Positions 1-64,000 of a stretch of 64,000 nt of DNA are shown in pieces. The first letter of the stretch is position 1; each line of letters begins with the position of its first letter. The notes beneath the pieces were generated by a model. The model made no database searches. It was not told the DNA's origin and worked only from the letters and a program-made list of their open reading frames with translations. A program made the translations under genes and the position numbers. The stretch spans positions 1 to 64,000 of the forward strand of contig NZ_SZQA01000006.1 of assembly GCF_005233835.1 (NCBI RefSeq), in the 5' to 3' direction. Source of the stretch: Herbidospora galbida. Lineage in GTDB: Bacteria > Actinomycetota > Actinomycetes > Streptosporangiales > Streptosporangiaceae.

Positions 1-10
1 ACTCTCCAAA
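1..10 (-). rRNA. 16S rRNA, 5' end only (cut by window edge)
   Basis: Read on the minus strand, the first bases give TTTTGGAGAGT, which is how actinobacterial 16S rRNA begins just before TTTGATCCTGGCTCAG. The rest of the gene lies left of the window. The conserved rrn leader immediately upstream supports the call. The exact mature 5' end is not determined. Confidence 0.72.
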
Positions 11-238
11 AGATGTCTTCAGAGAATTTTCCCGGCTGACATAATGTCAACCAAAGGAATCCGTCTAATAGACGGGGTTGTGCATCATGCACTGGCTTTT
101 AGCACACTGTTGAGTTCTCAAGAAACGGACTTGCTTTGTTTTTCTTTTTTCTTGCTGTTGTGCCTTTATCTTTTCAGCGTTTCCGGTTAGTGTCAAATTC
201 GACGTTTTTCCCGGTTCCTGCTGAAGAGCAACCCCTCT
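11..238 (-). promoter_or_regulatory. rRNA operon leader with boxA-type antitermination element
   Basis: On the minus strand, positions 131 to 101 contain CTTGAGAACTCAACAGTGTG. This block is conserved in the 16S leaders of mycobacteria and streptomycetes and includes the boxA antitermination element. Two small inverted repeats follow: CCGTCTA/TAGACGG at 61-75 and TGCAT/ATGCA at 81-91. They probably help form the RNase III processing stem around 16S (inference). Two more TTGACA boxes on this strand (196-191 and 50-45) lack a clear -10. Confidence 0.7.
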
Positions 239-266
239 AACTTACCCGCATCCCCGGCGATGTCAA
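239..266 (-). promoter_or_regulatory. Probable rrn promoter
   Basis: Minus strand TTGACA (266-261), 16 nt, then TAAGTT (244-239), matching the TTGACA/TANNNT consensus of housekeeping-sigma rrn promoters. It points toward the 16S leader. The interval up to the start of the divergent peptidase gene at 445 holds no other recognisable gene. Confidence 0.55.
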
Positions 267-444
267 ATCGCCCGGTTCCCCGGGTGGATGTTGGAGGGGG
301 TCTGCCGGGGGCGTCCCCGACTCCTCAAGATTAGCAGCCCCTCAAGGGCCTTCGGACCAGATTCAACGACGACACCACTCCGTTCATTCCCGAAGATCAA
401 TGAGCCCCGGAGATCCACGGACCCGGATGCCTAGACTCGACCGG

Positions 445-2496
445 GTGAGTAGTGAGCAGCCACCTACGGCGAAAAAAGCCCCTGTTGAGCGTACGCATCA
501 CGGCGACACCGTGATCGACGAGTACGCCTGGCTCGCGAAGAAGGACGACCCCGACGTCGTCGCTTACCTGGAGGCGGAGAACGTCTTCACCCAGCAGGTC
601 ACCGGGCGCCTCAAGCCCTTGGCCGACAGCATCTTCCAGGAGATCAAGGGCCGGACGCAGGAGACCGACCTCTCGGTCCCGGCGCGGCTCGGGGCCTGGT
701 GGTACTACTCCCGTACCGAGGAAGGAAAGCAGTACGGCATCCAGTGCCGCGTACCGGCGGAAGGAGAGGATCCCCCGACGGTCGAGCCCGGCGCGAAGCT
801 CGAGAACGAGCAGGTCATCCTCGACGGGAACGAGCTGGCCGGCGACAGTCCCCACTTCGCCCTCGGGGTGAGCAGGGTCAGCCCCGACGGCACGATGCTG
901 GCGTACTCGACCGACTTCGCGGGGGACGAGCGGTTCACCCTGCGGTTCAAGGACCTCGGCACGGGTGAGCTGCTGGCCGACGAGATCACGGGCATCTTCT
1001 ACGGCGGCGCCTGGTCGAAGGACGGCAGCACCTTCTTCTACACAACGGTCGACGACGCCTGGCGGCCCGACAAGGTCCACCGCCACACGCTCGGGCAGGC
1101 CGACGACGTCGAGGTCTACCACGAGCAGGACGAGCGGTTCTGGGTCGGCATCGGGCTGTCGCGCAGCGAGCGCTACCTGCTCCTCAACGCGCACAGCAAG
1201 ATCACCAGTGAGGTCTGGTTCCTCGACGCGCTCAACCCGGCCGGCGAGTTCCAGGTGGTCAGGGCGCGGGAGACCGGGCTCGAATACCACCTCGACCACC
1301 AGGGCGAGCGGTTCCTGATCCTGCACAACGAGAACGCCGAGAACTTCGAGCTCGCCAGCGCCCCCGTCGCCGACCCCGCGGCGTGGACCCCGCTCATCCC
1401 CCACCTCGACACCACGCGCCTGCTCGACGTCGACGCCTTCGAGTCGCACCTGGTCGTCCACTTCCGGCGCGACGGCCTCACCGGCATCCGGATCCTGCCG
1501 GAGGGTCAGGACGCCTACGAGATCGAGTGGCCCGAGCCGCTCTACGACGTGGCTCCCAGCGGGAACGCCGAATACGTCACCAACCGGCTCAGGCTCGGCT
1601 ACACCTCGATGGTCACGCCGCCTTCGGTGTACGACTACGACCTCCGGTCCCGCGAACTGATCCTGCTGCGGCGGCGGCCGGTGCTGGGCGGCTACGACGC
1701 CGGCGACTACGAGCAGTTCCGCGAGTGGGCCACCGCCGACGACGGCACCAGGATCCCCATCTCGATCGTGGTCAAGAAGGGCACCCCAAAGAAGGCCCCC
1801 ACCCTCCTCTACGGCTACGGCAGCTACGAGACCTCCATCGACCCCTACTTCTCGGTGGCCCGGCTCTCGCTGCTCGACCGGGGCCTGGTCTTCGCGGTCG
1901 CCCACGTCAGGGGCGGCGGGGAGATGGGCCGCCGGTGGTACGAGGACGGCAAGTTCTTCCAGAAGAAGAACACCTTCACCGACTTCGTCGCCGTGGCGAA
2001 GCACCTGCGGGAGACCTGGTCGAGCGCCGTCGTGGCCCGGGGCGGCAGCGCCGGCGGCCTGCTGATGGGCGCGGTGGCGAACCTCGCCCCCGACGAGTTC
2101 GCCGGCGTCGTCGCCGAGGTGCCGTTCGTCGACGCGCTGAACACCATCCTCGACCCGTCGCTGCCGCTGACGGTGATCGAATGGGACGAGTGGGGCGATC
2201 CGTTGCACAACCCGGAGGTGTACGAGTACATGAAGTCGTACTCGCCCTACGAGAATGTGCGTGACGTGACGTATCCCCCGATACTCGCGATCACCTCGTT
2301 CAACGACACCCGGGTCTTCTACCACGAGCCGGCCAAGTGGATCGCGCGGCTGCGCGACACCGCCAAGGGCGGGCCGTTCCTGCTGAAGACCGAGATGGGC
2401 GCCGGGCACGGGGGTCGCAGCGGGCGCTACGACGCGTGGCACGAGGAGGCGTTCACGCTGTCCTGGATTCTCGACCGACTGGGAGTGACCGAATGA
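445..2496 (+). CDS. ptrB: Oligopeptidase B (S9 prolyl oligopeptidase family)
   Basis: Serine peptidase that cleaves oligopeptides after basic residues, normally cytosolic. An N-terminal beta-propeller (about residues 50-390) precedes a C-terminal alpha/beta-hydrolase domain. The nucleophile is Ser535 in GGSAGG, the acid is about Asp621 in FNDTRV and the base is His655 in GAGHGG. The 683-residue length is normal for the family. GTG at 445 is preferred because TAGACT ends 7 nt upstream, the leaderless pattern seen repeatedly in this window, and because it gives the usual start before the VERTHHGD motif. An in-frame ATG at 400 has no ribosome binding site. The stop overlaps the next gene by ATGA. 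Confidence 0.9.
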   Translation: MSSEQPPTAKKAPVERTHHGDTVIDEYAWLAKKDDPDVVAYLEAENVFTQQVTGRLKPLADSIFQEIKGRTQETDLSVPARLGAWWYYSRTEEGKQYGIQCRVPAEGEDPPTVEPGAKLENEQVILDGNELAGDSPHFALGVSRVSPDGTMLAYSTDFAGDERFTLRFKDLGTGELLADEITGIFYGGAWSKDGSTFFYTTVDDAWRPDKVHRHTLGQADDVEVYHEQDERFWVGIGLSRSERYLLLNAHSKITSEVWFLDALNPAGEFQVVRARETGLEYHLDHQGERFLILHNENAENFELASAPVADPAAWTPLIPHLDTTRLLDVDAFESHLVVHFRRDGLTGIRILPEGQDAYEIEWPEPLYDVAPSGNAEYVTNRLRLGYTSMVTPPSVYDYDLRSRELILLRRRPVLGGYDAGDYEQFREWATADDGTRIPISIVVKKGTPKKAPTLLYGYGSYETSIDPYFSVARLSLLDRGLVFAVAHVRGGGEMGRRWYEDGKFFQKKNTFTDFVAVAKHLRETWSSAVVARGGSAGGLLMGAVANLAPDEFAGVVAEVPFVDALNTILDPSLPLTVIEWDEWGDPLHNPEVYEYMKSYSPYENVRDVTYPPILAITSFNDTRVFYHEPAKWIARLRDTAKGGPFLLKTEMGAGHGGRSGRYDAWHEEAFTLSWILDRLGVTE

Positions 2497-3518
2497 CGTA
2501 TGTCGCCGCCGCCGACCGCTATGGGCCGATGCCGTACAACCGGACCGGGCGGAGTGGGCTGAAGCTGCCGGCGGTCTCGCTGGGGCTCTGGCACAACTTC
2601 GGTGACGACAAGCCGATCGAGTCGCAGCGGGCGATCCTGCGCCGCGCGTTCGATCGCGGGGTGACCCACTTCGACCTGGCCAACAACTACGGGCCGCCCT
2701 ACGGCTCGGCGGAGAAGAACTTCGGGACGATCTTCGCCCAGGACTTCCGGCCATACCGTGACGAGCTGATCCTGTCGACCAAGGCCGGCTACGACATGTG
2801 GCCGGGGCCCTATGGCGAGTGGGGGTCGCGCAAGTACGTGCTGGCCAGCCTCGACCAGTCGCTGAAGCGGATGGGCGTCGACTACGTCGACATCTTCTAC
2901 AGCCACCGCTTCGACCCGGAGACCCCGCTCGAGGAGACGATGGGGGCGCTCGACACGGCGGTCAGGTCGGGTCGCGCGCTGTACGCGGGCATCTCCTCGT
3001 ACTCGCCGGAGCGGACCGTGGAGGCGTACGAGATCCTGAAGAGCCTCGGCACGCCGCTGCTGATCCACCAGCCGTCCTACTCGATGCTCAACCGGTGGAT
3101 CGAGGGCGGGCTGCTCGACACCCTGGGCGACCTGGGCGTCGGGTGCATCGCGTTCTCCCCGCTGGCGCAGGGCATGCTGACCGACCGCTACCTCAACGGC
3201 GTGCCCGAAGGGTCGCGGGCCTCGCAGGGCAAGTCGCTCAGCCCCGACCTGCTCACCGAGGAGACCCTGCGGCACATCCGCACCCTCAACGAGCTGGCCA
3301 AGAGCAGGGGTCAGACGCTGGCGCAGCTGGCCCTCGCGTGGGCGCAGCGCGACGCGAGGGTGACCTCGGTGCTGATCGGGGCGAGCAGCGTCAGGCAGCT
3401 CGACGACAGCCTCGACTCGGTCAAGAACCTGGGGTTCTCGGCCGACGAGCTCGACGCGATCGACAAGGACGCGGTCGAGGCCGGCATCAACCTGTGGAAG
3501 ACCAGCAGCGACCACTAG
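2493..3518 (+). CDS. Aldo/keto reductase, YghZ / glyceraldehyde-3-phosphate reductase type
   Basis: NADPH-dependent carbonyl reductase of the AKR superfamily, 341 residues, close to the YghZ/MgrA branch that reduces L-glyceraldehyde 3-phosphate and methylglyoxal in E. coli. The catalytic tetrad is visible: Asp61, Tyr66 (DLANNYGPP), Lys97 (STKAGY) and His138 (FYSHRFD). The C-terminal IGASSV motif fits the cofactor site. The ATG overlaps the peptidase stop (ATGA), so the two genes are translationally coupled. Its TAG shares a CTAG tetramer with the stop of the convergent flippase gene. The physiological substrate is not evident. Confidence 0.88.
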   Translation: MTYVAAADRYGPMPYNRTGRSGLKLPAVSLGLWHNFGDDKPIESQRAILRRAFDRGVTHFDLANNYGPPYGSAEKNFGTIFAQDFRPYRDELILSTKAGYDMWPGPYGEWGSRKYVLASLDQSLKRMGVDYVDIFYSHRFDPETPLEETMGALDTAVRSGRALYAGISSYSPERTVEAYEILKSLGTPLLIHQPSYSMLNRWIEGGLLDTLGDLGVGCIAFSPLAQGMLTDRYLNGVPEGSRASQGKSLSPDLLTEETLRHIRTLNELAKSRGQTLAQLALAWAQRDARVTSVLIGASSVRQLDDSLDSVKNLGFSADELDAIDKDAVEAGINLWKTSSDH

Positions 3519-5920
3519 AGCTGGTCGTTGCGCTGCAGCCAGGTGAACGAGGCCCAGCCGGGGAGCACCGGCAGCCAGAAGGTCATCAGGCGGAACAGCA
3601 GCACGGCCGAGGTGGCCATGGTCGGGTTCAGCCCGGCCACGGTCAGCCCGGCCGTGAGCGACAGTTCGACCGCGCCGAGGCCGCCCGGCGTCGGCGCGGC
3701 CGAGCCGATGGCGTTCCCGGCGAGGAAGACGACGGCGACGGCGGTGATGCCGAGCTCACCGCCGAACGCCTTCACGCAGGCCGCCAGGCAGATGACAAAA
3801 GAGACCGTGACCATCATCGTCCCGGTCACGGCCTCGATGATCTTGGCCGGCGATTGAAGCACGTCGAGCAGCCGGGGCACGACCCCGCTGAACAGCGACC
3901 GCACCCGGGTCGAGAGCATCCGCCGCAGCGGCGGCACGGCCAGGATGCCCACCATCACGACGGCGATCGCGAGCAGAGTGATCAGCAGCCCCCGTGACGG
4001 GGTGAGCGACGGCGCGGCCTGGGTGCCGGTGAGGTAGCCGGCCAGCAGCAGCAGCATGATGTGCGAGACCAGCCCGACGAGCTGGGAGGCGCCCACACTG
4101 GCCACCGCCTGGCCTGGCGGGATTCCCTGTTTCTGCAGGTAGCGCGTGTTGATCGCGACGCCGCCGACGGCTGCGGGGGCGACCAGCTTGACGAACGACG
4201 AGGCGAGCTGGACCAGGATCGTGCGGCCGTAGGGCAGTTGCTCGGGCACGAACCCGCGCAGCATCGAGGAGGCGGCGATGTAGCTGACCGCCGCGGCGAC
4301 CAGGGCGATGCCGCCCCAGCCCCAGTGGGCGCTGGTGATCACCGTCACCAGGTTGACCTGGCTGAGCTGGGAGAGCAGGAAGTAGGCGGCCAGGGCACTG
4401 GCGATGATCGTCACCAGGGTGCGCGGCCGGAACCGTTCGAGCCGGACCTCCTCGACGGTGGCCTGCGGCTTCAGCGCGACGATCTGCTCGCGGAGCGCGG
4501 GCAGCAGCGCCTTGTCCTTCCGGGCCGCCGACCGGGTCTCGCGGGCCAGCGCGATGCGCTGGAGCAGCGGCAGCGCCGAGGCGATGGTGTCGGCGCCGAG
4601 CACGGCCGCGCCGGTCTTCACCGCGCGTTCGGGGCCGACGCGCAGGCCGAGGTAGGCCAGCAGCTGCGCGACGTCGAGGCGCATCAGCAGGTCGCCGGCG
4701 GCGATCTCGCCCGACCGGGCGTCGACGAGCACGATCCGGCCGTCGGGCGACAGGTGGATCGACTCGCCGGTCAGGTGGCGGTGGGCCAGCCGCCGGGCGT
4801 GCAGCAGGCGGATCTGCTCCCAGGTCTGGGCCAGCAGTTCGTCGCCGAGCTCGTCGTCGGACAGGTCTTCGATGGGGCGGCTCTCGACGTGCTCGTACGC
4901 CAGCAGCGCCGCCTCGGTGCCGACCTCGCTGGTGCCCAGCAGGCGGGGGGTGCTGGCCCCGGCGGCCTCGGCGGCGTAGGCCATCAGGGCCTCGCGTTCG
5001 AGTTCGGCCCGCAGCGAGCGGATGGCCCGGCGGCGGGTCTCGCTGTTGAGCCGCAGGCGGCGCCAGAGGCGGTAGACGACCCCGGCGACCTGGCGGTCGC
5101 GGTCGAGCACGGTCACCGACAGCCGGGTGGTGTCGGCCAGGCCGATGATGTAGCGGCGGCTGCCCGAGCTGTCGTCTTCGATCCGGCGGGCGCTGACGAT
5201 CGAGAAGCCGAGACGCCGCAGCGCGGCCACGACGGCGCTGCCCGGCGGCCGGGTGTTGGCGCTGCCGACGCCGTAGAGCGTGGCGAAGCCGACGGCGAGG
5301 CCCACCAGGTAGGTCACGATCGCGCCCAGCGCGGTGATCTTGGTGGCGGTGAAGAGCGCGAAGAAGTCGAGGGTGAGCGCGAACCAGAGCAGCGCCCGCC
5401 AGCGTGGCCGGCGGGACATCCGGACCGCCGTGGCATAGGCGATGGCCGGGGTGAGCACCGTGTTGAGGGGCTCGACGTCGCGGTTGCCGGTGAGGAGCTG
5501 GCGCAATTCGACCGGGCCGGCGCTGACCAGCCACTCGCCCAGGGTGTACGACAGCAGCAGGGCCAGGATCGCCGCGATCAGCCCTTGGGCGACCCGCATG
5601 CCGTCGCGGTGGAACACCCGCTCGACCGCGAACGCCACGGGCACGGCCAGCACCGCGACGCCGCCGAGCAGCCCGGCGATCGACGACAGCCACTCGGGCG
5701 CCCGGCCGGTCCCCGCCTGGACGTCGGTCTCCAGGCCGTTCAGGGTGCTCCGGGCGACGAGGGCCAGCAATACGACCGCCGTCACCGCCAGCAGCGTCAT
5801 CAGCAGCCGGAGCAGGTCGGACGGACGCCGGATGCGCTGCGGCAGCAGGGGCTCCACGACGAGGACGACCCCGGAGTCCGGGGACGTCGCCGAGTCGTCC
5901 TTTTCCTTGATGCCCCTCAC
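3515..5920 (-). CDS. Membrane flippase-like protein with degenerate kinase domain (UPF0104 / LPG synthetase TM family)
   Basis: Integral membrane protein of about 801 residues. Six or so N-terminal membrane segments (residues ~30-240) lead into a soluble kinase-like region (~260-450), then an eight-helix UPF0104 block of the type that flips lysyl-phosphatidylglycerol (AAVGGVAINTRYLQ, APTPGGLGAVE). The kinase-like part looks inactive: the catalytic loop reads HRHL instead of HRDL near residue 378, and the strand that should carry the ATP-binding lysine reads LSVTVLD near residue 267. GTG at 5920 is chosen because GACAAT lies 7 nt upstream; GTG at 5923 is also possible. Role inferred: lipid or lipid-linked precursor transport. 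Confidence 0.75.
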   Translation of the reverse strand: MRGIKEKDDSATSPDSGVVLVVEPLLPQRIRRPSDLLRLLMTLLAVTAVVLLALVARSTLNGLETDVQAGTGRAPEWLSSIAGLLGGVAVLAVPVAFAVERVFHRDGMRVAQGLIAAILALLLSYTLGEWLVSAGPVELRQLLTGNRDVEPLNTVLTPAIAYATAVRMSRRPRWRALLWFALTLDFFALFTATKITALGAIVTYLVGLAVGFATLYGVGSANTRPPGSAVVAALRRLGFSIVSARRIEDDSSGSRRYIIGLADTTRLSVTVLDRDRQVAGVVYRLWRRLRLNSETRRRAIRSLRAELEREALMAYAAEAAGASTPRLLGTSEVGTEAALLAYEHVESRPIEDLSDDELGDELLAQTWEQIRLLHARRLAHRHLTGESIHLSPDGRIVLVDARSGEIAAGDLLMRLDVAQLLAYLGLRVGPERAVKTGAAVLGADTIASALPLLQRIALARETRSAARKDKALLPALREQIVALKPQATVEEVRLERFRPRTLVTIIASALAAYFLLSQLSQVNLVTVITSAHWGWGGIALVAAAVSYIAASSMLRGFVPEQLPYGRTILVQLASSFVKLVAPAAVGGVAINTRYLQKQGIPPGQAVASVGASQLVGLVSHIMLLLLAGYLTGTQAAPSLTPSRGLLITLLAIAVVMVGILAVPPLRRMLSTRVRSLFSGVVPRLLDVLQSPAKIIEAVTGTMMVTVSFVICLAACVKAFGGELGITAVAVVFLAGNAIGSAAPTPGGLGAVELSLTAGLTVAGLNPTMATSAVLLFRLMTFWLPVLPGWASFTWLQRNDQL

Positions 5921-6130
5921 CACCGTGATTGTCTGCGATCTTTGTTGCCAGTGTCCACAATCGAAAGTCACGGCACCGCGGCCTGACCCCCGAGTCCCCC
6001 TCCTGGTCGAGTCTATGGATCGCGGCCCGTTTCGCGCCGACGCGCCGTAACCCTCGAACCTGGCCTGAAACCTCGTGTGGCTGCCAGTCTGGTGCCGCCT
6101 TCCCCCGGCCCGTTCATCAAGGGGGAAACT

Positions 6131-7408
6131 GTGCGCATTGTGGTATCTGCGGCTCTGGTGCTGACAACTACGGGTATGTCGGCCGATCCGGGGTTGGACG
6201 AAGCGGTCACCGAGCCCAACGTCTTCGCCCACGTCCAAGTCCTGGCCGAAATAGGCAACCAGCACGGCAACCGGGCGGTCGGCACCGCCGGTTACGAGGC
6301 CTCCGCGCAGTACGTCGAGCGCGCCCTGGCCGCCGCGGGCTACCAGGTGACCTCCCAGACCTTCACGCTGCCGCACTACCGCGAGGTGAGCCCGGCGGTG
6401 CTGACCACGGCCGCCGGCCCGGTCACGGCGGCGACCTTCGCCTTCTCCCCCTCGGGCCGGGCCTCGGGGCCTGCCCAGGAGATCGGCTTCGGCTGCTCGT
6501 CCACCGACTGGACCGGGTTCCGGCGGGGCTCGATCGCGGTGGCCGACCGGGGCGGCTGCTCGTTCAGGGTGAAGGCTCAGCAGGCCGTCCGGGCCGGGGC
6601 CGGCGCCCTCATCGTGATCAACGACAAGCCCGGTGAACTGCGCGGATCGCTGGGTGAGCCGGGTCTGCCGCTGCCGGTCGTGGGCGTGGCGCCCGACGCG
6701 GAGATCGAGAGCCCGGTGACGGTGGAGACCAACACCACCTCGGCCACGAAGGTCAGCCGGAACGTGATCGCGCAGACCGCCCAGGGAGACCCCGACGACG
6801 TGCTGATCCTGGGGGCCCATCTCGACTCGGTCGAGGCCGGGCCCGGGATCAACGACAACGGCTCGGGCGTCGGGGTGGTGCTGGAGATCGCCGAGCAGAT
6901 GGCCCGGATGCGGCCCGAGCGGGCGGTCAGGTTCGCCTTCTGGGGGGCCGAGGAGGTCGGGCTGGTCGGTTCTTCGCACTATGTGAAGAACCTCTCGCCG
7001 GAGGAGAAGGCGAAGATCGCCGGGTACGTCAACCTCGACATGGTCGCCACCGAGAACCACGGCAACGGCGTCTACGACAGCGACAACGCGATCGAGGAGG
7101 CCGGCCACGAGTTCTACCGGCTGCGCGGGCTGCCCTCGGAGGAGGTCGCGTTCGACGGCCGGTCGGACTACGGGCCCTTCGTGAAGGCCGGGATCCCGGC
7201 CGGGGGGATCTTCACGGGCGCCGACGACATCAAGACCGCCGACCAGGCCGTGATGTACGGCGGCCGGGCCGACCAGTCGTTCGACCCCTGCTACCACAAG
7301 GCCTGCGACACGATCGAGAACGTGAACCGGCAGGTCCTGGACGTGAGCGCCGACGCGGTCGCCTACATCGTGGAGCAGCTCGCCTTCACCGGGCGCCCCG
7401 TACGATGA
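6131..7408 (+). CDS. Secreted M28 zinc aminopeptidase
   Basis: Exported aminopeptidase of about 425 residues, like the Streptomyces griseus aminopeptidase family. A signal peptide (VRIVVSAALVLTTTGMSA) is followed by a protease-associated (PA) domain (~110-200) and the M28 catalytic domain. The metal ligands can be placed: His230 (GAHLDS), Asp242 (INDNGSG), Glu274/Glu275 (WGAEEVG), Asp303 (NLDM) and His389 (CYHKACDT). GTG 6131 is chosen because GGGGGA lies just upstream and it begins the signal peptide. An earlier in-frame GTG at 6077 would bury the signal. The stop lies inside the TACGAT box used by the next gene. Confidence 0.88.
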   Translation: MRIVVSAALVLTTTGMSADPGLDEAVTEPNVFAHVQVLAEIGNQHGNRAVGTAGYEASAQYVERALAAAGYQVTSQTFTLPHYREVSPAVLTTAAGPVTAATFAFSPSGRASGPAQEIGFGCSSTDWTGFRRGSIAVADRGGCSFRVKAQQAVRAGAGALIVINDKPGELRGSLGEPGLPLPVVGVAPDAEIESPVTVETNTTSATKVSRNVIAQTAQGDPDDVLILGAHLDSVEAGPGINDNGSGVGVVLEIAEQMARMRPERAVRFAFWGAEEVGLVGSSHYVKNLSPEEKAKIAGYVNLDMVATENHGNGVYDSDNAIEEAGHEFYRLRGLPSEEVAFDGRSDYGPFVKAGIPAGGIFTGADDIKTADQAVMYGGRADQSFDPCYHKACDTIENVNRQVLDVSADAVAYIVEQLAFTGRPVR

Positions 7409-7412
7409 CGAA

Positions 7413-9425
7413 ATGGAATTGCGGGTTCTGGGGGCATGTCCCCTTGATTGTCCGGATACGTGCTCGTGGGTGGTGACCGTACAGGACGGAAAAGCCACCT
7501 CGTTGCGGGGCAACAAGGAGCAGCCCTACACGCGGGGCGCGCTCTGCGTGAAGGTGAACCGCTACCTGGAGCACGCGGCCTCGCCTGAGCGGATCCTGCA
7601 TCCGATGAAGCGGGTGGGGCCGAAGGGGTCCGGGCAGTTCGAGCGCATCGGCTGGGACGAGGCGCTCGACATCCTCGCCACGAAGCTGCGGGAGATCGTC
7701 GACACCCACGGCGGCGAGGCCATCTGGCCCTACCAGGGCACCGGCACCCTCGGGTTCGTCCAGGGCGAGTCGGGGATGGCCGGGCGGCGGTTCTGGAACG
7801 CCCTCGGGGCCTCCTTCCACAACATGAACATCTGCTCGCGGGCCGGGAACGAGGGCCTGCGGCTGACCATGGGCACCCCGGCGGGCATGGACCCGGAGAC
7901 CTTCGCGCTCTCCAAGCTGATCCTGCTCTGGGGCACCAACACCCTGACCTCGGGCCACCACCTGTGGAAGTTCATCCAGGACGCCCGCGCGAACGGCGCC
8001 CACGTCGTCGCGATCGACCCGATCCGCACGAGGACCGCCGAGCAGGCCGACGAACACCTCGCCATCGCCCCGGGCACCGACGGGGCGCTGGCGCTCGGTC
8101 TCCTGTACGTCGTCCTCGAAGAAGGCGCAGAAGACCGCGACTACCTGGAGAACCACACGTTCGGCTGGGACGAGTTCCGCGCCGAGATCCTGCAGTACCC
8201 GCCGTCGCGGGTGGCCGAGATCACCGGCCTGGCCGAAGACGACATCCGCGCCCTCGGCCGTCGTCTCGCCCACACCCGCCCGACCGGCATCCGCGCCACG
8301 ATGGGCCTGCAGCGCCACGAGGGCGGCGGTTCGGCGATGCGGCTGATCGCCTGCATCCCCGGCGTGACCGGCGACTGGCGCCACCCGGGCGGCGGGCTGG
8401 CCTTCTCGACCTCGGCCCACGTCCCGCTCAGGGTCGACCACTGCCCCGAACTGCTCCCCCATCCGGTGCGGAGCCTCACGATGACCCGCCTCGCCGACGG
8501 CCTCGACGAGTCGGTCAAGTGCCTGTGGGTGTACGGCGCCAACCCGATGGGCTCCACCTCCGACCAGAACCGGATCAGGGAGCGGCTCCTGCGCGAGGAC
8601 CTGTTCACCGTGGTCATGGAGCAGTTCCCCACCGACACCGTCGACTACGCGGACATCGTGCTCCCGGCGACCATGCAGATCGAGCACCTCGACCTGCACG
8701 AGGGCTACGGCCACATGTACCTGATGTGGAACGAGCCCGCCGTCCCCCCGGCGGGCGAGGCCCTGTCGACCACGGAGACCTTCCGCCGCCTGGCCCACCG
8801 GATGGGCCTGACCGAACCGGCCCTCTACGCCACCGACCTGGAGATCGCGGCCGAACTGCTGGAGGGCACCCCCACGATCCAGCTCGACGAACTGCGCAAG
8901 CGCGGCTGGGCCCGGCTCGACGTGGCCGAGCCCTTCGTCGCGTTCACCGGCGGCTTCCCCACCCCGAGCGGCCGGCTGGAGTTCGTCTCGGACCTGGCCG
9001 AGCAGGCGGGCCTGCCCCGGGTCGCCACCTACGTGCCGTCCCTGAGCGCCCGCACCCCCAAGGACGGGCGGCTGACCCTGATCACCCCGGCCTCCCACAC
9101 GTTCCTGAACACGATCTTCGCCAACAACCCTGAGCTGCTCAGACGCTCGAAGGGCCCGACCGTGGTGGTCCACCCGCAGGACGCCGAACCCCGGGGCCTG
9201 GTCTCGGGGTCGCGGGCCAGGATCTCCAACAGGTTCGGCGCCTTCGAGGCGTACGTGGAGGTCTCCGACAAGGTCCGTCCCGGGGTGGCCGCCTCGCCGA
9301 AGGGCCACTGGCCCAAGCTCAGCGGGGGCGCCAACGCCAACGCCGTGGTCGAGGAGCGCGATGCCGACCTCGGCAACGGGCCCGTCTACCACGACAACCT
9401 GGTGGAGATCAGCCCAGTAGCTTGA
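7413..9425 (+). CDS. Molybdopterin (bis-MGD) oxidoreductase, formate dehydrogenase/DMSO reductase superfamily
   Basis: 670-residue single-subunit molybdenum enzyme. Four cysteines at the N-terminus (Cys9, Cys13, Cys17, Cys45) match a [4Fe-4S] site. Cys141 in NICSRAGNEG sits where the molybdenum ligand normally lies. The C-terminal domain (from ~550) is the molydopterin-dinucleotide binding fold. There is no Tat signal, so it should be cytosolic. No partner electron-transfer subunit or maturation chaperone is adjacent. The ATG is 6 nt after TACGAT, suggesting a leaderless transcript starting inside the stop region of the peptidase gene. Substrate unknown. Confidence 0.85.
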   Translation: MELRVLGACPLDCPDTCSWVVTVQDGKATSLRGNKEQPYTRGALCVKVNRYLEHAASPERILHPMKRVGPKGSGQFERIGWDEALDILATKLREIVDTHGGEAIWPYQGTGTLGFVQGESGMAGRRFWNALGASFHNMNICSRAGNEGLRLTMGTPAGMDPETFALSKLILLWGTNTLTSGHHLWKFIQDARANGAHVVAIDPIRTRTAEQADEHLAIAPGTDGALALGLLYVVLEEGAEDRDYLENHTFGWDEFRAEILQYPPSRVAEITGLAEDDIRALGRRLAHTRPTGIRATMGLQRHEGGGSAMRLIACIPGVTGDWRHPGGGLAFSTSAHVPLRVDHCPELLPHPVRSLTMTRLADGLDESVKCLWVYGANPMGSTSDQNRIRERLLREDLFTVVMEQFPTDTVDYADIVLPATMQIEHLDLHEGYGHMYLMWNEPAVPPAGEALSTTETFRRLAHRMGLTEPALYATDLEIAAELLEGTPTIQLDELRKRGWARLDVAEPFVAFTGGFPTPSGRLEFVSDLAEQAGLPRVATYVPSLSARTPKDGRLTLITPASHTFLNTIFANNPELLRRSKGPTVVVHPQDAEPRGLVSGSRARISNRFGAFEAYVEVSDKVRPGVAASPKGHWPKLSGGANANAVVEERDADLGNGPVYHDNLVEISPVA

Positions 9426-9861
9426 ACCCCTCGTGGCTCGGGGTGAACCCGAGCGAGGCGTAGAACCGGTGGGCGTCGGGCCGCCGCTTGTCGGTGGTCA
9501 GCTGCACGATCCGGCACCCCCGGTCGCGCGCCCTGGCCACCGCCCAGGTCATGAAGGCCCGGCCGAGCCCCTGGCCCCGATGGGCGGAGGCGACCCGGAC
9601 CGCCTCGACCTGGGCCCGCTCGGCGCCATCGCGCGACAGCCCGGGGATGTACGTGAGCTGCATCGTCCCCACCACCTCGCCGTCGACCTCGGCGACCACG
9701 ATCTCGTTGCGCGGGTCGGCCTCGATGGCGTCGTAGGCGGCCCAGTGCCCCGGGCCGACGGGCGCGACGTGGCCCCGGGAGCGGGAGATCGCGTCGTCGG
9801 CCAGCAACTCGACGATGCGGGGCACGTCGTCGCGGGTGGCCGGGCGGAACATCGGAGACAT
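9409..9861 (-). CDS. GNAT family N-acetyltransferase
   Basis: 150-residue acetyl-CoA-dependent acyltransferase. The acetyl-CoA binding motif A is clear (VRVASAHRGQGLGRAF, about residues 88-103), followed by motif B with HRFYASLGF near the C-terminus. The substrate cannot be predicted. The 3' end overlaps the convergent molybdoenzyme gene by 17 nt. An alternative start at 9852 is possible (MFRPATRDD). Confidence 0.85.
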   Translation of the reverse strand: MSPMFRPATRDDVPRIVELLADDAISRSRGHVAPVGPGHWAAYDAIEADPRNEIVVAEVDGEVVGTMQLTYIPGLSRDGAERAQVEAVRVASAHRGQGLGRAFMTWAVARARDRGCRIVQLTTDKRRPDAHRFYASLGFTPSHEGFKLLG

Positions 9862-9938
9862 GAGGTCCAGGATGCCTCAGGGGGCGGTCAGGGGCTTCCC
9901 CGATGTGGGCAAAGCGCCCGATTAGGCACTCTGGATAC

Positions 9939-10385
9939 ATGAACGAACTGACTCGACGCGACGAGATGTCGCTCGCCGGCGCGGCCCTGCGTGGCGCGCC
10001 CTGGAAGGCCGCGGCCGTCACCGGCGGTGCGGTCGCGACGGCCAGCCTGCTCCTCGGACTCATCACCGGAACGGCCGACCTGGCCTGGGCGCTGGGCGTG
10101 GGGGTCACCCTGTTCACTCTGGTCGCGGCCATCGGCGCGATCTCCAAGCCCGACACCGGCGACCGGGTCACCCGGCAGGCCCGTAACTGGTCGCTGCGCC
10201 ACCCGTGGCGGTTCGCGCTCTACCCGGCGGCCGGCGCCGCGATCCTGATGTACCCGATCGAGCTCGTGCTCGACGGCGACGGGGTCTTCGGCGCGGCGTG
10301 GGACGCGGTCTGGGGCGGCGCGTGGATCTACCTGCTGACCGCGATCGTGGCCACCGTCATGCGGGGGCGGGCCGCGAAGAACTAG
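9939..10385 (+). CDS. Small hypothetical membrane protein
   Basis: 148 residues. Two hydrophobic hairpins are visible (about residues 24-64 and 95-143), consistent with four membrane segments, with a charged loop between them and a basic C-terminus (MRGRAAKN). No family is recognised with confidence. ATG 9939 is chosen over an upstream in-frame ATG at 9903 because the extension is short, charged and has no ribosome binding site. It stands alone between a minus-strand GNAT gene and the acyl-CoA dehydrogenase promoter. Confidence 0.65.
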   Translation: MNELTRRDEMSLAGAALRGAPWKAAAVTGGAVATASLLLGLITGTADLAWALGVGVTLFTLVAAIGAISKPDTGDRVTRQARNWSLRHPWRFALYPAAGAAILMYPIELVLDGDGVFGAAWDAVWGGAWIYLLTAIVATVMRGRAAKN

Positions 10386-10466
10386 CTGGTGGCGGATTGT
10401 GCGCCGGGTCGCGTCCGCGGCCCGGCGCACGGTTGTCTCAGAGTGCGAAATAACCGCTTTGGGGGG

Positions 10467-10507
10467 TTACTGGCGGGTAGCATTCCGGTAGAGTTACTCA
10501 TCAGTAG
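10467..10507 (+). promoter_or_regulatory. Two copies of an inverted-repeat operator upstream of acyl-CoA dehydrogenase
   Basis: TTACTGGCGGGTAG (10467-10480) and TTACTCATCAGTAG (10494-10507) share TTACT, a 4-nt spacer, then GTAG-type half sites, and begin 27 nt apart. The second is a good inverted repeat (TTACT/AGTAG). They lie just before the ribosome binding site of the acyl-CoA dehydrogenase gene. TetR-type repressors of fatty-acid degradation genes often use such sites, but the repressor here is not identified. Confidence 0.45.
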
Positions 10508-10529
10508 CACTCATATCGGAGGAGCGGTG

Positions 10530-12347
10530 ATGGGCCACTACAAGAGCAACATCCGCGATCTGGAGTTCAACCTCTTCGAGGTCTTCAACCGGGGTGAACT
10601 CTTCGGCACCGGGCCGTTCGCGGAGATCGACGAGGAGACCGCCCACGCGATCCTCGACGAGGTCGTCCGGCTTGCCGAGGGGCCGATCGCCGCCTCGTTC
10701 ACCGACGCCGACCGCAACCCGCCGGTCTTCGACCCCGCCACGGGCACCGTGACGATGCCCAAGAGCTTCGTGGAGTCGTACAACGCCTGGGTCGACGCCG
10801 AGTGGTGGCGTCTGGAGCTCCAGCCCGAGCTGGGGGGCACCCCTGGTCCGCGCTCGCTGAGCTGGGCCGTCGCCGAGATGGTGCTGGGCGCCAACCCGGC
10901 CGTGTGGATGTTCGCCTGCGGGCCGCAGTTCGCCCACGTCCTCCACGAACTGGGCAACGACGACCAGAAGAGGTTCGCCCAGCTCGCGGTCGACCGCCGC
11001 TGGGGTTCCACCATGGTCCTCACCGAACCCGACGCGGGCTCCGATGTCGGCGCCGGCCGCAGCAAGGCGATCGAGCAGCCCGACGGCACCTGGCACATCG
11101 AGGGCGTCAAGCGCTTCATCACCAGCGCCGAGCACGACATGGCGGAGAACATCTTCCACCTGGTGCTGGCCCGCCCCGAGGGCCACGGTCCCGGCACCAA
11201 GGGCCTGTCGCTGTTCCTGGTGCCCAAGTTCCTGGTCGACCTGGAGACGGGCGAGCTCAAGGAGCGCAACGGCGTCTACGTCACCAACGTCGAGAAGAAG
11301 ATGGGCCTCAAGGTCTCCACGACCTGCGAGCTCACCTTCGGCGACAAGCACCCCGCGATCGGCTACCTGGTCGGCGACAGCCACGAGGGCATCAAGCAGA
11401 TGTTCACGGTGATCGAGAACGCCCGCATGATGGTCGGCACCAAGGCCATCGCCACGCTCTCCACCGGCTACCTCAACGCCCTCGACTACGCCAAGAACCG
11501 CCTCCAGGGCGCCGACCTGACCAAGATGGCCGACAAGACGGCCCCCCGCGTCCCGATCACCGCCCACCCCGACGTCCGCCGCGAGCTGATGCTCCAGAAG
11601 GCGTACGCCGAGGGCATGCGGGCGCTGGTGCTCTACACGGCCACCTTCCAGGACTCCATCCAGGTCGCCACGGCCGAGGGCCGCCGCGACGAGATGGCCG
11701 AGGCGATCAACGACCTGCTGCTCCCGGTGGTCAAGGGCGTCGGCTCCGAGCGCTCCTACGAGATGCTGGCCCGGTCGCTGCAGACCCTGGGCGGGTCGGG
11801 CTTCCTGCAGGACTACCCGATCGAGCAGTACATCCGCGACGCCAAGATCGACTCTCTCTACGAGGGCACCACGGCGATCCAGGGCATGGACCTGTTCTTC
11901 CGCAAGATCCTGCGCAACCAGGGCGCCGCGCTGGGCGAGATCCTCGGCCAGATCAAGACGTTCGCCGACTCCGACGCCGGCAACGGCCGCCTCAAGGTCG
12001 AGCGCGGCCTGCTCGGCGACGCCGTCGGCGAGGTCAGGGCGATGGCCGACACCATGGCCGGCTGGGCGATCTCGTCGCTGGAGTCGCCGAAGGAGGTCTA
12101 CAAGGTCGGCCTCAACACCACCCGGTTCCTGATGGCCCTCGGCGACCTGCTCATCGGGTGGCTGCTGCTCCGGCAGGCCGAGATCGCCCTCACGGCCCTG
12201 GCGGGCAAGGACGACGACTTCTACGCCGGCAAGGTCGCCGCGGCGACCTTCTTCGCCGGCAACGTGCTGCCCCGCATCGAGTCGGAGCGGCGCATGCTCA
12301 CGGCGACCACGCAGGAGCTGATGGACCTGCCGGAGAGCGCTTTTTAA
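10530..12347 (+). CDS. Acyl-CoA dehydrogenase, FadE5-like
   Basis: 605-residue flavoprotein catalysing alpha,beta-dehydrogenation of acyl-CoA esters, first step of beta-oxidation. The long form with an extra C-terminal helical domain matches mycobacterial FadE5. Signatures include [10 protein letters not shown] (flavin/substrate binding), the FAD motif [14 protein letters not shown], and catalytic Glu445 in [15 protein letters not shown] 10530 follows a strong GGAGGAG site (10518-10524); GTG 10527 is adjacent. Regulation by a repressor acting at the repeats at 10467-10507 is plausible. The TAA shares a TTAA tetramer with the stop of the convergent Dabb gene. Confidence 0.9.
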
Positions 12348-12640
12348 CCCAGCGGGAACTGCACCGCCGCCCGGCCCGCCGCGATCGGCTTGATGAAGTC
12401 GGCGACCACCTTCAGATGGACCGGGTGGTCACGGTAGACGAGGTAGTCGTCCACCGACTCGAAGTCGGCGACCACGCCAAGGTCGAAGTTGCCCTCGTTG
12501 ACCTTGGCGTCGGTGCCGATCACGTACTTCTTGATCTCCGGAATGGCGCCCGGGAGCGTCTCCAGCCCGGCGACGACGGCGGCCCTCTGATCTTCGGTGG
12601 CCTCTTCGACCCAGCGCAGCAGCACAATGTGACGGAACAT
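12344..12640 (-). CDS. Dabb (stress-responsive alpha-beta barrel) domain protein
   Basis: 98-residue protein. The start [10 protein letters not shown] and the strands around [22 protein letters not shown] are typical of Dabb domains, small dimeric ferredoxin-like barrels. The function of most members is unknown. It lies 10 nt downstream of the SurA-like gene on the same strand. Its TAGGCT box, 7 nt before the ATG, overlaps that gene's TAG stop, so it may be expressed both by read-through and as a leaderless mRNA. Confidence 0.85.
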
Positions 12641-12650
12641 GGCCGTCAGC

Positions 12651-13391
12651 CTAGGACGTCGTCCAGTGCCACTCGATGGAGGCCCGCTCCCGGCGGGCCG
12701 CCAGCCACTCGGTGAACGCCAGCCGCCCGGCCAGGGCCAGGGTGTCGGCGTCGTTCGCGGCCGGACGGCGCTCCAGCACCAGGCCGGTCAGATAACCGTT
12801 CTCGAAGGCCACCGGGCCGATCAGCGTGTCGCGCGGCGCGTGCCGCAGCGGGGCGGGCAGCGCGCGGGCCCGGCGGGTGCCGACCACGACGGCGGCCTCC
12901 GGGCAACCGAGCAGCCCGCCCAGGCCGCGCAGGATCTCTCCGTTGACCGGCTGGGTGCTGGTCACCCACATGGCCCGGACCAAATCGAAGTCGTCCTGGT
13001 GGTGGGCCAGGTAGGCGGGGGCCAGCTCCTCCTCCTTGCGGCGGCGGAACCGGCGGCGACGCGCGATCAGCGTGATGAAGCCCTCGAACTGGCCACCGGA
13101 CATGCCCATCTCGGCCACCCACGCCAGGGTCTCGGCCCGGTCGCGCAGGGGCACGCCGTCGCGGAACTCGTCGGCGGCGGCGCGGAGGTCGTCTTCGGTG
13201 AGCGGCTCGACGTCGGCGAGCATCTCGGCCCTGATCAGGCAGTAGTCGACGATCTCGTCGTGGACCGCGCGGTCACGATGGGAGAACTGGCGGACCATCG
13301 TGACGGCTTCCGCGATCGGCAGGTGAACCGCGTCGACCCGGACCAGGCAGTCGGCGCCCGCCGTGGATCCCGCTGTGGATCCCGTGATCAC
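12651..13391 (-). CDS. SurA/PpiC-like helical protein, resembles putative peptide-maturation proteins
   Basis: 246 residues. The segment from about residue 40 to 120 (VHDEIVDYCLIRAEML ... DDLRAAADEFRDG ... TLAWVAEMGMSGGQFEGFI) has the pattern of the SurA_N/PpiC-associated helical region. It recalls the family named as PpiC-related putative peptide-maturation system proteins (from memory, not verified). The C-terminal half has no recognised catalytic motif and no parvulin active site is evident. GTG 13391 is chosen because GAGGAG lies 9 nt upstream. No precursor peptide, radical SAM enzyme or exporter is nearby. Function unknown. Confidence 0.6.
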   Translation of the reverse strand: MITGSTAGSTAGADCLVRVDAVHLPIAEAVTMVRQFSHRDRAVHDEIVDYCLIRAEMLADVEPLTEDDLRAAADEFRDGVPLRDRAETLAWVAEMGMSGGQFEGFITLIARRRRFRRRKEEELAPAYLAHHQDDFDLVRAMWVTSTQPVNGEILRGLGGLLGCPEAAVVVGTRRARALPAPLRHAPRDTLIGPVAFENGYLTGLVLERRPAANDADTLALAGRLAFTEWLAARRERASIEWHWTTS

Positions 13392-13420
13392 TGACTTCCG
13401 CTCCTCTCGGCGAACCGTGC

Positions 13421-13469
13421 CGCGCGGCGAGGCCCTTTCCGAGGGGGCCCGGCGCCGCCTCGCCGCGCG
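13421..13469 (-). terminator. Strong GC stem-loop downstream of the ketoacid dehydrogenase E2 gene
   Basis: CGCGCGGCGAGGC (13421-13433) pairs perfectly with GCCTCGCCGCGCG (13457-13469) around a 23-nt loop. It lies 120 nt after the E2 stop and about 30 nt before the next gene on the same strand. There is no T-tract, as is common in high-GC actinobacteria. It probably ends the bkd operon. The rest of 13392-13588 holds no supportable gene. Confidence 0.5.
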
Positions 13470-13588
13470 ACGATCAGAGGGCTCCCGGGGCACCGGGGAT
13501 GTGCGGCACACCCCCGACGGGAACCCGCCTCCGACGGTAGAAGCAGTCACTTGAGGATCACTGGTGCCGACTTGCAGGACTCTTGTGC

Positions 13589-14833
13589 TTACGCCCAGGT
13601 CAACATCCGGAGCGGGTCCTCCAGCATCGCGCCGACGTCGCGGAGCACGTAGGAGCCCAGTTCGCCGTCGATCACCCGGTGGTCGAACGACAGCGCGAGC
13701 GTGGTGACCTTGCGCACCGCGAGCTGCCCGTCGACCACCCACGGCATGTCTCTGATCCGGCCGAACGCCAGGATCGCCGACTCGCCGGGGTTGAGGATCG
13801 GGGTGCCCGCGTCGATGCCGAAGACGCCGATGTTGGTGATCGTGACGGTGCCGCCGGACATCTCGGCCGGGGTGCACTTCCCGGCCCTGGCCCGGTCGGT
13901 CAGGTCAGTGAGCGCCCTGGCGAGCTCGGGGAGCGAGAGCGCCTGTGCGTCTTTGATGTTCGGGACGATCAGGCCGCGCTCGGTGGCCGCCGCGATGCCC
14001 AGGTTGACCGACTTCTTGATGAGGATCGCCTCGTCGGTCCAGGTGGAGTTGGCGTGGGGGTGCCGCTTCATCGCGGTCACCAGCGCCTTGGCCACCAGCA
14101 GCAGCGGCGACACCTTGACCCCGGCGAAGTCGGGCTGCTCCCGCAGCCGGCGCACGGCGTTCATCGTCTCGGTGACGTCGATCTGGAGGAACTCGGTCAC
14201 GTGAGGGGCGGTGAAGGCGCTGGCCACCATCGCGGCGGCGGTGGCCTTGCGGACCCCGCGTACCGGGATGACCTCCTGCTCCTCCACGACCAGCGGGACG
14301 ACGGGCGCGACCTGCGCGGCCAGCACGTCGTCGCGGGTGATCGACCCGTTGGGCCCGCTGGGCGCGACGTCGGCGAGGTCGACGCCCAGATCCCTGGCCA
14401 GCTTCCGGACGGGCGGCTTGGCGAGCACGGCGACGCGCTGCGGCGAGCCGTTGGAGACGGGCACCGCCTCCGGGGCCGCCGGGCTCTTGCGCGCCCTGCG
14501 CTTGCTGGGGCCCTGCTTGACGCCGTAGCCGACCAGGACCGGCTCGCGCTTCTGGGGTTCCTCGGGGACCAGGCTCTCGGTCAGGGCCTCTTCGGTCGCG
14601 TCGTCGACGGTGATGATGACCCGCCCGACGTCGACCGTCTCGCCCTCGGCGGCCAGGATGGCGGCCACCTCGCCCTCGAAGGGAGAGGGGAGCTCGACGA
14701 CCGCCTTGGCGGTCTCGATCTCGACGATGATCTGGTTGACCTTCACGGTGTCGCCGACGGCGACGTGCCACCGGACGATCTCGGCCTCGGTCAGGCCCTC
14801 GCCCACGTCGGGCAGCTTGAAGTCACGTTTCAT
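13589..14833 (-). CDS. bkdC: Dihydrolipoamide acyltransferase E2 of branched-chain ketoacid dehydrogenase
   Basis: 414-residue E2 core of a 2-oxoacid dehydrogenase complex. The single N-terminal lipoyl domain (1-80) carries the lipoyl lysine at Lys43 in IETAKAVVEL. A peripheral-subunit binding domain follows a linker (VRKLARDLGVDL, ~150-185). The acyltransferase domain ends with the catalytic SFDHRVIDG motif. Start ATG 14833 follows AGGAG. It is the third gene of E1alpha-E1beta-E2 (11-nt gap). The alpha2beta2-type E1 and the presence of a valine dehydrogenase in the window favour branched-chain ketoacids over pyruvate, but pyruvate is not excluded. No E3 gene is present. Confidence 0.85.
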   Translation of the reverse strand: MKRDFKLPDVGEGLTEAEIVRWHVAVGDTVKVNQIIVEIETAKAVVELPSPFEGEVAAILAAEGETVDVGRVIITVDDATEEALTESLVPEEPQKREPVLVGYGVKQGPSKRRARKSPAAPEAVPVSNGSPQRVAVLAKPPVRKLARDLGVDLADVAPSGPNGSITRDDVLAAQVAPVVPLVVEEQEVIPVRGVRKATAAAMVASAFTAPHVTEFLQIDVTETMNAVRRLREQPDFAGVKVSPLLLVAKALVTAMKRHPHANSTWTDEAILIKKSVNLGIAAATERGLIVPNIKDAQALSLPELARALTDLTDRARAGKCTPAEMSGGTVTITNIGVFGIDAGTPILNPGESAILAFGRIRDMPWVVDGQLAVRKVTTLALSFDHRVIDGELGSYVLRDVGAMLEDPLRMLTWA

Positions 14834-14844
14834 CCGAAGGTCTC

Positions 14845-15819
14845 CTAGTAGCCGAAGACGCGGTCGACGGCTTCGAGGATGCGGTCGAGGTCGGGCAGGT
14901 AGTGGTCTTCCAGCCGCGACGGCGGATAGGGCGTGGAGAACCCGCCCACCCGCAGGACCGGCGCCTCGAGCCGGTAGAAGCACTGCTCGGTCACCCGCGC
15001 CGCGATCTCGCCGCCGAGGCCGCTGAAGACCGGAGCCTCGTGGACGACCACGCACCGCCCGGTGCGGTCGACGGCCTCGCGGACGACGGGCATGTCGAGC
15101 GGGTTGAGGGAGCGCAGGTCGATGACGCCGACCGAACGCCCGTCTTCTTCGGCCGCCGCGGCGGCCTCCAGGCAGGTCTTCACCATGGGGCCGTAGGCGA
15201 CGAGGGTGACGTCGTCGCCCTCGCGGGCCACGCGGGCCCGGTCGAGCGGCAGGCCGGGGGCGCCGAACTCGACGTCGGCCTTGTCCCAGTAGCGGCGCTT
15301 GGGCTCGAAGAACACCACGGGGTCGTCGCAGCGCACCGCGTCTTGGATCATGGTGTAGGCGTCGACCGGGTTGGAGCAGGCCACCACGCGCAGGCCGGCC
15401 GTGTGGGTGAAGTAGCTCTCGGGGGACTCGCTGTGGTGCTCGACCGCGCCGATGCCGCCGCCGCAGGGGATGCGTACGACCACCGGCAGTTTGAGCTTGC
15501 CCAGGGAGCGCAGCGGCATCTTGGCGAGCTGGGTGATGATCTGGTCGGCGGCCGGGAAGACGAACCCGTCGAACTGGATCTCGCAGACCGGCCGGTAACC
15601 CCGGAGCGCCAGGCCGATCGCGGTGCCGATGATGCCCGACTCGGCGAGCGGGGTGTCGATGACCCGGTCTTCGCCGAAATCCTTCTGCAGGCCGTCGGTG
15701 ACGCGGAACACGCCGCCGAGCTTGCCGACGTCCTCGCCCATGACGAGCACCTTCGAGTCGGCGTCCATCGCCGCGCGAAGCCCCTCGTTGAGGGCCTTCG
15801 CCAAGGTCAGAGTGGTCAC
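14845..15819 (-). CDS. bkdB: 2-oxoacid dehydrogenase E1 component beta subunit
   Basis: 324-residue beta subunit of a thiamine-diphosphate dependent E1. It contributes the conserved Glu that activates ThDP (VMGEDVG, about residue 28) and the central motif DTPLAESGIIG. GGIGAVEHHSESPE matches the loop typical of branched-chain and pyruvate E1beta. The GTG start at 15819 overlaps the E1alpha stop (GTGA), so stoichiometric translation coupling is likely. The C-terminal domain (FSGLGGEIAARVTE) forms the interface with E2. Confidence 0.88.
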   Translation of the reverse strand: MTTLTLAKALNEGLRAAMDADSKVLVMGEDVGKLGGVFRVTDGLQKDFGEDRVIDTPLAESGIIGTAIGLALRGYRPVCEIQFDGFVFPAADQIITQLAKMPLRSLGKLKLPVVVRIPCGGGIGAVEHHSESPESYFTHTAGLRVVACSNPVDAYTMIQDAVRCDDPVVFFEPKRRYWDKADVEFGAPGLPLDRARVAREGDDVTLVAYGPMVKTCLEAAAAAEEDGRSVGVIDLRSLNPLDMPVVREAVDRTGRCVVVHEAPVFSGLGGEIAARVTEQCFYRLEAPVLRVGGFSTPYPPSRLEDHYLPDLDRILEAVDRVFGY

Positions 15820-16898
15820 TGGGCCCCCTCGAAGCCGGCCAAATAGGTCGTGAACTGCTCCCGCTCCTCGGCGAGGAGGGCGTGGGGCTCGGCGTAGACG
15901 TGCTCGAACAGCGCGGCGGGCTCCGGGTCGGGGAGGGCCAGGCAGCGGGCCCGGAGGTCCTTGCCGAGCTGGTCGGCCTCGGCCTCGACCTTGTCGAAGA
16001 ACTCCTGGTCGGCCAGCTGATTCCTGAACAGGTAGGCCTTCACGCGCTCGATCGGGTCTTTGAGCTTCCAGGCCTCCAGCTCGTCGGCGACCCGGTAGCG
16101 GGTGGGGTCGTCGGAGGTGGTGTGGGCGCCCATGCGGTAGGTGAACGCCTCGACCAGGGTCGGGCCGTTGCCCTCGCGGGCGTTGCGCAGCGCCGCCCGG
16201 GTGACCGCCAGGCAGGCGAAGACGTCGTTGCCGTCGACCCGGATGCCGGGGAAGCCGAAACCGCTGGCCCGCTTGTAGAGGGGGATCTTCGACTGCTTCT
16301 CCAGGGGCTCGGAGATGGCCCACTGGTTGTTCTGGCAGAAGAACACGACCGGCGCGTTGAAGACGGATGCCCAGATGAAGGCCTCGTTCACGTCACCCTG
16401 GGAGGTGGCGCCGTCGCCGAAGTAGACGATCGTGGCGGCCTCGGCGCCGTCGCGCTGGATGCCCATCGCGTAGCCGACCGAGTGGAGGGTCTGCGAGCCG
16501 ATGACGATCGTGTAGAGGTGGAAGTTGTGCTCGATCGGGTCCCAACCGCCGTGGTTGACGCCGCGGAACAGGCCGAGCAGGTGGAGCGGGTCGACCCCGC
16601 GGCACCAGGCGACGCCGTGTTCGCGGTAGGTCGGGAAGGCCATGTCGGCGTCGGTGAGCGCGCGGCCCGATCCGACCTGGGCCGCCTCCTGGCCGAGCAG
16701 CGAGGCCCACAGCCCGAGTTCGCCCTGCCGCTGGAGGGCGACCGCTTCCAGGTCGACCCGGCGCACCAGGACGAGGTCGCGGTAGAGCGACCGGACCTCT
16801 TCGGCCGTCAGGTCGATGTCATAGTCGGGATGCTCGACCCGCTCACCTTCGGGTGTGAGGAGCTGGACGAGTTCCGGGGGTGCCGTAGGGGCAGTCAT
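15816..16898 (-). CDS. bkdA: 2-oxoacid dehydrogenase E1 component alpha subunit
   Basis: 360-residue alpha subunit that binds thiamine diphosphate. The ThDP fold motif GDGATSQGDVNEAF followed by NNQWAIS is intact, and the phosphorylation-loop region reads RMGAHTTSDDPTRYR. ATG 16898 follows a strong AGGAG. As first gene of the operon it is probably transcribed from the region containing inverted repeats at 16991-17031. The enzyme oxidatively decarboxylates branched-chain 2-oxoacids to acyl-CoA, feeding energy metabolism and iso/anteiso fatty acid primers. The pyruvate alternative remains open. Confidence 0.88.
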   Translation of the reverse strand: MTAPTAPPELVQLLTPEGERVEHPDYDIDLTAEEVRSLYRDLVLVRRVDLEAVALQRQGELGLWASLLGQEAAQVGSGRALTDADMAFPTYREHGVAWCRGVDPLHLLGLFRGVNHGGWDPIEHNFHLYTIVIGSQTLHSVGYAMGIQRDGAEAATIVYFGDGATSQGDVNEAFIWASVFNAPVVFFCQNNQWAISEPLEKQSKIPLYKRASGFGFPGIRVDGNDVFACLAVTRAALRNAREGNGPTLVEAFTYRMGAHTTSDDPTRYRVADELEAWKLKDPIERVKAYLFRNQLADQEFFDKVEAEADQLGKDLRARCLALPDPEPAALFEHVYAEPHALLAEEREQFTTYLAGFEGAQ

Positions 16899-16990
16899 GT
16901 GCCACTCCTGCGTTCGGGGCCGTACATGAATGGGGTCTCCATCACGCATTGGCCAGGTCTAGACGCTTTCGTCCCGATTGGTGGTGGAAC

Positions 16991-17031
16991 GTCCGCGCAT
17001 GCGGACATAGTGGCAGACATCACTGTCTGCC
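16991..17031. promoter_or_regulatory. Two adjacent inverted repeats between the divergent bkdA and purS genes
   Basis: GTCCGC/GCGGAC (16991-16996, 17001-17006) and GGCAGACA/TGTCTGCC (17012-17019, 17024-17031, 4-nt spacer) are perfect inverted repeats five bases apart. Their position between two divergent metabolic operons suggests operator sites, for example for an Lrp/AsnC or purine regulator. The cognate protein is unknown. Confidence 0.45.
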
Positions 17032-17146
17032 TCCACACCCTGCTCCACACCTTTCCGGTTCCCCTCCGACCTGCCGCCACACCATCCACAGCCTGTGGAT
17101 AAGCTTGTCGCGCTCACTCTCCATCCCCAAACAGGAGGCACCCCAA

Positions 17147-17392
17147 GTGGCGCGCGTGATCGTCGATGTCATGCTCAAGCCGGAGATCCTCGACCCCCAG
17201 GGTCAGGCCATCGCCCGCGCGCTCCCCCGGCTGGGGTTCTCGGGCGTCTCGGACGTCCGGCAGGGCAAGCGTTTCGAGGTCGAGGTCGACGGACCGGCCG
17301 ACGACGCGGCGATCGCCGAGGTCAGGAAGATGGCCGAAACCCTGCTGGCCAACACGGTGATCGAGGACTTCGTCGTCCGCGTCGAGGGGTAA
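17147..17392 (+). CDS. purS: Phosphoribosylformylglycinamidine synthase subunit PurS
   Basis: 81-residue dimeric subunit of the PurS-PurQ-PurL complex, which makes FGAM from FGAR, glutamine and ATP. The sequence has the family's start (VARVIVDVMLKPEILDPQG) and the VSDVRQGKRFEVEV strand. GTG 17147 lies 8 nt after a perfect AGGAGG (17133-17138). Unlike the usual purSQL order, an unrelated ATPase gene (17565-18014) separates it from purQ. No gene is seen in 17393-17564. Confidence 0.95.
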   Translation: MARVIVDVMLKPEILDPQGQAIARALPRLGFSGVSDVRQGKRFEVEVDGPADDAAIAEVRKMAETLLANTVIEDFVVRVEG

Positions 17393-17564
17393 AACAGCAC
17401 ATTCCCGTCGGCCCGAACCACGCAAAGCGTCACAAGGGCCTCATCTGCCATCCGTAAACCGGCTTCCAGGTCAACCTAAATAACAAGAGCGTGATTTTGC
17501 GGTTAGCCCTCATCACACAGGGAAGCTCTGCTTAGGTACCTACGACGACCGGGGAGGGAACCCC

Positions 17565-18014
17565 GTGGACATCGAGTTCTCGCTCGCTTTGCCAAGGGAT
17601 GCGGTCGGCATCCCGATGGTCCGTCGCGTGATCGGAGACGCCCTTCGTTCGCTCGGCGTGACGGAGGACTGTGTGTCCGACATCCTCCTCGCCACCTCAG
17701 AGGCGTGCGCCAACGCTGTGCGGCACGGCGGGCCCTCGGCCCGCTACCAGGTCGAAGCGGCCATAGACGACGGCCGCTGCGAGCTCCGTGTGGTAGACGG
17801 CGGTCGCGGGCTCACCGCGATCCCGCAGCGCTACCCCTCAGGCGAGGTCGAGAACGGACGCGGCATCCTGATCATGCAGGCCGTGGTCGACGAGATCTCC
17901 TTCGACATCACTCCTGGCAGCGGCACCACCGTGCGCCTCTGCAAGGAACTCGACTGGGACCACGACGCCATCGCGCTGGCGATGGCCAAAGACCGCGAGC
18001 TTGCTGCCGTCTGA
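17565..18014 (+). CDS. RsbW-like ATP-binding anti-sigma / histidine-kinase-like ATPase
   Basis: 149-residue stand-alone HATPase_c domain. The N box (EACANAVRHG, residues 46-55), G1 box (VVDGGRG) and G2 box (ENGRGILIM) are intact, so ATP binding is expected. Proteins of this shape are anti-sigma factors, or serine kinases acting on STAS partners. No sigma factor or STAS gene is adjacent; the nearest STAS genes are at 42 and 62.7 kb. The GTG start follows GGGAGGG. It sits between purS and purQ on the same strand, so it may be transcribed with purine genes, though gaps of 172 and 177 nt leave room for its own promoter. Confidence 0.85.
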   Translation: MDIEFSLALPRDAVGIPMVRRVIGDALRSLGVTEDCVSDILLATSEACANAVRHGGPSARYQVEAAIDDGRCELRVVDGGRGLTAIPQRYPSGEVENGRGILIMQAVVDEISFDITPGSGTTVRLCKELDWDHDAIALAMAKDRELAAV

Positions 18015-18191
18015 CCCCTTTTCACCCACTCGACGACCCACTCGACGTGGTCCGATAACCTGAGGCGTACCGCCAGAGACCGCCGGACATGAGAGCCGGA
18101 GGCTTCGCGTGCGTTTACTTCAGGCAGATTCACTAGCGCGAGCCACGCTCGGCCTTCGGCCGACCGCATCTCGCTTGGAGGATTTCGGACC

Positions 18192-18862
18192 ATGCGGGTG
18201 GGCGTCGTCACCTTTCCCGGAACACTCGACGACCAGGACGCGGCGCGGGCGCTGCGGCTGGCCGGTGCCGAGGCCGTGCCCCTGTGGCACGCCGATCACG
18301 ACCTCAAGGGGGTGGACGCGGTCTTCCTCCCCGGCGGGTTCTCCTACGGCGACTACCTCCGGTGCGGGGCCATCTCCCGATTCGCGCCCCTGATGACCGA
18401 ACTCGTCCCCGCCGCCCAGGCGGGGCTGCCGATGCTGGGCACCTGCAACGGCTTCCAGATCCTCTGCGAGGCCCACTTGCTGCCGGGCGCCCTGGTCCGC
18501 AACGCGGGCCTCCACTACGTCTGCCGCGACCAGCGGATCAGGGTCGACAACGCCTCGACCGCCTGGACGACCGACTTCGCCGAAGGCCAGGAGATCACCC
18601 TCCCGGTCAAGCACGGCGAGGGCCGCTACGTCGCCGACGCCGAGACGCTGGCCGAGCTCGAGGCGTCCGGCCGGGTCGTGTTCCGGTACGCCGGCTCCAA
18701 CCCCAACGGCTCGCTCAACGACATCGCCGGCATCACCAACGAGGCCGGCAACGTCGTCGGCCTGATGCCCCACCCCGAGCACGCCGTCGAGGAACTGACC
18801 GGCGCCCCCGGCGTCGACGGGCGCGGCTTCTTCTCCTCCATCGTCCGGAAGCTGGTGAACGC

Positions 18863-18866
<4 letters not shown>
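18192..18866 (+). CDS. purQ: FGAM synthase glutaminase subunit PurQ
   Basis: 224-residue class I glutamine amidotransferase that releases ammonia for PurL. The nucleophile is Cys85 in GTCNGFQ, with His194 and Glu196 (PHPEHA) completing the triad. GGAGG ends about 9 nt before the ATG. The stop overlaps the purL start (GTGA), as is usual for this pair. The upstream gap (18015-18191) contains a short CGGCC/GGCCG hairpin but no gene. Confidence 0.95.
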
Positions 18867-21133
<2,267 letters not shown>

Positions 21134-21149
21134 TCCCCAGGTCGTACAG

Positions 21150-21252
21150 AGAAAAGAGCCCCTCCGGCGCCGAAATCCAGCGCGCGGCTCTGTCCGCTCT
21201 GGCCTCAGCTTGAGCAGGTCGTCCAGTAAGAAAAGAGCCCCTCCGGCGCCGA
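21150..21252 (+). repeat. 24-bp perfect direct repeat overlapping a terminator arm
   Basis: The 24 bases at 21150-21173 recur exactly at 21229-21252, 79 bp apart; the shared core is GAGCCCCTCCGGCGCC. The second copy forms the left arm of the purL terminator. The first copy has no matching right arm nearby. It looks like a partial duplication of a terminator. Confidence 0.7.
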
Positions 21253-21266
21253 TCCGGAGGGGCTCT
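21234..21266 (+). terminator. purL terminator
   Basis: AGAGCCCCTCCGG (21234-21246) pairs perfectly with CCGGAGGGGCTCT (21254-21266) around a 7-nt loop. The flanking AAGAAA gives a T-tract only on the minus strand, so it could work in both directions. The remainder of 21267-21509 holds no gene; it should contain the promoter of the cyclase operon, but no -35/-10 pair stands out. Confidence 0.8.
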
Positions 21267-21509
21267 GTCATGTGTACGAGCATCGAGGCCCCCACGACCC
21301 CAACGCCTGTGACATCAGGTGACAGAGAGATAGACGAGCAAGGTGTGCCGTTGGATGTCAGCGGAACATCACGTCTTCGCATCGGTGAACGCGTATTAAT
21401 CCCTGGTATGGCCTCTTCGCGTTGGCCGCGCTCCCAGGCAGCGGAATAATCAGCACCGTTCGGGAGGATCCCGCACTTCAAGCCCAAGGCTGACCTCCGG
21501 AGGATCTCC

Positions 21510-23627
21510 GTGACCTCGAACGACCAAGACCCCTTCCTGCCGCCGGCGACGCAGCCGGTGCGGGGGGTCGTCTGGTTCATTCACATGATCGTGCCGATGC
21601 TGGGCCTGTGGCTGCTGCTGGCCCACCCGGTGGACGAGGACCCGCACACGGTCGACCTCGACCACGTCTGGCAGCACAACCCGAGCCACTTCTGGCTGGT
21701 CCTGGTGGTCGCCGGGATCAACCTGGTGCTCGGGGTGCTGATCAGCCAGGCGTCGGCGCGGCGGAGGGACGCCCGGCTTCTCCTGGTCTCGCTGGTCTTC
21801 CTGAGCAGCGCCGGGTTCTTCACCCTGCACGCGCTGACCACCCCGGCCGTCATCCTGCCGGGCGCGACGGTCGGCTTCGACCTGGCCCACCCGGTCGGTC
21901 TGATGATCGCCTCGGTGTTCGCCTTCCTGTCGGGCCTGCCGCTCAACGACCGGCAGGGCGAGACGGTGCTGAAGCTCCAGCTTCCGCTGCGCATCGCGGT
22001 GGGCGTGCTGCTGGTCGCCTGGGGCGTCGCGTCGCTGGTGCCGGGCCTGACGCCGCTGACCGACAAGCTCCCGCCCGGCGGCATCGGCCTCGGTTACTGG
22101 GGGCTGATCGGGGTCTTCCTGTACGTCGCCGCCGCCGTCATGATGTTCCGCCTGCACCGCAAGCGACCGGCCGCCGTGCTGATCTCCCTGATCACCGCCT
22201 ACGCGCTGCTGGCCGAGGTGATGATCGCCGGGATCGAGCACCGCAACTGGGCGCTCTCCTGGTGGCTCTGGCACGTGCTGCTGACGCTGGCGTTCTTCTT
22301 CGTGGCCTACTCGGCCTACATCCAGTTCCGGCGCGAGGGCTCCAGCAGCGGCCTGTTCGACGCGGTCACCCTGTCGGCGACCGCCCGGCGCATTCAGGCC
22401 CAGTACGAGGAGGCCCTGGAGGAGCTCGTCTCCCACCTGCGCCGCCGGACCGAGTCGGGGGTGCCGGTCGCCACGCGGCTGGCCGGGCGGTTCAAGCTGA
22501 CCGAGGGCCAGGCGGCGGTGCTCGACCGGGCCGGCGCGGCCCTGGCGAACGAGCGGGAGCTGTCGGAGCGGCTGGGCGCGCTCGTCGAGGTCGGCGGCCG
22601 GGCCCGGGTCGGGCTGCCCGAGTCGGAGCTGCTGTCCGAATCGCTGCGGCGGGTCCGGGAGGCGTACGGGGACGTGCGGGTGAGCGTCATGAGCGATGGC
22701 GCGCTGACCCCGCTCGGCGCTCGCGGCGCCCCCACGCTGACCACCCAGGAGATGGCCGCCCTGACCGGCGGGTCGCCGGTCGAGATGTCCGGTTCGGTGG
22801 TCCACCCGCTGACCGTGAAGGGCCACCTGGCGGGCGCGCTGGCCGTGCCGGTCGGCCAGACCTCCCAAGACGCCGCCCTGGCCGCCACGCTGGCCACCCA
22901 GCTGTCCATCAGCCTGGAGAACGCCCGGCTGTACGCCGAGCTGGAGACCCTCTTCCGCGCCTACATGTCCCCCGACGTCGCCAAGAGCCTGCTCGCCGAC
23001 CCCAACAAGGCCGCGCTCGGCGGTTCGCTGACCGAGGTCACCGCCCTGTTCGCCGACCTGCGCGGCTTCACCACGTTCTCGGAGAAGGTCTCGCCCGGCG
23101 AGATCGTCGACATGCTGAACCGCTTCCACACCGCGGCGGTGCCGTGCATCCTCGGCAACGGCGGCACGATCGTGCAGTTCGTCGGCGACGCCCTGCTGGC
23201 CCTGTTCAACGCCCCCGCCCCGCAGGCCGACCACGCGCGGCGGGCCGCGCAGGCGGGTCTGGAGATGCAGCGGGCGGCGGCCCGGGTGTCGGCCGAGGTA
23301 CTGCGCGAGCAGGAGGCCGGGCTGCTGTCGGAGGTCGAGTGGCCCAAGTTCCGGGTGGGCGTGAACACCGGCCCGGCGCTGGTCGGCAACATCGGCAGCC
23401 CCGAGTTCCGCGGCTTCAACGCGATGGGCGACGCGGTCAACGTCGCGGCCCGGCTCCAGGCGCTGGCCGAGCCCGGGTCGGTCGTGATCGGCCAGTCGAC
23501 CTACGACCTGCTCGGCCCGGCCGACGTCGTCTCGCTGGGCGACCTGTCGCTGAAGGGCAAGGACAACACCGTGCACGCGTACGTGCTGCGCGGCATGGAG
23601 ATCGATTTTACGAACGACCATGCTTGA
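21510..23627 (+). CDS. Membrane class III nucleotidyl (adenylate) cyclase
   Basis: 705-residue protein. An N-terminal multi-helix membrane domain with about seven segments (residues 20-270) is followed by a coiled, GAF-like region (~290-480) and a C-terminal class III cyclase domain (~500-700). Metal-binding Asp516 (LFADLRGF) and Asp560 (FVGDALL) and the transition-state residues Asn644 and Arg648 (NVAARLQ) are all present, so activity is expected, most likely ATP to cAMP. GTG 21510 follows GGAGGA. Its last 8 nt overlap the start of a Crp-family regulator. Signal inferred: a membrane or small-molecule input controlling cAMP. Confidence 0.87.
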   Translation: MTSNDQDPFLPPATQPVRGVVWFIHMIVPMLGLWLLLAHPVDEDPHTVDLDHVWQHNPSHFWLVLVVAGINLVLGVLISQASARRRDARLLLVSLVFLSSAGFFTLHALTTPAVILPGATVGFDLAHPVGLMIASVFAFLSGLPLNDRQGETVLKLQLPLRIAVGVLLVAWGVASLVPGLTPLTDKLPPGGIGLGYWGLIGVFLYVAAAVMMFRLHRKRPAAVLISLITAYALLAEVMIAGIEHRNWALSWWLWHVLLTLAFFFVAYSAYIQFRREGSSSGLFDAVTLSATARRIQAQYEEALEELVSHLRRRTESGVPVATRLAGRFKLTEGQAAVLDRAGAALANERELSERLGALVEVGGRARVGLPESELLSESLRRVREAYGDVRVSVMSDGALTPLGARGAPTLTTQEMAALTGGSPVEMSGSVVHPLTVKGHLAGALAVPVGQTSQDAALAATLATQLSISLENARLYAELETLFRAYMSPDVAKSLLADPNKAALGGSLTEVTALFADLRGFTTFSEKVSPGEIVDMLNRFHTAAVPCILGNGGTIVQFVGDALLALFNAPAPQADHARRAAQAGLEMQRAAARVSAEVLREQEAGLLSEVEWPKFRVGVNTGPALVGNIGSPEFRGFNAMGDAVNVAARLQALAEPGSVVIGQSTYDLLGPADVVSLGDLSLKGKDNTVHAYVLRGMEIDFTNDHA

Positions 23628-24309
23628 CCCAAGACTTGGCGACATGAAATCACCGGAGCCAGGAGAGTTCCTGGCCCTCCTCACCGCCGAGGAGATCGCC
23701 GACCTCCGGGCCGCCGGGCGACCCCGGCAGTGGGAGCGCGGCGAGACCGTCATGACCGAGGGCGACACCAACGACTGGGTGATCGTGCTGACCTCGGGCC
23801 GGGTGAAGGTGTCGTCCCACACGGCGGGCGGCACCGAGGTCGTCCTCGCGGTACGCGGGCCTGGCGCCCTGCTGGGCGATATGTCGGCCGTCGACGGGGG
23901 CCCCCGCTCGGGCACCGTGACCGCGCTGGAGCCCATCGAGGCCATCGTGGTCCGCGACTTCGCGGCGTTCCTGCGCGAGCACGGCCGCATCGCCGTGCTG
24001 CTCCTGCAGCTCATCACCGGCCGGCTGCGCGACGCCGACCGCAAGCGGGTCGAATACGGCGCGTTCGACACCACCGGCCGGGTCGCCACCCGCCTGGTCG
24101 AGCTGGCCGAACGCTACGGCGAGCAGACCCCGGGCGGCGTGAGAGTGATGCTGCCGCTCTCGCAAGACGAACTGGCAGGGTGGACCGGCGCGTCCCGCGA
24201 GGCCGTCAGCAAGGCCCTCAGGAGCCTGCGCGACCGGGGCCTGATCGAGACCGGCCGACGCCGCGTGATCATCTACGACCTGGACGGGCTGCGCAAGAGA
24301 GCCCGGTGA
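23620..24309 (+). CDS. Crp/Fnr family transcriptional regulator
   Basis: 229 residues. The N-terminal cyclic-nucleotide-binding beta-barrel (~15-125) includes ERGETVMTEGD and GPGALLGDMSAVDGGPRSGTV; the last part matches the phosphate-binding cassette, where RS contacts the cyclic phosphate in Crp. A C-terminal winged helix follows (LPLSQDELAGWTGASREAV). ATG 23620 overlaps the cyclase stop by 8 nt (ATGCTTGA), so the cyclase and its probable receptor are made together. An internal ATG at 23644 is possible. The stop overlaps the MFS gene. Confidence 0.88.
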   Translation: MLDPRLGDMKSPEPGEFLALLTAEEIADLRAAGRPRQWERGETVMTEGDTNDWVIVLTSGRVKVSSHTAGGTEVVLAVRGPGALLGDMSAVDGGPRSGTVTALEPIEAIVVRDFAAFLREHGRIAVLLLQLITGRLRDADRKRVEYGAFDTTGRVATRLVELAERYGEQTPGGVRVMLPLSQDELAGWTGASREAVSKALRSLRDRGLIETGRRRVIIYDLDGLRKRAR

Positions 24310-25691
24310 GCTACGCCTGGCGGGTCTGCTTCGTCACCGGCCTGGGGCTGATTCTCATCGGCATGTCGGGCAGCACATTGAACGTCGCGTTACCCGTGGT
24401 CGTCCGGCACTTCCACGCCTCGCCGTTCGCGTCGAACTGGATCCTGCTGTCGTTCATGCTGGTGAACACGGCGACCCTGGTGTTCTTCGGGCGGGTGGCC
24501 GACCTGCTGGGGCGGCGCGGGGTCTACCTGGCCGGGTTCGCCCTCTTCACCGCCGCTTCGGCGCTGGCGGGACTGGCCCCGAACGTGGGCGTGCTGATCG
24601 CGATGCGGGCGCTGCAGGCGATCGGGGCCTCGATGATCCTGGCCAACGGGACCGTCATCATCACCGACGCCTTCCCGCCCGACCGGCTGGGCCAGGGCAT
24701 GGGCGTCTACATCGGCACCCTGTCGATCGCGCAGCTGGCCGGGCCGACGCTGGGCGGGCTGATCGCCGACACGCTCGGGTGGCGGTGGATCTTCTGGGTG
24801 AACGTGCCGGCCGGGCTGCTGGCGCTGGTCGCCGGGCTCCTCATCCTGCGGCCCGGGAGCCCGGGACGACGAGCCCCGGTCGACGCCGCCGGGAACCTGG
24901 TGATCTTCGCGCTGCTGTCGGCCGCGCTCTACGCGGTGACCGAGGGATCGCTCGCCGGCCTGGCGGTCGCGGCGGCGCTGGCGCCGGTCCTGTTCGCGGT
25001 GGAGCGGCGGGCGGCCAACCCCATTCTGAACGGCGCCCTGTTCGGGGCGCCGCTGCTGGTGTTCTCCAACCTGGCCTCGTTCTGCGCGGCGCTGGCGCGG
25101 TCGTCGCTGATCCTGCTGGCCGGGCTCTACTTCCAGGCGGCACGCGGGGTCGACGCGCTCCAGGCCGGGCTGGCGATCCTGCCGGTGCCGGCCGGGATGG
25201 CGCTCGCCTCGCCCCTCGCCGGGGCCCTGGCGCGGCGGCTGGGGGCCTACGCGGTGTCGGTGGGCGGGGCGGTGCTCGCGGCGTGCGGGCTGGCGGTGCT
25301 GGCGCTGTCGACCGAGGCGTCCTATCCGGTGATCGCGGCCGGGCTGTTCCTGGCCGGCTGCGGGAACGGGACCTTCCTGACCGGTAACACCACGCAGATC
25401 ATGAACGTGCTCCCGGCGGGGAGTCTCGGGGTGGTCAACGGGTTCCGGCTGACGATCCAGAACTTCGGCATGTCGCTCAGCGTGGCGACCACGCTGACCC
25501 TGCTGACCGGGGCGGTCACGCCGGAGATCCGGGCGCAGGTCTACCAGGCGACGCTGTCGCTGCTCTCCCCCGCTGCGGTGGAGCAGCTGATGGGGGGCTT
25601 CCGGGTGACGTACGCGACGCTGTTCTGCGTCAGCCTTCTCGGGGCGCTGTGCGCCGCGCTCGCGCGGCCATCGTCTCGACCCCGGCCATGA
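24306..25691 (+). CDS. MFS transporter, DHA2/EmrB-like
   Basis: 461-residue integral membrane transporter with about 12-14 helices. The motif A region reads GRVADLLGRRG, the N-terminal motif is TLNVALPVV, and motif C-like PTLGGLIAD supports a proton-driven drug exporter. GTG 24306 overlaps the Crp-family stop (GTGA), making it the third gene of a cyclase-regulator-transporter operon. The 3' end overlaps the convergent TetR gene by 62 nt, an unusually long overlap. Substrate unknown. Confidence 0.87.
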   Translation: MSYAWRVCFVTGLGLILIGMSGSTLNVALPVVVRHFHASPFASNWILLSFMLVNTATLVFFGRVADLLGRRGVYLAGFALFTAASALAGLAPNVGVLIAMRALQAIGASMILANGTVIITDAFPPDRLGQGMGVYIGTLSIAQLAGPTLGGLIADTLGWRWIFWVNVPAGLLALVAGLLILRPGSPGRRAPVDAAGNLVIFALLSAALYAVTEGSLAGLAVAAALAPVLFAVERRAANPILNGALFGAPLLVFSNLASFCAALARSSLILLAGLYFQAARGVDALQAGLAILPVPAGMALASPLAGALARRLGAYAVSVGGAVLAACGLAVLALSTEASYPVIAAGLFLAGCGNGTFLTGNTTQIMNVLPAGSLGVVNGFRLTIQNFGMSLSVATTLTLLTGAVTPEIRAQVYQATLSLLSPAAVEQLMGGFRVTYATLFCVSLLGALCAALARPSSRPRP

Positions 25692-26313
25692 GCAGGTCGA
25701 CGCCGTACGCGTAGTACTCGGCCACGTCGGCCTCGTCTTCGTAGGTCTTGGCGAACTCCATCAGCAGCGGGAAGCGCTCGGCCGACAGGTTCTCCAGCTC
25801 CAGGCGCTTGCGCCGGCGCCATTCGCGCGCCTCGGCGGGGCTGAGCGGGGTGGGGCACACCGGCGCGCCGCCCACCAGGCCGATCACGCCCGACAGCAGG
25901 TAGGACGACACCAGGAAGCCTTCTTGGACGGTGAACCCGCCCCGGCGGAGCAGTTCGAGAGCCATGTTGGTGGCGACGTTGAAGCTGTCGACGCGGTGCT
26001 TGTCGACGAGGTGGAGCAGGGTCGCCAGCGCCGGATGCCGGTCGAGCAGCGCGACCAGGCGCTCGACCACGCCCCGGACCTGCACGTGCCACTCGGGCTC
26101 GTCGGTGACCTCGGCGAGGATCCGCGCCAGCAGGTGGTCGGTCACGCCCGCGAGCAGTTCGTCCTTGTTCTTGAAGTGCCAGTAGAGGGCCATCGGCGTG
26201 ACGCCGAGCTCCTGGGCGAGCCGCCGCACGGTGACGGTCTCGAGCCCTTCGGCGTCGATCAGGTCGATGGCCCGTTCGACGACTGATTCCCGGCTCAGCT
26301 TCTCAGGTGCCAC
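25630..26313 (-). CDS. TetR family transcriptional regulator
   Basis: 227 residues. The N-terminal helix-turn-helix (~8-50: VTVRRLAQELGVTPMALYWHFKNKDEL) matches TetR. The C-terminal domain belongs to the TetR_C class that binds hydrophobic ligands. GTG 26313 is 6 nt after TATAGT, so the mRNA is probably leaderless; an upstream in-frame ATG at 26349 would lie before that promoter box. It is divergent from an EmrB-type exporter, and the shared region holds three related palindromes. Predicted repressor of itself and the exporter. Confidence 0.88.
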   Translation of the reverse strand: MAPEKLSRESVVERAIDLIDAEGLETVTVRRLAQELGVTPMALYWHFKNKDELLAGVTDHLLARILAEVTDEPEWHVQVRGVVERLVALLDRHPALATLLHLVDKHRVDSFNVATNMALELLRRGGFTVQEGFLVSSYLLSGVIGLVGGAPVCPTPLSPAEAREWRRRKRLELENLSAERFPLLMEFAKTYEDEADVAEYYAYGVDLLMAGVETMAARARRTAPREG

Positions 26314-26321
26314 TTGACAAC

Positions 26322-26381
26322 TATACGACGTACAAGCTGAGCTATGCACTGTACATGTACGCCGTACAAGTACTCCGTATA
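26322..26381. promoter_or_regulatory. Triple TetR operator overlapping two divergent promoters
   Basis: Three related 13-bp palindromes occur: TATACGACGTACA (26322-26334), TGTACGCCGTACA (26356-26368) and AGTACTCCGTATA (26369-26381). The central one is a perfect inverted repeat apart from its middle base. The first covers the TATAGT box of the tetR gene. The third overlaps TATAGG (26378-26383), the -10 of the exporter gene. The outer arms CTATACG and CGTATAG mirror each other. Confidence 0.72.
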
Positions 26382-26394
26382 GGGGGCCTGAGCA

Positions 26395-27798
26395 ATGCGA
26401 TCAAGATGGTGGGTGCTGGCGGCCGTGTCGCTGGCGACGTTCATGACCTACCTCGACAACAACGTGGTCAACGTCGCCCTGCCGACGATCGAGCAGGACC
26501 TGGGGCTGACGCTCGCCGGGCTCGAATGGATCGTGAGCGGCTACATCCTGGCCTTCGCCGGGCTGCTGCTCGCCGGCGGGCGGCTGGCCGACGTCTTCGG
26601 GCTTCGCGTCATGTTCTTCATCGGCCTGGCCGTCTTCACCGCCTCCTCGGTGGCGGCAGGGCTGGCCGGGTCGCAGGAGACGCTGATCGCGGCGCGGGTC
26701 GTGCAGGGCGTGGGCGCCGCCCTGGTGACGCCGACGTCGCTGGCGCTGATCCGGGCCACGTTCGTCGACGCGCGCGAACGCGCCACGGCCGTGGGCATCT
26801 GGGGGGCCGTCTCCGCCTTGGCGCTGGCCGTCGGGCCGCTGACCGGCGGCCTGCTCAGCGAGAACATCAGCTGGGGCTGGATCTTCCTGATCAACCTGCC
26901 CATCGGCGTGGTGGTGGCGGTGATCGCCGCGGTCGCCCTGCCGGCGAGCGTGCGCACCCGAGGGGTCCGGATCGACGTGCCCGGCGTGCTCAGCTCGTCG
27001 CTCGCGCTGTTCGCGCTGACCTTCGCGCTCATCGAGGGCGAGGGCGAGGGCTGGACCTCCGGGCTCATCCTGGGCTCGTTCGCGCTGGCCGCCGTCGCGT
27101 TCGCGACCTTCCTGGTGATCGAGTCGCGCAGCCGTCAGCCGATGATCGACCTGCGCCTGTTCCGCTCACGGGTGTTCAGCGGCGGCCTGCTGTCGATGGG
27201 CATGTGGGCGTTCGGCGTGTTCGGGATCTACTTCTTCACCGCGATCTACCTGCAGAGCGCGCTCGGCTTCAGCCCCACCGAGGCCGGGGCGGGCTTCGTG
27301 CCGATGGCGCTGCTCATGGCGGCCGTCGCGGTCTTCTCGCCGCAGCTGGCCCGCCGCATCGGCACCGGCCCGTCGGTCGCCGCCGGGCTGGCCCTGATGG
27401 TCGTCGCGATGGCGGGCCTGTCGAACACCGGCGTCGGCTCGACCTATCTCGACCTGCTGCCCTGGTTCCTGATCTTCGGCGCGGGCGGCGGCATGCTCGT
27501 GCCGCTGACCGACGTGATCATCGGCGCGGTGCCCGCCGACCGGGCCGGGGTCGCCTCCGGAACGCTCAACGTCTCCCGCGAGGTCTTCGGACTGCTCGGG
27601 ATCACCATCCTGGGCGCGATCCTGAACGCCCGGCAGACCGCCCCGACGATGGCGGCGTTCCTGGACGCCTACCAGTTCACGCTGCTCATCGCCGCGGCGA
27701 TCGTGCTGGTCGGGGTCCCGGTCGCCCTGTACGCCCTCCGCAAGGACCGGACCGTCGAGACGGTCACCCAGGACGAACGGGACCCCGCGCTGGTCTAG
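26395..27798 (+). CDS. MFS drug exporter, EmrB/QacA (DHA2, 14-TM) family
   Basis: 467 residues with about 14 membrane segments. The signatures LDNNVVNVALPTI (TM1), GRLADVFGLR (motif A) and GPLTGGLLSENISWGWIFLINLPIG (motif C and following loop, quoted here in part) identify the DHA2 drug:proton antiporters. ATG 26395 is preceded by GGGGG (26382-26386). Control by the divergent TetR protein is likely from the operator layout. The TAG shares a CTAG tetramer with the phoX stop. Confidence 0.9.
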   Translation: MRSRWWVLAAVSLATFMTYLDNNVVNVALPTIEQDLGLTLAGLEWIVSGYILAFAGLLLAGGRLADVFGLRVMFFIGLAVFTASSVAAGLAGSQETLIAARVVQGVGAALVTPTSLALIRATFVDARERATAVGIWGAVSALALAVGPLTGGLLSENISWGWIFLINLPIGVVVAVIAAVALPASVRTRGVRIDVPGVLSSSLALFALTFALIEGEGEGWTSGLILGSFALAAVAFATFLVIESRSRQPMIDLRLFRSRVFSGGLLSMGMWAFGVFGIYFFTAIYLQSALGFSPTEAGAGFVPMALLMAAVAVFSPQLARRIGTGPSVAAGLALMVVAMAGLSNTGVGSTYLDLLPWFLIFGAGGGMLVPLTDVIIGAVPADRAGVASGTLNVSREVFGLLGITILGAILNARQTAPTMAAFLDAYQFTLLIAAAIVLVGVPVALYALRKDRTVETVTQDERDPALV

Positions 27799-29882
27799 CT
27801 GCCGATCTTCTTGCCCTGCTTGTGCCAGGCGACCACGACCGACGGACGGGGCTGCGAGGTCCCGCCGTCGGGGAAGTGGGAGATCGGGGCGGCCGGCGAG
27901 GCGCCGGTGCCCTCACCCGGGTGCTGCACGGCGACGAAGACCGACTTCTGGTCCTCCGACACCAGCGGACCGCAGCACTCGGCGCCCTTGGGCATCGTGA
28001 GGAACTGGCGGACGTGGCCCTTGTCCTTGCCGCGGACCGGCACGGCGAACAGGCCGTCGTGGGTCCCCAGGGCGTTGCCGTCCGTGGAGATCCAGAGGTT
28101 GCCGTCCTTGTCGAAGGTCACGTTGTCGGGGCAGGAGATCGGCGAGACCTTGGTCTTGTCGAAGCCGCCGAAGTAGGTGCCCGGGTCGTTGGGGTCGCCG
28201 CAGACCAGCGGCAGCGTCCATGCGAAGGTCAGCGCCGCGGCGTCGTCGCGGTTCTCGGCGATCTCCAGGATGTGGCCGTGCTTGTTGTTGAGGCGCGGGT
28301 TGGCCTCGTCGGGGCCGGAGCTGCGCGCGGTGTTGTTGGTCAGGGCGACGAACACGGTGCCGGTGACCGGGTTGCGCTCCATGTCCTCCGGACGGTCCAT
28401 CTTGGTCGCGCCGACCTTGTCGGCGGCCAGGCGGGTGAAGACCAGAACCTGCTCGGCGGTCATCCCCGCGACGTACGACTTGGTGCCGCTGACCAGCGGG
28501 ATCCACTTGCCGACGCCGTCGAACGCCTTGTCGGCGGGCAGCTTGCCGGTGCCGTCGATCTCGGCGGCCGGGCTGTCGCCGGTGAACTGCGCGACGTAGA
28601 GGGTGCCGTTGTCGAGCAGCGTCCGGTTGTGGCGGTCGTTGCCCGGGACGTAGCGGTCCTTCGAGACGAACTTGTAGATGTACTCGAACCGCGAGTCGTC
28701 GCCCATGTACGCCACCAGGCGGCCGTCACGGCTGATCGTCGTGGTGGCCGCCTCGTGGGCCATCCGGCCGAGCGCGGTGCGCTTGATCGGGGTCGAGTCG
28801 GGGTCGGTCGGGTCGATCTCGACGATCCAGCCGAAGCGGTTGGCCTCGTTGGGGTTCTTCGACAGGTCGAAGCGCTCGTCGACGCGGTCCCAGCGGCGGC
28901 CGCCGAGGGCGGCGGGGAATGCGTAGCGGGTCAGCCCGGCCTGGGCGTCCGCCGGAGCCTTGCCGGCGTTCACGAAGTACTGGTTGAAGTTCTCCTCGGC
29001 GGTCAGCACGGTGCCCCACGGGGTGGTGCCGCCGGCGCAGTTGTTCAGCATGCCCTTGACGACGCGGCCGCTCGGGTCGGCGGCGGTCTTCAGCAGGCTG
29101 GAACCGGCGGCCGGGCCGGTGAACCTCATCTCGGTGTGGGCCGTGATGCGGCGGTTGTAGCGGCGCGGGCCGGAGGTGACGAGCTCCCAGCGGCCGGTGC
29201 CGCCGCTGCGCCTGATCTCGACGACCGAACCGCCGTGGGCGTTCATCGCGATGGCGATCTGCTCGGCGGTGGCGTTGTCGCCGTTGGTGTAGCCGCGGAA
29301 CATCAGCTCTTCGTTGGTGTACTCGTGGTTCACCCACAGCAGGCCGCGGTCCCGGCCCAGCTGGAACAGCGTCACGAAGTCGCAGTTGTAGCCGAACTGC
29401 TTGGCCTGCGCGTCGGGCGTCTGCGCCTCGAAGTCGAAGGCCGGGGCGCCCGGGACGACCGGGTCGCCCCACCGGACCACGACCGCCGACTGGTAGCCGT
29501 TGGGCACGGTGATCTGGTCGTTGGTGTTCGGCGCGACCGGCGTGAAGGTCAGGCCGCCCTTGTAGGGGTGGGAGCCGCCGCTGTGCCAGTTGCCGCCCTT
29601 GTTCCACCAGTCGAGGGTGAACTTGTCGTCGGCGGCGGCGGGGGTCGCGGCGGCGCCGACGACGCCGGCCGACAGGACCAGCGCGCCCAGCGCGCCCGCG
29701 CGCAGCGCGCCACGGCGGGACATGTCGGCGACGACGTCACCGAAATAGGTGTTCTCACTCGTGTTGGGGACTTCGTGGAAACAGGCGTCGCCACAGCGGT
29801 ACTTGCACGTCATGGCGCTGCGGCCGCCCGGGTGGGCCGGCGTCAGCAGCGGCAGGGATCGACGCGGTGACGGGTTCGTCAC
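27795..29882 (-). CDS. phoX: PhoX-family alkaline phosphatase (DUF839), Tat-exported
   Basis: 695-residue Ca/Fe-type alkaline phosphatase releasing phosphate from organic phosphates outside the cell. The N-terminal segment with TCKYRCGDACFHEVPNTS is typical of actinobacterial PhoX, and a twin-arginine signal follows (SRRGALRAGALGALVLSA). GTG 29882 is chosen because GGAGGAG lies just upstream and it preserves the conserved leader; ATG 29813 would remove part of it. A PHO box and a -10 (TACGGT, 29952-29947) lie upstream, so induction by PhoP under phosphate limitation is expected. Confidence 0.9.
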   Translation of the reverse strand: MTNPSPRRSLPLLTPAHPGGRSAMTCKYRCGDACFHEVPNTSENTYFGDVVADMSRRGALRAGALGALVLSAGVVGAAATPAAADDKFTLDWWNKGGNWHSGGSHPYKGGLTFTPVAPNTNDQITVPNGYQSAVVVRWGDPVVPGAPAFDFEAQTPDAQAKQFGYNCDFVTLFQLGRDRGLLWVNHEYTNEELMFRGYTNGDNATAEQIAIAMNAHGGSVVEIRRSGGTGRWELVTSGPRRYNRRITAHTEMRFTGPAAGSSLLKTAADPSGRVVKGMLNNCAGGTTPWGTVLTAEENFNQYFVNAGKAPADAQAGLTRYAFPAALGGRRWDRVDERFDLSKNPNEANRFGWIVEIDPTDPDSTPIKRTALGRMAHEAATTTISRDGRLVAYMGDDSRFEYIYKFVSKDRYVPGNDRHNRTLLDNGTLYVAQFTGDSPAAEIDGTGKLPADKAFDGVGKWIPLVSGTKSYVAGMTAEQVLVFTRLAADKVGATKMDRPEDMERNPVTGTVFVALTNNTARSSGPDEANPRLNNKHGHILEIAENRDDAAALTFAWTLPLVCGDPNDPGTYFGGFDKTKVSPISCPDNVTFDKDGNLWISTDGNALGTHDGLFAVPVRGKDKGHVRQFLTMPKGAECCGPLVSEDQKSVFVAVQHPGEGTGASPAAPISHFPDGGTSQPRPSVVVAWHKQGKKIGS

Positions 29883-29968
29883 AGCTCCTCCAAAGGGGTC
29901 GCGCGGGATCGGGGGAACGGCCCAGACGGCGCAGGTCCCCGCCCGGACCGTATTGTTGGCGACCGAAG

Positions 29969-30001
29969 TGACGGTGAACATCGGTCGCCTCATCGGTGAA
30001 C
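29969..30001 (-). promoter_or_regulatory. PHO box (PhoP operator) of phoX
   Basis: On the minus strand, three successive 11-nt units read GTTCACCGATG, AGGCGACCGAT and GTTCACCGTCA, the 11-nt direct-repeat layout of actinobacterial PHO boxes (core GTTCACC). A TACGGT -10 follows 16 nt downstream, so the box takes the place of the -35, as in PhoP-activated promoters. Confidence 0.75.
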
Positions 30002-30026
30002 GATCCCCACGGGCCACAATGGGCAC

Positions 30027-30467
30027 ATGCCGCCCCGCCGCCAAGACCCTTCGCGCGTCCGCGCAGCTCTCGACGTCCAGCTGGCAGATCTGGGCCTGCC
30101 GCCGTTCGACGGCCCCGACAGCGCAGCGGGTCCCGCCGTGGTCTCGGCGGTGCTGTCGGCGTACGGCCGGGAGACGGCGCCCCAGCGCGAGGCGCTGCGC
30201 GCGGCCGTGCGGTTCCTGCTCGACGAACTCGTGGCGAGGGCGCCCGGCCGGACCGTCGAGGTGCGGGTGCCGCCGTTCGCCGCCGTGCAGTGCGTCGAGG
30301 GGCCCCGGCACACCCGGGGCACCCCGCCGAACGTGGTCGAGACCGATCCCCGCACGTGGATCGGGCTCGCCACCGGCCGGGAGGACTGGCCGGCGGCGCT
30401 GGCCGACGGGCGGGTCAGGGCGAGCGGCGGCCGGGCCGACCTGTCGCCCTACCTCCCGCTCGCCTAG
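30027..30467 (+). CDS. Sterol-carrier-like (SCP_3) family protein
   Basis: 146-residue small protein. The C-terminal part VEVRVPPFAAVQCVEGP...HTRGTPPNVVETDPRTWIGLATG (quoted in two pieces) matches the bacterial sterol carrier family that pairs with maleylpyruvate-isomerase-like proteins in actinobacteria. It may bind a hydrophobic ligand or mycothiol-related substrate; the role is unproven. It is commonly found next to purF in actinobacteria (from memory). Its TAG shares CTAG with the stop of the convergent DUF4190 gene. Confidence 0.75.
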   Translation: MPPRRQDPSRVRAALDVQLADLGLPPFDGPDSAAGPAVVSAVLSAYGRETAPQREALRAAVRFLLDELVARAPGRTVEVRVPPFAAVQCVEGPRHTRGTPPNVVETDPRTWIGLATGREDWPAALADGRVRASGGRADLSPYLPLA

Positions 30468-31189
30468 TAGCCGCCCTCCGAGACCGGCGCGTTGATCTTC
30501 CGCTGGACGCACTGCTGCGACGACTCCTGCGTGGGGTGCAGCCGGGTGTCGAAGCACTCCGCGATGTTGTTCTTGTTGGCCCAGTTGACCACCACGCCGA
30601 TGATGATCGCGCCTATCACCAGCGTCAGGATGCTCAGGATCAGGCCGACGACGGCACGTCCCTTGTTCGACCGCTTCGAGATCGCGATGATGCCGACGAT
30701 CACACCGGCCACCGCCACCAGCAGCCCGAGGCCGCAGACCAGCAGCAGCACGATGGCCACGATGCCCAGCACCAGCGCCGCCGTGCCCAGCCCGCCCTTG
30801 GCGGGCGGCTTGTCGGCGTAGGGCGCCGACGGGTAGGGCGCCTGCGGGTAGGAGGTCGGCTGGTAGGCGCTCGGCCCGGTGGGGGCGGGCTGAGTCGGCG
30901 ACGTCCCGTAGGGCGGCGGATAGTCGGGCCGGCCCTGCGGTGCGCCTTCGGGCGGCGTCTCCGCCCGGTATCCCGGCTGGTTCTCCGGTCGATTCTCAGG
31001 CCGGTTCTCGGGCCGGTTCTCCGGCCGGCCCGGGTCGGGTCCGAGGGAGCCGCCCGGGTGCTGCTGGGCGCTGAAGACGGCGGTGTCCTCGGCGTCCGGC
31101 GACGGCCTGCCCGGGGCCTGTTCGGGCGGAACGTCCCAGGGCATGCGCCGCTTGGGCTGGTCGTCCCTCGGCTCGTCAGGAGTGGTCAT
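30464..31189 (-). CDS. DUF4190 membrane protein with proline-rich N-terminus
   Basis: 241 residues. A long disordered, proline-rich cytoplasmic N-terminus (1-150) contains tandem PENR repeats encoded by 12-bp DNA repeats near 30975-31030. Two membrane helices follow in the DUF4190 block (LGTAALVLGIVAIVLLLVCG and the next hydrophobic stretch). A short extracytoplasmic tail carries two cysteines (AECFDTR, QQCVQRK). Start ATG 31189; a longer in-frame start is unlikely. The function of the family is unknown. Repeat number may vary between strains. Confidence 0.8.
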   Translation of the reverse strand: MTTPDEPRDDQPKRRMPWDVPPEQAPGRPSPDAEDTAVFSAQQHPGGSLGPDPGRPENRPENRPENRPENQPGYRAETPPEGAPQGRPDYPPPYGTSPTQPAPTGPSAYQPTSYPQAPYPSAPYADKPPAKGGLGTAALVLGIVAIVLLLVCGLGLLVAVAGVIVGIIAISKRSNKGRAVVGLILSILTLVIGAIIIGVVVNWANKNNIAECFDTRLHPTQESSQQCVQRKINAPVSEGGY

Positions 31190-31317
31190 GTTCCTGTCAC
31201 TTCCCCTGCGGGGCCGGGGGTACGGCGGCCGACACGGCAAAGCACTGGTGATCATTTCGCCGGGTTCAGCCCACCCGGGGGTCCGAGCAGCCAAGAGGCC
31301 GAAATAGACTCAAGCAT

Positions 31318-32754
31318 GTGCTGAAGGGCGACGGCCATCTGAGCCATGACCTTGACCCTCTCGACCAAGGCCCGAAAGACGCCTGTGGCGTCTTCGGCGT
31401 CTGGGCTCCAGGGGAGGATGTCTCCAAACTCACCTACTACGGGCTGTACGCGTTGCAGCACCGCGGCCAGGAGTCCGCGGGCATCGCGGTCAGCGAGGGC
31501 AGCCGCATCCTCGTCTACAAAGACATGGGCCTGGTGGCCCAGGTCTTCGACGAGTCGATTCTCGGCACCCTCAAGGGACACCTGGCCATCGGCCACTGCC
31601 GCTACTCGACCACCGGCTCGAGTGTGTGGGAGAACGCGCAGCCCACACTGAGCTCGACCGACGTGGGCGGCCTCGCGCTGGCCCACAACGGCAACCTGAT
31701 CAACACCGGCGAGCTCGCCGAGCGGGTGGCCCCCGGCACCACCAGGGCCACCACCGACAGCGAGATCCTCACCGCGATCCTGGCCAAAGACCGCTCCGAG
31801 CCGATCGACGAGGCGGCCGCCCGGCTCCTCCCGATGGTCCGCGGCGCCTACTCACTCGTCTTCATGGACGAGAAGACGCTCTACGCGGCCCGAGACCCCC
31901 AGGGCATCCGTCCGCTCGTCCTGGGCCGTCTGGAGCGCGGCTGGGTGGTGGCCTCCGAGACGGCCGCCCTCGACATCGTCGGCGCGACGTTCCAGCGCGA
32001 GGTCGAGCCCGGTGAGCTCCTCACCATCGACGAGCGCGGGGTCAAGTCGCAGCGGTTCGCCCCGGCCGACCCCAAGGGCTGCCTGTTCGAATACGTCTAC
32101 CTGGCCCGCCCCGACACCACGATCGCCGGGCGCGGCGTCCAGGCGACCCGGGTCGAGGTCGGCCGCCGGCTGGCCCGCGAGCACCCCGTCGACGCCGACC
32201 TGGTGATCCCGACCCCCGAGTCGGGCACCCCGGCCGCGATCGGCTACGCCGAGCAGAGCGGCATCCCCTACGGCCAGGGCCTGGTGAAGAACTCCTACGT
32301 GGGGCGCACCTTCATCCAGCCGTCCCAGACGATCCGCCAGCTCGGCATCCGGCTGAAGCTGAACCCGCTGAAGGAGATCGTCCAGGGCAAGCGGCTGATC
32401 GTGGTCGACGACACGATCGTGCGCGGCAACACCCAGCGGGCGATCGTGAAGATGCTGCGCGAGGCCGGGGCGACCGAGGTCCACGTGCGCATCTCGGCCC
32501 CGCCGGTGGCCTGGCCCTGCTTCTACGGCATCGACTTCGCCACCCGCGCCGAGCTGCTGGCCGGTTCGATGGACGTCGAGGAGATCCGCGAGCACCTGGG
32601 CGCCGACTCCCTCGGCTACATCTCGATGGAGGGCCTCACCGAGGCCACCACCATTCCGGCCCAGAAGCTGTGCCGGGCCTGCTTCGACGGCAGCTACCCC
32701 ATCCCGATCGACCAGGACAAGGTCGGCAAGTACGTCCTGGAGGCCCGCGCATGA
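31318..32754 (+). CDS. purF: Amidophosphoribosyltransferase PurF
   Basis: 478-residue enzyme of the first committed purine step, PRPP plus glutamine to phosphoribosylamine. A 22-residue propeptide precedes the catalytic Cys23 (DACGVFGVW), so self-cleavage is expected. The PRPP-binding motif VVDDTIVRGNT is intact, and C-terminal cysteines (WPCFYG, KLCRACF) suit the B. subtilis-type [4Fe-4S] enzyme. GTG 31318 lies 7 nt after TAGACT, so the transcript is probably leaderless. The stop overlaps purM (ATGA). Confidence 0.95.
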   Translation: MLKGDGHLSHDLDPLDQGPKDACGVFGVWAPGEDVSKLTYYGLYALQHRGQESAGIAVSEGSRILVYKDMGLVAQVFDESILGTLKGHLAIGHCRYSTTGSSVWENAQPTLSSTDVGGLALAHNGNLINTGELAERVAPGTTRATTDSEILTAILAKDRSEPIDEAAARLLPMVRGAYSLVFMDEKTLYAARDPQGIRPLVLGRLERGWVVASETAALDIVGATFQREVEPGELLTIDERGVKSQRFAPADPKGCLFEYVYLARPDTTIAGRGVQATRVEVGRRLAREHPVDADLVIPTPESGTPAAIGYAEQSGIPYGQGLVKNSYVGRTFIQPSQTIRQLGIRLKLNPLKEIVQGKRLIVVDDTIVRGNTQRAIVKMLREAGATEVHVRISAPPVAWPCFYGIDFATRAELLAGSMDVEEIREHLGADSLGYISMEGLTEATTIPAQKLCRACFDGSYPIPIDQDKVGKYVLEARA

Positions 32755-33776
32755 CCTCGTACGCCGCCGCCGGTGTCGACATCGAGGCCGGTGACCGCGC
32801 CGTCGAGCTGATGAAGTCGAAGGTGGCCCGGTCGCGGCGCCCCGAGGTCGTCGACGACGCCAGCGGGTTCGCGGGCCTGTTCGACGTGTCGGCCCTGCTG
32901 AAGTTCCGCCGGCCGCTGCTGGCGACCTCGACCGACGGGGTCGGCACCAAGGTCATGCTGGCCTCCAAGCTCGGCAAGCACGACACTATCGGCATCGACC
33001 TGGTCGGCATGGTCGTCGACGACCTGGTGGTCTGCGGCGCCGAGCCGCTGTTCATGACCGACTACATCGCCTGCGGCAAGGTGGTCCCCGAGCGCATCGC
33101 CGAGATCGTCGGAGGCGTCGCCGAGGGCTGCCGCCAGGCCGGCTGCGCCCTGGTCGGCGGCGAGACCGCCGAACACCCGGGCGCGATGGGCCCCGACGAA
33201 TACGACCTCGCGGGCGCCGGAACGGGCGTCGTCGAGGCCGACGAGCTGCTCGGTCCCGACCGGGTCCGCGCGGGCGACGTCGTGGTGGCCATGGCGTCGT
33301 CGGGGGTCCACTCCAACGGCTACTCGCTGGTCCGCCACATCATCAAGACGGCGGGCCTCGGCCTGGAGTCACAGATCCCCGAGTTCGGCCGGACGCTGGG
33401 CGAGGAACTCCTCGAACCCACCCGGATCTACTCGCTCGACTGCCTGGCCCTGACCGCCCACGTGCCGGTGCGGGCCTACGCCCACATCACCGGGGGCGGC
33501 CTGACCGCCAACCTGGCCCGCTCGCTCCCTGGGAGTGTCGACGCGGTCCTCGACCGCTCGTCGTGGACGGTCCCGCCGGTCTTCACGGTCCTCGGCGAGG
33601 CCGGGAAGGTCCCGCAGGCCGAGCTCGACAAAACCTTCAACCTGGGCGTCGGCATGGCCGCGATCGTCCCGGCGGAAGACGCCGACAAGGCGCTGGAACT
33701 CCTCGCCACCCGCGGCGTGCCGTCGTGGGTCCTCGGCGAGATCGTGCCGGGCACGGGCGAAGCGCGATACCGCTGA
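32751..33776 (+). CDS. purM: Phosphoribosylformylglycinamidine cyclo-ligase (AIR synthetase) PurM
   Basis: 341 residues; makes AIR from FGAM, the step after PurSQL. Family motifs include ATSTDGVGTK near residue 60, DLVGMVVDDLV and LVGGETAEHPG. Its ATG overlaps the purF stop. Two stem-loops follow the gene at 33788-33871, ending the purFM transcript. Confidence 0.95.
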   Translation: MTSYAAAGVDIEAGDRAVELMKSKVARSRRPEVVDDASGFAGLFDVSALLKFRRPLLATSTDGVGTKVMLASKLGKHDTIGIDLVGMVVDDLVVCGAEPLFMTDYIACGKVVPERIAEIVGGVAEGCRQAGCALVGGETAEHPGAMGPDEYDLAGAGTGVVEADELLGPDRVRAGDVVVAMASSGVHSNGYSLVRHIIKTAGLGLESQIPEFGRTLGEELLEPTRIYSLDCLALTAHVPVRAYAHITGGGLTANLARSLPGSVDAVLDRSSWTVPPVFTVLGEAGKVPQAELDKTFNLGVGMAAIVPAEDADKALELLATRGVPSWVLGEIVPGTGEARYR

Positions 33777-33787
33777 TCGAGAACGAT

Positions 33788-33823
33788 CCTCAGTGCCCGG
33801 CGAAAGGCCGCCGGGCACTGAGG
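33788..33823 (+). terminator. purFM terminator, first hairpin
   Basis: CCTCAGTGCCCGGCG (33788-33802) and its exact complement (33809-33823) form a perfect 15-bp stem with a 6-nt loop, 12 nt after the purM stop. There is no T-tract. Confidence 0.85.
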
Positions 33824-33828
33824 AAACA

Positions 33829-33871
33829 CGAAAGGCCGCCTGGTGGTGGTTGCCCCCGGGCGGCGCTTTCG
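33829..33871 (+). terminator. purFM terminator, second hairpin
   Basis: CGAAAGGCCGCC (33829-33840) pairs with GGCGGCGCTTTCG (33859-33871) with one bulged base. It is a second stem directly after the first, together forming a tandem terminator. Confidence 0.6.
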
Positions 33872-33943
33872 GTCTCGTATGAAAATGGCTGTATGCACTC
33901 CGGTCACCCGGAGCGCGGGACCCTCACGAGGTCGCGCGGAAAA

Positions 33944-33971
33944 CACCCGGCGTGGCGAACCGCGCCGGGCG
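33944..33971 (-). terminator. Terminator of the DUF3073 gene
   Basis: On the minus strand a 9-bp stem (arms 33971-33963 and 33952-33944, one wobble pair) is followed by GTTTTCC, a short T-run. It lies about 26 nt after the DUF3073 stop. Confidence 0.6.
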
Positions 33972-33996
33972 TGATCAACGCTGGGTCAGGTGCCGC

Positions 33997-34233
33997 TCAA
34001 CGACGGCCCCCGGATGAGGAGTCGTCCTCATCGTCCTCGTCATCGACGTTGGCGTAGTCGGCGTACCGCTCGGCCAACTCGTCATAAGGGTCGTGCTCGT
34101 CTGTGCGGTCGGAATCGACATGCTCCTCGACTCCGAGCTCCGCGCGCAGGCGCTCAAGATCGGTGCCGCCGCTGTTGTACTTCAGCTGGCGGGCAACCTT
34201 GACCTGCTTGGCCTTGGCTCGGCCGCGCCCCAT
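33997..34233 (-). CDS. DUF3073 small acidic protein
   Basis: 78 residues. The basic N-terminus (MGRGRAKAKQVKVARQLKY) and acidic, serine-rich tail (DDEDDEDDSSSGG) match DUF3073, a conserved actinobacterial family of unknown function usually found after purM. GAGGGGG lies about 8 nt before the ATG. The opposite charges of its ends suggest a nucleic-acid or ribosome-associated protein (inference). Confidence 0.9.
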   Translation of the reverse strand: MGRGRAKAKQVKVARQLKYNSGGTDLERLRAELGVEEHVDSDRTDEHDPYDELAERYADYANVDDEDDEDDSSSGGRR

Positions 34234-34385
34234 TGGCTCGACCCCCTCATGCGGGGTCGTGCCCGACCCCTCGTCGCTAACGCACCACGCACTGACGCCA
34301 CCTGACTTTGGACGTCAGCCAATTCGTTCGCCTACAACCGTACCTGTTTTGCGCCCCGCTCGGTACGCCGTATGCGCGTCGGCGG

Positions 34386-35471
34386 TCACCGGCCCAGCCA
34401 AATACCCCTAAGCCGCCCGACTTCCGACATTCTGCGCTCCGCCAGCCTATCTGCTGCGACGGCCGGTGGAACGCCTTCGTCGTCGGCGATGGCGAAGATT
34501 TTCAGGGTCGTGTCGAAGATCTGACCCGCCCGCGCCCTCGCCCTGTCCATGTCGAATCCGGCGATCTCATCAGCGACCTGGATCACTCCCCCCGAATTCA
34601 CCACGTAGTCGGGGGCGTACAGGATGCCGCGGTCGGCGAGTTGCTTCTCGACCCCGGGGTGGGCGAGCTGGTTGTTGGCCCCGCCGCAGACGATCTTCGC
34701 CCGGAGTTCGGCCACGGCCGTGTCGTCGAGCGCGCCGCCGAGGGCGCAGGGGGCGTACACGTCGATGTCGCTCCGCTTCAGGGTCGCGGCGTCGGGGACG
34801 ACCTCGATCTGGGGATGCCGCTGGCGGATCCGGCCGACCGCGAGTTCGTCGACGTCGCAGACGACCACCTCGCCGCCCTCTTCGAGAATGTGTTCCACCA
34901 GCCGGTGGCCCACCTTGCCGACCCCCTCGATGCCGACCCGGCGGCCGCGCAGGGAGGTCTCGCCGAAGGCGTGCCGGGCGGCGGCCCGCATGCCCTGGTA
35001 GACGCCGTAGGCGGTGAGGATCGAGCTGTCGCCGGCGCCGCCGTTGGCGGGGGTGCGGCCGGTGACGTAGGAGCACTCGCGGGCGATGAGGTCCATGTCC
35101 TCGCTGTAGGTGCCCACGTCACAGGCGGTGTAGTAGCGCCCGCCGAGCGACTGGACGAACTTGCCGTAGGCGCGCAGCAGGGCCTCGGACTTGTCGGTCG
35201 CGGGATCCCCGATGATCACCGCTTTGCCGCCGCCGTGGTCGAGGCCGGCGAGCGCGTTCTTGTACGCCATCGCCCGCGACAGGTTCAGCACGTCGGCCAG
35301 CGCGGCGGATTCGTCCGGGTAGGGATAGAAACGTGTTCCACCCAGGCCGGGGCCGAGGGCGGTGTTGTGGATGGCGATGATCGCGTAGAGGCCGGACTTG
35401 TCGTCGGCGCAGAACACGACCTGTTCGTGACGGGTCTGATCCTTGTGGGAAAGCCCGAAGACGTCGGTCAC
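34386..35471 (-). CDS. vdh: Valine (Glu/Leu/Phe/Val) dehydrogenase
   Basis: 361-residue NAD-dependent amino acid dehydrogenase that deaminates valine, leucine and isoleucine to 2-oxoacids. Catalytic Lys83 ([11 protein letters not shown]) and Asp118 (TACDVGT) are present, followed by the Rossmann motif [18 protein letters not shown] 35471 is placed 8 nt after AGGAG. The gene order vdh, conserved protein (divergent), bldC recalls the Streptomyces coelicolor chromosome. Its products are substrates for the ketoacid dehydrogenase at 13.6-16.9 kb. Confidence 0.9.
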
Positions 35472-35599
35472 TTTGGTGACTCCTGATCGTCTGTGTCCGC
35501 CGCCCCGTTGCGGCGGTTCCACCTCCCAGCGTAGCGACGATCATGGATTACGGAACGCCGCCCAATGCGTGACGCGGCGTGGCATGGCACGATGCCGTT

Positions 35600-36466
35600 G
35601 TGCTGCCCTACGCCGCGTATCTCCGCGTCTATGAGCCGCTGAGCGCCTTCTCCGAGCAGGATCGCCTTCGGTGGAACGCCTATGCCCAGAACCCGCGGCG
35701 GCCCCGCCGCGCGGGCGCCCTCGCGGTGGAGCACGAGGAGTCGCTACGCCGGCTGTTGCGGGTCCCACCCGCCCCGGCGCCGGCGGCGGAGAGTCACAAC
35801 GCCTATCTGCGCCGGGTCGACGGCGTCCTCTACGTCTGCCCGTGGCAGACCCGGCTGCGGTCGTGGCTGGCCTTCGCCTCGTGGCGCGGCAGCCTCCCGA
35901 CCAAGCTGGCCAACCGCTTCGTCCCCCCGCCGGTCGCGGAGCGCACGGCCGAGGAGTTCGACGCCTTCAAGCGCGGTGAGCCCTCGCTGCGCATGCACAT
36001 CATGACCAGCACCTGGCACGTGCCGACGCCCTGGTTCGTGCCGTTCGACTCCGCCGAGCGCTGGCTGGTCCTGCGCGGCGAGCAGGAGCCCGAGTCGTCG
36101 ACCGGCGTGACCATGGCCCCGGCCAGGAACATGCTCTACGTCACCTCGATGGCCCAGGCCAGGAAGCGGGTGGCCCGCGCCCTGGTGGTCATCCGCCGTC
36201 ACGTGGGCGACGTCGACACGCTGACCGACGTCGAGGAAGTGGGCCGCTGGCTGGAGGAGTTCCACCCCCACTCGCTGGTGGAGCTCGATTACGGCGGCAT
36301 CGTCCACCTCATGGACGACGAGACCCTCCAGGCCGATCAGTCGGTGGCCGAGCTGGCCGCCGCTCTCACGGGTTTGGACAACGGTCAGGAAGAACTTGCC
36401 TTCGCCATGTACCAACGGGTGATCCTCCGCTGGCGGTCAGTGCAGAGCCTCGAATCGGCTAACTGA
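35600..36466 (+). CDS. Conserved actinobacterial hypothetical protein
   Basis: 288 soluble residues, rich in Arg and Trp, with no signal peptide or membrane segment. Recognisable blocks are LPYAAYLRVYEPLSAFSE at the start, a central YVCPWQTRLRSWLAFASW, and a C-terminal acidic helix region. It appears to be the conserved gene found between valine dehydrogenase and bldC in other actinomycetes (from memory). GTG 35600 is preferred; a CACGAT box lies 6 nt upstream, and earlier in-frame GTG 35579 lacks a ribosome binding site. Function unknown. Confidence 0.8.
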   Translation: MLPYAAYLRVYEPLSAFSEQDRLRWNAYAQNPRRPRRAGALAVEHEESLRRLLRVPPAPAPAAESHNAYLRRVDGVLYVCPWQTRLRSWLAFASWRGSLPTKLANRFVPPPVAERTAEEFDAFKRGEPSLRMHIMTSTWHVPTPWFVPFDSAERWLVLRGEQEPESSTGVTMAPARNMLYVTSMAQARKRVARALVVIRRHVGDVDTLTDVEEVGRWLEEFHPHSLVELDYGGIVHLMDDETLQADQSVAELAAALTGLDNGQEELAFAMYQRVILRWRSVQSLESAN

Positions 36467-36788
36467 CCGTAATCACCCGACGCTGACCTGCAACGTTGGG
36501 TCAGGAGATGCGCGATCTAACAACTGCGAACTGAGTAGTTTGCCGTTTTCACTGCGATACCACGAAACGTGTCGCTAGAATCACCGAGCGTGACATCAAC
36601 ACGTGGTCGAGACGTTGTGCCCAGAGGGCTCGCCAATCGCGCTACGTGGCTGTATGGTCACATCGGGTGATGCCGCAAATGGTCCGTGAAACCGCACGTT
36701 ATGGATCATTGAGGGACATCCCGTGACAAGCGCAGATATAAGTCGCAGGATCGCTGTCGCCGGTCCACACGGAGGAGAGGCCGCACAA
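36467..36788 (+). promoter_or_regulatory. bldC upstream region
   Basis: This 322-nt stretch has no gene. Two -10-like boxes are visible, TAGAAT (36575-36580) and TATGGT (about 36653-36658), giving a long 5' leader for bldC in either case. GGAGGAGAGG at 36771-36780 is the bldC ribosome binding site. Confidence 0.45.
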
Positions 36789-36992
36789 ATGTCAGCTCGT
36801 ACACCCGAGGCAGAGCCACTGCTCACCCCGGCGGAGGTCGCAACGATGTTCCGGGTCGACCCCAAGACCGTCACGCGGTGGGCGAAGGCCGGCAAGTTGA
36901 CGTCCATCCGCACGCTCGGTGGGCACCGGCGTTACCGGGAGACCGAGGTGAGGGCGCTGCTGGCGGGGATTCCGCAGCAGCGTTCGGAGTAA
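36789..36992 (+). CDS. bldC: Developmental transcriptional regulator BldC
   Basis: 67-residue MerR-like DNA-binding protein that in Streptomyces binds repeated sites cooperatively and holds back sporulation. The sequence is almost the canonical BldC: LLTPAEVATMFRVDPKTVTR, RTLGGHRRYRETEV and the C-terminal PQQRSE. ATG 36789 follows GGAGGAG. An in-frame GTG at 36723 would add 22 residues not seen in BldC. Its presence suggests a filamentous, differentiating organism. Confidence 0.95.
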   Translation: MSARTPEAEPLLTPAEVATMFRVDPKTVTRWAKAGKLTSIRTLGGHRRYRETEVRALLAGIPQQRSE

Positions 36993-37025
36993 CGCAGCGG
37001 GGGGTCGCAACCACGAGGGGGATGG

Positions 37026-37047
37026 CGCGCTCGCGTGAGTGAGCGCG
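37026..37047 (+). terminator. Small hairpin after bldC
   Basis: CGCGCTC (37026-37032) pairs with GAGCGCG (37041-37047), 34 nt after the bldC stop. No T-tract; a weak terminator candidate. Confidence 0.35.
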
Positions 37048-37239
37048 TCCAACAGCCGCACACCTGCAGTAGGGGTGTGGAAAGGCGCCGCCCGCCCGGC
37101 GCCAACCCCCACCGGTTCCGTGGCCCCTCCCGCTTCGTCCTGACAGCTTTCTCAAGGATCGAGACAAGTCGGCCGTACCTTATTCGGCTCTCGATCGTTC
37201 TTCTTGGCAGGTGCACATCCGCGCATCGTGGGGAGAACC

Positions 37240-38337
37240 ATGTCAGGACCGTCCATGCAGACCACTGCCCGGCGCGACATCGCGGTACCCGGACCTACCG
37301 GACTCGACGGATTCAGTCCACGGCCACGGCCGACGATTCGCAACGTAGCCGAGCGCGCGGGCGTCTCTAAGTCCCTGGTCTCGCTGGTCCTTCGCGGCTC
37401 ACCTCATGTGAGCGAACATCGCCGGGAGGCGGTTCTGCAGGCGGCCAGGGAGCTGGGATACCGGCCCAACGCCGTCGCCCGCAGTCTCGTCGAAGGCCGC
37501 ACTCATCTGGTCGGGGCCCTCGTCGCCGACCTGCACAACCCGTTCTACGCCGAGTTCCTCGACGGCCTCCAGGAGAGCCTCCACGGTGAGGGCCTGCGGC
37601 TGCTCATCGGCTCCGGCCGGTTCGACCCGGCGTTCGAGGACGAAGCCGTCGAGGCCTTCCTCGAACTGCGCGTCGACGGCCTGGTGCTGCTGGGCGTCGC
37701 CCCCTCCAGCGACACGCTGGCCGAGGCCGCCGCCTACACGCCGACCGTCGTCGTCGGAGAACGTGACGTCGACCTCGAGAGCGTCGACATCGTCGTCGAC
37801 GACGACCAGCTCGGCGCGCGTCTCGCGGTCGACCATCTCGTCGAGCTCGGACACCGCCGGATCGCCCATATCGAGGGCACCCCCTCATCCGCGGCCCGTT
37901 GCCGGTGCGAGGGCTATCTGGTGGCCATGCGCCGTCACGCGCTGGCGCCGTACATCATGGTCGAGCACGGTGACTTCACCGAGGAGGGCGGCCGCCGCGC
38001 GGCGCTGGCCCTGCTCGAGCGCGACCCTCGGCCGACCGCCATCTTCGCCGCCAACGACGTCGTCGCCCTCGGGGTGCTCACCGCCGCCAGCGAGCTCGGG
38101 CTGCGGGTCCCCGAAGACCTGTCGGTCGTCGGTTACGACAACACGCACCTGGCCGCCGTCCACCACATCTCGCTGACCTCGGTCGACCAGCCGCGCCGCG
38201 CGATGGGCCGCTCGGCCGCCGCGCTGCTCAGCGACCGGATCTCCGAGCCCGGCAAGAACTCGCGCCTGCGCCAGGTGACGCCGCAGCTGATCACCCGCCG
38301 CAGCACTGGGCCCGCGCCAAAGGATTCCCAAAGCTAG
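37240..38337 (+). CDS. LacI family transcriptional regulator
   Basis: 365 residues. The helix-turn-helix (~30-55: [20 protein letters not shown]) and hinge ([18 protein letters not shown]) are followed by a periplasmic-binding-protein-like effector domain with VGYDN and TSVDQP near the end, so the protein should bind a small sugar-like ligand. ATG 37240 follows GGGGAG. No sugar transporter or catabolic operon adjoins it, although an amidase and a GH20 hexosaminidase lie 0.4-1.2 kb downstream on the same strand and could be targets (inference). Confidence 0.9.
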
Positions 38338-38416
38338 GTCAACCGGTCCGGCGTCGGGTCACGGTCCGTGTTGACTCGGGCCACGACGCCGGACGGTGAA
38401 GATCTGGGGGAATTCA

Positions 38417-38656
38417 ATGCGTGATCCAGAGTTGGTCTCCTGTGCCCAGCGCGCGGCGGCCGAACTCGAACGGGCCTGGGGCCACTGGCGCCATTCCCGG
38501 GGCCGGACCGAGACGGGCGACGAGTCCGTGGCCAGCTATGTGGCGCATTCGATCGACCACCCGTGGGGCCGTCCCCGGGTCGTCCTCGGTCTCGACGCCG
38601 AGGAGGCCCGCGAACTGGCGGCCCTGCTGCAGATCCAGAACCTGAGCTCTGGGTGA
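38417..38656 (+). CDS. Small conserved hypothetical protein
   Basis: 79 residues, no signal or membrane segment. The sequence (WGHWRHSRGRTETGDESVAS, then HPWGRPRVVLGLDAEEARELA) resembles small actinobacterial proteins of unknown function. ATG 38417 follows GGGGGA by 6 nt, and codon usage matches its neighbours, supporting a real gene. Confidence 0.65.
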   Translation: MRDPELVSCAQRAAAELERAWGHWRHSRGRTETGDESVASYVAHSIDHPWGRPRVVLGLDAEEARELAALLQIQNLSSG

Positions 38657-38749
38657 TTTGCATCCTTTACTCACATAACGGCCAGGTCACGGCCAGGGAA
38701 CGCGTAGGTTGGGTGCTTGTACTGCCCGCCTGCGAGAGGAACCACCGTG

Positions 38750-39568
38750 ATGAAGACTCGTCCGGCGCTCACCGCCGCCGCTCTGGCCGTGATCGGTCTG
38801 GGAACCGCCGCGTGCGGTGGCGGGGTGGCCGCGGGTGCCGAGTCTGCCCCGGCCGTCGTGCAGAAGAGCACCGCTGAAGCGGTCGCCGCGCCCGCGCAGG
38901 CTCCCGCGAAACCGCTCGCGGGCAAGGTCATCGTGATCGACCCCGGTCACAACGGCGGCAACTACAAGCGCCCCGACGTCATCAACAAGCAGGTCGACGT
39001 CCTGACCCAGAAGAAGGCCTGCGACACCACCGGCACCGCGACCAACGACGGCTACTCCGAGGCCGCGTTCACCTGGGACGTCTCGGTCCGCCTCGCCAAG
39101 CTGCTGCGGGCCGAGGGCGCCACGGTCAAGCTGACCCGCGACGACAACACCGGCGTCGGGCCGTGCATCACCCAGCGCGCCGCGATCGGCAACAAGGCCA
39201 AGGCCGACCTCGCCATCTCGATCCACGCCGACGGCGCCGGCTCGGGCAGTCACGGCTTCCACGTCATCATGCCGAAGAAGATCAACGGCCCGGTCGACCC
39301 GGTGGTCGCCAAGTCGGCCAAGCTCGGCCTCGCCGTACGCAACGCCGTGAAGAAGCAGACCGGCATGCCCTACGCCAACTACATCGGCAAGAACGCCCTC
39401 GACTACCGCTCCGACCTGGGCGGGCTGAACCTGTCGACGGTGCCGAAGGTCTTCATCGAGTCGGGCAACATGCGCAACGCCGGCGACGCGGCCAAGCTGA
39501 AGAGCGCCGCGTGGCGGCAGGACCTCGCCGAGGCCTTGGCGGGCAGCTTCCAGACCTACCTGAAGTAA
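38750..39568 (+). CDS. N-acetylmuramoyl-L-alanine amidase (Amidase_3), lipoprotein
   Basis: 272-residue cell-wall hydrolase cutting the amide bond between muramic acid and the stem peptide. The signal ends in a lipobox GTAAC with Cys22 as the lipid anchor. The zinc ligands His67 (DPGHNGG), Glu104 and His159 (SIHADG) and catalytic Glu237 (FIESGNMRN) are all present. GTG 38747 or ATG 38750 follow AGAGGA. The hexosaminidase starts 3 nt after its stop, so the two are cotranscribed and probably act together on peptidoglycan. Confidence 0.9.
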   Translation: MKTRPALTAAALAVIGLGTAACGGGVAAGAESAPAVVQKSTAEAVAAPAQAPAKPLAGKVIVIDPGHNGGNYKRPDVINKQVDVLTQKKACDTTGTATNDGYSEAAFTWDVSVRLAKLLRAEGATVKLTRDDNTGVGPCITQRAAIGNKAKADLAISIHADGAGSGSHGFHVIMPKKINGPVDPVVAKSAKLGLAVRNAVKKQTGMPYANYIGKNALDYRSDLGGLNLSTVPKVFIESGNMRNAGDAAKLKSAAWRQDLAEALAGSFQTYLK

Positions 39569-39571
39569 TCC

Positions 39572-41092
39572 ATGATCGAGGGCATGCACCACTTCCTGCC
39601 TGCCCCCCGGTCCGTCGAACCCCTCCCGGGCGTCTGCACGCTCACGCCCGGCTTCGGGGAGGAACCGGTCTCGGTACGCCATCACGTCGCCCCCGAGGCC
39701 TACACGCTCACCGTGCGGGCCGACGGGGTCGAGATCATCGCGGGTGACACCTCGGGAGCCTTCTACGCGGCCCAGACGCTGCGGCAGCTGCTGCCTCCCG
39801 GCGCCTTCCGGGCGGCTCCCGGGTTCGAGCGATACGAGGTGCCCTGCGTCCGGATCACCGACGCCCCCGCGCTGTCGTGGCGCGGCGCGCATCTGGACGT
39901 CTCCCGGCACTTCCTGCCCAAGCACGACGTGCTGCGGATGATCGACCTGCTGGCGATGCACAAGCTGAACCGGCTGCACCTCCACCTGGCCGACGACCAG
40001 GGCTGGCGGGTCGAGTCGCGGGCCTATCCGCGCCTGCACGAGATCGGTTCCCACCGCGCCCAGACGATCACCTCGCGCAAGGGCGAGCCGGAGACCTACG
40101 ACGGAACCCCCCACGGCGGCTTCTACACGCTCGACGATCTGCGGGAGATCGCGGCCTATGCCCGGCAGCGGGCGGTCACGGTCGTGCCGGAGATCGACGT
40201 TCCGGGCCACGCGTCGGCGATCCTGGCGGCCTACCCCGAGTTCGGCGCCGACCCGTCGCAGCGGCACAAGGTTTTGGAACGGTGGGGCATCTCCCCCGCC
40301 ATCCTCGCCCCGCTGCCCAAGACGATCGACTTCCTGGCCACGATCTTCGACGAGATCCTCGGCGCGCTCGGCGAGACCCCGTTCTTCCACATCGGCGGCG
40401 ACGAGTGCGTGCTCGACGCCTGGTCCGCGTCCACCGAGATCACGGCCTTCCAGCGGGCGCAGGACCTGGCCACTCCAGGAGACCTGCACGCCTGGTTCCT
40501 GCGGCGGCTGGCCGACCTGCTGGCCGAGCGGGGCAGCCGGGCGGTCGTGTGGGACGAGGCGTTCGTCAGCGGCATGCTGCGCGAGGACACGATCGTGATG
40601 CCCTGGCGCGGCATGAACGTCGCCCGGCGGGCCGCCGCCGCGGGTCACGACGTGGTGCTCACGCCGGTGTTCCCGCTCTACTTCGACTACGCCGAGGCGG
40701 CATCGGCCGACGAACCGGCCGCGCTGGGCGAGACGATCACCATGGCCGACGTGGCCGCCTTCGACGTCTCCGGCCACATGGGCGTGCAGTTCCAGCTGTG
40801 GTCGGAGTACATCCCCGACAGCCGCACCCTCGACTACAAGGCCTGGCCCCGGGGCTGTGCGATGGCCGAGATCGCCTGGACGGGCCGGCCGGCGGCGCCG
40901 GACTTCCGGGGCCGCCTGGAACGCCATCTGGGCCGGCTGGACGCGGCGGGCGTCAACTACCGCCCGCTCGACGGGCCGAGGCCCTGGCAGCGCTCACGCC
41001 CCCACACGCCGGGCCGGTTCGACGTCGCCGCCGTCATGCGCCATCTCGACGAGCTGACGCTGTCAGCCGACTCGACCCGCCCGAGCATGTAG
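39572..41092 (+). CDS. Beta-N-acetylhexosaminidase, GH20
   Basis: 506-residue glycoside hydrolase removing terminal N-acetylglucosamine, from chitin or peptidoglycan fragments. An N-terminal GH20b domain precedes the TIM barrel (WRGAHLDVSRHFLPKHDVLR). The substrate-assisted catalytic pair is Asp277-Glu278 in HIGGDEC. There is no signal peptide, so it may act on imported sugars in the cytoplasm. It is downstream of the amidase by 3 nt. Its 3' end overlaps the convergent pyrD gene by 30 nt. An internal start at 39584 is possible. Confidence 0.92.
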   Translation: MIEGMHHFLPAPRSVEPLPGVCTLTPGFGEEPVSVRHHVAPEAYTLTVRADGVEIIAGDTSGAFYAAQTLRQLLPPGAFRAAPGFERYEVPCVRITDAPALSWRGAHLDVSRHFLPKHDVLRMIDLLAMHKLNRLHLHLADDQGWRVESRAYPRLHEIGSHRAQTITSRKGEPETYDGTPHGGFYTLDDLREIAAYARQRAVTVVPEIDVPGHASAILAAYPEFGADPSQRHKVLERWGISPAILAPLPKTIDFLATIFDEILGALGETPFFHIGGDECVLDAWSASTEITAFQRAQDLATPGDLHAWFLRRLADLLAERGSRAVVWDEAFVSGMLREDTIVMPWRGMNVARRAAAAGHDVVLTPVFPLYFDYAEAASADEPAALGETITMADVAAFDVSGHMGVQFQLWSEYIPDSRTLDYKAWPRGCAMAEIAWTGRPAAPDFRGRLERHLGRLDAAGVNYRPLDGPRPWQRSRPHTPGRFDVAAVMRHLDELTLSADSTRPSM

Positions 41093-42130
41093 GTCGCGTA
41101 CCGAGGAGAGACCGTGGCGACGCAGCCGGCGGGACAGCTGCCGGTTGATGTCCCAGGCCCACAGCGGGCCGCCGTAGATCAGGCCGGTGTAGCCCTGGAC
41201 GAGCGTGGCACCGGCCAGCAGGCGCTCCCAGACGTCGTCGACGTCTTCCACGCCGCCGACGGAGACCAGCACCAGGCGGTCGCCGACCTTGGCGTGGAGG
41301 CGGCGCAGGACCTCCAGCGACCGGTCTTTCAGCGGACGGCCCGACAGGCCGCCCGTCTCGGTGCTGGAGACGCCCGCGCGGCTGATCGTGGTGTTGGTCG
41401 CGATGATGCCGGCCAGGCCGAGTTCGGCGGCCAGTTCGGCGACCTCGTCGATGTCCTCGTCGGCCAGGTCGGGGGCGATCTTCACCAGCAGCGGGGTGCG
41501 GCCCGCGACCGCCTTGACCTCGGTCAGCAGCGGGCGCAGCAGGTCGACCGCCTGGAGGTTGCGCAGGCCGGGCGTGTTCGGCGAGGAGACGTTGACGACC
41601 AGGTAGTCGGCCAGCCCGGCGAGTACCCTGGCGCTGGCGACGTAGTCGCGGGTCGCCTCCTCTTCGGGGACGACCTTGGTCTTGCCGATGTTCACCCCGA
41701 CCACGGCGGGCACCCCGCGGACCCGCTTCAACCGGCGGGCGGCCATCTTGGCGCCCTCGTTGTTGAAGCCCATCCGGTTGATGATCGCCTTCTCGGGGAT
41801 CAGCCGGAACAGGCGCGGGCGGGCGTTGCCGGGCTGGGCGTGGGCCGTGATCGTGCCGACCTCGACGTGACCGAAGCCGAGCGCGCTCAGCGCCGGGACG
41901 CACTCGGCGTTCTTGTCGAACCCCGCCGCGAGCCCGAACGGCGTCGGGAAGTGCACCCCGAACGCCTGGACCCGCAGGGACTCGTCACGGGGCGCCAGGA
42001 GGGCATGGAGGATCCGCTTCACGACCGGCAGGACCGACAGGGTCGCGAGCAGTCGGATCGTCAGATGGTGGATCTTCTCCGCGTCGGTGCGGCGCAGGAC
42101 CCACGTGAAGAGCATTCGGTACGACATCAC
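41063..42130 (-). CDS. pyrD: Dihydroorotate dehydrogenase, quinone-dependent (class 2)
   Basis: 355-residue FMN enzyme oxidising dihydroorotate to orotate in pyrimidine synthesis, with electrons to the membrane quinone. The N-terminal helical extension (MLFTWVLRRTDAEKIHHLTIRLL) marks class 2. The catalytic serine lies in NVSSPNTPGLR (~182), and FMN-phosphate motifs include SVGGVED and GYTGLIYGGP. ATG 42130 (followed directly by another ATG) is far inside the preceding STAS reading frame: the two same-strand genes overlap by 146 nt. Confidence 0.93.
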   Translation of the reverse strand: MMSYRMLFTWVLRRTDAEKIHHLTIRLLATLSVLPVVKRILHALLAPRDESLRVQAFGVHFPTPFGLAAGFDKNAECVPALSALGFGHVEVGTITAHAQPGNARPRLFRLIPEKAIINRMGFNNEGAKMAARRLKRVRGVPAVVGVNIGKTKVVPEEEATRDYVASARVLAGLADYLVVNVSSPNTPGLRNLQAVDLLRPLLTEVKAVAGRTPLLVKIAPDLADEDIDEVAELAAELGLAGIIATNTTISRAGVSSTETGGLSGRPLKDRSLEVLRRLHAKVGDRLVLVSVGGVEDVDDVWERLLAGATLVQGYTGLIYGGPLWAWDINRQLSRRLRRHGLSSVRDLHARAGRVG

Positions 42131-42395
42131 CGGCCAGCGTATCCACTTCGAGGTACCGGTCGAAGTCGAGCAGCCGCAGCAACCGGATCACCCCGTCGGG
42201 CGGGTTCGCGATGGAGACCCGCCCCCGGGCCCTGCGGTGCGCCCAGAGCAGGGTCCGGGCGCCCGCGACGTCGATGAACGTCACCTTGGCCAGGTCGAGC
42301 CGCAGATGCGCGGCCCGCCCGGCCCTCCAGACGGCGCGGCGGAGCTCCACGGCGCCGAAGACGTCGAGATCACCTTGCAGGATGATCGTGGTCAT
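41985..42395 (-). CDS. STAS-domain protein (anti-anti-sigma-like) running into pyrD
   Basis: 136 residues as read; only the first ~85 form a STAS domain (MTTIILQGDLDVFGAVELR ... KVTFIDVAGARTLL). The tail from about residue 90 is translated from the start of pyrD in another frame and is proline-rich and unlike STAS, so the ancestral stop seems lost or a frameshift exists. The serine normally phosphorylated after the conserved Asp (FIDSSG in SpoIIAA) is Val here. It follows the GAF-ANTAR gene by 4 nt on the same strand. Confidence 0.7.
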   Translation of the reverse strand: MTTIILQGDLDVFGAVELRRAVWRAGRAAHLRLDLAKVTFIDVAGARTLLWAHRRARGRVSIANPPDGVIRLLRLLDFDRYLEVDTLAGDVVPNALHVGPAPHRRGEDPPSDDPTARDPVGPAGREADPPCPPGAP

Positions 42396-42399
42396 GAGA

Positions 42400-43119
42400 T
42401 CAGATCGCGTGGTCCGGATCTCCACGACCCTGTTCCCCGAGCAGTTCGGCGGCCAGATCGGCAACCCTCCGGCGACTGTCCCTGGCCTGTTTGCGCAGGC
42501 CCGTGAAGGCCTGACTGGCGGTCAGGTCGTGCTTCCCCATCAGGTAGCCGATGGCCCTTTCGATGACCACGCGGTAGTCGAGCGCGTATTGGAGCTGGTC
42601 GGCGAGCTGTGACTTCTCCTCCGCCTCCACGGCGGCGGCGATGACCTGCTCGATCACGTGGGCGTAGGCGTGCAGCGCCTCGGTGTCGGACTCCTCCCAG
42701 TCGTGGGTGGTGTCCTGGTAGACGTTGAGCGTGCCCACGGGCACCCCGCCGAGTCGTACCGGCACGCCCGCGACGGCCCGCACGTCGGGGTGCAGGAGCG
42801 CCGCGAGATCGGGCCAGCGGTCGTCTTTCCGGACGTCATACGTGGTCACGGCGTCGTCGGTCGTGTACGCGGCCACACAGGGCCCCGCCTGGACGGTCGC
42901 CTGGGCGTGTTCGAGGCTGCGTCCCGCCTCGTCGGTGGCGAACAGGTATCGCAGGATGCGATCGGGGTCGGCGAACATCAGGCCGGCCCCGGAATATCCG
43001 AAGATCCGGTCGACGACCTGGACAATCCGCTCAAGGTGGTACACGATCCCGGTCGCCGGAGCGGCCTTCTGCATTCGCCGCAAGCTAGCGACGAGCGCTT
43101 CTGGATCGATATGGGTCAT
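42400..43119 (-). CDS. GAF-ANTAR signalling protein
   Basis: 239 residues. An N-terminal GAF sensor domain (~25-160) is joined to a C-terminal ANTAR RNA-binding domain (~170-230: QLQYALDYRVVIERAIGYLMGKHDLTASQAF). ANTAR proteins bind paired hairpins in nascent mRNA and prevent termination. ATG 43119 follows a strong GGGAGGA. Genes for STAS and a second GAF protein flank it, forming a small regulatory set. The signal and RNA targets are unknown. Confidence 0.85.
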   Translation of the reverse strand: MTHIDPEALVASLRRMQKAAPATGIVYHLERIVQVVDRIFGYSGAGLMFADPDRILRYLFATDEAGRSLEHAQATVQAGPCVAAYTTDDAVTTYDVRKDDRWPDLAALLHPDVRAVAGVPVRLGGVPVGTLNVYQDTTHDWEESDTEALHAYAHVIEQVIAAAVEAEEKSQLADQLQYALDYRVVIERAIGYLMGKHDLTASQAFTGLRKQARDSRRRVADLAAELLGEQGRGDPDHAI

Positions 43120-43181
43120 TCCGTATCCTCCCGTGAACCTCACCTGTGCGCCGGCGCGGTCGTGGAGAGGTAGCTTCGTGG

Positions 43182-43577
43182 TCATCTCACCTGCCCAGAG
43201 GCGGAGGACTCAGTCCTGCCCCCGGCCATGGCTTCCAGAGCGACGACGACGAGCTCGCCCAGACGCGCGCCTTTTTCCACCTCGGAACGGCTCCACTCGT
43301 GACGCTCGTGCGTGTAGAGAGTGAGCTCCCCGATGACTTCGCGGCCCTCGACGAGGGGAACGGACAGGGCCGAGCAGCCCGCGCGTTCGAGGACCCAGCC
43401 GTCTTCGTCGGTCGCTCCGATCATGCGGAGCCGATCGGTGTCGTCGAGCAGGCGAAGGGCGGCCCCGTCGACCCCGGACAGGTCGGCGACACCTTGCAGC
43501 ACATTGGCGAGCAGGAACTCAACGCCGGGCCCCGACACGTAGCCACCCCAATGAAATGAGAAAAGGCCCGCGGACAC
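43182..43577 (-). CDS. Stand-alone GAF-domain protein
   Basis: 131 residues as read from GTG 43577, or 118 from GTG 43538. The body is one GAF domain (VEFLLANVLQGVADLSGVDG ... LSVPLVEGREVIGELTLYTH). No output domain is present. It is upstream of and on the same strand as the GAF-ANTAR gene (62-nt gap), so both sensors may act together, perhaps as a heterodimer. The start is uncertain because neither GTG has a clear ribosome binding site. Confidence 0.75.
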   Translation of the reverse strand: MSAGLFSFHWGGYVSGPGVEFLLANVLQGVADLSGVDGAALRLLDDTDRLRMIGATDEDGWVLERAGCSALSVPLVEGREVIGELTLYTHERHEWSRSEVEKGARLGELVVVALEAMAGGRTESSASGQVR

Positions 43578-43668
43578 ACGGCGGATTCACTGCTGGCCAA
43601 GACTAGTGGGCTCTCTTGATCGCGACTAGCCCAACCCAGGTTTTTCGCCCGAACCGTTCGGCATCGGC

Positions 43669-44289
43669 ATGCGTTTCAGGGGCATGCTGCGTCGAATCCT
43701 GATCGTTCTCGCACTGCTCACCGGCGGCCTGGTGCTGGGGAACGCCCCCGCCCACGCCTGCAGTTGCGCCCCGCTGACCTCCGCCGAGCGGATGGAACAC
43801 GCGGCGGTCGTGTTCACCGGCACGGTCACCCGGCTCGACGCGCCCTTCGAGCCCTTCTCGCCTGACGTCCCGAACGTCTTCACCTTCCATGTGGACCACG
43901 CGTACAAGGGGGCGCCGACCGCCGCGCTCGAGGTGGCCTCGCACACCCAGGGGCCCGCCTGCGGGATGCGGTTCGAGCCCGGCTCGCGCTGGCTGATCTT
44001 CGCGCGGTCCGAGAACGGCGAACTGGAGAGCGGGCTGTGCAGCGGGAACGTGCCGATCGCCAAAGGCGGGAAGCCGCTCACCGCGAACGACCTGCCTACC
44101 GGGGAGAGCGCCGCGCTGATCGCGGCGCTCGGCCCGGCCCGGCAGGTGGCCGTCAGCCCGCCCGAGCCGGCCGTCGTGTCCCGGCGGCTCCCGCCGGTCC
44201 TGGTCATCGGCGTGATCGGCGTGGCGGGCCTGATCGCGCTGGTCAGCTGGGGAACATTCCGCCGGTCACGTTCACGAAGGACGCGGTGA
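43669..44289 (+). CDS. Secreted, membrane-anchored TIMP/NTR-like protein
   Basis: 206 residues. A signal peptide ends at Ala30, so the mature protein begins Cys31-Ser-Cys33, the arrangement seen in tissue inhibitors of metalloproteases and NTR-fold domains. Two further cysteines, Cys98 (GPACGM) and Cys124 (SGLCSGN), could complete two disulfides. The middle (VFTGTVTRLD, FHVDHAYKG) fits an OB-like beta-barrel. A C-terminal membrane helix (~176-194) and basic tail anchor it outside. Two secreted zinc peptidases lie 3-5 kb away. Inhibition is a hypothesis only. Confidence 0.75.
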   Translation: MRFRGMLRRILIVLALLTGGLVLGNAPAHACSCAPLTSAERMEHAAVVFTGTVTRLDAPFEPFSPDVPNVFTFHVDHAYKGAPTAALEVASHTQGPACGMRFEPGSRWLIFARSENGELESGLCSGNVPIAKGGKPLTANDLPTGESAALIAALGPARQVAVSPPEPAVVSRRLPPVLVIGVIGVAGLIALVSWGTFRRSRSRRTR

Positions 44290-45022
44290 TCCCGGCCGCG
44301 TGGTCGGAGGCGAGGAAGGCGATCGTCGAGGCGACCTCGGCGAGCCTCGGCGACCGCTTCAGCATCCGCATCTGGGCCATCCCGGCGAGCAGGCCGTCGA
44401 GGCCCGCCTGGTCGAGGGCCATGTCGGCGTTGACGGCGGCCAGCTTCTCGGGCGTGAACGTCTCGGGGATGCCGGCCACCCAGATGCCCAGCACCCGCAC
44501 CCCGTCGGCGCCGATCTCGTAGGCCAGGTTGCGGACGAAGGTGTCGATCGCGGCGTCGGCCGGGCCGGTGCCGCCCATCATCGGGCTGTTCACGCCCGAA
44601 CCGCTGCCGCTGTCGAGGGTGAGGATCACGCCGCGCTTGCGGGCGGTCATGTGGCGGGCGGCGGCCCGCGCGGTGATGAAGGTGGTGCGCAGCCCGTTTT
44701 CCACCGGCCTGAGCAGGTCGTCGACGGACATGCCGATCAACGGCGTGCCCTGGACGTCGCCGCGCGGCACCAGGTTCAGCGAGACGTCGATGCCGCCCCG
44801 CGCGGCCACCTCGGCGGCGTGGGCGTCGACCGCCGCCTCGTCGAACGCGTCGACCACCGCGACCTCGGCCCGGTCGCCGATGGTCTTGGCCAGGGCGTCG
44901 AGGGGCTCGCGGGTGCGGCCGGTGAGGAACACCCGGGCGCCCTGGCGGGCGAACTCCTCGGCCACCGCCGAACCGATCATGCCGCCGGCGCCGTAGATGA
45001 TCGCGTTCTTGTCCTGAAGCAT
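44243..45022 (-). CDS. SDR-family oxidoreductase lacking the Tyr-x-x-x-Lys motif
   Basis: 259 residues. The Rossmann start is intact (AIIYGAGGMIGSAVAEEFARQG), as is a GMFPS tail typical of enoyl-reductase-like SDRs. Where the catalytic Tyr-x-x-x-Lys should be, the sequence reads MMGGTGPADAAIDTF, so ordinary SDR chemistry is unlikely. ATG 45022 follows AAGGAGAAGG. It overlaps the convergent TIMP-like gene by 47 nt. Possible roles are a non-catalytic NAD(P) sensor or an enzyme using other residues. Confidence 0.8.
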   Translation of the reverse strand: MLQDKNAIIYGAGGMIGSAVAEEFARQGARVFLTGRTREPLDALAKTIGDRAEVAVVDAFDEAAVDAHAAEVAARGGIDVSLNLVPRGDVQGTPLIGMSVDDLLRPVENGLRTTFITARAAARHMTARKRGVILTLDSGSGSGVNSPMMGGTGPADAAIDTFVRNLAYEIGADGVRVLGIWVAGIPETFTPEKLAAVNADMALDQAGLDGLLAGMAQMRMLKRSPRLAEVASTIAFLASDHAAGITASFVNVTGGMFPS

Positions 45023-45102
45023 GTCCTTCTCCTTCTCAGCGGACCTTTCACTGACGCGTCGCCTGAAGGTGCGCGGAATCGACATCGGCTCCGAAGATTT
45101 CT

Positions 45103-46818
45103 TCACGAGTTCTGCGGCTCGGCCACCAGGGCGTGTCCGGGCCGGTAGAGGACGGCCGACGGCTCGTTGACGGTGATGCCGGCGACCGTGCCGGGCCGCC
45201 AGAAGTTCACGGCGGTGAGGCCGCCCGCGGTGACCGCCTGGTGGGCGGGGGTGTTGGCCACGACGGTGACGCGGGCCGCCCGGGTGGTGGCGAGATCGGC
45301 GTTGGGGAGCAGCGCGTAGAAGTAGCGGGCGTCGGTCGGGTCGGTGCCGTGGTCGAACCAGAGCGTGGTGTACTCGCCCTGGTCGACGCGGAGTGAGCCG
45401 TCGAAGACGTAGCCGCCGTGGCCCTCCAGGTGGGCCCAGCCCTTGCCGAGGGTCAGCTTCGCGCGGGTGCGGCGGTTGTCGACGATCGTCTCGACCGGCA
45501 CCCCGTCACGGCAGGTGATCCCGGCGCCCAGGCAGACAACCATGTCGTCGAGGAAGATCCACGACTTGCGGGCCTGCAGGGTGCTCCCGAGGCCGAAGAG
45601 GTGCTGACCAACGGCGGCGTGGACGCCGTCGGAGGCCCCGCCGACCCACCGCGCGGGCGGGCAGTTCTCGCCCCAGGCGCCGCCCGCGCCGTCGGGCAGG
45701 CGCTTGGTGGAGACCGTCGTGCCGGGCAGCCGGTAGGGGTCGACGGTGTGCCAGAAGTCGCCCGAGTAGTGGTCGCCGTGGCCCTCGCCCCACCAATAGA
45801 GCATTCCGGCCCCGGTGTGCCAGCCGCGCAGATTCTCGCCGTTGCCGTGCTCGTAGTGGGCGACCCGGTGGGAGGCCATGCTGAGCGCGGCCACCCAACT
45901 GTCGCGGCGGTGGACGGCGCGGGCGCTCGCCGGCATCAGCCGGTGGCCGGCGGGCGGCCTCTCGATCAGCTCGCGCCAGCGCGCCCGCCGCGCCGCCGGG
46001 GCCGACTCGCCGAGCAGGTCGAGCGCGTCGGTGAGGGCGCGGGCCCTTCTCCGGTCTCCGTACGGCCGGCGCGCGATCGCCCGCCCGCTGACCAGGTCCA
46101 TCATCCGGCCCTCGTGCAGAAAAGGCAGGAAGCCGTGTTCGACGGAGTCGAAGACGTTCCGGAGGGCCGGGTCGGTGATCTCCCACGGGGTGCCGCGCAG
46201 CGTCATGAGGATCGCGCCGATCCCGTGGAGCATCGAGGCCCCATAGGTGCCCTGGTAGGGGACGGTCGAGTGCTGGATGAACGAGCCGTCGCGATAGAGG
46301 CCGTCGCCGTCGGTGACGTACCGGAAGACCGGAGAGAGCGCCGCGGCGGCGCGGGAGATCTTTCGCGGGTCGCGCGACAGGATGCCGTTGAGCAGCGTGA
46401 CCAGGCACAGGTCGGTGCGGTTGGCGGCGGTGCTGGTGCCCCGGTAGAACTGCAGCCGCCACGGCCGGACGAAGTGGTCGACCGCCGCGATCAGGTCGTC
46501 GTCGCGGTGGCCGACGAGGATCGCGAGGTCGAGCAGCCGCTTGGGCGCCCCGATCTCCCAGTTCCACCAGTTCCCGGTCTTGACCGCCCCCGCGTGGTAG
46601 GCCTCGCGGACCAGGCGGCCGACCTCGTCGGCGATCTTTCGTTTCAGCGCCGGATCACCCGTCTGGCGGAACTCCCGGGCCGTCGCGTGCTCCGGCGACT
46701 GCGGCTCGCGCCGTGACGAGACGGCCACCCAGTTGCGCTCCAGCGTCGGCCAGGCGTCGTCTCGGCCCGCGGTCGCCGGCAGCAGGGCTCCGGCCAGGAA
46801 GGCACGCCGCGAGAGCAT
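45103..46818 (-). CDS. Exported polysaccharide lyase, PL8-like
   Basis: 571 residues. A Tat-like signal (MLSRRAFLAGALLPATA) is followed by the alpha-toroid of PL8 lyases (hyaluronate, chondroitin, xanthan lyases). NWWNWEIG and GSFIQHSTVPYQGTYG carry the usual substrate-binding and catalytic Asn/His/Tyr, and SGRAIARR the Arg. The beta-sandwich domain is present but the protein is shorter than many PL8 enzymes, which reach 700-800 residues. ATG 46818 is chosen; GTG 46827 is an alternative. Substrate unknown. Confidence 0.83.
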   Translation of the reverse strand: MLSRRAFLAGALLPATAGRDDAWPTLERNWVAVSSRREPQSPEHATAREFRQTGDPALKRKIADEVGRLVREAYHAGAVKTGNWWNWEIGAPKRLLDLAILVGHRDDDLIAAVDHFVRPWRLQFYRGTSTAANRTDLCLVTLLNGILSRDPRKISRAAAALSPVFRYVTDGDGLYRDGSFIQHSTVPYQGTYGASMLHGIGAILMTLRGTPWEITDPALRNVFDSVEHGFLPFLHEGRMMDLVSGRAIARRPYGDRRRARALTDALDLLGESAPAARRARWRELIERPPAGHRLMPASARAVHRRDSWVAALSMASHRVAHYEHGNGENLRGWHTGAGMLYWWGEGHGDHYSGDFWHTVDPYRLPGTTVSTKRLPDGAGGAWGENCPPARWVGGASDGVHAAVGQHLFGLGSTLQARKSWIFLDDMVVCLGAGITCRDGVPVETIVDNRRTRAKLTLGKGWAHLEGHGGYVFDGSLRVDQGEYTTLWFDHGTDPTDARYFYALLPNADLATTRAARVTVVANTPAHQAVTAGGLTAVNFWRPGTVAGITVNEPSAVLYRPGHALVAEPQNS

Positions 46819-46825
46819 GCGCTCC

Positions 46826-46836
46826 ACCCTAGGGTA
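46826..46836. promoter_or_regulatory. Overlapping divergent -10 boxes
   Basis: The perfect palindrome ACCCTAGGGT (46826-46835) contains TAGGGT (46830-46835), 6 nt before the hydrolase ATG, on the plus strand. On the minus strand TACCCT (46836-46831) faces the lyase gene. Only one of the two promoters could be occupied at a time. Confidence 0.45.
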
Positions 46837-46841
46837 GAGGC

Positions 46842-47471
46842 ATGCGCACTTACGTTCTAATTCCCGGCGGCGGCGCCGGCCCGGGCTACTGGAGCCGACT
46901 CGTCCCTCTGCTCGACGGCGAGGTGATCGCCCTCGACCTGCCGACCGCCGACCCGGCGGCGGGCGTGCCCGAATACGCCGACATCGCGGTGGAGGCCGTC
47001 GGCGACCGGCAGGACGTCGTCGTGGTGGCCCACTCGCTGGGCGGCCTGACCGCTCCCCTGGTCGCCGCCCGCGTCCGGGCGCGCGCGATCGTGCTCATCA
47101 CCGCGATCGTCACCAAGCCCGGCGAGTCGGGCCTCGAATGGTGGGAGGCCACCGGCCACAGCGCGCTCGGCATCGACTCCTCCGACGAGAGGGCCGTCTT
47201 CTACAACGGCGTCGACCCCGAGGGCATCGCGATCGGCGACGCCGCCACCCGCGACCAGTCGTTCACCCCGTTCGAAGCCGTGGGTCAGCCCTGGCCCAAC
47301 GTCCACGTGCGTTTCCTGTTCTGTACGGAAGACCGCTTCTTCCCCATCGACTTCATGCGCCGCGTGGTCGACGAGCGGCTGCCCCACGCCGAGACGGCCG
47401 ACGTCCCGGCGGGTCACATGCCGATGCTCAGCCACCCGAAGGAGGTCGCCGACTTCATCAACCAGACATAA
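46842..47471 (+). CDS. Alpha/beta hydrolase
   Basis: 209 residues. The nucleophile elbow AHSLGG carries the serine (~66), with Asp (FCTEDRFFP) and His (PAGHMPML) in the expected order, and the oxyanion motif IPGGGAGPGYW near the start. The short size resembles salicylate-esterase or haloalkane-like members. ATG 46842 is 6 nt after TAGGGT, implying a leaderless mRNA. Substrate unknown. Confidence 0.85.
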   Translation: MRTYVLIPGGGAGPGYWSRLVPLLDGEVIALDLPTADPAAGVPEYADIAVEAVGDRQDVVVVAHSLGGLTAPLVAARVRARAIVLITAIVTKPGESGLEWWEATGHSALGIDSSDERAVFYNGVDPEGIAIGDAATRDQSFTPFEAVGQPWPNVHVRFLFCTEDRFFPIDFMRRVVDERLPHAETADVPAGHMPMLSHPKEVADFINQT

Positions 47472-47500
47472 CCACCCTTGCCCCACCTAGGATCGCCTGT

Positions 47501-48253
47501 GTGCGTTTAACCCCATTCGTCACCGTCCTCGCCTCGCTGCTGGTCGTGGGAGCGGCCCCCGCGAACGCCTACCCGATCGACGACCGCGCCCTCACCCAGA
47601 ACGCGCTCTACCGAACGGGCCGGCTCGCACCGGTCGACTGCCCGGAACCCCCGTTACGCGACGGCGACGCCAGCTCGGCCCGCCGCTACGCGACAGCGGT
47701 GACGACCTGCCTCAACGAGGCATGGGGTGCGCACTTCCGCGCGAACGGCCTGCCCTTCACCCCGGTCAAGATCAGCTTCCAGGCCAGGCCGAAGCCGTTC
47801 TGCGGCCGCAAGTGGGACGACGCCGCCGGCCGCTACTGCGACACCCAGCGGCGCTTCATGGTGCTGCTCGACCGCGACGCCCTGGTCGATGCGTCGAACC
47901 TCTACCTCTACCTCGTGATCGCCCACGAGTTCGGCCACCACCTGCAGAACCTGACGGGCATGGCCGACGCGTACCGTACCCACCCCTACCGCTCCAAAGC
48001 CGAGCTCTACCAGCAGATCCGCCGCAACGAGCTCCAGGCCGAATGCCTCGCGGGCGTCTTCTTCGGCGCGGTCTGGCCGACGCTCGGCCGCAGCGACGCC
48101 GACTGGCAGTATCTGCGCGAACTCGACGGCACCGGCCACAGCCGCACCCACGGCCGGGGTAAGAACGTGCTGGCCTGGCTCGACAGGGGCTTCGCGACCC
48201 GCAAGCCGGGGGCCTGCAACACCTGGACCGCCAAAACCGCCAAAGTCGCCTGA
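47501..48253 (+). CDS. Secreted neutral zinc metallopeptidase, copy 1
   Basis: 250 residues. A signal peptide (VRLTPFVTVLASLLVVGAAP...ANA) precedes a zincin domain with HEFGHH (His142, Glu143, His146) and a downstream ELQAECLAG that supplies the third ligand. It belongs to the putative neutral zinc metallopeptidase family (YpfJ-related). GTG 47501 lies 7 nt after TAGGAT, so the mRNA is probably leaderless. The next gene is a diverged tandem copy 13 nt downstream. Confidence 0.85.
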   Translation: MRLTPFVTVLASLLVVGAAPANAYPIDDRALTQNALYRTGRLAPVDCPEPPLRDGDASSARRYATAVTTCLNEAWGAHFRANGLPFTPVKISFQARPKPFCGRKWDDAAGRYCDTQRRFMVLLDRDALVDASNLYLYLVIAHEFGHHLQNLTGMADAYRTHPYRSKAELYQQIRRNELQAECLAGVFFGAVWPTLGRSDADWQYLRELDGTGHSRTHGRGKNVLAWLDRGFATRKPGACNTWTAKTAKVA

Positions 48254-48266
48254 CGAACTGGATGAG

Positions 48267-49013
48267 ATGCGCGCGCTCTTACTCTCCCTGCTCCTGGTCG
48301 GTGGCACCGCCTACCCCGTCGACGACCCCGTCCTGACCGGCAACCTGCTCTACCGGACCGGCCCGATGGCCGAGGTCGACTGCCCGGAGAAGCCCGTCGC
48401 CGTCGGGAACCGCGAGCTGACCAGGAAATACGTCCGGTCGCTCGTCGACTGCATGAACACCGCCTGGTCCGGCCTCATGGGCGGGATCGGGGTGCCGATG
48501 CCCCCGGCGACCGCCGGCTTCCTCAACCGGCCCGAGGTCCGGTGCGGGGTGACCTGGCGGCAGGGCATCCAGGGCCAGTACTGCCCCGCCGACCGCCGCT
48601 TCGACGTCCTGCTCGACCAGCGCCTGCTGGCCACGCCGCACGATCTCAGCACCTTCCTGCTGGCCGCCCACGAATACGGCCATCACGTCCAGCACATGAC
48701 GGGGATCCTGTGGGCCGAGGTCAACCTGCCGACCTCCGGCCAGGCCGAGGAACTGGAGCGCTCCCGGCGGATCGAGCTGCAGTCGGAGTGCCTGGCCGGG
48801 GTGTTCATGGGCAGCGCCTGGAAGTCGCTGAACCGGCCCGCCTCCGATCTGCGGGACCTGCGGCGCATGATGCTGGTCGACGACGACGGGGGCGGCATCA
48901 ACGGCAGCCACGGCTCGCCGCGCAACCGGGAGGCGTGGTTCACGCGCGGCTTCGAGTCGCGGGACGCCAAGTCGTGCAACACCTTCAGCGCGAACGAGCC
49001 GAGAGTCGGCTGA
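48267..49013 (+). CDS. Secreted neutral zinc metallopeptidase, copy 2
   Basis: 248 residues, paralogous to the preceding gene: both share YP[IV]DD at the mature start, NLLYRTGPM/NALYRTGRL, the HE[FY]GHH site (here His135, Glu136, His139) and the ELQSECLAGVF / ELQAECLAGVF block. The signal peptide is short (MRALLLSLLLVGGTA). It has an insertion around GQAEELERSRR. The two are probably cotranscribed. Divergence is high, so the duplication is not recent. Confidence 0.85.
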   Translation: MRALLLSLLLVGGTAYPVDDPVLTGNLLYRTGPMAEVDCPEKPVAVGNRELTRKYVRSLVDCMNTAWSGLMGGIGVPMPPATAGFLNRPEVRCGVTWRQGIQGQYCPADRRFDVLLDQRLLATPHDLSTFLLAAHEYGHHVQHMTGILWAEVNLPTSGQAEELERSRRIELQSECLAGVFMGSAWKSLNRPASDLRDLRRMMLVDDDGGGINGSHGSPRNREAWFTRGFESRDAKSCNTFSANEPRVG

Positions 49014-49335
49014 TCTGCCGCCCCTCACCGGCCGCTGAGCGCGCCGAGACGCATGCCCTCTTCGGGAAGCGACCGTCCTTTACCAACGCCGGCCGTCGGC
49101 ATGTCCGCAAGAGCACGACGTGCGGCAATTCCCGGCCGTTTTCCTGAGGGCGGGGCACTGGGTGCTCCAAACGGCGGTATGCCTGGTCGGCACTTCGAAT
49201 GCCCGCCCACACGCCCGCGCCTAGCGTGCGCCCCGCTTGGGCAAATCCCCGCCGCAGTGCCTGGACGCTGTTCCTCGGCGCTGCGAACGATGGAGGTGTG
49301 TCGCAAGCGTCAGGCGAACGAAGGAGGAGACGCAT
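49014..49335 (+). other. Intergenic region upstream of the lysine-rich protein gene
   Basis: 322 nt without a supportable gene. AAGGAGGAG at 49321-49329 is the ribosome binding site of the next gene. No clear -35/-10 pair or terminator for the metallopeptidase pair was found. Confidence 0.4.
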
Positions 49336-49719
49336 ATGGACGGTAAGAGAATCGCGCGGTGGAGTGCGGGAGTCCTCGGAGGGTCGGCCATTTTGCTCGC
49401 GCCGGTGTCGACGGCCACGGCCGCTCAGCACACGGCCGGCGTCTCGTCGCCCCCTGCCTCGACCGCGCAGAATGCGGCGAGCACCTCGGCGACGACGCCG
49501 ATGAGCCCGTCGACCACCAAGGATCCGCCCCACAACGGGCACGACAAGAAGAAGGACAAAAAGAAGGACAAGAAGAAGGGCAAGTGGAACAAGTACGACA
49601 AGAAGAAGGATAAGAAAAAGGATAAGAAGAAGAACAAGAACAAGAAGAAGGGCAAGTGGGATAAGTACGACAAGAAGAAGGACAAGAAGAAGGGCGACAC
49701 GTACATCAATATCGTGTGA
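49336..49719 (+). CDS. Secreted lysine/aspartate-repeat protein
   Basis: 127 residues. A signal peptide (MDGKRIARWSAGVLGGSAIL, cleaved near Ala30) leads to a Ser/Thr/Ala/Pro linker (31-65) and then a block of 50 residues (71-120) with 32 lysines and 8 aspartates. Two nearly identical 18-residue units, DKKKGKWNKYDKKKDKKK (78-95) and NKKKGKWDKYDKKKDKKK (102-119), are 24 residues apart. The repeat uses mostly AAG and AA-rich codons, so the DNA is locally much lower in GC than its surroundings. Strong ribosome binding site and a terminator frame it as a monocistronic gene. No known family; it may bind anionic wall polymers (inference). Confidence 0.8.
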   Translation: MDGKRIARWSAGVLGGSAILLAPVSTATAAQHTAGVSSPPASTAQNAASTSATTPMSPSTTKDPPHNGHDKKKDKKKDKKKGKWNKYDKKKDKKKDKKKNKNKKKGKWDKYDKKKDKKKGDTYINIV

Positions 49720-49733
49720 GCGAGAGCTGCGAA

Positions 49734-49768
49734 GAATGCCGCACATGACGTGATCATGTGCGGCATTC
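49734..49768 (+). terminator. Terminator of the lysine-rich protein gene
   Basis: GAATGCCGCACATGA (49734-49748) and its exact complement (49754-49768) form a perfect 15-bp stem with a 5-nt loop, 15 nt after the stop. Confidence 0.85.
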
Positions 49769-49789
49769 CGCTGGAGCCGCCGCAGATCG

Positions 49790-50072
49790 CACCAACGACC
49801 CGGTGTTCTGCACTCGACCGGCACGCCCTTGGACGTGCAGAACGTCGAGCGGGACGTGGGCGTCATCTGCGAGAGAGCCGGACTCCGCGGAGACGGGTGG
49901 ACTCCCCGCGAGCTCCGGCTCCGGGATGCCTCTGGAGAACATCGCCAGGCCCGCATGCCGCCACGGAACGGCGGTCATCGAGTCGGTCTACCGGCACCAG
50001 ATCCGGCCCGTCACGGAGAACGGCGCCGCCGACGACTACGCTGGGGCCTGGGCGCGGGCGCCGGCGGCCCCG
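49790..50072 (+). pseudogene. Remnant of a tyrosine recombinase (C-terminal part)
   Basis: Fragments of a phage-type integrase C-terminus appear in two frames. One frame gives DPVFC, then GMPLENIA and GTAVIESVYRHQIRPVTENG, the segment holding the final catalytic His and Tyr region. Another gives TGTPLDVQNVERDVGVICER and GWTPREL. A frameshift near 49813 and a deletion with frame change near 49915 (where the HxxR box should be) explain this. It reads toward the 3' end of tRNA-Phe, where such elements integrate. Confidence 0.7.
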
Positions 50073-50128
50073 TCATGGTGGACGGCGCCGGGCCAGTCCC
50101 AAGACCCTTGGTCACGCGGCAATGACAA

Positions 50129-50159
50129 ACGCCCAATCCAGTGATCTTGGATTGGGCGT
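50129..50159 (-). terminator. Terminator of the tRNA operon
   Basis: ACGCCCAATCCA and TGGATTGGGCGT form a perfect 12-bp stem with a 7-nt loop. On the minus strand it is followed by TTTGTC and lies 20 nt after tRNA-Phe. Confidence 0.8.
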
Positions 50160-50178
50160 TGCTGCTGCTTAAGAGATG

Positions 50179-50252
50179 TGGTCAGGGGCGGGGTCGAACC
50201 GCCGACCTACCGCTTTTCAGGCGGTCGCTCGTACCAACTGAGCTACCTGACC
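50179..50252 (-). tRNA. tRNA-Phe (GAA)
   Basis: 74-nt cloverleaf: acceptor GGTCAGG/CCTGACC, anticodon loop CTGAAAA, T-arm GGTTCGACCCC, discriminator A. CCA is not encoded. Third tRNA of a Glu-Asp-Phe set. Confidence 0.95.
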
Positions 50253-50256
50253 CAAG

Positions 50257-50331
50257 CGGTCCTGACGGGACTTGAACCCGCGACCTCCACCTTGACAGGG
50301 TGGCGAGCACTCCAAACTGCTCTACAGGACC
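50257..50331 (-). tRNA. tRNA-Asp (GTC)
   Basis: 75-nt cloverleaf: acceptor GGTCCTG/CAGGACC, anticodon loop CTGTCAA, T-arm GGTTCAAGTCC, discriminator G. Four nt upstream of tRNA-Phe. Confidence 0.95.
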
Positions 50332-50428
50332 TTGCTTTGCTACTTTCGCCTCCGGCGTTTCGCTTTCGGCTTTTGTAGCTTACCAGTTCTTCGGAGGTCT
50401 TCGACCTGCCGTTTTCCTGGCCCTTCCG

Positions 50429-50501
50429 TGCCCCCAACGGGATTCGAACCCGTGCCGCCGCCTTGAAAGGGCGGTGTCCTAGGCCGCTAGACGATGGGGG
50501 C
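50429..50501 (-). tRNA. tRNA-Glu (TTC)
   Basis: 73-nt cloverleaf: acceptor GCCCCCA/TTGGGGGC, anticodon loop CTTTCAA, T-arm GGTTCGAATCC, discriminator A. First of the set. Only 20 nt separate it from the upstream phosphoesterase stop, and that gap holds a CAGAGA/TCTCTG hairpin (50503-50518). Confidence 0.95.
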
Positions 50502-50521
50502 GCAGAGATTTCTCTCTGTCC

Positions 50522-52117
50522 TTACCGCGCTCCGTCGGGGACCTCTGAAGCATAGGGGACGTTTGCCCTCTGTGCCAAAGCGACCGGCGACGGTGTGTCA
50601 GTGATCGTTCCCGTCGGAGACGGGGCGTTCCCTGGCACTGGGAAAATTGTACGACCTGGCGCGGCCTCGATTTGACGCTCCACGGCGATACGTTGCTCCC
50701 CGAGCCCGCCGACGGTGACGTCGTCCCAGGCCTGAAGCCTGTGAGTGTCCTTGCTGAAGTAGAGAACCGAGGCCTGGAGAGGCGTGGGCTCGTCGTGTTC
50801 GAGGCCCCGCAGGCCCGCTCCGCCGGTCGACCCCTGGACCATCAGCCGGGTCCCGGTCGGTGACAGCTCGGTCGAACGCGCGTGGACGTGCCCCGCCAGC
50901 ACCAGCGAGACCGACCCGTAGAAGGCCTTCCCGATGGTCGGGTCGTGCACGGCCACCAGGTCGACCGGAGACCGCTGCGGCGCCGTGGTGGACGACGAGC
51001 GCGGCCATTCGGGCGGCGCGACGCCGGCGGCCTTCTCGCGCCCCAGGGCGGCCAGGGACTCGGGGTTCTCGTCGACCTCGACCGACTTGTCGGGGGTGAA
51101 GCGGGGGTCTCCGATGCCGTAGATGCGCAGGCCCTCGACCTCGGCGACCCGGTCGTCGAGGACGATCGCGTTCTTCTGCCTCGCGACCGCCTTCTGGGTC
51201 TCCATGGAGTCGTGGTTGCCCCGTACGAACACGTAGGGGATGCCCAGGTCGCCGATCTCCTCGACGAAGGAGTTCTCGATCTTGGTGCCGTGGTCGCTGA
51301 TGTCGCCGGTGTCGATGACCAGGTTGATCTTGAACTGGTCGATCAGGGAGCGGACCACGTTCCAGCCCGGCGGGTAGATGTGCAGGTCGGAGATGTGCAG
51401 CACCCTGATCGTGTCGGGGTCGGGATCGTAGATGGGGAGGGTCGAGCCGGCTTCGTACAGGCGGCTGATGTTCGTGACGAGCTTGGCCAGCTGGCCCCGG
51501 TATTCGGAGAACTTGGTGACGATCGACTGGGCGTTGCCCACCAGCGACGGCACGCCCGTCAGCAGGCCCGTGTAGCGGGGTTCGGCGATCGCCTGGGGGT
51601 TGAAGCTCAGCGCGGCCGTGACGGCCATCACGCCGACCAGCAGGATCGAGCCCAGGGCGCTCCACAGGCCGCGGAAGACGTCGCGGAAGACGATCAGCCC
51701 GCCCAGGAAGCCGGCGATCACCGCGCCGACCGCGGCCCTGATCAGCAGGTCCTGTACGCCGCCCATGAGGTCGGTCTCGATGGTCTCGGGCAGCCGGTCG
51801 GCCCATCGCGGGTTCTGCAGGATCTCCTCGGCGGCCTCGGGATGGACCGCCTCGATGCTCAGGTTGAGCTGCACCGGCCCCGAGTGGGTGTCGAACCGGA
51901 GCGTCCCCAGAGGCCGCACGTCGACGACCGTGCCCCCGTCGAAGGAGGGCCGCAAAGCCATGTTGATGTCGGCGGGGCCGATCGGCGTCTGCACGGACGC
52001 GCCGAACAAAAGCCCCAGCCAAGCTCCGGCCAGGGCGACCACGACGACTGTCAGAAACCGCATGAACCGGCCTCTGAGAAACCGGACCACGGATTCCCCC
52101 CACTTCGGCAAATCCAC
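50522..52117 (-). CDS. Membrane-anchored metallophosphoesterase
   Basis: 531 residues. One N-terminal membrane helix (~20-42), an extracytoplasmic stretch, then two more helices (~125-165) and a C-terminal calcineurin-like phosphoesterase domain (~235-450). Metal-binding motifs are complete: HISDLH, DTGDISDHG, RGNHDS and GHVHA. GTG 52117 follows GGAAGGA. The catalytic domain is predicted cytoplasmic or external depending on helix count. The substrate is unknown. The gene runs directly into the tRNA operon on the same strand. Confidence 0.85.
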   Translation of the reverse strand: MDLPKWGESVVRFLRGRFMRFLTVVVVALAGAWLGLLFGASVQTPIGPADINMALRPSFDGGTVVDVRPLGTLRFDTHSGPVQLNLSIEAVHPEAAEEILQNPRWADRLPETIETDLMGGVQDLLIRAAVGAVIAGFLGGLIVFRDVFRGLWSALGSILLVGVMAVTAALSFNPQAIAEPRYTGLLTGVPSLVGNAQSIVTKFSEYRGQLAKLVTNISRLYEAGSTLPIYDPDPDTIRVLHISDLHIYPPGWNVVRSLIDQFKINLVIDTGDISDHGTKIENSFVEEIGDLGIPYVFVRGNHDSMETQKAVARQKNAIVLDDRVAEVEGLRIYGIGDPRFTPDKSVEVDENPESLAALGREKAAGVAPPEWPRSSSTTAPQRSPVDLVAVHDPTIGKAFYGSVSLVLAGHVHARSTELSPTGTRLMVQGSTGGAGLRGLEHDEPTPLQASVLYFSKDTHRLQAWDDVTVGGLGEQRIAVERQIEAAPGRTIFPVPGNAPSPTGTITDTPSPVALAQRANVPYASEVPDGAR

Positions 52118-52163
52118 GTTCCTTCCTGTCTACCCCAAAACCACGGGGAAGTAGATTTGACGT

Positions 52164-52505
52164 GTGATCGACGTCTCGAGGAGCAAGTTCGAGGAGCTCG
52201 TGGCCGAGGCACTCGACCTGATCCCGCCCGATCTGGCCAAAGTCATGGACAACGTCGTGGTCGTCGTCGTGGACGATCCGCCCGAAGCAGGCCTCCTCGG
52301 TCTCTATACCGGCATTCCGCTCACGGAGCGGGGTGAGTGGTACTCAGGAGTGCTTCCCGACCGCATCGAGATCTACCGAAATCCCACCTTGGCAATCTGT
52401 GAAACCGAGGCTGACGTCGTCGAAGAGGTTCAGATCACGGTCGTCCACGAGATCGCCCATCACTTCGGCATCGACGACGACCGCCTCCACGAACTCGGAT
52501 GGTAG
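52164..52505 (+). CDS. Minimal zincin-like metallopeptidase (MpP/DUF1025 type)
   Basis: 113-residue protein. The zinc site HEIAHHFG has His95, Glu96 and His99, near the C-terminus, as in the small MpP-like metallopeptidases of actinobacteria. N-terminal SRSKFEELVAEALDLIP and GLYTGIPLTERGEWYSG match that family. GTG 52164 is 6 nt after TAGATT, indicating a leaderless mRNA. It is cytosolic (no signal). Physiological role unknown. Confidence 0.88.
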   Translation: MIDVSRSKFEELVAEALDLIPPDLAKVMDNVVVVVVDDPPEAGLLGLYTGIPLTERGEWYSGVLPDRIEIYRNPTLAICETEADVVEEVQITVVHEIAHHFGIDDDRLHELGW

Positions 52506-52596
52506 TCGCGGGGTTGCGATTCGCGAGCGCCATAGGCACTGTAGGTGACATACTGAACACATTCTGTCAGCTACGGCCTGAGCTCAGCGGAGAGAA

Positions 52597-53883
52597 ATGG
52601 CGGCCACGAAGCCCGGAAAACTGCCGGGGAGACACCGCCGACCAGCGGAGCGCCAAGCGACATACGGCGAAGTCATCGCGATCAAGGAGTTCCGGGCCCT
52701 GTGGCTCGGCCAGGGGTTGTCTCTGCTCGGCGACCAGCTCGCGCAGGTCGCCCTGGCGGTGCTCGTATTCAACCGCACCCAGTCGGCGCTCGCCACGGCG
52801 GCCGTCTACGCGCTGACCTATCTGCCGCCGATCCTCGGCGGCCCCCTGCTGGCCGGCCTCGCCGACCGCTACCCACGCCGCCAGGTCATGCTCGTCTGCG
52901 ACGTCCTGCGGGCCCTGATGGTCGCGATCATGGCGATCCCCGGCACCCCGTTCCCGGTGCTGTGCGTGCTGGTCTTCCTGGTGGTGCTGCTCAGCGCGCC
53001 GTTCTCGGCCGCGCGGGCCGCGCTGCTGCCCGAGATCCTCGAAGGCGATCGGTACGTCGCCGGCAGCGCCCTGCAGAACATGACGAACCAGGCCGTCCAG
53101 ATGCTCGGATTCGCGGCGGGCGGGGCCGTCATCGCGGGGCTGGGCCCCTATAGGGCGCTGGCGCTCGACTGCGCCACGTTCCTGGCCTCGGCGCTCATCA
53201 TCGTCGCCGGGGTGAGCCGCAGGTCGGCCACGGTGTCCGCAGACGGGGGCAAACCGTCGATGTGGACGATGACCGCCGCGGGCGCCCGCCTGGTCTTCGG
53301 CGACCGGCGGCTGCGCACTCTCGTGCTGTTCGCGTGGCTGTGCGGCTTCTACGTGCTGCCCGAGGGGATCGCGGTGCCCTACGCGGCGGAGCTCGACGAC
53401 GGCGGTCTCCCGGTGCCCGTGATCACGGGCCTGCTCATGGCCGCCATGCCGACCGGCACGGTCCTCGGGGCGTTCCTGTTCAGCAGGTTCGTCAATCCCA
53501 GCACCCGTCTCAAGACGATGGGCTGGATGGCCATGCTGACCTGCGCTCCGCTGGTCGTCTGCGCCATGCGCCCGCCGTTGGAGGTCGTGCTGGTGCTGTG
53601 GGTCCTGTCCGGCGTGGGAGGCGCATACCAGCTCGCGGCCAACGCCGCTTTCGTCCAGTGCGTGCCCCCCGAACGACGGGGTCAGGCGTTCGGCCTGGTC
53701 CAGTCAGGCCTGCTGGCCTCACAGGGTGTCGGCATCCTCATCGGCGGCGCGCTCGCGCAGATCCTCGGCCCGGAGCCCGTCGTGGCGCTGGCCGGGGTGG
53801 CCGGGCTGAGCGCCGCGGCCATCCTGGCCATCGCGTGGACGGAATCCCGAACGGAGATCATCGCCAAGGTGCACACCTCGTGA
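52597..53883 (+). CDS. MFS transporter (DHA3/MefA-like)
   Basis: 428 residues with about 12 membrane helices. FRALWLGQGLSLLGDQLAQVAL in the first helix (shown in part), GLADRYPRRQVML (motif A) and the PERRGQAFGLVQSGLL loop are typical of macrolide-efflux-like MFS proteins. ATG 52597 follows GCGGAGAG. The TGA abuts the convergent PspC stop exactly (TGATCA). Substrate unknown. Confidence 0.88.
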   Translation: MAATKPGKLPGRHRRPAERQATYGEVIAIKEFRALWLGQGLSLLGDQLAQVALAVLVFNRTQSALATAAVYALTYLPPILGGPLLAGLADRYPRRQVMLVCDVLRALMVAIMAIPGTPFPVLCVLVFLVVLLSAPFSAARAALLPEILEGDRYVAGSALQNMTNQAVQMLGFAAGGAVIAGLGPYRALALDCATFLASALIIVAGVSRRSATVSADGGKPSMWTMTAAGARLVFGDRRLRTLVLFAWLCGFYVLPEGIAVPYAAELDDGGLPVPVITGLLMAAMPTGTVLGAFLFSRFVNPSTRLKTMGWMAMLTCAPLVVCAMRPPLEVVLVLWVLSGVGGAYQLAANAAFVQCVPPERRGQAFGLVQSGLLASQGVGILIGGALAQILGPEPVVALAGVAGLSAAAILAIAWTESRTEIIAKVHTS

Positions 53884-54288
53884 TCAGTCGTTCGGCTGCT
53901 TCGTCTGGGCGTAGGGGTGGGTGGTGTAGGGGTCGACCGGCGTGGTCGCCGCCTGGTGACCGTTGTGCGACTTGGTCGCCTTGGTCCACCCTTCCTGCGT
54001 CTTGGTCTTGACGTCGAGCCAGACCGGGTTGTCCTTGTTCTTCTCGATCAGGTCCTGGACGATCGAGGCGTTCTTCTCCTCGCTCGGGATCAGGAGCCAG
54101 GCGACGGCGTAGACGCCGATGCCGAGGCCGCCGAAGAACGACGCGACCGCGAGGACGATCCGCAGGATGTTCGGGTCGACGCCGACGTACTGGCCGACAC
54201 CGGAGCAGACCCCGGCGACGATCCGGCCGTTGCGAGTCCGGCGAAGCTGCTTGACGTGGCCACTGGGCTGTATCTCGTTCATGTCCAT
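53884..54288 (-). CDS. PspC-domain membrane protein
   Basis: 134 residues. The PspC domain (~14-75) starts LRRTRNGRIVAGVCSGVGQY and contains the amphipathic/transmembrane stretch ILRIVLAVASFFGGLGIGVYAVAWLLIPSE (shown in part). A hydrophilic C-terminus follows. PspC proteins sense or relay envelope stress. ATG 54288 follows AGGGG; a second ATG is two codons later. No PspA or sensor gene is adjacent. Confidence 0.87.
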   Translation of the reverse strand: MDMNEIQPSGHVKQLRRTRNGRIVAGVCSGVGQYVGVDPNILRIVLAVASFFGGLGIGVYAVAWLLIPSEEKNASIVQDLIEKNKDNPVWLDVKTKTQEGWTKATKSHNGHQAATTPVDPYTTHPYAQTKQPND

Positions 54289-54367
54289 AGCGTGCCCCTT
54301 TTGTCGTCTATGGCACATCGGGATTCCCCCTGGCCCTACCCCGACCCCGCCCGGATACGCTGCAATC

Positions 54368-55519
54368 ATGGACCTTCTGAACCTCGACGACCGACTGACC
54401 GAAGACCAGCGACTGGTCAGGGACACGGCTCAGGGGTTCGTCAGGGACCACGTGCTCCCCGATGTGGCGACGTGGTTCGAAGAAGGGACCTTCCCGGCCC
54501 GCGAACTGGGGCCCGTACTGGGCTCTCTCGGCATGCTGGGCATGCACCTGAGCGGATACGGGTGCGCCGGCCTCGACGCGACCTCCTACGGGGTGGCGTG
54601 CCGGGAACTGGAGGCCGGCGACTCGGGGCTGCGGTCGTTCGTGTCGGTCCAGGGGTCGCTGGCGATGTTCCCGATCTGGAAGTACGGGTCCGCCGAGCTG
54701 AAAGAGGAGTGGCTTCCCGCGCTGGCCGCCGGGACGGCCATCGGGTGCTTCGGGCTGACCGAGCCCGATCACGGGTCTGACCCGGCCAACATGAAGACCT
54801 TCGCCAAGCAGGACCCTTCCGGAGACTGGATCCTGAACGGGTCGAAGATGTGGATCACCAACGGGTCGGTGGCCGACGTGGCCGTGGTGTGGGCCCAGAC
54901 CGACGGCGGCATCCGCGGGTTCGTGGTGCCGACGTCCTCCCCCGGGTTCTCGGCTCCCCTGATCCACCGGAAGCTGTCGCTCCGGGCCTCGGTGACGTCG
55001 TCGCTGTACTTCGACGACGTCCGGGTGCCTGCTTCTTCTGTTCTGGACGTTGTGGGGCTGAAGGGGCCGCTGTCCTGCCTGTCCGAGGCTCGGTTCGGGA
55101 TCCTCTGGGGGGTTGTCGGGGCTGGGCGGGCCTGCTTCGAGGCGGCGCTCGAGTACGCGAAGACCCGGGTGCAGTTCGGGAAGCCGATCGCCGGGTTCCA
55201 GCTCACGCAGGAGAAGCTGGCGTGGATGGCGGTGGCCCTCGGGCAGGCCGGGCTGACCGCGTTGCATCTGGGGGCGCTCAAGGATGCCGGGGTGCTTCGG
55301 CCGCAGCAGGTGTCGTTCGGGAAGCTGGCCAACGTACGGGCGGCGCTCGACGTGGCGCGGGAGGCTCGGTCGGTGCTGGGGGCCAATGGGGTGACGCTGG
55401 AGTATCCGGTCATCCGGCACATGAACAACCTGGAGTCGGTGCTGACGTACGAGGGGACGCAGGAGATTCACACGCTGGTGCTCGGGGAGGCGCTGACCGG
55501 GGTGGCGGCATATCGGTGA
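54368..55519 (+). CDS. gcdH: Glutaryl-CoA dehydrogenase-like acyl-CoA dehydrogenase
   Basis: 383-residue flavoenzyme. GLRSFVSVQGSL and CLSEARFGILWG carry the arginines typical of glutaryl-CoA dehydrogenase, which decarboxylates glutaryl-CoA to crotonyl-CoA in lysine and tryptophan breakdown. Flavin motifs TEPDHGSDP and WITNGSVAD are present, and the catalytic base is Glu362 (TYEGTQEIH). ATG 54368 is 6 nt after TACGCT, implying a leaderless mRNA. Divergent from pspC. No other lysine-degradation gene is nearby. Confidence 0.88.
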   Translation: MDLLNLDDRLTEDQRLVRDTAQGFVRDHVLPDVATWFEEGTFPARELGPVLGSLGMLGMHLSGYGCAGLDATSYGVACRELEAGDSGLRSFVSVQGSLAMFPIWKYGSAELKEEWLPALAAGTAIGCFGLTEPDHGSDPANMKTFAKQDPSGDWILNGSKMWITNGSVADVAVVWAQTDGGIRGFVVPTSSPGFSAPLIHRKLSLRASVTSSLYFDDVRVPASSVLDVVGLKGPLSCLSEARFGILWGVVGAGRACFEAALEYAKTRVQFGKPIAGFQLTQEKLAWMAVALGQAGLTALHLGALKDAGVLRPQQVSFGKLANVRAALDVAREARSVLGANGVTLEYPVIRHMNNLESVLTYEGTQEIHTLVLGEALTGVAAYR

Positions 55520-55589
55520 GTCGGCCGGTAGGCTGATCACAGGGAACTGCTTCGCTCCGGTGAGACGATCGCTGTACCCTGCTGACGAG

Positions 55590-55660
55590 GGGTGCTAGCT
55601 CAACGGCAGAGCTCCGGACTTTTAATCCGTAGGTTCAGGGTTCGAATCCCTGGCGCCCCA
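55590..55660 (+). tRNA. tRNA-Lys (TTT)
   Basis: 71-nt cloverleaf: acceptor GGGGTGC/GCGCCCC, anticodon loop CTTTTAA, T-arm GGTTCGAATCC, discriminator A. Its 3' end is the probable insertion site of the adjacent integrase remnant. Confidence 0.93.
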
Positions 55661-55735
55661 CCCATCTGACCTGCGACTTTACCTATTTTAGTAGTCGCCG
55701 GATGACGGCGTGAGTCACTGTGGGGCACATGTGAG

Positions 55736-57034
55736 TCACATTTGCGCCGGGTCTTTGGTGGTTCGGGCCGTTTTGCGGGCGGCGGACATCACCAGCTGGG
55801 CGGTCTTCCGGGTGCTGTCGTGATAGAGCTGCGGCAGGACCGGGGTGTAGATGTCGGCGGTCACCACGATGCTGGCGTGCCCGAGCAGGCCCTGAACCAC
55901 CCGCAGATCGTCCCCGGCGGCCAGGGCCAGCGTGGCCGCGCCGTGCCCAGGTCGTGCAGCCGAATCGGCGGCAGACCACTGGCGACCACCAGCGTGTGAA
56001 AACGGTGCGTGAGGAAGTTCGGGTCGACTCCCCTACCCCCGCGGCCGGTGAACATCGGGCTCGCCGACGACCAGGACGGGCCAAGCTCGCACTGCTGGAC
56101 CCGTTCGTGGTGGCCGAGGATCCGCAGCGTCTCGCTGCTCCAGAGCGATGTTGCGCACGCTGGTCTCGCTCTTGGGCCGGCACGCCCTCAAGCCCGCCGG
56201 GGTGCGCACCACCTGCCGAGTGATGGCCAGTTCGCGGCGCTCAATATCGAGATCCACCCATCGCAGCCCCGCCGCCTCGCCGCGCCGAAGACCACGCAGC
56301 GCGATCAGCCACCACAAGGCGAACAGCGAGTCGTTCCGGACGAACGCCAGGAACTGCGCCAGTTGCTCGGGCGTCCACACCGCGACGGAGGGCCGTTCGC
56401 CGGTGCACTTCCACAGCGCCACCTGCCGCGTAGTCCACACGACCGGGTGGACGTGCCGTGGTGTCGGCAGGCGCGGCCCGCGAGCCGGGTTGTCGGCGAT
56501 CAGGTCTTCCTGGACCGCCTCGTTCAGCGCGGCTCGCAACGTCGCGCGGATCCGCTGCAGCGTGGCCGCGGCGATCGGGGTACCGTACCGGGTCCGACGC
56601 CGGGAGATCATGACGAACATCCGGACGAGGTGCCGGCGCGTCAGCCGATTCAGCGGAATAGGGCCGAGATGCGGGGACAGGAACAGCCGGACATGGTCTT
56701 GGTACGCTTTCACTGTCGGCGGTCGCAGCCGCTGCTCCACGATGGACAACCAATACGTGAGCCACCGCCCGACCGTGCACTGGGCACTCACCGGAGCAAC
56801 CAGACCTGACGCGATCAGATCACTTGCCGCCTGCCGAGCTGCAGCTTCGTCCGAGAAGCCTCCCTGGCGGACCCTGCGCCGGCACCCGGACACATCCATC
56901 ACCTGGACCGCGAAATACCAGCTCCCGTGGCCTGGTTCGGCCAGCCGCCCACAGCGCCCACCCAGCCGCTTGCCCGTCGTCTTGTCAGCGCAGCTACACC
57001 GCTTGTACGCCACGCAATGATCCTCATTGCGCAT
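55736..57034 (-). pseudogene. Frameshifted site-specific tyrosine integrase
   Basis: Full-length integrase in three frames, about 433 codons overall. The N-terminus (MRNEDHCVAYKRCSCADK) is the Cys-rich type common in actinobacterial integrative elements, followed by a SAM-like core-binding domain (TVGRWLTYWLSIVEQRLRPP). The first catalytic Arg lies in ALRGLRRGEAAGL. A frameshift near 56136 separates this from ETLRILGHHERVQQ, and one near 55947 disrupts the HxLR box (read HDLG) before HGAATLALAAG, LLGHASIVVTADIYT and the catalytic Tyr. Reads toward the tRNA-Lys 3' end, 75 nt away. Non-functional as sequenced. Confidence 0.82.
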
Positions 57035-57412
57035 CACAATCGCCCCATCAGTACGACGGACGAACTGGGCAAGCGCAGCACCTGCGGCCGTCAAAGAATC
57101 GATAGATTCCCCAAGACCAGCGAGATACCCCGCAAGGTGGAACCGAGACGCGAACCGGGCGTGGGTGCCCCAAACCGCACGTCACCTCCGGCGCAGGCCA
57201 GGACTTCAGAGCCTCCATCAGACCCGGACCGCTTCACGACGATTAACGAGCCCGTCTTGACTCGTCAATCACTCGCAGAATAGGCATATGTCCATAGCGG
57301 TCAGGAGGGTTCCTGCGCGGTGATACTGGTAGAGCTCGGATCGCCCTCACGTAAGGCATGTCAATCATCTGCCAGACGTAAGAGGCGTAGGAAACCGTGA
57401 TCAGGCCCGGTC
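57035..57412 (+). other. Non-coding stretch behind the integrase remnant
   Basis: 378 nt without a supportable gene. In an intact element this position would carry an excisionase gene and att-proximal repeats; neither is seen. A second copy of the tRNA-Lys 3' end (attR) was not found here or elsewhere in the window. Confidence 0.45.
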
Positions 57413-58075
57413 ATGCTCACGAACATGGTAATCGTCAAGCGATTGGCCGGCGGGGCCGCGGCCGGGAGTCTCGTCTGCATCGTGGTCCTGCTGGTCGCCC
57501 TCGCCCCGTTCTGGCTTCCGCTTCCGCTGCCCACACTGTTCTTGACGGTCGCCCTCGCGGTCCCCGCCGGGGTGATCGTGGCCGGGCTTCTTCTCCGTGC
57601 GTTCCAGGTGCGGCCCGCGTGGCCGGCGGCCCTGCTGGGATGCGCCCTGTCCCTGGCTGGGATCTATCTGGTCCGCCAGTCCGAGTATGCGTCGAACCTG
57701 CTGGTGGCGGCGGTCGTGGTCGCGGCCTACGGGGTGGCGGCGGCGGTGACCACACCCGGCCTGTGGGGGAGGGCGACGTGGCGGCGCTCGGAGACGGGGG
57801 TGCCGTTTTTGGCTCCTGACGTGGAGGGGTATCGGCTCGCGGTGATGGAGGTGGGACCTGGGGTGGTGCGATACCGGCTGCTTCCGTCCACCGGCTTCGC
57901 ACCCGAGGCGATGATCGAGGTGACAATCCGTCCCGTCAGCTTCGGCGGCTTGGAAGGCCGAATCGTGGAACGCCTGGACGCGACAGTGGCGATCACGGCC
58001 GGCCCGGACGTCCCCGAAACGGTGGTGGAAGTGGTGGCCTCGACGCTCGCCCATCGACCACACCTCTTCTCATGA
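57413..58075 (+). CDS. Hypothetical membrane protein
   Basis: 220 residues. Four hydrophobic segments (~14-110), including LVCIVVLLVALAPFWLPLPL and LLVAAVVVAAYGVAAAV, precede a soluble C-terminal domain (~125-220) of alternating strands (RLAVMEVGPGVVRYRLLPST). No family is recognised. ATG 57413 or ATG 57425; neither has a strong ribosome binding site. It lies in the accessory zone between the integrase and transposase remnants, so it may be cargo. Confidence 0.6.
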   Translation: MLTNMVIVKRLAGGAAAGSLVCIVVLLVALAPFWLPLPLPTLFLTVALAVPAGVIVAGLLLRAFQVRPAWPAALLGCALSLAGIYLVRQSEYASNLLVAAVVVAAYGVAAAVTTPGLWGRATWRRSETGVPFLAPDVEGYRLAVMEVGPGVVRYRLLPSTGFAPEAMIEVTIRPVSFGGLEGRIVERLDATVAITAGPDVPETVVEVVASTLAHRPHLFS

Positions 58076-58221
58076 GCGGACTGCTTTCGGGCCCCGTGGT
58101 AACGGCGGAAATCCAATGCTCCCGCTCGGCACGGCTCCCTTCTGTTCGCATCACCTTCGCTGAGCCTGTGGGGTGCGAAAACCCGGAGATGGCCTCTGAC
58201 CTGTGATTATCTCTACTTCGT

Positions 58222-58593
58222 CTATGCGGCCCGCCGGTACTGGTTGATCAGGCCGTCGAGTACCTGTCGGCGTTGCAGGCGTACCTGATCGAGATCGGTG
58301 GGTGTAGCCCGGTCATGTGGTGGTTGAGGTGGCCGATGGTCTCGTGAGCGATGGGGACGGTGCTGGTTGTAGTGCCGTTGGTATCTCTGCAGGACTCGGC
58401 GGAGATGGCCTTCGTCGTAGATCAGCAGTTGGTCGGTGCATTCCCTTCGAACGGTGCCGACCCAACGCTCGGCTATCGCGTTGGCCCGCGGGGCGCGCAC
58501 CGGCGTCTTGATGACGCGGGCGCCGAGTGAGGTGAACACCTCGTCGAAGACCGCCGTGAACTTGGCGTCGCGCACCCGGCGTCGCTTCGCTCC
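58222..58593 (-). pseudogene. C-terminal remnant of an IS3-like transposase (integrase core)
   Basis: About 123 codons of an rve/integrase-core transposase: RDAKFTAVFDEVFTSLGARV, TPVRAPRANAIAERWVGTVR and LRRVLQRYQRHYNQHRPHRS. The second Asp (RDAKF) and the downstream Glu (IAERW) of the DDE triad are present, but the whole N-terminal half with the first Asp is missing. Upstream, the frame continues into unrelated repeat-rich sequence. A truncated insertion sequence. Confidence 0.8.
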
Positions 58594-58677
58594 GGGTCGC
58601 TCTCGCTCCTGGCGAAGGGCTCCGCCCCTCGCGCTCCCTGAACGGGCCTCGCTTCGCTCGGGAACTGCTCGCTTCGC
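58582..58677. repeat. Short interspersed TCGCTTCGC repeats at the transposase break point
   Basis: TCGCTTCGC occurs at 58582-58590, 58649-58657 and 58669-58677, within a region of related GAGCG/CGCTC words. The cluster begins exactly where transposase similarity ends. Confidence 0.5.
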
Positions 58678-58782
58678 CTCGGACCCGTTAGTGCTGTGAT
58701 CGGTTCTTCGCGTTAAGGCGACGGGTTTTCTGCGGAGGCGAGGTGCGTTGACCGACCAACTGGCATTCGCCATATTGGCACA

Positions 58783-59292
58783 ATGTTCGCATTACGCCCC
58801 CTCGCGGGAGCTCTCCTCACGTCCGTTCTTCTGACCGGCTACGCTGCCGGTCCGGCTGCCGCCTCTGTGCGGGAGTCCGCTGCGGTCTCCCAGGCCGCGC
58901 TCGCGGCGCGGCCGGGCAACGGCAAGGTCCTCTATGACCGCATCAGCGGCGGGGAGGGCATTCTGAAGATCAAGAATGGCACCGGCAAGGACGGGGTCGT
59001 CACCCTTGTCCGGGGCAAGACCAAGGCGTTCAGCCTCTACGTCCGCGCGAAATCTACTGCGAGTTTCAAAAGGGTCGACGACGGCACTTACACCGTCTAC
59101 TTCACCACCGGGTACAGGTTCAACAGCTCGAAGCGCAAGTTCACCAAGAGTGCCGTCTACCAGCGCTTCAACGACCGGCTGAAGTTCAACACGACCGCGA
59201 CCCAGTCGACCATCTGGACGCTCACCCTCAACCCCGTCAAGGGTGGCAACGCCCGCACGAGCGGCGTCAACCCGAAGGACTTCCCGGCGTGA
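58783..59292 (+). CDS. Secreted hypothetical protein
   Basis: 169 residues. A signal peptide (MFALRPLAGALLTSVLLTGY, cleavage near Ala27) is followed by a compact domain with many short beta-like stretches (LKIKNGTGKDGVVTL, SLYVRAKSTASFKRV, DGTYTVYFTTGYRF). The family is not recognised with certainty but similar small exported proteins occur in actinobacteria. Codon usage is like the chromosome. Function unknown. Confidence 0.7.
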   Translation: MFALRPLAGALLTSVLLTGYAAGPAAASVRESAAVSQAALAARPGNGKVLYDRISGGEGILKIKNGTGKDGVVTLVRGKTKAFSLYVRAKSTASFKRVDDGTYTVYFTTGYRFNSSKRKFTKSAVYQRFNDRLKFNTTATQSTIWTLTLNPVKGGNARTSGVNPKDFPA

Positions 59293-59689
59293 TCCAGGGG
59301 TGAGCCGTCGCCCATGATCGGCGCTTAACCAGGCGCCGCTCGACCTGTGATCGCCCGGCTCGCTCCGAAACCTGGCCTGCAGTGCGGAACCCCCTCCGCA
59401 TCTGCACCCGCCTGGCCGAGACGCCTCGGAACGGTGACCACCATCCTGGCGTCCGAGCGGACAAGCCTGCGGCCATGAGGGCCAGAAGAGATATCGGCGC
59501 TCGGCTGAGCCGTCACTCAGCCGATGCGATCTCCATCGGTGCAGTTGGGGGCGTTTACCAGCGAAAATCCCCCCGCGCATACTCCGCTCATTCGATCACC
59601 GTCCGGTCATCCACGTGCTCACATCAGGTTGGAGGAGGGATCGACGGGCAGACGGACGGTTACCAGCCGCAACGGCAGAGGAGCCGGTA
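59293..59689 (+). other. Intergenic region before the envelope cluster
   Basis: 397 nt without a gene. CGGCGC/GCGCCG (about 59320-59339) could form a weak terminator for the secreted protein gene. AGAGGAG at 59677-59683 is the ribosome binding site of the next gene. No promoter is assigned. Confidence 0.4.
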
Positions 59690-60304
59690 GTGAGCGAGTA
59701 TCCGAGATCCGGCACGACGGGCCATGAGTCAGGCTTAGGGGAACGTACCAAGGGAGCGGTCGCCGACACCGCGTCCGAGGCGAAGGAGCAGGTTCGCAAC
59801 GTCGGCGGCGAGGTGCGTGCCCAGACCGGCCAGGCGGTCGGTCAGCTGCGCGGGCGCATCCGGGAGCAGGCCGAGGCGCAGAGCAGGCGGGCGGCGCAGG
59901 GTGTTCGTACCTGGGCCGACGATCTGACCACGATGACCGACAGCGGCAAGCCGGACAGCCCGGTGTACGGCGTGCTGCAGCAGGTCGCGGGCACGGGGCA
60001 CAAGGCGGCCGACTACCTGGAGAACCGGGGGATCGGCGGCGCCGCCTCCGATGTGCAGAGCTTCGCGCGTCGGCGGCCCGGGCTGTTTCTGGTCGGGGCG
60101 CTCGCGGCGGGGTTCGTGGCCGCGCGGATCGCCAAGGCCGGAGCGGGGGACTCCCCGCAGGTCGCCGACGACACCCCTGCCGACGTGCACGGGTATCGGT
60201 TCCGTCCGGCGGAGACGGTCACCACGTATCCGGAGCCGCCGGTCAGGCCGGCCTCCGACGAGCCTTACCGGTCCACCGGGTATACGACCGGTGAACCGCG
60301 ATGA
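59690..60304 (+). CDS. Membrane-associated stress-type protein, first gene of holin-like cluster
   Basis: 204 residues. The N-terminal half is charged and helical (ERTKGAVADTASEAKEQVRN, EVRAQTGQAVGQLRGRIREQ), a likely coiled coil, followed by one membrane helix (~138-158, PGLFLVGALAAGFVAARIAK). It resembles proteins found before Phage_holin_3_6 and DUF3618 genes in actinobacteria. GTG 59690 follows AGAGGAG. The stop overlaps the holin-like gene (ATGA). Function unknown; probably envelope-associated. Confidence 0.75.
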   Translation: MSEYPRSGTTGHESGLGERTKGAVADTASEAKEQVRNVGGEVRAQTGQAVGQLRGRIREQAEAQSRRAAQGVRTWADDLTTMTDSGKPDSPVYGVLQQVAGTGHKAADYLENRGIGGAASDVQSFARRRPGLFLVGALAAGFVAARIAKAGAGDSPQVADDTPADVHGYRFRPAETVTTYPEPPVRPASDEPYRSTGYTTGEPR

Positions 60305-60696
60305 CCGTTCCGCGCCGGGAGGACCGATCTCTCGGCGAGTTGGTCGGGGAGCTCGGGGGTGACCTGTCGAAGCTGTTCCGCCAAGAGGTGGAGCTGGCCA
60401 AGACGGAGATCCGCGAAGAGGCCTCGAAGGCCGGCAAGGCCGCCGGGATGTTCGGCGGCGCCGGGTTCGCCGGGTGGATGACCGCCCTGTTCCTGAGCCT
60501 CGCCCTGGTGTGGGCGCTGGACAGCGTCATCGACGCCGGGTGGGCGGCGTTCATCGTCGCCGTGCTGTGGGGGGTGGCGGCCGCCGCGATGTTCGTCGTC
60601 GGCCGGAACAAGATGCGCGAGGTCAATCCCGTGCCCGAGCAGACCGTACAGACCCTCAAGGAGGACGCTCGATGGGCGCGAGATCTGAAGAACTGA
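60301..60696 (+). CDS. Phage_holin_3_6 family membrane protein
   Basis: 131 residues. A charged helix (LSKLFRQEVELAKTEIREEA) precedes two membrane helices (~50-105), the signature of Phage_holin_3_6 (DUF1469-like) proteins. Despite the name, these are chromosomal envelope proteins in actinobacteria. Overlaps its neighbours on both sides (4 nt and 25 nt), so the three genes form one operon. Confidence 0.85.
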   Translation: MTVPRREDRSLGELVGELGGDLSKLFRQEVELAKTEIREEASKAGKAAGMFGGAGFAGWMTALFLSLALVWALDSVIDAGWAAFIVAVLWGVAAAAMFVVGRNKMREVNPVPEQTVQTLKEDARWARDLKN

Positions 60697-61181
60697 AGGC
60701 CGAGATCGAGGAGACCCGCGCCGAACTGAGCGAGGACGTCGACCGGCTCACCGAGAAGACCAGCCCCCGGCAGATCATCAGGCGACGTGCCGAGGGTATC
60801 CGCGACAGAACCCGCGATCTTACGGAGCGCGTCATGGGAAGCACTGACAAGGTCGGCACCGTCAAGGCCGCGCCCGACGCGGCCATGCGCACGGTGCGGG
60901 GCAACCCGATGGCCGCAGGGCTGATCGCGTTCGGCGCGGGCGCCCTGGCCGCCGCGCTCATCCCGCAGACCATCGCCGAGCGCCGCGCCGCCCGTCAGGT
61001 CGGCGAGTACGTCGAGCCGATGGTCGACTCGCTCAAGGAGTCGGCGCAGACGCTCGGCCAGGAGGCCAAGTCGACGGCGCAGGACGCCGTCCAGCACGTC
61101 AAGGACTCGGCGGCCGACGCGGCGCAGTCCACCAGGGAGCACGCTCAGGATCAGGCCTCCCGGGTAGGCGACCGGCACTAG
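60672..61181 (+). CDS. DUF3618 family protein
   Basis: 169 residues. The N-terminus (SEELKAEIEETRAELSEDVD) is the DUF3618 signature, followed by a membrane helix (~82-100, MAAGLIAFGAGALAAALIP) and a long charged C-terminal helix rich in Ala, Gln and Asp. ATG 60672 follows GGAGGA and lies inside the end of the holin-like gene. Third gene of the cluster. Function unknown. Confidence 0.85.
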   Translation: MGARSEELKAEIEETRAELSEDVDRLTEKTSPRQIIRRRAEGIRDRTRDLTERVMGSTDKVGTVKAAPDAAMRTVRGNPMAAGLIAFGAGALAAALIPQTIAERRAARQVGEYVEPMVDSLKESAQTLGQEAKSTAQDAVQHVKDSAADAAQSTREHAQDQASRVGDRH

Positions 61182-61606
61182 AGGTGACCCAGGCCAGGCG
61201 GCGACCGTGAACCCGTTCCGCCCGGCTCGGCCCCGTCTCCACTGAGCGGCGGGGAGAGCGCGGAGCTGATTCACGGCACACACCCCGCGCCAGGAGCCGG
61301 TCAATGGAAACGCGTGGCCATCCGGCTCCATGGGGTGGTTCAGACAGGAAAATCAACGTAGTGTCGTAATACGAAGTCCGTCGGCCTGATCTCCAGACGG
61401 AAATATTCGCGCCGTCCAGACCCAGCGGCTTGTCCATCAAGCGCGCAAAGGAAATCCATGGACGCCACGACAATTCTTCTCATTGACAACGGTAGAGCTT
61501 TACGAAGCTCCCGGTCTCAGGGCCGCCACTGCGCCCAACCCTTCGACGTCGCTCTCGGCAGGGCCATAGCGGCATTCACGCGGCTGAACTCTCAAAGGAG
61601 CAGATC
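61182..61606 (+). other. Intergenic region with a perfect palindrome before the DUF4383 gene
   Basis: 425 nt without a gene. TCGTAATACGA (61364-61374) is a perfect palindrome around its central A. TTGACA (about 61483-61488) may be a -35. AAAGGAG at 61594-61600 is the ribosome binding site of the next gene. Confidence 0.4.
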
Positions 61607-62053
61607 ATGAGCAGCACACGCGCGGAAGTCACCCGCACCCGCCTACAGCAGGCCTCCCTCGCGGTCGGCATAGTCTTCCTGATCGTCGGCGTCCTCGGCT
61701 TCATCCCGGGGATCACCACCCAGTACAGCTCCATGGAGGCGGCCGGCCACGAGTCCGGGGCCCTGCTGCTCGGCATCTTCCAGGTGTCGGTGCTGCACAA
61801 CATCGTCCACCTGATCTTCGGCGTGGCCGGCATCGCGATGGCGCGGGCCTGGGACACCGCCCGCTACTTCCTCATCGGCGGCGGCGTCATCTACCTCATC
61901 CTGTGGGTGTACGGCCTCCTCGTCGGCCACGAGAGCACCGCCAACTTCGTGCCTCTCAACACCGCCGACAACTGGCTGCACTTCTTCCTGGGCGTCGTCA
62001 TGATCGCGCTGGGCGTCCTGCTGTCTCGCCACCCGAACCGGGCGCGGGCGTGA
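61607..62053 (+). CDS. DUF4383 membrane protein
   Basis: 148 residues with four membrane helices: SLAVGIVFLIVGVLGFIPGI, then HNIVHLIFGVAGIAMA, YFLIGGGVIYLILWVYGLLV and WLHFFLGVVMIALGVLL. The conserved VLHNIVHL and NWLHFFLG motifs mark DUF4383. ATG 61607 follows AAAGGAG. The stop overlaps the next gene (GTGA). Function unknown; often near stress genes. Confidence 0.87.
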   Translation: MSSTRAEVTRTRLQQASLAVGIVFLIVGVLGFIPGITTQYSSMEAAGHESGALLLGIFQVSVLHNIVHLIFGVAGIAMARAWDTARYFLIGGGVIYLILWVYGLLVGHESTANFVPLNTADNWLHFFLGVVMIALGVLLSRHPNRARA

Positions 62054-62394
62054 AAGGGCTGGCAGCTGCGGCGGCGGGGGTCGGCGTCGCGCTCATCGCG
62101 CGCCGGATTCTGAGTTCCGCGAAAGGGCCCGCTTCCAGCAAGTGGTTCACGCTCACCATCGCGTGTGATCCCGAGATGCTGACCGGGCCCGACAGACCGG
62201 CGGCGCTCGTCCGGCTCGCCGGAAAGCATCTGATCCGGGTCTCCCCCGCCCCCGGCGGGCGGGGCGCGGAGGTCGCCATGAGAGCGGCCGGCAACGCGTC
62301 CACAGAGCGGCTGCGTCAGCTGAAAAGGATCATCGAGACCGGCGGGGACCGACAGGGGCCTGCCCTTGCGTCAGGCGATTCACGCCTGTCGTAA
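62050..62394 (+). CDS. Small hypothetical protein coupled to the DUF4383 gene
   Basis: 114 residues. A short hydrophobic N-terminus (LAAAAAGVGVALIARRIL) could anchor it, and the rest (WFTLTIACDPEMLTG, LAGKHLIRVSPAPGGRG, RLRQLKRIIETG) looks like an alpha/beta domain, perhaps START/SRPBCC-like by the TIACDPE pattern (weak). GTG 62050 overlaps the preceding stop. Not recognised. Confidence 0.65.
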   Translation: MKGLAAAAAGVGVALIARRILSSAKGPASSKWFTLTIACDPEMLTGPDRPAALVRLAGKHLIRVSPAPGGRGAEVAMRAAGNASTERLRQLKRIIETGGDRQGPALASGDSRLS

Positions 62395-62680
62395 GGGCGG
62401 CACGGTCAGGACGTTTGCCGTCCCCCGCCCGGGAAGAGATCAACCCGAAGCAGCCCGCATCCGTCGCCGGTCACAGGGGTTCCACCGGCCGCGGGTGCGG
62501 GCTTTTCGCGTCCACAATCGAATACGCCTCATTTTGCAGGTTATTAAGATTACCCGGAGCTATTTGACCCTTCGGGGCGTAAGCTCATTCTAGAAATGCG
62601 GCGAGCGGAGTGGCTCCGCGCCGCTCTTCCCGCCGTCCGGTCCCTGCGGCTTGATATCCGGAGCATGCGAAGGACGGGAC

Positions 62681-63070
62681 ATGGACATCAGGGCGCTTCT
62701 CCTCGACTACAACGACGACACCATGCGCATCACGCCGCTGACCACCGTGCCGGGTGTGCGGGTGGACGGCGAGCTCGACTACCGGAGCATGGTCGCGGTG
62801 ATGGCGGCGCTGGCCGCCGTCCGGCGCGACGACGGACCTCCCTGCCTCGATCTGGGCGGGCTCAGTTTCATCGACGTGGAGAGCCTGCGCACCCTCGACG
62901 TCGCGCAGAAGAACAACCTCGTGCGGGTCGTCTCGGTGTCGAGGTGGCTGCACCGGCTCCTCCTTCGCACCGGCTGGCCCACGCTCGGCCCCTACGCCGT
63001 CGACATCGGTGTGCGGTCATACGACGACGTCCCCGAGACGGTCACCCAGCGGGTCTCCTCGCCGCGGTGA
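62681..63070 (+). CDS. STAS-domain protein (anti-anti-sigma-like)
   Basis: 129 residues with one STAS domain: LTTVPGVRVDGELDYRSM and LDLGGLSFIDVESLRTLDV. As in the STAS protein at 42 kb, the residue after the conserved Asp is Val rather than the phosphorylated Ser of SpoIIAA/RsbV, so control by an RsbW-type kinase at that site is not possible. ATG 62681 follows GGACGGGAC (weak). The 286-nt upstream gap holds no gene. Overlaps the convergent GAF-ANTAR gene by 29 nt. Confidence 0.8.
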   Translation: MDIRALLLDYNDDTMRITPLTTVPGVRVDGELDYRSMVAVMAALAAVRRDDGPPCLDLGGLSFIDVESLRTLDVAQKNNLVRVVSVSRWLHRLLLRTGWPTLGPYAVDIGVRSYDDVPETVTQRVSSPR

Positions 63071-63788
63071 TGAGGTCGGTCATTCCGCTCCGGTTGTCGA
63101 TCAGTTCCCTGGCGACCGACGACAGCGTCCTGTTGTGGTCTCGGGCGTACTTGCGGAGGGCGGCGAAGGCCTCGCCGACCTCGATCTGGGCCCGTTCGGC
63201 GAGCATGCCCTTGGCCTGTTCGAGAAGCACCCGGCTGTTGAGCGCGAAGTGGAGCTGCTCGGTGACCATCTGGTGTTCGCGCAGCGTGCGTTCGTTCAGG
63301 ATGCCGATCGTGGCCACGTCGGCCAGCGCCTGCGCCACCGTGACGGTGTCCTGTGACAGCCCGCCGGGAGCGGCGTTGAACAGGCCGATCGCGCCGAGCA
63401 CCTGATCACGCAGCCGCAGTGGGAAGGCGTGCACGGCCGAGAAGCCGAGCTCGCGCGCCGCGGCCGCGAACATGGGCCACTTCGGCGGGGCGGCCGACAG
63501 GTCGGCGCAGGTCACCAGGGTGCCGCTGCGATAGCAGTCGAGGCAGGCGCCCTCCTCTTCCTGCAACTGGAAGAGTTCGAGCAACCGCACCTCCTCGCTG
63601 GAGGCCGCGACCAAGGTGAGGGTTCCCCGCGGATCGGCCAGGACGATTCCGGCGGCGTCCACATCGAAGATCTCGACGGCGCGTTCGGCCAGCGACTGCA
63701 GGAAGTCGATGACGTCGAATCCGGCCACCAGGGTGTCGGCCAGTTCGACGAAAACCTGTGCCGTTCTTCGGTAGAGCATCTCTGTCAC
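63042..63788 (-). CDS. GAF-ANTAR signalling protein
   Basis: 248 residues. GAF domain (~15-165) with CLDCYRSGTLVTCADL, whose cysteine pair could bind a ligand or sense redox, then an ANTAR domain (~175-235: LHFALNSRVLLEQAKGMLAE). Architecture as in the protein at 42.4 kb. GTG 63788 or ATG 63779 is the start. It follows the partial ANTAR gene on the same strand by 5 nt. Confidence 0.87.
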   Translation of the reverse strand: MTEMLYRRTAQVFVELADTLVAGFDVIDFLQSLAERAVEIFDVDAAGIVLADPRGTLTLVAASSEEVRLLELFQLQEEEGACLDCYRSGTLVTCADLSAAPPKWPMFAAAARELGFSAVHAFPLRLRDQVLGAIGLFNAAPGGLSQDTVTVAQALADVATIGILNERTLREHQMVTEQLHFALNSRVLLEQAKGMLAERAQIEVGEAFAALRKYARDHNRTLSSVARELIDNRSGMTDLITAARRPAG

Positions 63789-63793
63789 CTGCC

Positions 63794-64000
63794 TCAGTCC
63801 TCACTCTCTCGATTGTCGCTCCACGGTTCCAGCCGCAGTGTCCGCGCCACCACGTCGTGCGCCACCTCACGAAGGCTGCGGCCCGCGACGTAGGCGTGGG
63901 CGCGGAGCCGGACGAAGGCGGTGGTCAGATCGGCGTCGATCTGGGCGGCGACCATGCCGGTCGCCTGGTGTACCTCGGCCCACCGTTCCACCCGCCCCAG
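63794..64000 (-). CDS. ANTAR-domain protein, C-terminal part (runs off the window)
   Basis: At least 68 residues, open to the right edge. The visible sequence (AEVHQATGMVAAQIDADLTT ... AFVRLRAHAYVAGRSL) is the last two helices of an ANTAR domain, followed by REVAHDVVARTLRLEP. The 5' part, probably with a GAF domain, is outside the window. Stop at 63794, 5 nt before the next gene, so the two are cotranscribed. Confidence 0.75.
   Translation of the reverse strand: MGRVERWAEVHQATGMVAAQIDADLTTAFVRLRAHAYVAGRSLREVAHDVVARTLRLEPWSDNRESED

Follow-up and report, generated by a model that had tools for sequence, protein, structure and literature searches.

A predicted exported lysine-rich protein of Herbidospora belongs to a leader family with a conserved promoter motif and dissimilar low-complexity tails

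A short reading frame of Herbidospora galbida that is packed with lysine codons raises the question of whether it is a genuine gene and, if so, what its product could do. The frame lies in a 64,000-nucleotide stretch (contig NZ_SZQA01000006.1, positions 1 to 64,000; hereafter the window), and a preliminary description had taken it for a secreted poly-lysine/aspartate protein of no known family. Searches with the translated sequence (the K protein, Table 1) returned no Pfam or NCBIfam match above cut-off and no PDB entry at E ≤0.1, so that it still has no known family. A block of 32 lysines in 50 residues had been reported and is present, beginning at residue 70, and the reported charge near +24 is the net charge of the full protein (+22 from residue 31 on). 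The two 18-residue units of the same description agree in their first 14 residues, with one N/D difference (GKWNKYDKKKDKKK from residue 82 and GKWDKYDKKKDKKK from residue 106), but their last four residues are unlike; in the DNA, the repeat is mostly a 12-bp tandem unit, GACAAGAAGAAG. A KR n-region, a hydrophobic core and an A-x-A site in the leader, all judged by eye, support the proposed export signal and make export of the K protein likely.

The mature protein is very hydrophilic (mean Kyte-Doolittle -2.1) and is probably disordered. Because AlphaFold gave a poor model of the single sequence (overall pLDDT 63, pTM 0.30) in which the tail is helical, with pLDDT ∼90 over residues 91-110, this disorder is an assumption. 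The tail is AT-rich, as had been noted, with 41% GC compared with ∼70% around it, and this low value is caused by its amino acid content, since its GC3 is 88% and 32 of its 34 Lys codons are AAG. The GC3 value also excludes foreign DNA as the source of the low GC of the tail.

Table 1. Features of the K locus, with positions in the window
Feature	Position	Strand	Basis
Promoter motif CTGGACG-N19-ACGATGG	49261..49293	+	Exact match to motif that is conserved 5' of relatives from 4 other genera
Ribosome-binding site AAGGAGGAG	49322..49330	+	Read directly, just 5' of the K ATG
Lys/Asp-repeat protein gene (K), 127 aa	49336..49719, stop included	+	ORF; orthologs, apparent purifying selection
Leader, residues 1-30, signal-peptide-like	49336..49425	+	Family-wide alignment; A-x-A cleavage site likely near residue 30, judged by eye
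Ala/Ser/Thr/Pro linker with DPPH motif, residues 31-69	49426..49542	+	
Lys/Asp tail, residues 70-127: two GKW(N/D)KYDKKKDKKK units, C-terminal TYINIV	49543..49716	+	
Terminator-like hairpin GAATGCCGCACATGA...TCATGTGCGGCATTC	49733..49769	+	Fold z -4.64, just 3' of the K stop

The gene had been credited with its own promoter region and a strong terminator, and both are found, as a predicted promoter with a conserved motif and as a terminator-like hairpin (Table 1). The promoter pairs a -35-like hexamer, TGGACG, with a -10-like hexamer, AACGAT, across an 18-nt spacer, and it is the sole exact match to the motif in the 8.3-Mb genome of the window (assembly, 8.31 Mb). Upstream of relatives, the ribosome site is conserved as (A)GGAGGAGACGC. 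In two other Herbidospora genomes (G004 and G005), the K genes are likewise followed by hairpins similar to the one described here, as are some genes of a second genus, g2. A longer ORF with a TTG start at 49237 is unlikely because it would enclose the conserved promoter. The antisense hydrophobic ORFs over the K gene were rejected as genes and are mirror images of its Lys codons; the sole antisense frame that is open across the whole K gene in the window's genome (G000) and G004 is broken by a stop in G005. One antisense frame (49425-49766, minus strand), rich in Phe and Leu, outscored the K gene in a GC3-based gene call and is a trap for gene finders.

K-type genes are found in three of the seven Herbidospora genomes, namely G000 and two of its six congeners, G004 and G005, the orthologs of which are 83% and 72% identical and keep the C terminus TY(I/V)NIV. 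The preliminary description was to be given up if the gene had neither expression nor homologs in relatives; because homologs exist, this combination does not hold. It had also suggested that the repeat number may vary, which it does, from two units in the window's K protein to three (G)KW units in G004 and G005. For the three ortholog pairs, dN/dS is 0.18, 0.46, and 0.21 over the leader plus linker and 0.16, 0.22, and 0.25 over the tail, the latter from ∼21 synonymous sites in an uncertain alignment; as judged by these values, all of which are <0.5, the K gene is under purifying selection. The gene is absent from four of the seven genomes and is therefore dispensable.

These comparisons bear on a reading in which slippage enlarged the repeats downstream of an expressed leader and the tails serve no function. 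Such drift would account for the 12-bp tandem repeat, for the varying number of units and for the genomes that lack the gene, but it is at odds with the low dN/dS of the tail (within the limits just given), with the conserved C terminus and with the retention of the promoter motif across genera, and we consider it improbable.

The K gene lies between a leader-bearing zinc-peptidase-like gene and a tRNA-Phe/Asp/Glu cluster, and a phosphoesterase gene lies behind; in G005, the phosphoesterase gene is ∼17 kb from the K gene. The same flanks adjoin directly, without a K gene, in G002 and G006, and in G001 and G003 (L074 and L075) the site holds ∼4.8 kb with a frame of ∼1250 codons plus a smaller one. 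The zinc-peptidase-like gene at 48267-49013 (plus strand) matches PF04228, and the window holds two adjoining genes of this kind with leaders (47525-49013, plus strand) that are 44% identical to each other; the 13 genomes searched contain 3 to 11 relatives of the two genes each. Positions 45103-46827 (minus strand) encode a polysaccharide lyase family 8 enzyme (Pfam).

The K-type leader also begins H/N-rich and D/Y/W-rich proteins, the genes for which adjoin in all seven Herbidospora genomes, as well as an H/K/N-rich (HK) protein in G001, G003, and G006. In our own reading of the sequence, the HK genes (L055, L056, and L057) are directly downstream of two apparent ribonucleotide reductase subunit genes. 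K and HK are mutually exclusive (K in three genomes, HK in three others, and neither in G002), which in seven genomes is only a lead. In the K-bearing genomes, the D/Y protein is near-equal and opposite in charge to the K protein (net mature charges of -21, -19, and -20 versus +22, +18, and +19) and has a different promoter. None of the 14 H and D/Y genes of Herbidospora has the promoter motif within three mismatches, and of the three HK genes two have it with two mismatches and the third with six.

Profile searches of 341 and 345 genomes, largely one set, together with the promoter scan described below, led to a leader family in the Streptosporangiaceae with 48 or more members. The 48 members tabulated come from 19 genomes, with the genera other than Herbidospora designated g2, g23, g29, and g46, and the table leaves out three Cys-rich relatives (G008, G011, and G293). 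Matches above an E value of ∼1e-4, which were mostly ordinary signal peptides, were mostly dropped; 12 weak matches were read, and six of them (G057 and G201-G205:C54, R/H type) plus G205:C57 were kept. The class-level matches outside the family were rejected, as they resemble ordinary signal peptides; the loci read were three, L165, L170, and, from within the family, L164. The leader consists of M-x-G-K-R plus a hydrophobic core, and the K protein fits the family in its leader, in its low-complexity tail and in the upstream CTRGACG-N19-ACGATGG. The tails are wholly different and include K/D, H/N, D/Y, (GH)n, R/H, R/E/F, E/S/Q, Gly, and other types. Each of the five genomes of genus g2 has one low-complexity member (four near-neutral (GH)n and one R/E/H), G072 has two Gly-rich members, and G057 and the five genomes of genus g46 have R/H-rich members, plus one R/E/F member found by profile search. 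The K and (GH)n genes have promoter and leader in common, but positional orthology of the two is unsupported, as those GH neighborhoods that were read lack the K neighbors; as far as draft assemblies tell, the two would be homologous cassettes at different places.

This range of tails is relevant to metal handling, by which His- and Asp-rich tails would capture metal ions on the outside of the cell, an ability that the K type would have lost or changed. The H/N, H/K, (GH)n, R/H, and D/Y tails are what such a function would call for, and ZrgA, a zinc-uptake family, is weakly matched by the H paralog (13.7 bits, below the cut-off of 27.4; E 0.064). The K tail, however, has no His and few ligands besides Asp among its many Lys residues, and E/S/Q, R/E/F, and Gly tails also exist, so we regard metal handling as very unlikely.

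The promoter motif was derived from 16 aligned upstream regions (K, RE, GH, Gly, and RH types) and consists of CTRGACG, 19 free bases and ACGATGG, located 37 to 61 bases 5' of the start. It is exact in 12 of the 16 regions, has one mismatch in three and two mismatches in one; when 33 upstream regions were shuffled in 200 rounds, 0.08% of the shuffled regions came within two mismatches of the motif and none came closer. The motif is common to most members except the H and D/Y types, and its TRGACG and xACGAT elements, set 18 bases apart, would be compatible with a factor of the sigma-70 family.

A scan of 341 genomes for the exact motif gave 43 matches, compared with 15 for the reversed pattern. 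Downstream frames were read, and 28 of the 43 precede a small exported-type protein with a family-like leader. The tails of 26 of these are biased or of low complexity, although weakly so for one in G205, and those of the other two are Cys-rich (G008 and G293). The scan added E/S/Q-rich, R/E/F-repeat, TRPVTRMET-type repeat, and Q-rich tails. Sixteen of the 28 genes were absent from the protein-profile results, and the DNA and protein evidence is therefore partly independent. The other 15 matches, equal in number to the reversed control, look like chance: 14 are in genomes without family members, and one is in G010 (C6), with no leader-family gene behind it. The G166 match precedes an exported protein outside the leader family. 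Among 394 genomes of the class, there were 11 motif matches outside the family, none of them before a leader-family gene, and 15 matches to the reversed pattern in all.

Net mature charges range from -17 to -21 for the D/Y type and from -10 to -20 for the ES type, through about 0 for GH, to +3 to +11 for RH and +10 to +13 for RF. Of the 14 genomes with two or more members, 10 have both strongly cationic and anionic ones. In G057 and in all five g46 genomes, one promoter motif is shared by cationic members and an anionic member of the ES type, as it is by positive and negative members in G072. Of the roles proposed earlier (wall-polymer binding, adhesion, or antimicrobial action), the first and the last, if due to the lysines, are a poor account of the whole family because some members are neutral or acidic, although the K protein by itself could bind wall polymers or act as an antimicrobial. 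As a cationic antimicrobial or adhesin, its tail would harm the membranes of competitors or stick cells to surfaces, for which the net charge of +22 and the Trp and Tyr residues of the mature protein are suitable. This role would be hard to square with its extreme hydrophilicity, with the neutral or anionic relatives that have the same promoter motif and with the scanned neighbors of the K gene, among which no immunity or processing gene was recognized, and we give it little credence.

From these results, we conclude that K is a real gene under selection, with a conserved promoter and a leader shared with proteins whose tails are of extreme and differing composition, insofar as sequence comparison can tell. 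By the same measure, promoter and leader are conserved, as is charge in the K orthologs, and the tail sequence is free. This suggests that a previously undescribed leader family with swapped simple tails provides charged polymers that are used on the outside of the cell. A literature search, with subscription journals and preprints outside its coverage, found nothing on this leader-promoter family. We favor, at somewhat less than even odds (a probability of roughly 0.45), a set of polyelectrolytes, linked through their promoter, that would be exported, are probably disordered and would act at the wall or surface through multivalent charge contacts, with the K protein as a polycation. The K protein would be exported by Sec, and its linker would keep the tail at a distance from the envelope. 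The tail would work via bulk charge and many weak contacts, given by its Lys/Asp pattern and spaced Trp and Tyr residues, and under this proposal composition would therefore outweigh exact sequence. It might bind polyanions, for example polymers of the teichoic type, extracellular DNA, or anionic members of the family, and might form or charge a hydrated wall or surface layer that could protect the cell in whichever stress or developmental state turns the promoter on. In a bolder version, which we consider doubtful, a dedicated regulon would supply a matched polycation/polyanion kit that condenses extracellularly into a coacervate-like coat, with promoter, leader, and net charge selected and whole tails replaced. 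The lone members of the g2 genomes, four of them near-neutral (GH)n proteins, do not fit a cation-anion pair.

The best rival, ahead of killing, of metal binding as a function common to the family and of drift alone, is an exported, disordered, basic stress protein that, under acid or similar stress, counters aggregation or adjusts the charge outside the membrane. Its precedent is Escherichia coli Asr, described as an intrinsically disordered chaperone that reaches a very high level in severe acid stress (PMC10746267). Asr is, like the K protein, small, exported, basic, repetitive, and probably disordered, and tails that are loose in sequence and not in composition would fit such a role. The H paralog has a weak match to the NCBIfam Asr model (NF033636; E 0.05, 14.4 bits), but this is far below the cut-off of 50 and the K protein has none. 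There is thus no significant sequence match to Asr; Asr is from another phylum with another envelope, there is no such periplasm in a Gram-positive envelope, and the K relatives include acidic and (GH)n tails. We know of no set of swapped tails for Asr, and overall this reading seems unlikely to us.

Other known systems also resemble the polyelectrolyte set in part. Hydrophilins and LEA-like proteins are extremely hydrophilic, of low complexity and likely disordered, and hydrophilins are defined by >6% glycine. The mature K protein shares their high hydrophilicity, but it has 5.2% Gly (5/97) and the K type is probably exported. The His-rich protein BRANT (NF047414) is, like the H paralog, a small protein in which a leader is followed by a His-rich tail, but the H paralog reaches 16.5 bits where the cut-off is 44, and the K protein has no match. 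In myticalins and polymorphic toxins, the leader or N terminus is constant and the mature part changes; here, in contrast, the tails are low-complexity polyelectrolytes and not toxin domains, and, in bacteria, a fixed promoter motif accompanies the leader. If the polyelectrolyte reading is true, bacteria would offer a natural system, marked by a promoter, where evolution swaps whole low-complexity sequences behind a constant leader, and it would become testable whether selection sees net charge and composition, and not sequence, in exported low-complexity proteins. The promoter motif itself is a DNA signature for such genes, including the 16 that the protein profile missed.

Two minor observations concern other branches of the family. 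A hairpin is predicted in the 5' UTR, between promoter and ribosome site, of the g46, G057, and G072 members and is absent from the K genes; its conservation is plausible, as the sequence varies by subgroup and the pairing seems kept. The Cys-rich relatives (G008:C121, G011:C69, and G293:C47; L142, L144, and L158) are small exported Cys-containing proteins with the family leader and G(F/Y)xxG(F/Y) motifs. Their promoter, which lies farther away (144-217 nt), is exact in G008 and G293 and has one mismatch in G011, and the profile also found proteins similar to them at L164 and L097.
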